IMG/VR virus record: IMGVR_UViG_3300047440_000715
Location: 1-28,459 of that record
Strand: one strand, 5' to 3'
DNA: 28,459 nucleotides
Source: a virus
Part shown: positions 1 to 28,459 of the stretch, in pieces
Layout: the number at the start of each line of letters is the position of its first letter
Numbering within the stretch: the first letter of the stretch is position 1
Program-made: the position numbers and the translations under genes
The notes under the pieces: model-generated
The model's input: the letters and a program-made list of their open reading frames with translations, nothing else
Database searches by the model: none
What the model was told of the DNA's origin: nothing

Positions 1-642
1 CGCGGGGCTGAACCCGACGTTGAAGTAGGGCCCCTTGGGCCCCTTGTCCGGGACGGCCCGGAGGAGGACGCGGAAGGCGTAGCGCGGCGGCTGCCCAGGC
101 ACGGCCTGGAGCTGGCTGTTCAGCTTCTTGTAGTTCTTGATTTTGCTCGAGGTGATCGAGAGGATGGCCGCGCCCGAGGGCGTCTCCGCGTCCGGGCCCG
201 GGAGCATCAGGCAGTACAGCTCGAAGGTCTCGATCAGGTCGTTGCCGTCCTTGGTGCTGATCTGCAGCTTGCCCGGGTTGCGGGCCTTCGCCTCCTGCAC
301 CACGGCCGAGTCGATCGCGTGCGCACCGCGGAAGCCACCACCACTGTCGCGCGGCACCCACTCGTTGAACACGTTCAGGGAGCACACCGGGACGAGGATG
401 ACGCCGGCCTCGCCGTCGATCAGCTCACCGGTGACGGAGTTGAGGAACATCCCCGCCTCCGCGCCCTTGATGTACTTCGGGTCGGCCTTCTGGAGCTCGG
501 GGTTGAGCGCCTGGAGGAGGTTGAGGAACGGGGTCTTGAAGTCGGCCGCGGTCGTCCCCTCCCAGCCGGCTCCCTTCTCCTGGCCGTAGTCATAGGCCAC
601 GACTCCGGTGTTGGGGTTGGTCTCGGTCACTGCTTTCGTCAT
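1..642 (-). CDS. Phage protein of unknown function, possible DNA-binding protein (3' end outside window)
   Basis: Reading from an ATG at 642, the frame stays open for 214 codons to the left edge, so the C-terminus is missing. A Shine-Dalgarno-like AGGAA sits about 7 bases before the ATG. The N-terminus is polar and includes AYDYGQEKGAGWEG. It is followed by a segment reading PFLNLLQALNPEL, then GMFLNSVTGELIDGEAGV, a beta-rich middle with FNEWVPRDSGGGFRGAH, and a later ITSSKIKNYKKLN stretch. From memory, this resembles proteins found beside recombination or replication genes in other phages, some of which are suspected single-stranded DNA-binding proteins. No diagnostic OB-fold motif can be confirmed by eye. 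Its place downstream of an SNF2-type helicase gene fits a role in DNA metabolism, but that is inference. The coding call is firm and the function is weak. Confidence 0.75.
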   Translation of the reverse strand, partial: MTKAVTETNPNTGVVAYDYGQEKGAGWEGTTAADFKTPFLNLLQALNPELQKADPKYIKGAEAGMFLNSVTGELIDGEAGVILVPVCSLNVFNEWVPRDSGGGFRGAHAIDSAVVQEAKARNPGKLQISTKDGNDLIETFELYCLMLPGPDAETPSGAAILSITSSKIKNYKKLNSQLQAVPGQPPRYAFRVLLRAVPDKGPKGPYFNVGFSPA

Positions 643-666
643 GTCTGGATTCCTGTGTTGGAAGAT

Positions 667-685
667 GCCGGGGAGCCGCCCCGGC
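667..685 (-). other. Intergenic hairpin between two accessory genes
   Basis: In the 51-base gap between the coiled-coil protein and the gene starting at 642 there is a perfect 7-bp inverted repeat, GCCGGGG and CCCCGGC, with a 5-base loop. Read as minus-strand RNA, it is followed by AUCUUCC and not by a U-tract. It is therefore not a standard intrinsic terminator, though it could be a weak attenuator, a processing site or an mRNA-stability element. A stem of this size can occur by chance in DNA this GC-rich; its position in a true gap is the only reason to list it. Confidence 0.35.
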
Positions 686-693
686 GGCGGATG

Positions 694-1251
694 CTAGCCC
701 TTGGGGGGCGTGATCTTGGCCTTCTTGGCCTCATAGATCGAGAAGACGTCGTCGGGGAGCGGGGAGCCCGCCTCCTTCTGCTCCTTGGCGAAGGCCGTCA
801 GGGTCGACGGCTCCACCTTGGTCTCGACCCCCACGTTGGTGAAGTCCTCGGCGAGCTCCTTGACGAGCTTGCCGGCCTCCTCCTGCTGCTCGCGGGTGAA
901 GGCGACGAACACGGTGCGCTTGATCAGCCCGCCGTGCCCGTGCTCGTCGAGCCACTTGTGCGCGGCCTCGCGCTTGTCCTTCGGGATCGACGCGGTGAGG
1001 ATGTCCTTCAGATCGACGGTGACACCGCTCGAGGTCTTGTACATCTTGGTGCCCGCGAGCTCCATGACCTTCGGGATGTCGCGCTCGATGAGCTCCTTCA
1101 GGCGGAGGGACTCGCGCTCGAGGACCTCCTCAGCGGCGGCCACCTTCGCCTCCTGCTCGACAGCGAGGGCGACGAGGTTGGAGAGGGAGCCGAGCTGCTC
1201 GGCGGAGGGCTGCTCGCGGAACTCTGCGTAGGGGTCGGTGTGCGAAGTCAT
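694..1251 (-). CDS. Phage protein of unknown function with N-terminal coiled coil
   Basis: This 185-residue protein starts at an ATG preceded by GAGAGGTAG at good spacing. Residues about 20-65 are rich in Ala, Glu, Leu and Lys and look like a coiled coil or long helix, ending in LKELIERDIPKVMELAG. The second half contains the segments VDLKDILTASIPKDKREAA and LDEHGHGGLIKRTVFVAF, then a C-terminal part with PSTLTAFAKEQ. From memory, this pattern belongs to a widespread phage family of unknown function usually found near helicase, recombination and DNA-binding genes. No catalytic motif is visible. It follows the SNF2-type gene by 16 bases, so it is probably translated from the same message. Role in replication or recombination is inferred from position only. 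Confidence 0.85.
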   Translation of the reverse strand: MTSHTDPYAEFREQPSAEQLGSLSNLVALAVEQEAKVAAAEEVLERESLRLKELIERDIPKVMELAGTKMYKTSSGVTVDLKDILTASIPKDKREAAHKWLDEHGHGGLIKRTVFVAFTREQQEEAGKLVKELAEDFTNVGVETKVEPSTLTAFAKEQKEAGSPLPDDVFSIYEAKKAKITPPKG

Positions 1252-1267
1252 GATGAAATACTACCTC

Positions 1268-2731
1268 TCAGATCAGGCCAAGGTCGGGATCTCCGAGGAC
1301 CGCGGCCGAGACGGAGCGCTTGTCGGCGAGCTTCTGGAGCACGTACTCGTCGATGGAGCGCTCTGCGACCAGGTCGACGTATGTGACCACCTTCTCCTGT
1401 CCGATGCGGTGGGCACGGTCCTCTGACTGCCGCCGGTCGGTGAGCGAGAAGGAGTTGCTGTAGTAGATGACGGTGCGGGCCTCGTTCAGCGTGAGGCCGA
1501 TCCCGCCCGCGCCGGGCTTGCCGACAAAGAAGCGGGAGGCACCCGAGTGGAAGGCTGCCTCCGACTCGGACCGCGCCTTGTCGTTGTCCCGGCCGTCATA
1601 CCGCACGGCCGTCTCGCCCGCCTTGCGGAGCGCCTCGAGCACCGCGTCGACCTCGGGGTCATAGCGGCACCAGATCAGGGCCTGACCGGGGTGGTCCTCG
1701 ATGACGTCGAGGAGCGCCCTGATCCTTGGGTTGGGCGTGGCCAGCGGCACGAGCCGGCGCTCATCGTCGTTGGGGATGTATCCAGACGTGACCTGCCCCA
1801 GTCGCGTCTGGAGGACGATCCGGAGCTCTGCCGTGGCGGTGGAGCCGTCCTCGAGGACGGCCATGAGCTCGTCCTTGAGCTGATCGTAGACCCGGCGCTG
1901 GCCGGGGGTCATCTCGAAGTAGACCCGGCAGCGGCCCTTCGGGGGGAGCTTCAGGACGTCGTCCTTGCGCAGCCTCGAGCCGTAGCGGAGGAGGACCTCA
2001 TTGAGCAGCGGCAGGTTGCGGTAGGAGTTGAGGTGCTTGAACTCGCGCCCCTGCTGCCCGTTCCAGCCGGTGGTCCACTCCCCGAAGAAGGACTTGAACG
2101 CAGCGAAGTTGGAGACGCCGAGCCCCGCCCAGGCCATCGGGTCGAGGAACCGCACCTGGGTGTATGCGTCGAAGGGGCTGTTGTCGACCGGGGAGCCGGT
2201 CAGGATGCGGCGGTAGGGGGCATGGCGGCCCATGGCCAGGATGCGGATGGTGCGCTTGGCCTTCGGGGTCTTGATCCGGTGGCCCTCGTCGACGCACATC
2301 AGGCAGCGCCTCGAGTCCAGCAGCTCCTTGGCGAGGTCGGAGCCGTCGTCGGTCATGACCGCGTCGTGGTTCATGGACAGCACCACGGGACCCTTGTGAG
2401 CAAGGAGCCCGCGGGCCTCCTCCTGGAACCCCTTGTTGCCGGACTTCTCGGAGCTCCAGGCCATCATCCGGAAGCGCTCGCGCACCGCGTCCGGCATGTG
2501 CTTCGGGATCTCCGTGCGGGTCCAGTTGATGTGGACACCGCGGGGTGCGAGGACCAGCAGCGCGTCGATCGCGCCCTCGTCGGCCAGGCTGGCGACGGTG
2601 TCGATGACCGGCTTGGTCTTGCCGACACCCGGGTCCCACCACTCCGCGCGGTCCTCGAGGGAGCGCGCAAGGTTGAACTCCTCGAGCTGGTGGGGGAGGG
2701 GCTCGGTCTTGAACTGGAACAACATCGGCAT
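1268..2731 (-). CDS. SNF2-family (superfamily 2) DNA-dependent ATPase/helicase
   Basis: A 487-residue protein with the superfamily 2 motifs in order. There is an HQ-containing segment near residues 14-15. Walker A reads DPGVGKTK at 33-40 with the lysine at 38. A Walker B box reads DEGH at 148-151 and is followed by RIKTPKAKRT. LTGSP at 177-181 is motif III. A C-terminal RecA-like lobe has GGIGLTLNEA at 409-418 and motif VI QSEDRAHRIGQ at 435-445. These proteins couple ATP hydrolysis to movement on duplex DNA; phage members are usually placed in replication, recombination or branch migration. The DEGH box is a variation on DEAH/DECH. ATG at 2731 is used here; a second ATG at 2725 is also possible, and neither has a strong Shine-Dalgarno site. 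The gene lies 19 bases after the small membrane protein gene, with no visible promoter. Confidence 0.93.
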   Translation of the reverse strand: MPMLFQFKTEPLPHQLEEFNLARSLEDRAEWWDPGVGKTKPVIDTVASLADEGAIDALLVLAPRGVHINWTRTEIPKHMPDAVRERFRMMAWSSEKSGNKGFQEEARGLLAHKGPVVLSMNHDAVMTDDGSDLAKELLDSRRCLMCVDEGHRIKTPKAKRTIRILAMGRHAPYRRILTGSPVDNSPFDAYTQVRFLDPMAWAGLGVSNFAAFKSFFGEWTTGWNGQQGREFKHLNSYRNLPLLNEVLLRYGSRLRKDDVLKLPPKGRCRVYFEMTPGQRRVYDQLKDELMAVLEDGSTATAELRIVLQTRLGQVTSGYIPNDDERRLVPLATPNPRIRALLDVIEDHPGQALIWCRYDPEVDAVLEALRKAGETAVRYDGRDNDKARSESEAAFHSGASRFFVGKPGAGGIGLTLNEARTVIYYSNSFSLTDRRQSEDRAHRIGQEKVVTYVDLVAERSIDEYVLQKLADKRSVSAAVLGDPDLGLI

Positions 2732-2750
2732 GCGAGTTGGGGTCAGTCGG

Positions 2751-2993
2751 TCATGGCTTCTTGAATGCCAGCCAGAGGTAGCCTACCGCGGCCGTGACCA
2801 CGAGGCCGACGGCAGTGAGCATTGCCTTGCTCCGGATCGACTCCGTCGAGGAGCGCCACTGGCGGAGGAAGGCGAAGTCACGCTGCATGGCGATCGGGTC
2901 CTGGTCCGCTATCCCGAGGCCCAGAAGGGTCTCGCTGACTGTCTCGCGCATCAGCTGCCTCAGTTGCTCGTCGCTCATGCTGCGTTCGCTCAT
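2751..2993 (-). CDS. Small single-span membrane protein
   Basis: An 80-residue protein with a polar, charged N-terminal half (MSERSMSDEQLRQLMRETVSE) and one clear hydrophobic segment at about residues 56-76, AMLTAVGLVVTAAVGYLWLAF, ending in KKP. The length and single transmembrane span at the C-terminus fit a class of small phage membrane proteins commonly found just after the tail-tip genes. A holin or lysis-accessory role is possible, but no lysin is present in this window and holins usually have other arrangements, so I leave the function open. The start at 2993 has only a weak upstream purine run; an in-frame ATG at 2978 could be used instead. It lies 15 bases after the J-like gene and marks the boundary between tail and DNA-metabolism genes. 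Confidence 0.85.
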   Translation of the reverse strand: MSERSMSDEQLRQLMRETVSETLLGLGIADQDPIAMQRDFAFLRQWRSSTESIRSKAMLTAVGLVVTAAVGYLWLAFKKP

Positions 2994-3008
2994 GATTCCA
3001 GTCTACCC

Positions 3009-6000
3009 TCAGACGTACAGGACCGCGTAGGCATTCTGGCCCCCGCCAGGGGCGGCCATGTCGAGCTCCTTCTCTGCACCGGGGTCGGTGGAGAGGTGGC
3101 GCACCTCGATGGTCTGGCCCGCCACGACGGCCAGGATGCTCCCAGTGGTTGCCCCGGCCGCGATCAGCGTCAGCCAGGCCCCACCGTTGATCCTGTACTC
3201 CACGTTGCCGGTCGTGAAGGCCGAGGAGAGGGTGAAGGCGTAGGTGCCGCTCTGCGTCGAGGTGTAGACATTTGAGGCGGTGCTGGCCGCGAGCGCCCCG
3301 AAGTTGAACTGCCCAGTCAGGGCGGTGGTGACCGCGAAGTCCCAGACGAGGTCGACGCGGGAGTAGAAGCCGACCCCGTCGACGAGGTGGTGCGAGCGCA
3401 TGCGCAGGCGGAGGTTGGTGGGGATGACGCCGTTGGTCTCGCGGAGGATGTGGAGCCGCAGCACCGTGGCGTCCCTCGTCGACGTGGTCAGCGTGTACAG
3501 GAGGGTGTTGTCGGTCTTCCGCACGTCGACCTCGTGGGTCGTCGTGTTGGCGGCGGGGAAGTCCCCGAAGATGCTGCCCGCGTCCGTCGTGAGGGCTGCG
3601 ACCTCGTCGACGGTACGGAAGTCCCGGCGCAGGAGGTGCGACAGGAAGCCGTAGGTCTCGGGCCCGCTGCCCTGGGCCTCGAGGCTGACCGTGGTGGCGA
3701 AGGTCGTGCCGGCCAGGTCGACCGAGGCCGGGGCGTAGGGCCGGCGGAGCCGGTTGTCCATGGCGAAGGAGATGGCAGAGGCCTGGCTGATGTCGAGCAG
3801 CGAGATGGCCGTCTCCGGGAGGAGCTTGATGTCCACGTTGTAGGGCTGCGTGAACACCGTGTCAGTCAGCACCCCGCCCGCGCTGACGAGGTAGACCCGC
3901 GCCCCGTTGGCGTGTGCCGCCTGGACCGTGTCGAGCGCCCCGCGGTAGACCGCATCCAGCTCGACGTTGCCCCCGCTGACCTGGGCCGACATGACCAGCA
4001 TGAACTCGTCGTCGACCAGGAGGAGGGAGGTGAGGTTGGTGCCCAGGTCGGAGGTGGAGCCGGCGGGGCGGATTGCGTTCAGCAGGTCGGCCTGGCTGTC
4101 GGGGGTGGAGCGGAGGATCAGGGTGGCGCTAGGTGTGCCCGTACCGGCAGGCAGCGCCGCGTTCAGGCGGCCGACCAGCATCAGCTGGAAGCCCTCACCT
4201 GCGATGGCGTAGGGGCCCGAGGTGGCACCGGGTGCATTGCGCTGCCAGACCTGGAAGCCGAGCTCGTTGGCAATCCGGCGGCCAGAGGCCCAGACCCGGT
4301 CGGAGGGGGTCCCGAAGGCCCGGGTTGTGAAGCCACGGGGGGCCTCGAAGGCCAGCTGGTAGAAGAACGGCTTGAGCTGGTCCGAGGGCGGGGTCCAGCC
4401 GGAGGGGGGCGGGTCGGTGTAGCTGCCGGCCCGGCTGACAAAGACGTCCTCGATGAGGTCGAGCGTGATGCGTCCGTCCGTGAGCTCGCCCAGGTCAATC
4501 CGGATCACCCGCATGGGCAGGTCGACGATGCCGAGGGTGGTGTTGGTGTACCGGACCACGTCCGTCGGCTGGGTGGCGTAGAAGCTGCGGTCAACGACCA
4601 CCTGCGCCTTGGCCGTGGGGTAGCTGAGGGAGCGGAGGTCGCGCCAGGCGATGGCGTTGGCCAGGGTGCGGTTCTTGACCCCGGGGTAGCTCTCCGTCAC
4701 CGAGACGTTGGTGCCGCCCTGGAGGCGGATGTTGGCCATGTCCTGCGCCGGGGCATAGGTGGTCTTGTAGCTGTCGCCGCGGTCGACGAACTCGACCCGC
4801 ACCTGGTTGGTCGTGTCCTTCCACGACCCCCGCGCGAAGTTCTTGAACTCCAGGCAGGTGGCCTCGCTGACGAGCGGGAGCGCGGGGATGCTGTAGCCGC
4901 CCCGCGCCAGCTTGAGGCTCCACTTCCCGGTCAGCTGGTTCTGGAAGATCAGGCCGTCAATCTGCTGCTGGATGATGTCGATGACGTCGCGGGCCGTCTT
5001 CGGGCTGTCCAGCACGAACGAGAAGCCGTTGCCCTCGTCGTGGAGCACAGTGCCGGCGGCCGAGAAGCTGGTGGTGTCGATGTCCCCAGCGGGGACGGCC
5101 AGGCCCCAGTCCGTGTTGGTGAGGATCTCATAGAGCACGTTCGCAGGGTTGGCGTCCGCGAGGTTCACCGTGGCGAAGGAGCCGATGCCCAGTCCGTCCG
5201 GGATGCGGACCAGCTCGAACTTCCATGGCTTGATCGAGGTCGAGTTGCCGATGTACCCCGACGTGGCCGCGGGGTAGGCCGGGGGACCGACCACAGCGGG
5301 GACGACGCCGCCCCGCTCCATGAGGGCGTAGCAGGTGCCGCGGTAGGCCGGGGGCGTCCCGCCAGGGAAGTTCTGGAGGGTGGTCCCGAAGGTCAGATCG
5401 AACTGGGCACCGGTCCCCGACCCACCACTGACCGACACCGGGTTGGTCGGCCGGACCGTGTATATGCCGGGGTCCTCCAGCTCCGCAGTCAGTACCCCAC
5501 CGCCACCATCCACGCTCGTGATCAGGATGGTGGCCGGGGTCGTGAAGGTCCCTCCCACCACGGTCACAATCTCAGGAAAGATCGGGTTGTAGCCGCTGCC
5601 GCTCGGCGGCCCGTGGACAGTGAGGGAGGTGACGAGGCGGGAGGCGAGGTAGGCCGAGATGGCCTGAGTCTCAGTCCCCGCGAAGAGGCGGACGTTGGCT
5701 GTCACCCCGCCGTTGCCAAGGGTGTTGCCCCCGAAGAGGTCGGGCCGGTTGATCGATGTGACGTTGCCGTCCGTCACCGTGTCGCTCGAGACCAGGTCGT
5801 CACCGATCCAGATGTGCTTCAGGATCGGCGGGGCCACGTCGTCCCCGCGGCAGAGGCCGAACTGGATGCCCAGGAAGTAGCGGTAGCCGGTGACGACGTC
5901 CTCAGAGCTGAACAGGCCGGTCTTCTGGCTCACCGTGATCGGGTCCTGGACCAGGTCGCCGTACCACACGATGTTGGGGCCCGCCAGCTGGACCGTGCCC

Positions 6001-6152
6001 CAGATCAGGGGGACGACGCGGCCCTCAGTCGAGGTGGGAAAGTTGAAGTCACCGAGCGCTGCGGGCTTCGCGTTCTCCACGCTCGGCTTCGGCCGGACGA
6101 GCTCCGAGAGGACAGTGAAGACCGCGTAGACGAGGAGGTTGACCCAGAACAT
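3009..6152 (-). CDS. Tail tip / host-specificity protein (lambda J-like central tail protein)
   Basis: A protein of 1047 residues, the largest in the window, placed last in the tail cluster, directly after the L-like gene, as lambda J is. The start is the ATG at 6152, which overlaps the upstream stop as TGATG. Residues 3-18 form a hydrophobic stretch (WVNLLVYAVFTVLSEL), typical of this branch of tip proteins. It is followed by AALGDFNFPTSTEGRVVPL and WGTVQLAGPNIVWYGD, a pattern seen in J-like proteins of many siphophages. The C-terminal third is beta-rich (for example YAFTLSSAFTTGNVEYRINGG near the end) and is the usual receptor-binding part. A separate domain at about residues 185-256 is shared with another tail gene (see findings). 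No peptidase gene lies between the L-like and J-like genes. It probably closes the tail tip and contacts the receptor; the exact receptor cannot be told. Confidence 0.88.
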   Translation of the reverse strand: MFWVNLLVYAVFTVLSELVRPKPSVENAKPAALGDFNFPTSTEGRVVPLIWGTVQLAGPNIVWYGDLVQDPITVSQKTGLFSSEDVVTGYRYFLGIQFGLCRGDDVAPPILKHIWIGDDLVSSDTVTDGNVTSINRPDLFGGNTLGNGGVTANVRLFAGTETQAISAYLASRLVTSLTVHGPPSGSGYNPIFPEIVTVVGGTFTTPATILITSVDGGGGVLTAELEDPGIYTVRPTNPVSVSGGSGTGAQFDLTFGTTLQNFPGGTPPAYRGTCYALMERGGVVPAVVGPPAYPAATSGYIGNSTSIKPWKFELVRIPDGLGIGSFATVNLADANPANVLYEILTNTDWGLAVPAGDIDTTSFSAAGTVLHDEGNGFSFVLDSPKTARDVIDIIQQQIDGLIFQNQLTGKWSLKLARGGYSIPALPLVSEATCLEFKNFARGSWKDTTNQVRVEFVDRGDSYKTTYAPAQDMANIRLQGGTNVSVTESYPGVKNRTLANAIAWRDLRSLSYPTAKAQVVVDRSFYATQPTDVVRYTNTTLGIVDLPMRVIRIDLGELTDGRITLDLIEDVFVSRAGSYTDPPPSGWTPPSDQLKPFFYQLAFEAPRGFTTRAFGTPSDRVWASGRRIANELGFQVWQRNAPGATSGPYAIAGEGFQLMLVGRLNAALPAGTGTPSATLILRSTPDSQADLLNAIRPAGSTSDLGTNLTSLLLVDDEFMLVMSAQVSGGNVELDAVYRGALDTVQAAHANGARVYLVSAGGVLTDTVFTQPYNVDIKLLPETAISLLDISQASAISFAMDNRLRRPYAPASVDLAGTTFATTVSLEAQGSGPETYGFLSHLLRRDFRTVDEVAALTTDAGSIFGDFPAANTTTHEVDVRKTDNTLLYTLTTSTRDATVLRLHILRETNGVIPTNLRLRMRSHHLVDGVGFYSRVDLVWDFAVTTALTGQFNFGALAASTASNVYTSTQSGTYAFTLSSAFTTGNVEYRINGGAWLTLIAAGATTGSILAVVAGQTIEVRHLSTDPGAEKELDMAAPGGGQNAYAVLYV
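5385..5600 (-). other. Inserted beta domain in J-like protein, shared with the tail protein at 9659-10960
   Basis: Residues about 185-256 of the J-like protein contain GSGY, then GGTFTTPAT, then GIYTVRPTNP and finally GSGTGAQ. The same ordered pattern is found at residues 31-106 of the tail protein encoded at 9659-10960 (GSGY, GGTFTYQAT, GAYTVNPTNP, GVGTGCT). The domain sits just before YRGTCYALMERG, a segment that looks like conserved J-like core, so it reads as an insertion in a surface loop. Function is probably surface exposure, adhesion or stability. This is inferred from the motif match alone. Confidence 0.65.
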
Positions 6153-6967
6153 CAGAGGATGCCGTTGCGGAAGATGTCCTTGAGGGGGACGAAGTCGAAG
6201 CCACCGTAGTTGATCGTGTTGTTGAACTTGGAGAAGCAGGTGGTGGGGTCGTGGGCGCACCCAGCGAAGGCCGTGACCGGCTGCCCGAGGACGTTCACGC
6301 CGAAGGGGAGGAGGAGCGTCAGGAGGTCCCCGGTGTGGGCGAGGACGAGCCGCGAGTCAGTGATGGAGGAGAGGTCCACCCGGCCGGCGGTGAAGTACCC
6401 CGGGCCGAATGCGTTGGCCCCGGGGATCGTGATGACGTTGCCGCTGACGGCCGAGACGGTGCCGGTGAACTTGAACAGGTTCTCGTCGATCTTGCACCTG
6501 GCATCCCCGAGGACGTGGTTGCAGGCGGACTGGAACGTGAAGCGGGGGATGGTGCGGCTTGCGGCATCGCTCGCAGGGATCACGGCCAGCCGGGCCACCT
6601 TGCTGTTCTGCTCGAAGGACACGCTCTGCACCGACCCCTCGAACATCACGAGGACCTCGGGGGAGGGCGTGTCGTCCCGGTGGAGGCGGTAGATCGTGAG
6701 CTTGGCCTCCTGCCCGGGGATCGTGGCCACGTAGGAGAGGGCGAAGGGGTTGTCTGACGGCAGGAGGACGTCGACGATGTTGGTCCGCTGCTCCCGGCTC
6801 AGGTCGATCTTGCCGCGGCTGATCGCAATGGGGTTGTAGACGTTGCCGCCGATGGTCCGCGCGTCCTCCCCCGACGTGTAGTAGTAGTTGGAGGTGCCGA
6901 CGATGATGGAGTAGAACTCGACCGGTTCCCCGGTCTCAACACTGGTCTCGAAGGTGTTGAAGCTCAT
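6152..6967 (-). CDS. Minor tail protein L-like (DUF2163 / phage BR0599 family), iron-sulphur candidate
   Basis: A 271-residue protein. The N-terminal part (residues 1-140) is a beta-rich tail-hub type domain, with NPIAISRGKIDLS at 45-57 and a following DVLLPSDNPFA segment. The C-terminal domain carries four cysteines in the family pattern: C149 and C158 in SACNHVLGDARC, and C237 and C244 in AGCAHDPTTC, followed by FNNTINYGGFDFVPLKDIF. In lambda gpL the equivalent C-terminal domain binds an iron-sulphur cluster, so the same is likely here because all four cysteines are kept. ATG at 6967 lies 4 bases after the stop of the distal tail gene, and the stop overlaps the start of the J-like gene, so the two are coupled. 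It probably links the tail tube end to the J-like tip. Confidence 0.9.
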   Translation of the reverse strand: MSFNTFETSVETGEPVEFYSIIVGTSNYYYTSGEDARTIGGNVYNPIAISRGKIDLSREQRTNIVDVLLPSDNPFALSYVATIPGQEAKLTIYRLHRDDTPSPEVLVMFEGSVQSVSFEQNSKVARLAVIPASDAASRTIPRFTFQSACNHVLGDARCKIDENLFKFTGTVSAVSGNVITIPGANAFGPGYFTAGRVDLSSITDSRLVLAHTGDLLTLLLPFGVNVLGQPVTAFAGCAHDPTTCFSKFNNTINYGGFDFVPLKDIFRNGIL

Positions 6968-6970
6968 GGG

Positions 6971-8692
6971 TCAGTCCAGGACGGTGCGGACCGGAGCGTA
7001 GATCCTAACCGCACGCTCACCCGGGGTGTGCTGGAGGGTGATCGTGTCGGTGTCCCAGCGCACCTTCTCGAGGAACTCGACGCGGACGACGTTGGCGGCC
7101 AGGATGTTGGCACCCCAGTTGGTCCCCACGGTCAGCGTCTCATTCGGCCCAGAGGTGTAGCTCGAGCCGGTGATCGTGTTGGTCACCGTCGAGCCGTCCG
7201 CGAGGGTGAGCCGGATGGCGTTCTTGGGCTGCCGGTTCCGGACGAACTGGGAGTAGCCGCAGTAGGTCACGACCATCGTGTTGCTGCCGCTCGAGATGTT
7301 GGCCGCCACCACGAGGTCGCTGAAGAAGGTCGGCAGGTAGAAGGACGTCTGCTTGCCGCGGAGGGCGTGGAGGAGCTGGCGCACCTTCCAGAGCTCGGCC
7401 GGCGTGCCGGTCCGGAGGGTCAGGACCGACATGCGCGTCCCGCGGTCCGAGACAGCAGTCTGGCTGATGAGGCCGGTCTGGCTGTCGAGGACGACGAGCT
7501 CCCGGTCATAGGACTCGCTCAGGGTGTCCTGGACGACCGTGCCAACATCGACGAGGACCTTGCTGTTGAATGTGTTCCAGCCCGCCGTGGAGGACAGGTC
7601 CGCGTCATTGTCGTTGACCTGGAACCGGAGCTGGAGCTGGGCCCCGTTGAGCCGCCAGCGGCTGCCCGAGACGCTGCTGTTGGTGAGGGCGGTCCGGAGC
7701 GGCATCACGAGGGTGCCGGCGGGGTAGGAGTTGAGGACGGCCGTGGAGGAGGTCAGCGTCGTCCCGGTGTGGGAGGCGAGCTGGAGGACGTCATAGGTCA
7801 GCTGGTCCTGGTAGATCAGGAACAGCCCTCCGTCGCGGTAGTCCGCATTGGCCGTCGAGGTCAGGGTGATCGTGGTCGCGCCGGCCGTGATGGCCGAGGG
7901 GGCCAGGCTGGCCTCGTGCCAGATGGCCACCCCGAAGGCCTGACTCTGCCAGTCGAAGAGGACATTCTCCACCCGCGCCCGCTCCGGTCCGTCGGCCAGG
8001 ATCACATTCCACTCGAAGATCTGCCGGGGGCACTTGCGCAGCGAGACGCGCTGCTCAGTCCCGTCGAGGTGGCGGAGGACGTCGGTGAGGAACTCGAGGT
8101 GCTCGACGTAGCCGGCCTCGGGCTGCATCCCGAAGAGGACGACGCGCTGGAGGGTGATCGGGACACGGATGGTGTTCCCGATGTCGAAGGTGAAGTCGAG
8201 CGTGGAGTTGACCCGCGGCGGCCCGTTGGTCGAGACCTGGACCGACATCACGTCACCGTGCTGGTATCGCACGATGGACGGCAGCGCCGGCTCCCCGAGG
8301 AGCGTCACCCCCGCGCCCGCGTTGTTCACGAACGTGAGCCAGTCGTGGTTGGTCCGCCTCGAGGAGTTGTAGACCTCGATGGCGGCCGTCTGGGTGCTGA
8401 CGATGTTGCCGAAGGCGAAGGACCGCGGGATGACGTGGAACTTCTCGAACCAGTCGAAGGCAGGCGTGGCCTCGTCTCCCTGGTTCGCCTGCCAGTTGTT
8501 GTGAGGCGGAGGCGTGCGACCGCCGGTCGCCAGGTAGGTGGCGTACACACCCGGGTCCTTGAGCGCGAGCGGCTCGTTGACGTGGACGTCCTGGCCACTG
8601 AACTGGGGAGCCCAGGTGTAGGCCTTCCGAGCGCTCCCAGGGATCGGGAGCGTGAGAAGGTCGGCCAGGACTGCAGCGGCAAAGGCGGTCAC
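6971..8692 (-). CDS. Distal tail / tail-hub protein
   Basis: A 573-residue protein. I take the start as the GTG at 8692, which overlaps the upstream stop as GTGA; a longer reading from further upstream would run into the previous gene and gives a non-tail-like N-terminus. The protein is beta-rich throughout. It contains LWKVRQLLHALRGKQTSFYLPTF split around residues 470-490, a pattern that recurs in distal tail and hub proteins of siphophages, and a repeat-like ITAGATTITLTSTAN segment near the middle. It lies between the tape-measure region and the L-like gene, the position of lambda M or of a Dit protein. It probably forms the ring at the distal end of the tail tube that carries the tip complex. 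The family assignment is by context and style, not by a decisive motif. Confidence 0.75.
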   Translation of the reverse strand: MTAFAAAVLADLLTLPIPGSARKAYTWAPQFSGQDVHVNEPLALKDPGVYATYLATGGRTPPPHNNWQANQGDEATPAFDWFEKFHVIPRSFAFGNIVSTQTAAIEVYNSSRRTNHDWLTFVNNAGAGVTLLGEPALPSIVRYQHGDVMSVQVSTNGPPRVNSTLDFTFDIGNTIRVPITLQRVVLFGMQPEAGYVEHLEFLTDVLRHLDGTEQRVSLRKCPRQIFEWNVILADGPERARVENVLFDWQSQAFGVAIWHEASLAPSAITAGATTITLTSTANADYRDGGLFLIYQDQLTYDVLQLASHTGTTLTSSTAVLNSYPAGTLVMPLRTALTNSSVSGSRWRLNGAQLQLRFQVNDNDADLSSTAGWNTFNSKVLVDVGTVVQDTLSESYDRELVVLDSQTGLISQTAVSDRGTRMSVLTLRTGTPAELWKVRQLLHALRGKQTSFYLPTFFSDLVVAANISSGSNTMVVTYCGYSQFVRNRQPKNAIRLTLADGSTVTNTITGSSYTSGPNETLTVGTNWGANILAANVVRVEFLEKVRWDTDTITLQHTPGERAVRIYAPVRTVLD

Positions 8693-9657
8693 GGGACCTT
8701 CTTGTATGCGATCCCGCTGTAGTAGCTCCGGTCCGCGACGGCCGACAGGGTCTTCTGCGACAGCGGAAAGAACTTCCACACGTCCGAGCCAATGGTGATC
8801 TCGTCCCGGGCGTTGATGAAGTGGATGTTGCAGCCGCGGACGTCGGGCTGGAAGCCGAGGAAGTAGGCGTCCGAGGTTGAGATGCGGCGGTAGAACTGGC
8901 CGATGGGGTACATGGGGATCAGGCCATTGGTGTTGCCCCCGAAGTAGTGCCCGAAGTGCCGGGCGACCGGCCCACCCCTGAACCCGCCGTGGCCCAGGAT
9001 CACCGCGTTGCCGCCCCGGTCATTGCCGGGGGCGTTGTTGTTGTCGGACAGCTCCATCCACTTCGACGCGCCACCCTCTCCTGGCAGTCCCTCCACGTGG
9101 AGGGTCGCGGCCCGAGTGCGGTTGGAGACGTCGCTGAAGAGTCCGTCCAGGCCAACAGCGGTCGTCGTCCCGATCGCACCAGTGCTCGCCCAGGACATGC
9201 CATAGCAGTACTCACCCCCGGTCCAGTTGCCGACCTTGTCGAGGACGCCGAAGCCGAAGTGGCGGAAGATGTCGGTGGCCCTCTCCACGACGACGTGGAT
9301 GTAGCTGCCGGTGCCGAAGAAGTAGTAGGGGATGCTTCCCGCGTTCCCGAGGTCGTTCACGCACCGTCCGGGGGTGATCGCCGCATTGGTGCTGCCGACC
9401 CCGCCATACCCCGAGTCACTGGGGTGGTTGCCAGGCTGGTTGCCGCCGGTGTAGCCAAGGGCCTGGTACAGGCCCAGGGCGAGCGGGGTGCCGGTGTCCC
9501 AGCGGAAGGAGACGAACGTGTTGGACTTGTGGAGCGCGGCCTGGCCGGAGCCGGTTGCCAGCTGGTCCTGGGTCCACCCCGGCGTGCCGGTGGCGAACGT
9601 GAAGAGCTGGGTGACGAGGTCCGCCAGGCTCGTTGCGGTTCCGGTCTGGTACGTCAT
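8689..9657 (-). CDS. Tail structural protein, paralogue B (MTYQTGTAT family)
   Basis: A 322-residue protein starting at an ATG with AAGGAAGG upstream, one base after the stop of its neighbour. The N-terminus MTYQTGTATSLADLVTQL matches the neighbouring protein's MTWQTGTATNYQTLLRAL, and the middle part YYFFGTGSYIHVVVERATD matches FWFSITGRRIIGVFLIQDA in style and position, so the two genes are tandem paralogues. The sequence is rich in Gly, Thr, Asn and aromatic residues, with no coiled coil and no enzymatic motif, as expected for a virion surface or tail-tip component. It ends DRSYYSGIAYKKVP, a C-terminal pattern I recall from phage tail proteins of unknown role. Its place between tape measure and distal tail protein suggests a tail-tip part or side fibre. 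Confidence 0.85.
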   Translation of the reverse strand: MTYQTGTATSLADLVTQLFTFATGTPGWTQDQLATGSGQAALHKSNTFVSFRWDTGTPLALGLYQALGYTGGNQPGNHPSDSGYGGVGSTNAAITPGRCVNDLGNAGSIPYYFFGTGSYIHVVVERATDIFRHFGFGVLDKVGNWTGGEYCYGMSWASTGAIGTTTAVGLDGLFSDVSNRTRAATLHVEGLPGEGGASKWMELSDNNNAPGNDRGGNAVILGHGGFRGGPVARHFGHYFGGNTNGLIPMYPIGQFYRRISTSDAYFLGFQPDVRGCNIHFINARDEITIGSDVWKFFPLSQKTLSAVADRSYYSGIAYKKVP

Positions 9658-9658
9658 C

Positions 9659-10960
9659 TCAGCCTTCCTTGATCGCCATGAAGCTGTACTGGGTCGTCCG
9701 GTTGCCGCCCTGGAACATCCGGTAGGTCGCGCCTCCCTGGAGGAGGCTGTCGTTGTTCGCCTCCCCTCCGGCCTGGCTCACCCAGAACACGGAGTCCATC
9801 TCCCCCCAGATGTCGAAGTCCGGGGCGAGGCTGAGCGTGACCGTGGCGGGCACGAGCCAGCGGATGGCCCCGCCGGAGTCGGGGGTCGGCTGGAGCTTCT
9901 CGGCCGCGGTCCCGGGGATCCCGGACTGCGGGGCGATGTTGTTCCAGTTGAAGATGCCGTCGCCCACGATGTTGTCCTCCGTCGCGGAGGGGAGCGCTGA
10001 CTTCCCGCAGGGGTACACCAGGTAGTCGGTGAACCCGGACCGGCTCGGGGAGCCTGTGTCCGAGGCAAAGCTGTTGCGCACGGAGACCCACACGCCGCTC
10101 GGGAGGCGGAGGTACGCTGGCCCGGTCTTCGATGTCAGGCCGATCATCTCGGTCAGCCCCGTGATGCTCGGGGCTGTCGTGTTGAAGAGGCAGTCGTGCC
10201 GCGCGGTCGCGCCCGCGACAAAGATGGGGTAGGGGAACTCGCTCGAGGTCCCGAAGGCGTTGAGGAACCCCGAGTAGCAGCTGGCGTAGTTGGTCGTGAT
10301 GGCGTCCTGGATCAGGAACACGCCGATGATCCGGCGGCCGGTGATGCTGAACCAGAAGCTGATCGGGAAGCTGTCCGTGGTCTTGAGGGGGACGTAGGCA
10401 CCGCCGGCCGTCGACGGGATCCCGTTGGGGCTGACCCCGGGCTGGAGCTCATAGTTGAGGCCGGAGTTGAAGCCGGTCATCGCAATCATGTCCCAGTTGT
10501 AGGCCGTGTTGCCGCCCCCGGCGGCCTGCTGGTACGTCTTGTACCCCACAAAGATCGTGTCGGAGCCAGAGCCGATCCCCTGGAGGATGATCTCCATCTC
10601 ACCACCGGGTGTGGTGTCGCGCACCGCGGTCCAGCCCGTGGCACTCAGCGAGAGGTTCAGGGTGCAGCCGGTCCCGACACCAGTCACAGCCGTCGTCGCG
10701 GCCGGGTTGGTCGGGTTGACGGTGTAGGCCCCGCCCTCATAGACCGCGACCGTGGCCACGGCAGAGCCGCTGATCGTGAGCACCTTGAAGGTCGCCTGGT
10801 ACGTGAACGTGCCGCCGGAGACCTTGATGATGTCCCCCACGGCATAGCCCGAGCCGCCGGCCCCGACGGTCGCGGTGTCGGCATGGTTGCTCGTGGCGAT
10901 GTTCACCAGGGCCCGGAGGAGGGTCTGGTAGTTGGTCGCGGTTCCGGTCTGCCACGTCAC
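9659..10960 (-). CDS. Tail structural protein, paralogue A, with inserted beta domain
   Basis: A 433-residue protein. The start is a GTG at 10960 forming GTGA with the tape-measure stop, with AGGAG about 6 bases upstream. It is a longer paralogue of the protein encoded at 8689-9657. Both begin MT[W/Y]QTGTAT, both have a GW segment after the first helix, and both end in a beta-rich tail (here QYSFMAIKEG). Relative to the shorter copy it carries an extra domain at residues about 31-106 with GSGY, GGTFT, YTVNPTNP and GVGTG, which recurs in the J-like tip protein. No enzymatic motif is visible. Likely a tail-tip or tail-decoration protein; its exact role is unknown. Confidence 0.85.
   Translation of the reverse strand: MTWQTGTATNYQTLLRALVNIATSNHADTATVGAGGSGYAVGDIIKVSGGTFTYQATFKVLTISGSAVATVAVYEGGAYTVNPTNPAATTAVTGVGTGCTLNLSLSATGWTAVRDTTPGGEMEIILQGIGSGSDTIFVGYKTYQQAAGGGNTAYNWDMIAMTGFNSGLNYELQPGVSPNGIPSTAGGAYVPLKTTDSFPISFWFSITGRRIIGVFLIQDAITTNYASCYSGFLNAFGTSSEFPYPIFVAGATARHDCLFNTTAPSITGLTEMIGLTSKTGPAYLRLPSGVWVSVRNSFASDTGSPSRSGFTDYLVYPCGKSALPSATEDNIVGDGIFNWNNIAPQSGIPGTAAEKLQPTPDSGGAIRWLVPATVTLSLAPDFDIWGEMDSVFWVSQAGGEANNDSLLQGGATYRMFQGGNRTTQYSFMAIKEG
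10643..10870 (-). other. Inserted beta domain in tail paralogue A
   Basis: Residues about 31-106 of the protein encoded at 9659-10960. The shorter paralogue next door passes directly from its first helix to its GW segment, whereas this copy has about 76 extra residues in between. The extra part matches residues 185-256 of the J-like tip protein in four ordered motifs. This makes an insertion in this copy more likely than a loss in the other. Confidence 0.65.
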
Positions 10961-13899
10961 TGGAGGCTCCTCTTGACTGCTTCCTTGTTCCTGGAGATGA
11001 TGTTCATGATGGCCTTCTCGCCCTCGCGTGTGCTGAGCGCCTTCGACGTCTTGTTGGGGTCGTCGACGTTGGTGATGTGGACGTGGACCTGCGGCGGTGC
11101 GACGTTGACGGGGGCCTGTCCACCTCCCAGCAGCCGGCGGGTCTGGTCACTCGGGATGACCCGACCCCCCTGACCACCCGGGTCGACTACCTCGGGACCG
11201 TTCTCACCCGCGATGAAGGGGTGCTTGCCGGAGTAGTCCCCGCCCTCGGCGAAGAAGAAGCCGCCTGCGATCTGGCTCGAGCTCAGTCCGAAGTTGGCGG
11301 CCCCTCCGCCACCGCCGAACAGCCCAGCGAGGAGACCGCCACCACCGCCGGCCCCTCCTCCACTGAACAGCTGCGACTCGGCCATCTGCAGGGCGATCTT
11401 GGCGATGTCCCCGAGGATCGAGGAGGCGAGCGAGGCGAAGTTGAGCTTGCCCGTCTGCACAAACTGGGTCAGGGCGTTGTTGGCGCTGTTGAAGGCCCCC
11501 ACCAGGGCGTTCTCCGCAGTGGTGGCGACGTCGTTCAGCTGCAGCTTGATCTTGTCGAAGCCGCGCGCCAGGCCCCCCTCGAGCGAGGTGTCGGTCTGTC
11601 GGGCAGCGAGGTCGACCTGCAAGAGCCCCCGGCTGAACTCCTCCGCACTGATCTTCCCCTGGTTGAACAGGACGTTGAGCTGCGTCTGCACGCCAGCGAG
11701 GTGCTCCTGGGGGCCCTGGAGGTTGTTCAGGACCTCCTGCTGGAGCGAGAGGACCGCGGCCCGCGCCCGCTCCTCACCCTGGAGCTGGTCGGTCAGCTCC
11801 TGGTGCTGAGCGGTCAGGTCGGTCAGCTGCTTGATCTCGTCCGTCGTCAGCGTCCGGCCAACGCTGTTCTGGGCCTGCATCAGCGTGATGGCAAGGGTGC
11901 GCTGCTCGTTGTTGAGCACCAGCAGGTCGTTCTCCTCCCCCATCTTGGCGAGGGTCTCGGCCAGGGGGCCCGCGGTGGGGCGCTCGTTCTGGGCACCCAG
12001 CTCGAACTTGCGGTCGAGCTCGGGGGGCACGGCCGGGCCCAGGGGGGTCTTCGAGGAGAGGGCCTGGTTGTACTCGAAGGCGCTGATCTTCCCCTGCTCG
12101 AGGAGCTTGGTCAGGGCCTCGACGCGCCGGGCATAGGCCTCCTGGGGCCCGTTGATCTCCTCGAGGACCTTGGCCTGCTCGGAGAGGGCCTGGCGGGTCT
12201 GGATCGCCTGCACGATGGCGAGGGCCTCGTTGCCGCTGAGCTTGCGGCCCTCGATCTCCTCGGCCTTGCGGAGCTCCAGGACGATCTCCCGCTGCTGGGC
12301 ATTGAACTTGAGGAGGTCGGTCTCACGCTGCAGGTTCTCGAGCTCGCCCGTGAGGCCACCGCTCCGGAGGACGCGGTTGTACTCCTCGACGGTGAGGGTC
12401 CCGGCCACGAGGAGCTCCGTGGCCAGCTGGACCCGGCGTGCGTACTCCTCCTGCGGCCCGCGGAGGTCCGTCAGGACCTTCGCCGAGTCCGTGAGGGCCT
12501 GGATGTTGCGGAGCCGGCCGGCCAGCTCATCCTTCTGGTCCGAGGTGAGGGTGATCCCGCTGGCCTGCAGCTTCTGGGTCGTCTCGAGGAGCTTGGTCTG
12601 GACCTCCCGCTCCTTGTTCCCGAGCTGCAGGATGCGGACCTGCTCCTCCAGGTTGCGGGTCTCATTGACCACGAGCTGGTCGAGCGCGGCGGACTTCTTC
12701 TTGGCGTCCGACACCTGCGTGTACTGGTCCTTGACCTTCCCGAGCTCGGAGGTGTAGCCCTCGAGGAGCGTGAGAGCACGCTGGTCGTCCGGGTTGGCCG
12801 CGAGGACCGCGCGCAGCGCCTTGATCTTGGTCTCGAGGAAGCCCATGCTCTGGCCGTAGGCCGTGAGCGAGGGGTTGGCCCCAGTCGTCTCCTCGTTGAG
12901 GGCCCGGACGTCGTCAGCCGCCTTGCCGATCGTGACACCGATCGAGCCGGCTGCGGCCCCGATCACGACGAGCGGGCCCAGAGCAGCCGCGCCGGCCGCA
13001 CCCATGAGCTGGAACCCCTCGGTGAGGGCCGTGGCCTTCGAGGCCAGCGCCCCGAACCGGACGAGGACCTCACCGCTGAGCAGGACGCCGAGCGCCGCGA
13101 GCGCCCCGCCCAGGGCATTGACGTGGTCCGCGAGGAACTGGATGCCCTCGGCGGCTGCGTGGGTGGCCCCGGTGCTCTCGTTGGCCGACGAGACGAACTG
13201 CTGGAAGTTGTTGCGCAGGTTGGTCATCGCCGAGTCCAGGGTCACAATGGTCTTCCCGAACTTGTCGTTGATCCCGTCGCTGGCAGCGAGCAGGGCGTTG
13301 AAGATCGCCTCGCCGCTGATCTTGCCCTCCTGGCCGAGGTTCTTGAACTCGCGCGAGGTAGCACCCAGCTGGGTCTCGAGCGCGGAGGCGAGGTCGGGGA
13401 AGTCCCGGAAGATCAGGCGCAGCGCGCGCGCGTTGAGCGTGCCGGTCTGGAGGGCGATCGACAGCTGGCCGACGATGCCGGTGAGGTCCTCGGACGTCCG
13501 CCCCTGGATGACCGCCTCCTGGTTCAGCGCCTTGGTGACCTGGAGGAGCTGGGCCTGGCTGAAGCCGACCTCCTGGTTGGCCCGCGCGAGCTTGGCGTAG
13601 ACGTCAGCGGTGGCGTTGAACGAGCCGCGGCTCTGCTCCGCGACCTGGAACAGGCTGGCAGTGACGGAGCGCAGGTCCTCCTCACTCGAGGTCAGGTTGC
13701 GGAGCCGGTTCTGGACCTTCTCATAGGACTCGACGAGGTCGAGGGCCTGGTGGGCGAGCTCATACAGGCCGACAGACTCGCCGATTGCGGTCAGGGCATT
13801 CCCGACCTCATCCAGCTCCGTCTTGACCTGTCCCAGTCCGGCCTTGGCCTCGGCGGGGTCGACCTTGACGACGATCCTGAACTCACTGCTGTCAGCCAT
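10957..13899 (-). CDS. Tape measure protein (lambda H-like)
   Basis: A 980-residue protein that sets tail length and is threaded through the tail tube. The N-terminus has EFRIVVKVDPAEAKAGLGQV, typical of tape measures. Residues about 125-220 contain the lambda H-like segment with LTGIVGQLSIALQTGTL and GKISGEAIFNALLAAS. Residues about 263-325 are hydrophobic and Ala/Gly-rich, the usual membrane-active region. Residues about 410-765 are long helices in three repeats. A Gly-rich patch lies at about 847-866, and the C-terminus carries FAEGGDYSGKHPFIAGENGPEVV, a hallmark of lambda-type tape measures. With about 0.15 nm per residue, the known scale, the tail would be near 147 nm. ATG at 13899 overlaps the end of the GT reading frame by 8 bases, so the two are coupled. 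The start has GAGAAG about 6 bases upstream. Confidence 0.95.
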   Translation of the reverse strand: MADSSEFRIVVKVDPAEAKAGLGQVKTELDEVGNALTAIGESVGLYELAHQALDLVESYEKVQNRLRNLTSSEEDLRSVTASLFQVAEQSRGSFNATADVYAKLARANQEVGFSQAQLLQVTKALNQEAVIQGRTSEDLTGIVGQLSIALQTGTLNARALRLIFRDFPDLASALETQLGATSREFKNLGQEGKISGEAIFNALLAASDGINDKFGKTIVTLDSAMTNLRNNFQQFVSSANESTGATHAAAEGIQFLADHVNALGGALAALGVLLSGEVLVRFGALASKATALTEGFQLMGAAGAAALGPLVVIGAAAGSIGVTIGKAADDVRALNEETTGANPSLTAYGQSMGFLETKIKALRAVLAANPDDQRALTLLEGYTSELGKVKDQYTQVSDAKKKSAALDQLVVNETRNLEEQVRILQLGNKEREVQTKLLETTQKLQASGITLTSDQKDELAGRLRNIQALTDSAKVLTDLRGPQEEYARRVQLATELLVAGTLTVEEYNRVLRSGGLTGELENLQRETDLLKFNAQQREIVLELRKAEEIEGRKLSGNEALAIVQAIQTRQALSEQAKVLEEINGPQEAYARRVEALTKLLEQGKISAFEYNQALSSKTPLGPAVPPELDRKFELGAQNERPTAGPLAETLAKMGEENDLLVLNNEQRTLAITLMQAQNSVGRTLTTDEIKQLTDLTAQHQELTDQLQGEERARAAVLSLQQEVLNNLQGPQEHLAGVQTQLNVLFNQGKISAEEFSRGLLQVDLAARQTDTSLEGGLARGFDKIKLQLNDVATTAENALVGAFNSANNALTQFVQTGKLNFASLASSILGDIAKIALQMAESQLFSGGGAGGGGGLLAGLFGGGGGAANFGLSSSQIAGGFFFAEGGDYSGKHPFIAGENGPEVVDPGGQGGRVIPSDQTRRLLGGGQAPVNVAPPQVHVHITNVDDPNKTSKALSTREGEKAIMNIISRNKEAVKRSLQ
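11605..12672 (-). repeat. Three internal protein repeats in the tape measure
   Basis: Residues about 410-765 of the tape measure hold three diverged repeats of roughly 100-145 residues. Each has a helical segment with an NKERE / NAQQRE / NNEQRT motif, a later GPQE motif at residues 481, 584 and 729, and then a short stretch of the type LLxxGxxSxxEYNxxL (LLVAGTLTVEEYNRVL; LLEQGKISAFEYNQAL; LFNQGKISAEEFSRGL). The third copy is the most diverged. Such repeats can lengthen or shorten the tail by unequal exchange. Confidence 0.8.
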
Positions 13900-14691
13900 C
13901 CTGGGCTTCTCTCGTCCTCCTGGCCTCCGCCTGGCGTTCCGCGTCGTGCCACTTCATGTAGGCCCCGTCCAGCGCACGGATGATGTGCACCAGCCCGTCG
14001 ATTATACCGGTGTCCAGTCCCGCGCGCTCCCCGTACAGCACAATACTGCTCCAGGGGATGGGGTACAGCCCCATCCCTGCCGCGCGCTCCGTGTCGAGCT
14101 CGCGGAAGGCCCGCATGTAGAACCCCTCGCCGGGGAGGAGCTCGGGCACATCGAGTGCCCAGTCAGGTGGCGGCTGTCCTCTGTGCTCGGCGACCTTGAC
14201 TTGCCAGCCGTCTCGCCGGTACTGCTCCTCCCAGAGGAGCCGCCTGGTCAGTTTTTTGCGGTGGCGTCGAGCTCGGCGGGGGCGGCCTCACGCGGCCCGA
14301 TGAAGTTGGCCGAGTTGGAGCAGAAGTCGCGGATGCGGTCGAAGATCCAGCCAGGCAGGGCGTCGAGGAAGGCGACGCAGTTGGCCCGCGTCCAGGGCAC
14401 CTCGTTGCCCGCGACGTCGAGCACACCCGACCAGCCGCGCACGATGTGGACTGCGAACAGCTCCTTGGCGAGCTCGCGCTGGAGCTCCACCGACTCGGCG
14501 CTGGCTCCCTTCTGGCTCAGCTCGCGGAGTGACTCCTTGGTCTGGGCCAGGAGCGCGTTGAAGTAGGTCTTGTTGGCCTCGGTCGCGGGGGCGACCTGGA
14601 GCACCGGCTCCCCGTCGAGCTGGGTGAGGCGGAAGGGGACGATGCTGTCGGGGGAGACGTTGAAGCGCTTGAGGTTGCTGAAGTCGACCAT
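13892..14691 (-). CDS. Tail assembly chaperone, frameshifted long form (GT-like)
   Basis: A -1 shift at the A AAA AAC site (14251-14257) would join the 147 residues of the short form to 119 more residues read in the -1 frame, giving about 266 residues ending at 13892. The added part begins LTRRLLWEEQYRRDGWQVKV and includes PELLPGEGFYMRAFRELD and GLDTGIIDGLVHIIRALDGAYMKWH. The downstream frame has no convincing start of its own, only a GTG at 14149 inside it, and stays open right through to the tape-measure start. That is the classic arrangement of lambda G/GT: the short and long forms together help load the tape measure and tube subunits. Only the segment after 14251 is unique to this product. 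Confidence 0.88.
14055..14077 (-). other. Inverted repeat inside the GT-specific coding region
   Basis: A perfect 9-bp inverted repeat, GGGATGGGG and CCCCATCCC, with a 5-base loop lies in the frameshift-extension coding region, about 150 bases before the tape-measure start. In minus-strand RNA it would form a strong stem. Because it lies in coding sequence (around residues GMGLYPIP) in very GC-rich DNA, it may be incidental. Confidence 0.3.
14224..14257 (-). promoter_or_regulatory. Programmed -1 ribosomal frameshift site with downstream stem-loop
   Basis: In the minus-strand reading the chaperone gene ends GCA AAA AAC TGA. The heptamer A AAA AAC (14251-14257) is in the exact X XXY YYZ phase needed for a -1 slip and sits immediately before the stop at 14248-14250. 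Ten bases further on is a perfect hairpin with GCTCCTC and GAGGAGC arms (7 bp) and a 3-base TGG loop at 14224-14240. The -1 frame then continues open for 119 codons. The spacer is slightly longer than the usual 5-9 bases. Efficiency cannot be judged from sequence. Confidence 0.88.
14248..14691 (-). CDS. Tail assembly chaperone, short form (lambda G-like)
   Basis: A 147-residue protein between the tail tube gene and the tape measure, the fixed position of lambda G. It starts MVDFSNLKRFNVSPDSIVPF, has a helical centre with NALLAQTKESLRELSQKG and ELAKELFAVHIVRGWSGV, and ends in a low-complexity stretch with AAPAELDATAKN just at the slippery site. Known role of this family: a chaperone that keeps the tape measure soluble and recruits tube protein during tail assembly; it is not in the finished virion. 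The ATG at 14691 directly abuts a long hairpin that also contains the only good Shine-Dalgarno sequence, so its translation is probably limited or switched. The family call rests mainly on synteny and the frameshift signal. Confidence 0.88.
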   Translation of the reverse strand: MVDFSNLKRFNVSPDSIVPFRLTQLDGEPVLQVAPATEANKTYFNALLAQTKESLRELSQKGASAESVELQRELAKELFAVHIVRGWSGVLDVAGNEVPWTRANCVAFLDALPGWIFDRIRDFCSNSANFIGPREAAPAELDATAKN

Positions 14692-14730
14692 GGGGTATAG
14701 CCCCTCCGAGGGCTGGAGGAACTATACCCC
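14692..14730 (-). promoter_or_regulatory. Start-adjacent hairpin sequestering the chaperone Shine-Dalgarno
   Basis: The 46-base gap between the tail tube stop and the chaperone start is almost entirely one hairpin. In minus-strand RNA the arms are GGGGUAUAGUUCCUCC and GGAGGGGCUAUACCCC. They pair over 16 consecutive positions, 14 Watson-Crick and two U-G, around a 7-base loop. The right arm contains the Shine-Dalgarno GGAGGGG and ends at the base just before AUG. The bases before it, CCUCCCG, could compete for the same Shine-Dalgarno. There is no U-tract after it, so it is not a standard terminator. The most likely effect is low or conditional translation of the chaperone compared with the tube protein upstream. 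Confidence 0.75.
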
Positions 14731-14737
14731 CGGGAGG

Positions 14738-16255
14738 TCAGGGCAGGTACGGGAACCCGCTGAAGCTGATGCTGTAGCCCAGGGTGGCGTCGATGAAGGC
14801 CTCGCACTTCTCCTGGATCGTCACCGTCTTGTAGCGCGGGAGGTTCAGCTTCCCGTCGCCGATGGTCATGGAGGGGATGTCCACGGCAACCCCACCGTCG
14901 CTGTTGCGGAGGATGAAGTCCATGGTCATCGTGGTGTTGTTCCGGATCGCCGACAGGAGGACGTCGGTGGTGAACAGCGCCTCCGCGTCGAGGTCGACGG
15001 AGAGGATCCCCACGTTCATGTACTTGGCCCCGAGGAGGGCCAGGATCTTCTCCGGCGTGACGCCGTTGTTGATCTTGAGGTCGACCTTCTTCCAGAAGGC
15101 GCTCTGGTCCACCTGGGTCGTCCCGTCGCGGAGGCTGAGCCGGATGATGTCCGAGCTCGTGCCGAAGCCGGCCGTCTGGACCGGCTGGACCGCGTTGTTG
15201 GCCCCGGTCGCGCGCACCGTCGTCGGGTTGGGCGTGTCCGTGCCGATGAACTTCATCTGCATGACCGCCTTGTCCGTCAGCGGGAGGTTGAACCCCATCT
15301 CGTTGGCGAAGTTGCCCTTGGGGTACAGGTACTCGTCGCCGGGGCCCGGGTTCTGCAGCCCGACCATCGAGGCCTCGAAGGTGAGGCTGCGCTCGACGAA
15401 CCGGGCATCATCGACCGGGACGTTGCGGGTGAACTGCCCGAAGAGGACATCGATCAGCTGGCCCGCCCCGGTGTCGGCCGAGCCGACGGTCCAGGAGCGC
15501 TTGTCGAGGGTGAGCAGGTGCGCAGCGACGGCCATGACCCGGGCGGTCCCGTTGTAGGCAGCCGTGGCGAACTGGTTGGCAGCGAGGGCCCCACCGATCT
15601 TGATGAACTGGCCGACCGTGAGGCCCAGGGTCGTGAAGTCGAGGACCGCGCTGGTCAGGTTCCCGTTGGCGTCCATCGAGATGTCGCCGACGGCACCGCG
15701 GACTCCGCACACCTCCACGGTGGCGTTCTGCCCCTGGGTCGGGGTCTCCGAGGCGGGGAGGGTCGACACCGCCACCGACGAGGTCGTCGAGCCCGCGGTC
15801 ACGACCCACAGGCCGTTGAGGGCCGCAGTCGAGAAGCCCCGCGCGAAGACGAGGCGGTTGGCGGGGACGGTCGATCCCACGATGGCCGTGTAGCTGAAGC
15901 CGGTCGCCGAGACGGCCGCCAGCGAGTCGAAGCCCGCGCCGCTCTCCAGGTGGATCGGGCCCGAGGTGTAGCCGGAGTGCGTGGCCAGGCAGATCGCCTC
16001 GCCGAAGTCGCGCACGGACTCCAGCGTGACGTCGCACTCGAACTCCACCGAGCTGTCGAGGTCGACGAGGATGCCCTTGCGCTTCTGGCGCTGCTTCGAG
16101 ATGGGCTGGCGGGCCACCTTCTTGATCTGGGAGCCGAGCGTGCCGTAGCTGTTGGGCTCGACGAGCTTCCAGTTGGGCGTGCCGCCCGCGAGCGTCCCCA
16201 GGCTCGCCTCGATGCTGTACAGGAGGGACGTGAACTCAGTCTGAACGCGGCTCAT
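14738..16255 (-). CDS. Major tail tube protein
   Basis: A 505-residue protein, large for a tube protein. The N-terminal (residues 1-100) and C-terminal (about 285-505) parts carry the tube fold: an early SRVQTEFTSLLYSIEASLGTL, then VARQPISKQRQKRKGILVDL, and later NEMGFNLPLTDKAVMQMKFIG and PSMTIGDGKLNLPRYKTVTI. Between them lies a roughly 180-residue beta-rich region with ANRLVFARGFSTAALNGLWV and TTLGLTVGQFIKIGGAL, which I recall from large siphophage tube proteins and which probably projects from the tube surface. The start is ATG at 16255, 11 bases after the terminator stop, with GTGAGG upstream at good spacing. Known role: hexameric rings stacked along the tape measure to form the DNA conduit. 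Confidence 0.92.
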   Translation of the reverse strand: MSRVQTEFTSLLYSIEASLGTLAGGTPNWKLVEPNSYGTLGSQIKKVARQPISKQRQKRKGILVDLDSSVEFECDVTLESVRDFGEAICLATHSGYTSGPIHLESGAGFDSLAAVSATGFSYTAIVGSTVPANRLVFARGFSTAALNGLWVVTAGSTTSSVAVSTLPASETPTQGQNATVEVCGVRGAVGDISMDANGNLTSAVLDFTTLGLTVGQFIKIGGALAANQFATAAYNGTARVMAVAAHLLTLDKRSWTVGSADTGAGQLIDVLFGQFTRNVPVDDARFVERSLTFEASMVGLQNPGPGDEYLYPKGNFANEMGFNLPLTDKAVMQMKFIGTDTPNPTTVRATGANNAVQPVQTAGFGTSSDIIRLSLRDGTTQVDQSAFWKKVDLKINNGVTPEKILALLGAKYMNVGILSVDLDAEALFTTDVLLSAIRNNTTMTMDFILRNSDGGVAVDIPSMTIGDGKLNLPRYKTVTIQEKCEAFIDATLGYSISFSGFPYLP

Positions 16256-16265
16256 GGGTCAATCC

Positions 16266-16688
16266 TCACTTCTTCTCATAATACTCGAACGACACGTCGA
16301 CCAGGGTGACGTACCACTTCCCGTCAGGCCTGGTCTCCTTCACGACACCGCCAAAGAAGATGATCTCACCGAGTCGCACCCCCTCGAAGAGGGCCCGAGC
16401 TTGGTAGGCGAGCTCCGCGCCCTGGCGCATCCCGGCGTTGACCGGGGCCATCACCTGGACGTAGACACTGGCCTTGCGCTTGTAGATCCGGTTGCCGATC
16501 CCGCCGAGGGTCTCCTGGAACCCGTCGAGGTTCCGGACGGAGACGCGGCACCAGGCCGGGGGCGTGCTGCCCTTCGGGGTCTGGGGCTCGCGGTTCTGCT
16601 CGTTCTCGAAGACGTAGCCGGTTGTGGTGCCCCAGCCTGCCTTCCAGTGCTCCTGAACTGCCTCCCTCGCCTCGTCGATGGTGGTCAC
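16266..16688 (-). CDS. Tail terminator protein (DUF4128-like)
   Basis: A 140-residue protein starting at a GTG that overlaps the stop of the upstream gene as GTGA. It begins TTIDEAREAVQEHWKAGWG, contains NLDGFQETLGGIGNRIYKRK and YVQVMAPVNAGMRQGAEL, and ends VTLVDVSFEYYEKK, a layout typical of tail-terminator proteins lying between the gp10-like gene and the tube gene. The known role is to cap the growing tail tube once the tape measure is covered and to provide the surface that joins head and tail. The length is normal for the family. Its order, directly before the tube protein, is the strongest support. Confidence 0.85.
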   Translation of the reverse strand: MTTIDEAREAVQEHWKAGWGTTTGYVFENEQNREPQTPKGSTPPAWCRVSVRNLDGFQETLGGIGNRIYKRKASVYVQVMAPVNAGMRQGAELAYQARALFEGVRLGEIIFFGGVVKETRPDGKWYVTLVDVSFEYYEKK

Positions 16689-17056
16689 CCTCGCCCCTCC
16701 GTCCGGATGGCCCGGAGGACAGCCGCCTCGACAAAGCCCGAGGGGGCCTGGGAGGAGCTCCCCTCGTTCAGCCGCCCGATGTAGGGGACGTTGTTGGCCA
16801 CGTACCCGACCTGCGGCAGCTCATAGGCTGCCACCGCAGCGATCCCGGCGGCCTGCGCGGACCGGCTCGGGGCCTCCTCCGACCCGTCGACGTCCTCGAA
16901 GGGGGAGTCGAGGCTGGGCACCCAGTTGTTGGAGGCATGCCCAGTGTCCACCGGCGTGTCCTCCGTGAGGTTGGCCGCGGCACCGAGGATGATTCCCTTG
17001 ACGGCCCTCTCCGTGAACGCTTGGAGCGGGCCGAAGGCGACGTCGATGTTGCTCAT
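16685..17056 (-). CDS. HK97 gp10-like neck / tail-completion protein
   Basis: A 123-residue protein. The start is ATG at 17056, overlapping the preceding stop as ATGA; a longer reading from 17077 would run into the upstream gene. The central DTPVDTGHASNNW is the signature of the gp10-like family (usually TPVDTGxxxxxW), followed by QVGYVANNVPYIGRLNEGSS and APSGFVEAAVLRAI. The known role is in the connector or head-proximal end of the tail, helping head and tail to join. It is placed between the capsid gene and the tail terminator, as in HK97-like phages. The protein is of normal length. Confidence 0.9.
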   Translation of the reverse strand: MSNIDVAFGPLQAFTERAVKGIILGAAANLTEDTPVDTGHASNNWVPSLDSPFEDVDGSEEAPSRSAQAAGIAAVAAYELPQVGYVANNVPYIGRLNEGSSSQAPSGFVEAAVLRAIRTEGRG

Positions 17057-17235
17057 GTCGCCTTCGGCCTCACGCACTCGAGGAGGTGAGCCTGCCAGAG
17101 GATGCGCAGCTTGCGGACCGTGAGCCCCATCCGCTTCCAGGGGAACGTCTCGCCGGCCTTGAAGGGCCTCCCGTTGTAGGGGAAGTCCCTCGAGGCCACG
17201 ATCCGTCCCTGGAGGGTGAGGGGCTCGCGGACCAT
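17053..17235 (-). CDS. Small 60-residue protein downstream of the major capsid gene
   Basis: The ATG at 17235 overlaps the capsid stop as TGATG, and the stop overlaps the next start as ATGA, so it is tightly coupled on both sides. The protein starts MVREPLTLQGRIVASRDFPY, continues NGRPFKAGETFPWKRMGL and ends LLECVRPKAT. It is basic and looks like a small single domain, perhaps SH3-like; no named family is recognised with certainty. Position between major capsid and gp10-like genes suggests a minor head or connector part. The coding call rests on the overlaps and on the fit into the gene chain. Confidence 0.75.
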   Translation of the reverse strand: MVREPLTLQGRIVASRDFPYNGRPFKAGETFPWKRMGLTVRKLRILWQAHLLECVRPKAT

Positions 17236-18236
17236 CACGCCACGGCCGTCCCGAAGAAGTAGCCGAGGTCGGCCGAGACCAGCTTCTGCTGGAAGGCCAT
17301 CTCGATCTCGATGCGGTCCGCGGACAGCCACTCCATCCGGAAGCGCTTGATGCGCTGCCCCTGGGCTCCGGCTCCGAGGAAGCCGGTCCAGGAGAAGGTG
17401 TAGCCGCCCGAGGGCGTCATCAGGCCGGGATTCGGCGCAGCGTAGGTCAGGAGCGCCGACTTGCCACCGATGAAGGAGTGCACGTTGGCCGCACCTTCCG
17501 CGGCGGTGTTCTCGATCGCCTTCATCACGAGGACGCGCTGGAGGCCCAGCAGGGTTGCGATCGCCGTGTTGTCCACCCGGGCGATGCCGCCCGGAGCCGG
17601 GCCGATGCCCTGGTTGTACTTCACGCGGTCGATGATCTCCGGGTGGTCGATCAGCTTGTCGTAGACCCGCTTGGTCAGGACGAGGGTGTTGGGCTCGAAG
17701 CCCGTCGACTCGAGGACGGAGGTGATGCCGCCCCTGATGTCCTCGATCGGCTTGCTGGCCGGGTCGTTCCACTGGAGGAACTGGCCAGCACCCGGAGCCG
17801 CGGCCACACCCGCGAGGGACGTGGTCCAGACACCGGAGGTCAGGTAGTTGGTCACCCACAGCTTCTCACGCTTGATGAGCGCCTTCATCGACACGAGCTC
17901 GGTGGCCTCGCGGTCCGCATTCAGGACGGAGTCCTGGTTGGCGCGCCGCTGGTCGTCGATGTCGTGGTGGAAGGCGTACACCGGGGCGTAGTAGGTCGGG
18001 GTGTTGTCCAGGGTGAACTCGCCACCCTTGGACTCGGTGCCGGGCGCACGCACCTGCATCTCGTCGCGGTTGAAGTACCCGCGATCGTAGGTGTAGTAGC
18101 GGTCGCTCTGCTTCTCGACGGGGATGCTGGGGAACACTTGGTCAGCGACGAAGTGGTCATTGGCCTGCATGAAGGCCACGCTGATGTTGGTCAGCGGTTG
18201 GTTGACGTGGACGTCACCCGGGGTCGGTTGGGTCAT
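17235..18236 (-). CDS. Major capsid protein (HK97 fold)
   Basis: A 333-residue protein with a strong Shine-Dalgarno AAGGAG before its ATG. It starts with HVNQPLTNISVAFMQANDHF and ADQVFPSIPVEKQSDRYYTY near the N-terminus, an arrangement typical of the E-loop/N-arm region of one group of HK97-fold capsids. A central segment reads GFEPNTLVLTKRVYDKLIDH, and the C-terminus carries RIKRFRMEWLSADRIEIEMAF. There is no long N-terminal delta domain, which fits a separate scaffold. Gene order (protease, scaffold-type, decoration, capsid) is typical. Product forms the icosahedral shell; several hundred copies are needed, matching the strong leader. No cleavage site can be assigned. Confidence 0.95.
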   Translation of the reverse strand: MTQPTPGDVHVNQPLTNISVAFMQANDHFVADQVFPSIPVEKQSDRYYTYDRGYFNRDEMQVRAPGTESKGGEFTLDNTPTYYAPVYAFHHDIDDQRRANQDSVLNADREATELVSMKALIKREKLWVTNYLTSGVWTTSLAGVAAAPGAGQFLQWNDPASKPIEDIRGGITSVLESTGFEPNTLVLTKRVYDKLIDHPEIIDRVKYNQGIGPAPGGIARVDNTAIATLLGLQRVLVMKAIENTAAEGAANVHSFIGGKSALLTYAAPNPGLMTPSGGYTFSWTGFLGAGAQGQRIKRFRMEWLSADRIEIEMAFQQKLVSADLGYFFGTAVA

Positions 18237-18286
18237 GGCTCTCGTTCTCCTTCTTCTGGGTTTCTGCTGTGGTCAGGATCCGGGGA
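18237..18286 (-). promoter_or_regulatory. Unstructured leader and strong Shine-Dalgarno of the major capsid gene
   Basis: The gap before the capsid start contains, in minus-strand RNA, an A-rich AGCAGAAACCCAGAAGAAGG followed by AGAACGAGAGCC and AUG. The AAGGAG core lies at 18247-18252, about 10 bases from the start. Little pairing is possible near the start, in contrast to the leaders of the protease and chaperone genes. It resembles the leader of the decoration gene. Confidence 0.6.
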
Positions 18287-18658
18287 TCACGCCAGGATCG
18301 GCGCGCAGCCCAGGAGGACTTCGATGACTTCGCCCGTGGCTCCGCCCTTCACGCACACGCCCATGACGTGGTACGTGGAGATGGCGACGACGGCCGCTCC
18401 GGTCGCGCTCGTGGCGACCTTCTGGTTGGGCGTGATCGTGGCACCGGCCACGACCTTCGCCACACCCTCGACCTGCACCTCGGCCGCCTGGCCGAGCGCG
18501 GTGGGCTTGTTGTTCAGGACGCCGATGGACAGCTCCCCGAGCGTGTTGTTGATCGCCACATTGCCCGAGCTGTCGAGCTCGACAAAGTGGTACAGGCTGG
18601 CCGACAGGTCCGCGGCGGCGGGCCGGGTGATCGTCAGCGGGATTTCGACTTGAGACAT
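18287..18658 (-). CDS. Capsid decoration protein (DUF2190-like)
   Basis: A 123-residue protein beginning MSQVEIPLTITRPAAADLS and continuing YHFVELDSSGNVAI, GVLNNKPTALGQAAEVQVEG and AKVVAGATITPNQKVATSAT. This is the typical shape of the DUF2190 capsid cement family: a small beta-rich protein with a repeated G-x-x-V pattern. These trimers sit on the outside of the shell and stabilise it. It lies directly before the major capsid gene, and its start has AAGGAG upstream in an A-rich leader, fitting very high expression. The length is normal. Confidence 0.92.
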   Translation of the reverse strand: MSQVEIPLTITRPAAADLSASLYHFVELDSSGNVAINNTLGELSIGVLNNKPTALGQAAEVQVEGVAKVVAGATITPNQKVATSATGAAVVAISTYHVMGVCVKGGATGEVIEVLLGCAPILA

Positions 18659-18713
18659 GGCTGGTTGTTCTCCTTCTTGGGGATCTTCTGGTTTTCAGTG
18701 GGCTGACCGGAGG
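18659..18713 (-). promoter_or_regulatory. Leader of the decoration gene with strong Shine-Dalgarno
   Basis: A 55-base gap. In minus-strand RNA a short GACC/GGUC stem lies at its far end, followed by an open A-rich stretch with CCAAGAAGGAGAACAACC just before AUG. The AAGGAG core is at 18670-18675. It parallels the capsid leader (AGAAGAAGGAGAACGAGAGCC), suggesting either duplication or common selection for high translation. Confidence 0.55.
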
Positions 18714-19391
18714 TCAGATCCCCTGTCCGGGTTGCGTGGTCTGGGCGTACAGGGCCTGGCCCTCCGGGGTGTCGAGGACCGCCACCTTGGCCTCCGCCAG
18801 GGTGATCTTCCGCGTCTCCGCGAGGTTCTTGGCCAGCGCGTCGAGCTGCTCGACCGGGCTGGCACCGCTCGCCGAGACCTTGTGGCCCAGCGCAACGAAG
18901 GCCTTGCCCATCGTGGTGGAGAGGACCTTGAGGATGCCCTCGACCTTGCCGCGGGTCGCCTCGTCCGCGATCGTGGAGACCGCGCGGAGGAGCTCGACCT
19001 TCGCCACTGCCTCGCCCGGGAGGCTCTTGAACTCGTCCGAGGCCCGCTTGGCCAGGTTGGCGTCCACGACGGCCTTCTGCGACTCGCGGTTGGCCTTGCG
19101 GAGCTCGTCGTTGTCCTTGGCCATGCTGATGACCCGCGCGTCGTCGTTCTTGCGGAACACCATGCCGTTCTCGGCGGTGTACACGACCGGGTTGGACTCG
19201 GCCGCCTTCGCCAGGATCGACGCGCGCTCGCTGCGGTCCTTCTTCAGGAACTCGCCGCGGCCCGACTCGTCGAGGCCGGCGTAGTGGACCTTGTCCGCGT
19301 CCGACAGCTGGCCGAACGCACGGGACTGGGCCAGCTCCCCTTCGAGGGTCGCCAGGCGCTTGCTCATCTCTTCCATCTTCTTCTCGTCCAT
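18714..19391 (-). CDS. Probable nested in-frame scaffold product
   Basis: Within the scaffold-type gene, the codon for Met192 (ATG at 19391) is preceded by GGAGAAGG at 19399-19406 with a 7-base spacer, one of the best Shine-Dalgarno sites in the window. Translation from it would give a 225-residue protein made only of the scaffold part. This mirrors lambda Nu3 inside gene C, where the nested product is the true scaffold. The evidence is the ribosome-binding site and the domain boundary; there is no proof it is used. Confidence 0.65.
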   Translation of the reverse strand: MDEKKMEEMSKRLATLEGELAQSRAFGQLSDADKVHYAGLDESGRGEFLKKDRSERASILAKAAESNPVVYTAENGMVFRKNDDARVISMAKDNDELRKANRESQKAVVDANLAKRASDEFKSLPGEAVAKVELLRAVSTIADEATRGKVEGILKVLSTTMGKAFVALGHKVSASGASPVEQLDALAKNLAETRKITLAEAKVAVLDTPEGQALYAQTTQPGQGI

Positions 19392-19964
19392 GTTGGGACC
19401 TTCTCCGTTGGGGTTTGCTGACTTCTGTGCACCGCCGAAGCTGTCCGGCAGCATGCTCTCGAGGCCAAGTGCCTTGGCCCTTGACTTGATGTGCCGTCGA
19501 GCCGCCTCGACGTCCTTGGCCCGACCCTGCGCGTGCAGCGCGTTCTCGAGGTCGGCCTTGTTCCTGATCGGGAAGGACCCGTCGGGCATCGCCGCGCCGC
19601 TGTCGGCCAGCTGGCTGCGCTGCTCCGCCGTGAAGTCGGCCTTCCAGTACGGTGCGCGCTTCTCCGCGTCACCCTCGGCAGCCTCCTCCTCGGGGGTCTC
19701 AGCGGACTCCTCGCCCGGGGATCCCTCCATGAAGGCATCGTGGATCCCGCCGGCCGCTGCGCGCCGCTTCTTCTTGTCGGGAAACTTGTCCTTCATCACC
19801 GCGTGGTCGTCGCAGCGGGCCATGAAGTCCGACTTGCTCTCGTCCGCCTTCGGCACCGGCATCCCGTCGCGCTTCATGATCACCATCGTCGCGCCCTCCT
19901 GGGCCGGCTTGTCGACAGCGCTGAGCTCGTCGATCCTGAACTTGGTCATGATCCTCTTGGCCAT
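18714..19964 (-). CDS. Prohead protease C-terminal-like / scaffolding protein
   Basis: A 416-residue protein starting at the ATG at 19964, which overlaps the protease stop as TGATG. Residues 8-30 (KFRIDELSAVDKPAQEGATM) match a segment that in other phages follows the XkdF-like protease domain. Residues about 46-70 have FMARCDDHAVMKDKFPD. Residues about 106-175 form a small domain with YWKADFTAEQRSQLADSG and DVEAARRHIKSRAKALG. A low-complexity link then leads to a scaffold-like part from residue 192, rich in charged helices (MDEKKMEEMSKRLATLEGEL) with a helical C-terminus. It lies between protease and capsid genes, the usual scaffold position. It probably guides procapsid assembly and is degraded by the protease. 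Confidence 0.85.
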   Translation of the reverse strand: MAKRIMTKFRIDELSAVDKPAQEGATMVIMKRDGMPVPKADESKSDFMARCDDHAVMKDKFPDKKKRRAAAGGIHDAFMEGSPGEESAETPEEEAAEGDAEKRAPYWKADFTAEQRSQLADSGAAMPDGSFPIRNKADLENALHAQGRAKDVEAARRHIKSRAKALGLESMLPDSFGGAQKSANPNGEGPNMDEKKMEEMSKRLATLEGELAQSRAFGQLSDADKVHYAGLDESGRGEFLKKDRSERASILAKAAESNPVVYTAENGMVFRKNDDARVISMAKDNDELRKANRESQKAVVDANLAKRASDEFKSLPGEAVAKVELLRAVSTIADEATRGKVEGILKVLSTTMGKAFVALGHKVSASGASPVEQLDALAKNLAETRKITLAEAKVAVLDTPEGQALYAQTTQPGQGI

Positions 19965-20368
19965 CACGCACTCTCCTGGACAACCCGGTCCTCGATCCGC
20001 TTGCCGCCGATCGAGAAGCCGGTGAATGTCCCGTCCATGAAGCCCTTGGCCACGGCGGGGTCGGGCCGCATCGCAACCATCAGCCCCGTCTTGTCCGTCT
20101 CGATCCCGAAGGCCTTGGCGACCTCCGTGGTCATCGGCCACGCGAACACGACCGTGCCCGCGCTCGCGCCTTGGTGCATCACCCTCGCCTCGCGGCTGTT
20201 CGCCATGAAGTCGGTCGAGGCCTCGAGCATCGCCTGTTCCGGGATGTGGTCACCCTGGAGGTCGAAGTAGTCCACACCGTCCTGTTTGCAGACGATGGCC
20301 CAGCCCATCACGAGGCCGAGCGAGCTGTCGGCCTTGACGACCTTGGCCTGTAGGCTGAAGCTGTCCAT
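19964..20368 (-). CDS. XkdF-like prohead protease (Peptidase S78 type)
   Basis: From the ATG at 20368 the protein has 134 residues, beginning MDSFSLQAKVVKADSSLGLV and continuing GWAIVCKQDGVDYFDLQGDH, then FMANSREARVMHQGASAG and finally GTFTGFSIGGKRIE. This is the pattern of the XkdF-like serine protease family; the His in MHQG and the Ser in GFSIGG are the candidate catalytic residues. The known role is to trim scaffold and other head proteins during maturation. A longer reading starts at 20419, overlapping the upstream stop as TGATG, but adds 17 unconserved-looking residues with no Shine-Dalgarno. A TTG at 20374 is another option. The stop overlaps the scaffold gene start. Confidence 0.87.
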   Translation of the reverse strand: MDSFSLQAKVVKADSSLGLVMGWAIVCKQDGVDYFDLQGDHIPEQAMLEASTDFMANSREARVMHQGASAGTVVFAWPMTTEVAKAFGIETDKTGLMVAMRPDPAVAKGFMDGTFTGFSIGGKRIEDRVVQESA

Positions 20369-20383
20369 GCGCAAGGCTATCTT

Positions 20384-20413
20384 CCCCCCTCGGGGCACTC
20401 CCGTCAAGGGGGG
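20384..20413 (-). promoter_or_regulatory. Hairpin covering the protease Shine-Dalgarno
   Basis: In the leader before the protease start at 20368, minus-strand RNA reads CCCCCC, UUGA, CGGG, AGUGC, CCCG, A, GGGGGG, then AAGAUAGCC. The C6 and G6 arms pair, and CGGG pairs with CCCG inside, giving 10 pairs with a small internal bulge. The G-run plus GGAAG is the only purine-rich ribosome-binding sequence nearby, so it would be partly hidden. If the longer start at 20419 were used, this stretch would be coding. Confidence 0.5.
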
Positions 20414-20418
20414 GCCCA

Positions 20419-21375
20419 TCAGGAAAGCCGGTAGGTGACCCGGCAGCGGCAGTTGATCGTGTCCTCGGCCGGGGCGGTGGGGTCACGCGGCTCCATCAGG
20501 CTGTTGCCCAGGCCACTCTGGAACGGCTGGGTCAGGCCCCGCTTCTGCTGGTCCATCTCCAGGTGCCACTCGCGCGAGCGCCCGTCATGGCGTGTGAGCC
20601 AGGTCCTGACGACCTCCTCGTGCTTGAGGTGCCCCGTCTCCACGGCCTGGAGGAACCCCTCCTGGATCCCCTGGGAGCTCGCGCGCAGCCCCTCGGTCCG
20701 GGCAATGGTCTCGGCCCTGAAGTTGACCCAGCGCTGGCGGTAGCGGTCCACCATCCGGTCGATCGTGGCCGGCGGGATGGGGCGGTCCTGGCTGATGGCC
20801 GCGCGGACGGACTGGTCAAACCGTCCGTCGCGGAGCTCGCGCTGGAGGGCCTGGGCGCTGTTGCGCTCGAGGAGGTCGCGGTAGGACTGGACGACCCCCT
20901 CCTGATACCGGGTGAGGCCGAGGGACTCGCGGAGCTCGCGCGCCACGTCGCGGGGGTTGGTGCCGGCCGCGACTCCCCGGGAGATGATGTCCCGGAACAG
21001 GTCACGCTGCGGGTCGGAGACCTCGCGGATGAGGCGGAGCTGGGCCTGGCGGATCGCCGAGACGGCCCGCTGGTTGACGACGTCGAAGCGCACCGCCACA
21101 CCCTGTGCGTCCTGGATGAACTGGCCGGCCTCGTCCGCGCCCTCGTGGAAGATGTCGGCCCAGATGCCGGACAGGCCCAGGGCGAGGGTCTCGGTGGTCA
21201 CGATCGCCTGGCCGAGGTTCCCCGACTCCATGAGCGCCGCGACCTCGGCGGTGTCGATCGACCCCGCGACGTGCGTGATCAGCTCGAGGTAGGTGGCCTT
21301 GAACTGGCGCTCAGCGTTGGCCAGGAGCTCGTCGAGGCGTGCCTGGCTGAACTGGTTGGAGGCCTTGGCGATCAA
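20419..21375 (-). CDS. Minor head protein (Mu gpF-like head morphogenesis protein)
   Basis: A protein of about 318 residues. I prefer the TTG at 21375, which overlaps the upstream stop as TTGA and has AGGTG 8 bases upstream; a TTG at 21393 would add six residues. No nearby ATG is available. The first half is helical with NQFSQARLDELLANAERQF. The second half has the family pattern: ETIARTEGLRASSQGIQEGF, EVVRTWLTRHDGRSREWHL and a final NCRCRVTYRLS. The NCRC motif near the C-terminus is the hallmark of Mu gpF / SPP1 gp7-like proteins, which bind the portal and are needed for head assembly and possibly DNA ejection. It lies between neck genes and the protease. Confidence 0.93.
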   Translation of the reverse strand: MIAKASNQFSQARLDELLANAERQFKATYLELITHVAGSIDTAEVAALMESGNLGQAIVTTETLALGLSGIWADIFHEGADEAGQFIQDAQGVAVRFDVVNQRAVSAIRQAQLRLIREVSDPQRDLFRDIISRGVAAGTNPRDVARELRESLGLTRYQEGVVQSYRDLLERNSAQALQRELRDGRFDQSVRAAISQDRPIPPATIDRMVDRYRQRWVNFRAETIARTEGLRASSQGIQEGFLQAVETGHLKHEEVVRTWLTRHDGRSREWHLEMDQQKRGLTQPFQSGLGNSLMEPRDPTAPAEDTINCRCRVTYRLS

Positions 21376-21743
21376 GCGCCACGCACCTGGCAATCGTAGG
21401 TCGCGCTGGCCGGGTCGCGGATCACGTTGACGACCTCGGCCTCGACCCCCTCGGCCTGGATGTGGTCCGAGGACTGGGGGACGATGCCGCTGGGGAGGCT
21501 CTTGCCCAGGAGGAGGACGCGGCGGTCACCCTTCTGGACCAGGTCCCCGTCAAACTGGGACAGCCGGTAGTCCACGACGACACCCTTGCAGGCGTAGGTC
21601 TTGCGCGAGGGGTGGACCCCGGAGGTCAGGTCCCCGTCGACGCGCTGGCCCGGCGTGAGCCGCACCAGCGTCATCTTGAGCAGGCCCGGCCCGAGGGACT
21701 GGTTGAGGATCGCCGCGATGTCGACGCCGAACAGCTTGGTCAT
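21372..21743 (-). CDS. Head-tail neck protein (head closure / stopper candidate)
   Basis: A 123-residue protein starting MTKLFGVDIAAILNQSLGPG at the ATG at 21743, one base after the upstream stop. A longer frame from 21950 runs through the upstream gene and is rejected. The middle reads MTLVRLTPGQRVDGDLTSG and CKGVVVDYRLSQFDGDLVQK, and the C-terminal half GDRRVLLLGKSLPSGIVPQS. It is beta-rich, small and placed next to the DnaT-like adaptor gene, a common arrangement for a head-closure or stopper protein in siphophage necks. A firm family name cannot be given, but its style and length fit. Confidence 0.8.
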   Translation of the reverse strand: MTKLFGVDIAAILNQSLGPGLLKMTLVRLTPGQRVDGDLTSGVHPSRKTYACKGVVVDYRLSQFDGDLVQKGDRRVLLLGKSLPSGIVPQSSDHIQAEGVEAEVVNVIRDPASATYDCQVRGA

Positions 21744-21744
21744 T

Positions 21745-22305
21745 TCACGGGAGACCTTGGTTGAAACCGTACTCGTCGGCCGCGTCGAAGGCCGAGCCGA
21801 CGTCGGTGCCGCTGACGATCCCGAGGGTCGGGTTGCGCCCGCCGAGGAAGGGGGCGACGAGCTCCTGGACGATCCAGGGGAAGCGCATGTTGCGCGTGCC
21901 GTCGGTCGGGCGGAAATACTCCACCTCGGCGGGCCCGGCCTTGGCGACACGGATGTTCGAGCCGGTGCCCATCGACGTCTCGAGGTCCGGATTCTGGGTG
22001 AGCTCGAAGGCCAGCTCGCACTCCGCGTCCTTGATCTCCTGGGGGACCATCGTGGGGTCCACCGCGTTGCCGTCCTGGTCGGTCAGGCCCGTCCGGGGGA
22101 AGGCGAGGATCTGCGCCGGGTCGGTCTCCTGGCCGTTCCAGTCCGGCCGCTCGAGGAGCTTGGTGGCCGTGAGCAGGCTGCGGTTCTGGGTGTCGGGGTC
22201 GAGCCCCGCCCAGAGGTCGGCCGCGCGGGTCGAGTCTCCGAGGAACACGCTGGCCTCGGCCAGCGTGACGTAGGTGTTGGTGCCGACGACGAGGGCTGAT
22301 GTCAC
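21745..22305 (-). CDS. DnaT-like head-tail adaptor protein
   Basis: A 186-residue protein starting at a GTG that overlaps the upstream stop as GTGA. It opens with TSALVVGTNTYVTLAEASVF, then LWAGLDPDTQNRSLLTATKL, LERPDWNGQ and LAFPRTGLTDQDG, VPQEIKDAECELAFEL. This is the layout of the phage DnaT-like family (an early helix with a TLAEA element, then a helix ending in TATKLLE, then aLAFPRxG). Despite the database name, these proteins lie in the head-tail connector cluster of siphophages and are thought to be adaptors beneath the portal. Position beside the stopper candidate supports that. The C-terminal part ends GFNQGLP. Confidence 0.87.
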   Translation of the reverse strand: MTSALVVGTNTYVTLAEASVFLGDSTRAADLWAGLDPDTQNRSLLTATKLLERPDWNGQETDPAQILAFPRTGLTDQDGNAVDPTMVPQEIKDAECELAFELTQNPDLETSMGTGSNIRVAKAGPAEVEYFRPTDGTRNMRFPWIVQELVAPFLGGRNPTLGIVSGTDVGSAFDAADEYGFNQGLP

Positions 22306-22685
22306 GGGTTCACCACATTCTTGAGGACGGTCAGGGTGCCAGTGGCGACCACGAGCGTGAAGGGGGTCGAGTCGATGTACAGCTCGAGCTCGAAGTAGAA
22401 GTCACCCGCGAGCGGCTCGGAGTCGGTCCCGAGGAGGAACACCGACAGCTTGCCGTTGGTCGGGTCGGTGATGTTGATCTCCGACGAGCCGTTGGCGCTG
22501 TCCTTGGTCACGACCGGGGTGGCCGTGATCGGGTCGCCCGAGGTGCTGAGCCGCGCGAGCGCCCAGCGGGCCGAGATGCCGGTGAGGTCCTTGGCGACCC
22601 CGCCGTTGTCCTGGTCGATGACGGTGTAGCGGATCTCCCGCTGGTTCCCGGCATACACGCTGTCGATGAGTCCGGTGACGGCCAT
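22302..22685 (-). CDS. Small Ig-like structural protein
   Basis: A 127-residue protein from the ATG at 22685, two bases after the preceding stop; the longer frame beginning at 22823 overlaps the upstream gene and is rejected. It is beta-rich: DSVYAGNQREIRYTVIDQDN, GISARWALARLSTSGDPIT, DSANGSSEINITDPTNGKL and LAGDFYFELELYIDSTPFT. This layout resembles the N-terminal domain of BppU-type baseplate proteins and other small Ig-like phage structural proteins. Such genes often stand beside DnaT-like adaptor genes. Exact role unknown; probably a neck or virion-surface part. Confidence 0.78.
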   Translation of the reverse strand: MAVTGLIDSVYAGNQREIRYTVIDQDNGGVAKDLTGISARWALARLSTSGDPITATPVVTKDSANGSSEINITDPTNGKLSVFLLGTDSEPLAGDFYFELELYIDSTPFTLVVATGTLTVLKNVVNP

Positions 22686-22686
22686 G

Positions 22687-25116
22687 CTAGCAGACATCCC
22701 CCTGGAGGTCGCCATCCTCATCGTACCCGGCCTGCTGCTCGGAGACAAGGTCGCTGCCAGCAGAGAACTCCGCAACCTCGTCCCAGCCCCCCTCGAGGAG
22801 GGCGACGGCCTGGGCCCCACCACCGAGCTCGGCCACCGAGTCCGCCCCGGCCGGCAGCTCCATAGGACAGGCGAGCGTGAGGTTGGTCCAGAAGACCTTG
22901 ATGCGCGGGAGCGTCCCCGCGATGGCCAGGATGAAGTCCTCCTCGAGGGTGGCCGCGCCGGCCAGGCGGGGCAGCTGCGCGTCGATGGTCAGCTCATACG
23001 CAATCGAGACGGTGAGGTCGGCCTCGCACGTGAGCTGCCCGAGGGTGCCGGCCGCGTCGAGGATGAACTGCTCCTCGAGGGTGGCCGCGCCGGCCATCCT
23101 CGGGAACTGGGCATCCACAGACAGGTCGTTCTCGTTGGTGGAGACGTCGAGCGTGGCCGCGCAGGTCAGCTGGCTCATCGTCCCGGCCGCGTCGAGGATG
23201 AACTGCTCCTCCATCACGGCCGAGCCGGCCAGGCGGGGCAGGGTGGCGCTGGCCGTCAGGACGTTGTCGGACTCGAGGACGGCTGCGCCAGTGAGCCGCG
23301 GGAGCTGCGCGTCAGCTGCGAGGATGAAGTCCTCCTCCAGCACTGCCGCGCCGGTCAGGCGTGGGAGCTGCGCGTCGGCCGTGACGACATAGTCGGCCTC
23401 CAGGACCGCAGCGCCGGTCATCCGTGGCAGCGTGCCAGCTGCCGTGAGGATGAAGTCCTCCTCGAGGACGGCCGCGCCGGTGAGGTTGGGGAGGCTCCCC
23501 ACGACCGACAGGATGAAGTCCTCCTCGAGGACGGCAGCTCCCGTGAGGCGGGGCAGGGTGCCGGTCGCAGTTGCGATGAACTGCTCCTCCAGCACCGCGC
23601 TCCCCGTCATCTTGGGGAGGGTCGCGGCCGAGGTCGCAATGAACTGCTCCTCGAGGACGGCCGCGCCGGTCATCCTCGGGAGGGTGCCGGTCGAGGCCAC
23701 GGTCACCGTGTCGAGCTCCACCATGGCCAGGATGAAGCGCTTGGCCGTGCCGATGCTGGGAGCCGTCGTCCAGTTGAAGGTCAGGCCGTCGGGATCGAAC
23801 GAGGCGACGACAGCGATGGCCTCGGAGGTCCCATCCTCCTTGGTGATGCCATAGGAGGAGAAGGCCTTGCTCCCCGTGTTGGTGGTGGAGACCGCGTCCT
23901 TGTCCCACACCGCGTTCATGAAGATCTGCGGGTTGGTCGCCTGGTCGAGGGGCGTCAGTCCCCCGAAGCCGAAGGAGCTGGCAGTGGTCCCGGTGTCGAC
24001 AGTCGGCCAGGCGTTGCGCGAGCCCAGCATCAGGGCCGAGCCGGGGTAGGTCCCGAGGCCGGGGTAGGCCTGGTTGCCGGTCGAGGTCGGCTCCGACAGG
24101 AGCGCCTGGTGCATGATCTTGCCACCGTAGTAGATGGCCATGTAGAGCAGGGGCGGCCCGAGGTCGACGTTGACGTCGGCCGCGTGGTCAGTGTTGACCG
24201 TGAAGCCGTCGTCGAGGAACCTCCCGAGGTCGGTGGTCGGCCGCGTGAAGCCGGACTCCGTCAGCAGGTGCGCCATCGCACCATCGGAGCGGGTCTCGAG
24301 GCGGACGAGGGAGGTGGCGTTGCCGCTCTGCGTCAGGGCGTTGAGCGACTGGGTGACATGGCCGTCCATCGCCATGCCCATGTAGAAGTTGAAGTCAGCG
24401 CGGAGCGTGCTGTCATAGGCCCCGTCGTTGGCGAGTGAGAGGACCTGGTCAGGCCGGAAGGGTGTGGCCACCTTGACCTCACCGGCAGACTGGACAGGAG
24501 GGGTCGCAGTCCCGACCTGGAGGACGAGGTCCGCGCCGTACAGCGCCACCACGTCGACCTGGTAGGCTGCGGCCGGGGTCGTGGTCCACACCAGGCTGAC
24601 GACGTTCCCGGACAGCGAGCAGGTTGCCACCGCATCGTAGCCGGAGCCCAGGCCGTACTGCGGGAGGCGGACCACCGCGTCCGTGAAGCCGGCCTGGCCA
24701 GTCAGGGTGCCGGTGTTGTTGTTCTTGGCGAAGCCACAGATGCCGCCGTAGTTGGTCCCGTCGAAGAAGGCCTTGGAGATGCGCTTGCCGCCACCCGACC
24801 CCTGGGCGACGTCGGTGACGATGACGATGACCCCCTTGATCGTGTCCGAGGCGATCGAGGGGAAGGTGATGGTCTGGGTGCCACCGCCAGTGCTGGCCAC
24901 GACCTGGAGGCCGTAGGTCGTGACGAGCCCCGCTGCGATCGCCCGCCCGCCGAAGAACCAGTCAGCAACGACACGGCCCGGCGTGTCGAGGACCTGGTTG
25001 GCCCCGACCCGCAGGTTGTGCGGGCAGAGGCGCTCCGGCGTGAAGTAGGACGCGGTGACGAGCCGGTCCTGAGACCGCAGCAGCGGCCAGGCCCCGCGAC
25101 CCGAGATGGACGTCAA
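22687..25116 (-). CDS. Large repeat-containing fibre-like structural protein
   Basis: An 809-residue protein starting at a TTG at 25116, 4 bases after the upstream stop, with AGGGG about 7 bases before it; no in-frame ATG lies near. Residues 1-470 are beta-rich and globular, with a segment of lectin-like or fibre style (FNFYMGMAMDGHVTQSLNAL and SYGITKEDGTSEAIAVVASF). Residues 478-738 hold about twelve 21-residue repeats. Residues 739-756 form a short link, and 757-806 hold five 10-residue repeats, then a terminal DVC. No enzymatic motif is visible. The repeats look suited to a long fibrous shaft or to multivalent surface binding. It lies in a group of structural-looking genes between portal and neck genes, so it may be a head, collar or neck fibre. 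The function is inferred. Confidence 0.87.
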   Translation of the reverse strand: MTSISGRGAWPLLRSQDRLVTASYFTPERLCPHNLRVGANQVLDTPGRVVADWFFGGRAIAAGLVTTYGLQVVASTGGGTQTITFPSIASDTIKGVIVIVTDVAQGSGGGKRISKAFFDGTNYGGICGFAKNNNTGTLTGQAGFTDAVVRLPQYGLGSGYDAVATCSLSGNVVSLVWTTTPAAAYQVDVVALYGADLVLQVGTATPPVQSAGEVKVATPFRPDQVLSLANDGAYDSTLRADFNFYMGMAMDGHVTQSLNALTQSGNATSLVRLETRSDGAMAHLLTESGFTRPTTDLGRFLDDGFTVNTDHAADVNVDLGPPLLYMAIYYGGKIMHQALLSEPTSTGNQAYPGLGTYPGSALMLGSRNAWPTVDTGTTASSFGFGGLTPLDQATNPQIFMNAVWDKDAVSTTNTGSKAFSSYGITKEDGTSEAIAVVASFDPDGLTFNWTTAPSIGTAKRFILAMVELDTVTVASTGTLPRMTGAAVLEEQFIATSAATLPKMTGSAVLEEQFIATATGTLPRLTGAAVLEEDFILSVVGSLPNLTGAAVLEEDFILTAAGTLPRMTGAAVLEADYVVTADAQLPRLTGAAVLEEDFILAADAQLPRLTGAAVLESDNVLTASATLPRLAGSAVMEEQFILDAAGTMSQLTCAATLDVSTNENDLSVDAQFPRMAGAATLEEQFILDAAGTLGQLTCEADLTVSIAYELTIDAQLPRLAGAATLEEDFILAIAGTLPRIKVFWTNLTLACPMELPAGADSVAELGGGAQAVALLEGGWDEVAEFSAGSDLVSEQQAGYDEDGDLQGDVC
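22699..22848 (-). repeat. Five 10-residue C-terminal repeats of the 809-residue protein
   Basis: Residues 757-806 divide without gaps into five decapeptides: GADSVAELGG, GAQAVALLEG, GWDEVAEFSA, GSDLVSEQQA, GYDEDGDLQG. The shared pattern is Gly at 1, mostly Asp at 3, often Val-Ala-Glu at 5-7. It is acidic and small-residue rich, unlike the array before it. Confidence 0.8.
22903..23685 (-). repeat. Array of about twelve 21-residue repeats in the 809-residue protein
   Basis: Residues 478-738 repeat with a period of 21 residues (63 bases) over the first eight copies; consensus LPRLTGAAVLEEDFIL plus a variable 5-residue link such as TAAGT. Copies 9 and 11 are 23-24 residues long and more diverged (TMSQLTCAATLD, TLGQLTCEADLT) and contain cysteine. 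The strong repeat of both sequence and spacing suggests a beta-strand array, and unequal exchange could change copy number. Confidence 0.92.
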
Positions 25117-25119
25117 GGC

Positions 25120-25950
25120 CTACCCCTGCGCGTACTTCAGGCTGCCCGCGACGGCACCGGCAGCGGTTCCGGAGAGGAGGACAGCCCCGTACAGGGCGCT
25201 GGAGTCATAGATCCGGGGGAGGCCGAGGTCCGCGAAGTCATACACCCCGCCAACCGAGGCTGCTGGGAAGAAGACCTGGGCGAGCCGCCTGACCACGAGG
25301 AGGTTCACGGTGCCGGACACGTAGGACGTGCCGAGGGTGATGCTCTGGATGGAGCGGATGCCAGTGTCCCCGGCCTGGAGGGCAAAGGGGGTGATCTGGC
25401 CGGCCTTGGCCGAGGCGGGGAAGTTGGTCACCAGCCCCGCGCTCCTCGAGCCGGTGCCGGCCTGGTTGGTGTAGGCGAAGGTGGTGTTGCTGACCGAGCC
25501 GTTTCCGCAGTTGGCGGAGCAGTACAGCCAGGCCTCGAGCCCGCCACCGAGGGCGTCAGGCGTCGAGCCCGAGGCGGGCACGCACCTCGAGTTGAAGGTC
25601 GGGGTCGTGATGCTCTGGGCCGTCGTCGTCGTGATGCCGATGCCCGTGTTGTACCACAACACATCGTACAGCATGAAGGCCGTCATGTTGGCCCCCAGCG
25701 CGATCGACAGCTGCGCGAGGTAGCCGTTGCCCGAGGAGGGATTGGTGTACGGCAGAGCCCCGCCGAGCGTGGACTGCGTGAGGTTGGCCCCGTTCAGGCC
25801 GGGGGAGCCGAGGGTCCAGGCACCCGGGTTGCCCGCGAGGGCCTGGAGGCCCTGCCACTCTCCCGCGGCGGTCCCGGTCGAGGTGGCCTTCTGGATTGTG
25901 ACCGGGGGCACGAGGCCCGCGACGATCCCATCGACGGTGGTGATGGCCAT
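25120..25950 (-). CDS. Structural protein of unknown role (276 residues)
   Basis: Starts at the ATG at 25950, one base after the stop of the upstream gene. The protein reads TTVDGIVAGLVPPVTIQKAT near the start, has a centre with LYDVLWYNTGIGITTTTAQS and a Cys/Asn-rich part AWLYCSANCGNGSVSNTTF, and ends with VYDFADLGLPRIYDSSALYG. It is rich in Gly, Thr, Ser, Ala, poor in charge, and has no helix-rich or catalytic region. I recall similar proteins annotated only as phage hypothetical or structural. It is flanked by other such genes and by the fibre-like gene, so it is probably part of the same virion appendage. Confidence 0.85.
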   Translation of the reverse strand: MAITTVDGIVAGLVPPVTIQKATSTGTAAGEWQGLQALAGNPGAWTLGSPGLNGANLTQSTLGGALPYTNPSSGNGYLAQLSIALGANMTAFMLYDVLWYNTGIGITTTTAQSITTPTFNSRCVPASGSTPDALGGGLEAWLYCSANCGNGSVSNTTFAYTNQAGTGSRSAGLVTNFPASAKAGQITPFALQAGDTGIRSIQSITLGTSYVSGTVNLLVVRRLAQVFFPAASVGGVYDFADLGLPRIYDSSALYGAVLLSGTAAGAVAGSLKYAQG

Positions 25951-25951
25951 G

Positions 25952-27214
25952 CTACATGAGCTCCGCGGTTGCGTATTCCATGCTGATCTCGTTCTGTGCG
26001 TTGGCCACGCTCATCGTCCAGGCAACCTGGAGCAGCCGGTCGGCCGCGTCCGAGTCAACGGCCGCGGCCCCATTGAGGGGCGAGCTCTGCGACGTGCTGG
26101 CGAGGGTCGCGGGCACCGCGATGTCTCCCACCCCCGTTGTGGGAGATGTGCGGGTGCCGACCGGCCCGATCTGGAGGGACCCATTCAGCGCCTGGTCGTT
26201 GTTGGCCTGGGCCGTGATGTTGAAGTCGAGCATCCAGGCCAGGCGGGTCGCGGAGGCCGTCGCGGCACCGGTGTCGTCCTGGAACATGACCGTGCCGCCG
26301 TAGGCGATGGCCAGGGTCACGAGGGGCGAGCCCGAGTTGAGCAGCATCGTGCCACCGCACCGCACGCGGAGGACCTTGCCAGCGAGGAAGAGGCCACTGG
26401 GCAGCGTCAGGCTGATGAACACCTGCTGCGTGGCGTTGTTGTTCACGACCAGGGCGGTGGTGATCTGCCCGACCGTGACAGGACCGCGGGAGCGGGTGAT
26501 CCGGACGTCCAGCATGCGGCTGGCGTCGATACCCGTCGTCCCCGGCGGTATATACACCAGCGCCAGTGGCACGTCCCCTCCCTGGAAGCCGCCGATCTGG
26601 GGCGACGTCGCGGGTGTGCCCTGGCGGACGGTCTTGGTGCCATCCGAGGCGACCACGACGAGGTCGAGCCGGCTCAGGGAGGCATCCGCGGCTGCGATCG
26701 TGACGTTGCCGGCGGTGACGGCCCTCAGGCTGCCGCTCGTCCAGACCGAGCCCTTGGCCACGGCCAGCGTCATGTTCGGCGACACCTGCGGGGTGACGGC
26801 CGCGCCCGAGAGGGTGAAGTCATTGAGCCCGATCCGCACCGCGTCTGTCTTGGCCTGGAGGAGGACCACAGTCAGGTCGGCCGCGGCGGGGGTCAGGATC
26901 CGGCTCGTGCAGGTCGACACCGAGTAGATGCCGAGCTCGCCCAGCATCAGGACGTCGTGCACCTGCTCGCGGCTGACCTGGCTGCCAGCCAGGAGGCCAG
27001 CGAGGGTGGCGAGGTCGACCTGCTCACCGGCCGACAGCGAGAAGGTCGTGGCGATCGAGGCCAGCGTGACGCCGGGGGCGGCCCGCTTGTACTCCGCCAG
27101 GGATGCCATGAACTGGTGGACCGGCAGCTTGACCTCCCCCGAGGCGGGGGCGACGAGTCGGGTGAGCAGGCTCATCTTGTTCTGGCTCGAGGCGGTCCGC
27201 AGGGGCACCGCCAT
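25952..27214 (-). CDS. Structural / fibre-associated protein (420 residues)
   Basis: I choose the ATG at 27214, 5 bases after the upstream stop, which gives MAVPLRTASSQNKMSLLTRL; a longer reading from 27256 overlaps the previous gene. The N-terminal part is helical and has GEVKLPVHQFMASLAEYKRA. The centre has SRLDLVVVASDGTKTVRQGT and GDVPLALVYIPPGTTGI, which is the style of virion-attached fibre or baseplate-like proteins. The C-terminal part is beta-rich with GGTMLLNSGSPLVTLAIAYG. No catalytic motif is seen. It lies in the gene group between portal and neck genes and probably takes part in an appendage with the 809-residue protein. Confidence 0.87.
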   Translation of the reverse strand: MAVPLRTASSQNKMSLLTRLVAPASGEVKLPVHQFMASLAEYKRAAPGVTLASIATTFSLSAGEQVDLATLAGLLAGSQVSREQVHDVLMLGELGIYSVSTCTSRILTPAAADLTVVLLQAKTDAVRIGLNDFTLSGAAVTPQVSPNMTLAVAKGSVWTSGSLRAVTAGNVTIAAADASLSRLDLVVVASDGTKTVRQGTPATSPQIGGFQGGDVPLALVYIPPGTTGIDASRMLDVRITRSRGPVTVGQITTALVVNNNATQQVFISLTLPSGLFLAGKVLRVRCGGTMLLNSGSPLVTLAIAYGGTVMFQDDTGAATASATRLAWMLDFNITAQANNDQALNGSLQIGPVGTRTSPTTGVGDIAVPATLASTSQSSPLNGAAAVDSDAADRLLQVAWTMSVANAQNEISMEYATAELM

Positions 27215-27219
27215 GGCGA

Positions 27220-27651
27220 TCAGGTCTCCGGCATCGTGAGCGTCAGCGACGTGCACTTCACCGTCGTGTGGATCACGATGGACACCGAGTTGATGATGGC
27301 GTCTCCGCCACCGCCGGCCGCGGTCACCGATCCCTGGACCACGTCGGTCGTCCCGTTGCCATCGTAGATGCGGAAGAACGACGCTGTGCCGGTGGCGTTG
27401 GCGTCGGTGTCGTCCGCGATGGCGTTGGCGACGGCCCGCCCGCCCGGGGAGCCGTTGATCGCAGCTGCGAACGACGGGTTGCTCATCACGAGCTCGGCCA
27501 GCAGCGTGTTGCCCGACAGGGCCGTGTCCGCGCTCGCGGGGACGACGCCGGAGTAAATCCGCAGGAGGCCCGGGGGGCTGTTCAGGTCGACCTTGGCGGT
27601 CACCGCGTCTGCGGCGGCCCGCGCGGCCACGTTGCTGATGGAGATGCTCAT
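27220..27651 (-). CDS. Small structural protein of unknown function (143 residues)
   Basis: The ATG at 27651 overlaps the portal stop as ATGA, so it is coupled to the portal gene. The protein has NVAARAAADAVTAKVDLNSP, LLRIYSGVVPASADTALSGN, TLLAELVMSNPSFAAAINGS, and a C-terminal part with TASFFRIYDGNGTTDVVQGS. From memory this matches a widespread phage family with the pattern LRIYsGxxPAsAdaaLsGntLLaeL and then sFFRIyDxxGt; it is usually listed as hypothetical or structural. The product is likely beta-rich and virion-associated. Its exact place in the virion is unknown. Confidence 0.85.
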   Translation of the reverse strand: MSISISNVAARAAADAVTAKVDLNSPPGLLRIYSGVVPASADTALSGNTLLAELVMSNPSFAAAINGSPGGRAVANAIADDTDANATGTASFFRIYDGNGTTDVVQGSVTAAGGGGDAIINSVSIVIHTTVKCTSLTLTMPET

Positions 27652-28459
27652 AGGGTCTTGCTCTGGGCTGGGTTGGCGGTGATCGGTCCTTTGTACTCGG
27701 GCGCAGCGTCCGGCGCTACCGGCTTGCCGGAATCGGACTCGACCGCACGCTGGCGGTCACCGGTCGGCTGGAGGGGCTCGTTGGGCGCACCTGCCGCAGG
27801 CTTGCGCCCCGGGAGGGGCTTGACCCCGGCCGCGTCCTGCGCGACCGGGCCGGTGAGGCTGATCGGGATGGAGTGGCTGAGGCCGAGGATGTCGCGCACC
27901 TCGTCCACGGCCGGGTCGTTGGGGTCGAGGACCGCACCGGCCTGGGCCATCTGGAACAGGGCCGAGGTGACCTGCTCGATGTCGCGGTAGGCAATGGCGT
28001 CCGTCTTGAACTCGGGGGCAGCCTCCTCGGGGATGCCGTTCAGCGCCATCAGCGGGAGGATCATGTCCTTGCCGAAGGTGCTGCGGAGCTGGGACAGGGT
28101 GGCATCGATCGTGAGGGCGAAGTTGTCCGACTTGTCCCGGCTCAGAGCGTTGGAGCCGCGCGGCCCGCCTCCCAGGAGGAGGTGCTCCACACCGAGCACC
28201 CGGGCAATCTCCTCGTTGAGGCGGATGATCGCATTGTGGACCTCGGGCTGGGCACCCGCGTCAGTCTTCAGGAGGTCGACACCCCACTGCTGCGTCGCCG
28301 AGGGCGTGGCGTTGGGCCCCTGGTCCGTGTAAGGGACCGAGTCGAGCATCATGCCCAGGGAGGGCGACTTGACGTGGTTGGTCAGGAAGTTGCGGAACGG
28401 GAGCAGGATGGCGTCCACTGCCTCGGCCGACATCGTGCCGGCCTTCTTCATCGCCTCGA
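27648..28459 (-). CDS. Portal protein, C-terminal part (5' end outside window)
   Basis: The frame is open to the right edge. The apparent ATG at 28451 is inside the frame (Glu-Ala precede it), so the gene continues upstream of the window. The visible 267-plus residues contain EEIARVLGVEHLLLGGGPRG, SDNFALTIDATLSQLRSTFG, and ITAxxQIAQ-like QVTSALFQMAQAGAVLDPND, a set typical of the C-terminal half of portal proteins of the DUF935/Mu gp29-like or related groups. The last 60 residues are Pro/Ala-rich and disordered. The known role is the dodecameric DNA gate at the head vertex. Terminase genes should lie further upstream, outside the window. Confidence 0.88.
   Translation of the reverse strand, partial: EAMKKAGTMSAEAVDAILLPFRNFLTNHVKSPSLGMMLDSVPYTDQGPNATPSATQQWGVDLLKTDAGAQPEVHNAIIRLNEEIARVLGVEHLLLGGGPRGSNALSRDKSDNFALTIDATLSQLRSTFGKDMILPLMALNGIPEEAAPEFKTDAIAYRDIEQVTSALFQMAQAGAVLDPNDPAVDEVRDILGLSHSIPISLTGPVAQDAAGVKPLPGRKPAAGAPNEPLQPTGDRQRAVESDSGKPVAPDAAPEYKGPITANPAQSKTL

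Follow-up and report, generated by a model that had tools for sequence, protein, structure and literature searches.

A hairpin at the junction between the tail tube gene and the tail chaperone gene is a known and annotated kind of feature, judging from the annotations of two phages and a prediction in a third. In HK97 (NC_002167, 7443-7462), a putative terminator is annotated between the genes for the major tail subunit and the tail chaperone, and the record of Acinetobacter phage Loki carries a rho-independent terminator after the major tail protein gene, at the same junction. For SPP1, a terminator is predicted at 11,255-11,304, where the extended tube gene ends and ahead of the chaperone gene (PMC6316719). 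The mtp-gpG gap of TP901-1 also harbors a terminator-like hairpin with a U-run. The feature is not universal, since the V-G gap of lambda has a length of 15 nt and contains no hairpin. Beyond these terminator annotations, nothing on a class of hairpins at the tube-chaperone junction was found in a literature search whose scope excluded most subscription journals.

Hairpins that sequester the Shine-Dalgarno sequence are a general form of translational repression by mRNA structure. In Cluster K mycobacteriophages, the ESAS elements are imperfect 17-bp inverted repeats adjoining start codons, and they occur, with the 13-bp SAS, in many copies per genome at non-structural genes (PMC3203893).

The DNA analyzed here, a viral stretch of 28,459 nt (the window), has a hairpin at the tube-chaperone junction of its tail operon, in the following arrangement.

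14738-16255, minus strand: tail tube gene, 505 aa (Pfam PF18906 Phage_tube_2, 2e-21; PHROG 290)
14731-14737, minus strand: CCUCCCG spacer from the tube stop (UGA, 14740-14738) to the hairpin (sequence, folds)
14692-14730, minus strand: hairpin of the tube-chaperone gap, 16 bp with a 7-nt loop (sequence, folds, stem-length control)
14703-14707, minus strand: GGAGG, presumed Shine-Dalgarno of the chaperone gene, wholly within the right arm of the hairpin (sequence; opening cost)
14248-14691, minus strand: tail assembly chaperone, upstream (G-like) part, 147 aa (PHROG 313, 3e-20)
14251-14257, minus strand: AAAAAAC slippery heptamer directly 5′ of the chaperone stop (sequence)
13892-14149, minus strand: second (T-like) tail chaperone frame (Pfam PF23812 Phage_TAC_18, 1e-12; PHROG 3817)
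10957-13899, minus strand: tape measure gene (PHROG 3336, 8e-87; ORF coordinates)

These matches confirm the gene order given in the earlier note on this DNA, with a tube gene upstream and a tail chaperone downstream, and they place the hairpin, as that note held, between the high-copy tube gene and the low-copy unit of chaperone and tape measure. The tube protein shows 42-45% identity to the KPP23 and RDJL homologues. The chaperone AUG at 14691 is supported by the conserved N-terminus, which aligns with those of relatives, and the tape measure gene starts just before the second chaperone frame ends. The AAAAAAC heptamer, identical to the one carried by Loki (PMC5313236), is followed by a GCUCCUC-UGG-GAGGAGC hairpin, and this combination of heptamer and stem (minus strand 14257-14205) probably directs a -1 frameshift into the second frame, giving a chaperone fusion. 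Elsewhere in the window, a 13-bp perfect hairpin (minus strand 17069-17029) has the AUG of a neck/tail-completion gene (17056) within its 15-nt loop, and this AUG lies at an AUGA overlap with an ORF of about 60 aa located after the capsid gene. A SNF2-type helicase gene is found at 1268-2731 (minus strand), downstream of the structural region.

The sequence of the junction hairpin, read on the minus strand from 14730 to 14692, is GGGGUAUAGUUCCUCC-AGCCCUC-GGAGGGGCUAUACCCC, and its last base directly adjoins the chaperone AUG. The stem consists of 16 uninterrupted pairs, 14 Watson-Crick and two U-G, and together with the 7-nt spacer the hairpin fills the whole 46-nt gap; the stem, the loop, the end just before the AUG and the Shine-Dalgarno in the right arm are all as first described. 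The gap, taken as 50 nt, folds at -30.4 kcal/mol with the hairpin structure occupying 84% of the ensemble, and none of 200 dinucleotide shuffles was equally stable (z = -3.7). The comparison proposed in the earlier note, of the minus-strand RNA from 14780 to 14640 (141 nt) with shuffles, gave z = -2.8. Its claim of a strength beyond chance has to be qualified. The hairpin ranks second in 45-nt folding energy on the coding strand of the window, and shuffles of the whole window have 45-nt minima of -28.3 to -32.6; because DNA of this GC content (67.6%) attains similar minima after shuffling, the energy alone is not exceptional, as expected if the hairpin had arisen by chance in GC-rich DNA. However, its uninterrupted stem is the longest on both strands of the 28.5 kb window, while a stem of at least 16 pairs occurs anywhere in 2 of 60 whole-window shuffles. 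Since this longest stem sits exactly within the 46-nt gap, one of few gaps in the window, and since most relatives whose gap is comparable have a hairpin at the same junction, a chance origin is highly improbable. A fold-back made during assembly is also argued against by the two T-G positions, at which the arms are imperfectly complementary as DNA.

The element is present as a single copy: an exact 9-mer of the stem is confined to the hairpin. A search for the exact stem sequence in viral contigs gave three matches, each in unrelated coding DNA, and no Rfam covariance model matched up to E = 1. Thus the hairpin, a single copy in a structural operon, differs from the repeated SAS/ESAS elements of Cluster K. 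It does not have the form of an intrinsic terminator, a GC-rich stem followed by a U-tract, either: the sequence after the stem is AUGGUCGAC, with no U-run, and no terminator-like site was detected on the minus strand in a 19 kb scan. In this respect it differs from the hairpins of SPP1 and TP901-1 and resembles that of HK97, which likewise is strong and free of a U-tract and begins within a few nt of the tube stop. The HK97 hairpin is nevertheless shorter (8 bp, -15.6 kcal/mol) and stops about 10 nt short of the chaperone AUG, leaving the bases before the AUG unpaired. In Loki and TP901-1, unlike in the window, the Shine-Dalgarno is separate from the hairpin.

The likeness to the sequestering hairpins lies in this position of the Shine-Dalgarno, which in the predicted fold is paired in the right arm of a stable stem. 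GGAGG is the sole Shine-Dalgarno candidate of the chaperone gene; its distance to the AUG, 11 nt, is longer than the usual optimum, and its role is therefore presumed. Opening the region around the chaperone start is predicted to cost about 23.5 kcal/mol, and the next highest value among the relatives tested is 13.8. Two intergenic gaps of similar length in the same operon, those preceding the scaffold gene and the capsid gene, reach only -7.5 and -4.8 kcal/mol and are nearly unstructured with GGAG exposed. The expectation that the hairpin would limit chaperone initiation is thus consistent with the buried candidate and with the two open gaps, although the repression is a predicted one, and no ligand, temperature or protein input is known for this hairpin. 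A further proposal, that the CCUCCCG spacer competes for the Shine-Dalgarno and makes a two-state switch, did not hold: the competing fold, in which CCUCC pairs with GGAGG in a partial transcript, reaches -16.7 kcal/mol, far weaker than the final hairpin at -30.4, and it cannot be the ON state because GGAGG is paired there too.

Hairpins at this junction are widespread. The survey covered 80 viral contigs from a profile search with the tube protein and nine named phages, and 67 distinct tube-chaperone gaps, that of the window included, were folded. A hairpin of -10 kcal/mol or lower was found in 45 of the 67, and one of -15 kcal/mol or lower in 43, counts that overstate the number of independent events since some contigs are near-duplicates. 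All strong hairpins (-15 kcal/mol or lower) are in the longer gaps: 43 of 48 gaps of at least 46 nt have one, and none of the 19 gaps under 40 nt. After addition of 13 more named phages to the survey, the best of the 50-nt windows downstream of the tube stop was ranked against the positions of its locus. The median rank was 2.4% of positions for gaps of at least 40 nt and 91% for gaps under 40 nt, which are unusually unstructured. In these further and diverse named phages, a hairpin follows the tube gene in 12 of 13, and the exception, PaP007, has a short open gap. The hairpins of relatives start 3-59 nt after the tube stop (7 nt in the window), and their sequences appear unrelated from lineage to lineage. 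In four of the surveyed gaps (L049, L028, L020, L092), the hairpin is followed by a C-rich leader with no recognizable Shine-Dalgarno before the chaperone AUG.

With a strong hairpin in the gap, tens of nt or less from the tube stop, the window belongs to this group. It departs from a usual, though not strictly defining, trait, namely that the hairpin is clear of the chaperone start. The hairpins of relatives mostly exclude the Shine-Dalgarno and end no closer than 14 nt to the AUG; among 36 relatives whose gaps measure up to 250 nt, this distance is 14-82 nt, compared to 0 nt in the window. A function shared with relatives therefore cannot require occlusion of the Shine-Dalgarno. The statement that no described element of this form was known at this site is thus not supported, junction hairpins being widespread and annotated; the unusual part of the window hairpin is its overlap with the Shine-Dalgarno and the AUG. 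A large tube-chaperone gap hairpin that ends about 6 nt before the AUG was noticed in L112, near 12050-12175; its capsid protein is 65% identical to that of the window phage, and L112 is a possible second start-adjoining case.

Close relatives of the window were sought by the tube, chaperone, tape measure and capsid proteins, and the contigs obtained either are truncated within the chaperone gene or the capsid gene, or have diverged junctions; the relatives that span the junction have a tube-protein identity of at most about 50%. Compensatory change could be seen in one clade. RDJL1, 2, and 6, Roseobacter phages, have a 14-bp hairpin without a U-tract in the same gap, but it is unrelated in sequence to that of the window, ends 31-34 nt before the AUG and leaves a separate GGAGA. 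In six RDJL-type sequences, all 18 pairs are kept (100% of cells paired) and six pairs are altered on both sides, a covariation that greatly exceeds the shuffled and slid controls (none of 500 shuffles matched it), in a small alignment whose tested structure was derived from the same sequences. This pattern argues that the pairing is under selection in at least one lineage. The earlier note had looked to related phages for paired bases and compensatory changes. Distant relatives do mostly carry a gap hairpin, although theirs do not hide the start, and the compensatory changes belong to the RDJL clade, the window hairpin having no close relative at the junction. In the RDJL-type hairpins (L008, L009, L010, L034, L041, L058), the loop region has an invariant GUCGGGG, which could pair with CCCCGAC just downstream, forming a possible pseudoknot. 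In the RDJL phages, S0112 and R6L (L008-L010, L012, L013), the PHROG 290/Phage_tube_2 homologue is labelled “major capsid protein,” probably a misannotation.

There are several ways to explain these hairpins. A transcription terminator or attenuator, whose U-tract was lost or is unneeded in the host and whose overlap with the Shine-Dalgarno is incidental to a compact gap, would agree with the HK97 and Loki annotations, with the SPP1 prediction and with the classical U-tract forms in TP901-1 and several relatives. The annotated HK97 hairpin, likewise lacking a U-tract, can be read both ways: it shows that such a form has been called a terminator, and, together with the few U-rich 3′ flanks, it suggests that this label may be wrong for many of the hairpins. 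In only 11 of the 43 strong survey hairpins do the 8 nt beyond the stem include at least four U, and most, including that of the window, have no U-tract. Full termination would moreover shut off the chaperone and tape measure genes. The terminator is thus an unlikely explanation for the window, if the strongest of the alternatives. A 3′ stabilizer that shields the tube message from exonuclease, or an RNase processing site, with start occlusion as a side effect, would be in keeping with hairpins located 3-59 nt after the tube stop, not conserved in sequence, mostly devoid of a U-tract and usually leaving the Shine-Dalgarno outside. The usual form, in which the stem follows the tube gene and does not include the Shine-Dalgarno, fits a role in partial termination, in processing or in protecting the 3′ end. 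Why the window hairpin extends exactly to the AUG is left unexplained by stabilization or processing, which we consider improbable as the whole account of this locus.

Recoding was also considered, in which the hairpin stimulates recoding at the tube stop to give a C-terminally extended tube protein. The UGA-C context and the 7-nt spacer are suggestive of it, and SPP1 extends its tube protein via a +1 frameshift at CCCUAA (PMC6316719), while the tube gene of the window ends with CCC UGA. But a +1 shift would add four residues only, readthrough would append 149 residues of low complexity, encoded in another frame in DNA shared with the chaperone gene, and the spacing between stop and hairpin ranges over 3-59 nt in relatives. 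Recoding was rejected because the predicted products are implausible, and is the least credible of all the explanations.

The preferred reading, to which we give a probability of roughly 0.5, is that the post-tube hairpin favors the tube over the chaperone and tape measure, in the window by closing the chaperone ribosome-binding site at least partly. The recurrent hairpin just 3′ of the tail tube gene would favor the abundant tube protein over the downstream genes on the same transcript, and the variant in the window would add start occlusion to this usual stem. Without a U-tract, the window hairpin most likely acts on the mRNA and not as a classical terminator. By its predicted stability, a block of 23.5 kcal/mol would nearly silence the presumably essential chaperone gene unless coupling or kinetics relieve it. 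The closed ribosome-binding site may open on rare occasions, either while the RNA is being transcribed or when the lower stem is melted by ribosomes that terminate at the tube UGA, 7 nt upstream, some of which reinitiate. Given the ribosome footprint, termination at the UGA could disrupt about three to four pairs at the base of the stem. In folding, the hairpin minus these pairs retains about -16 to -19 kcal/mol, and low-level escape is therefore expected rather than free coupling. Both the lowered chaperone translation and its relief by coupling are inferred. A further role of the hairpin may be to shield the tube message at its 3′ end, an effect on mRNA stability that is likewise conjectural.

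In a broader and quite tentative form, fast-evolving hairpins that keep their position after the tube gene and lack a U-tract might set the tube:chaperone:tape-measure ratios post-transcriptionally across many siphophages, the lineage of the window having turned this hairpin into a lock on the chaperone start, opened mainly by ribosomes at the tube stop. Siphophages need many tube subunits and few chaperones and tape measures from adjacent genes. A recurrent hairpin at that junction, often without terminator features, points to a simple control point for tail stoichiometry, and the version in the window suggests control at the level of translation initiation.
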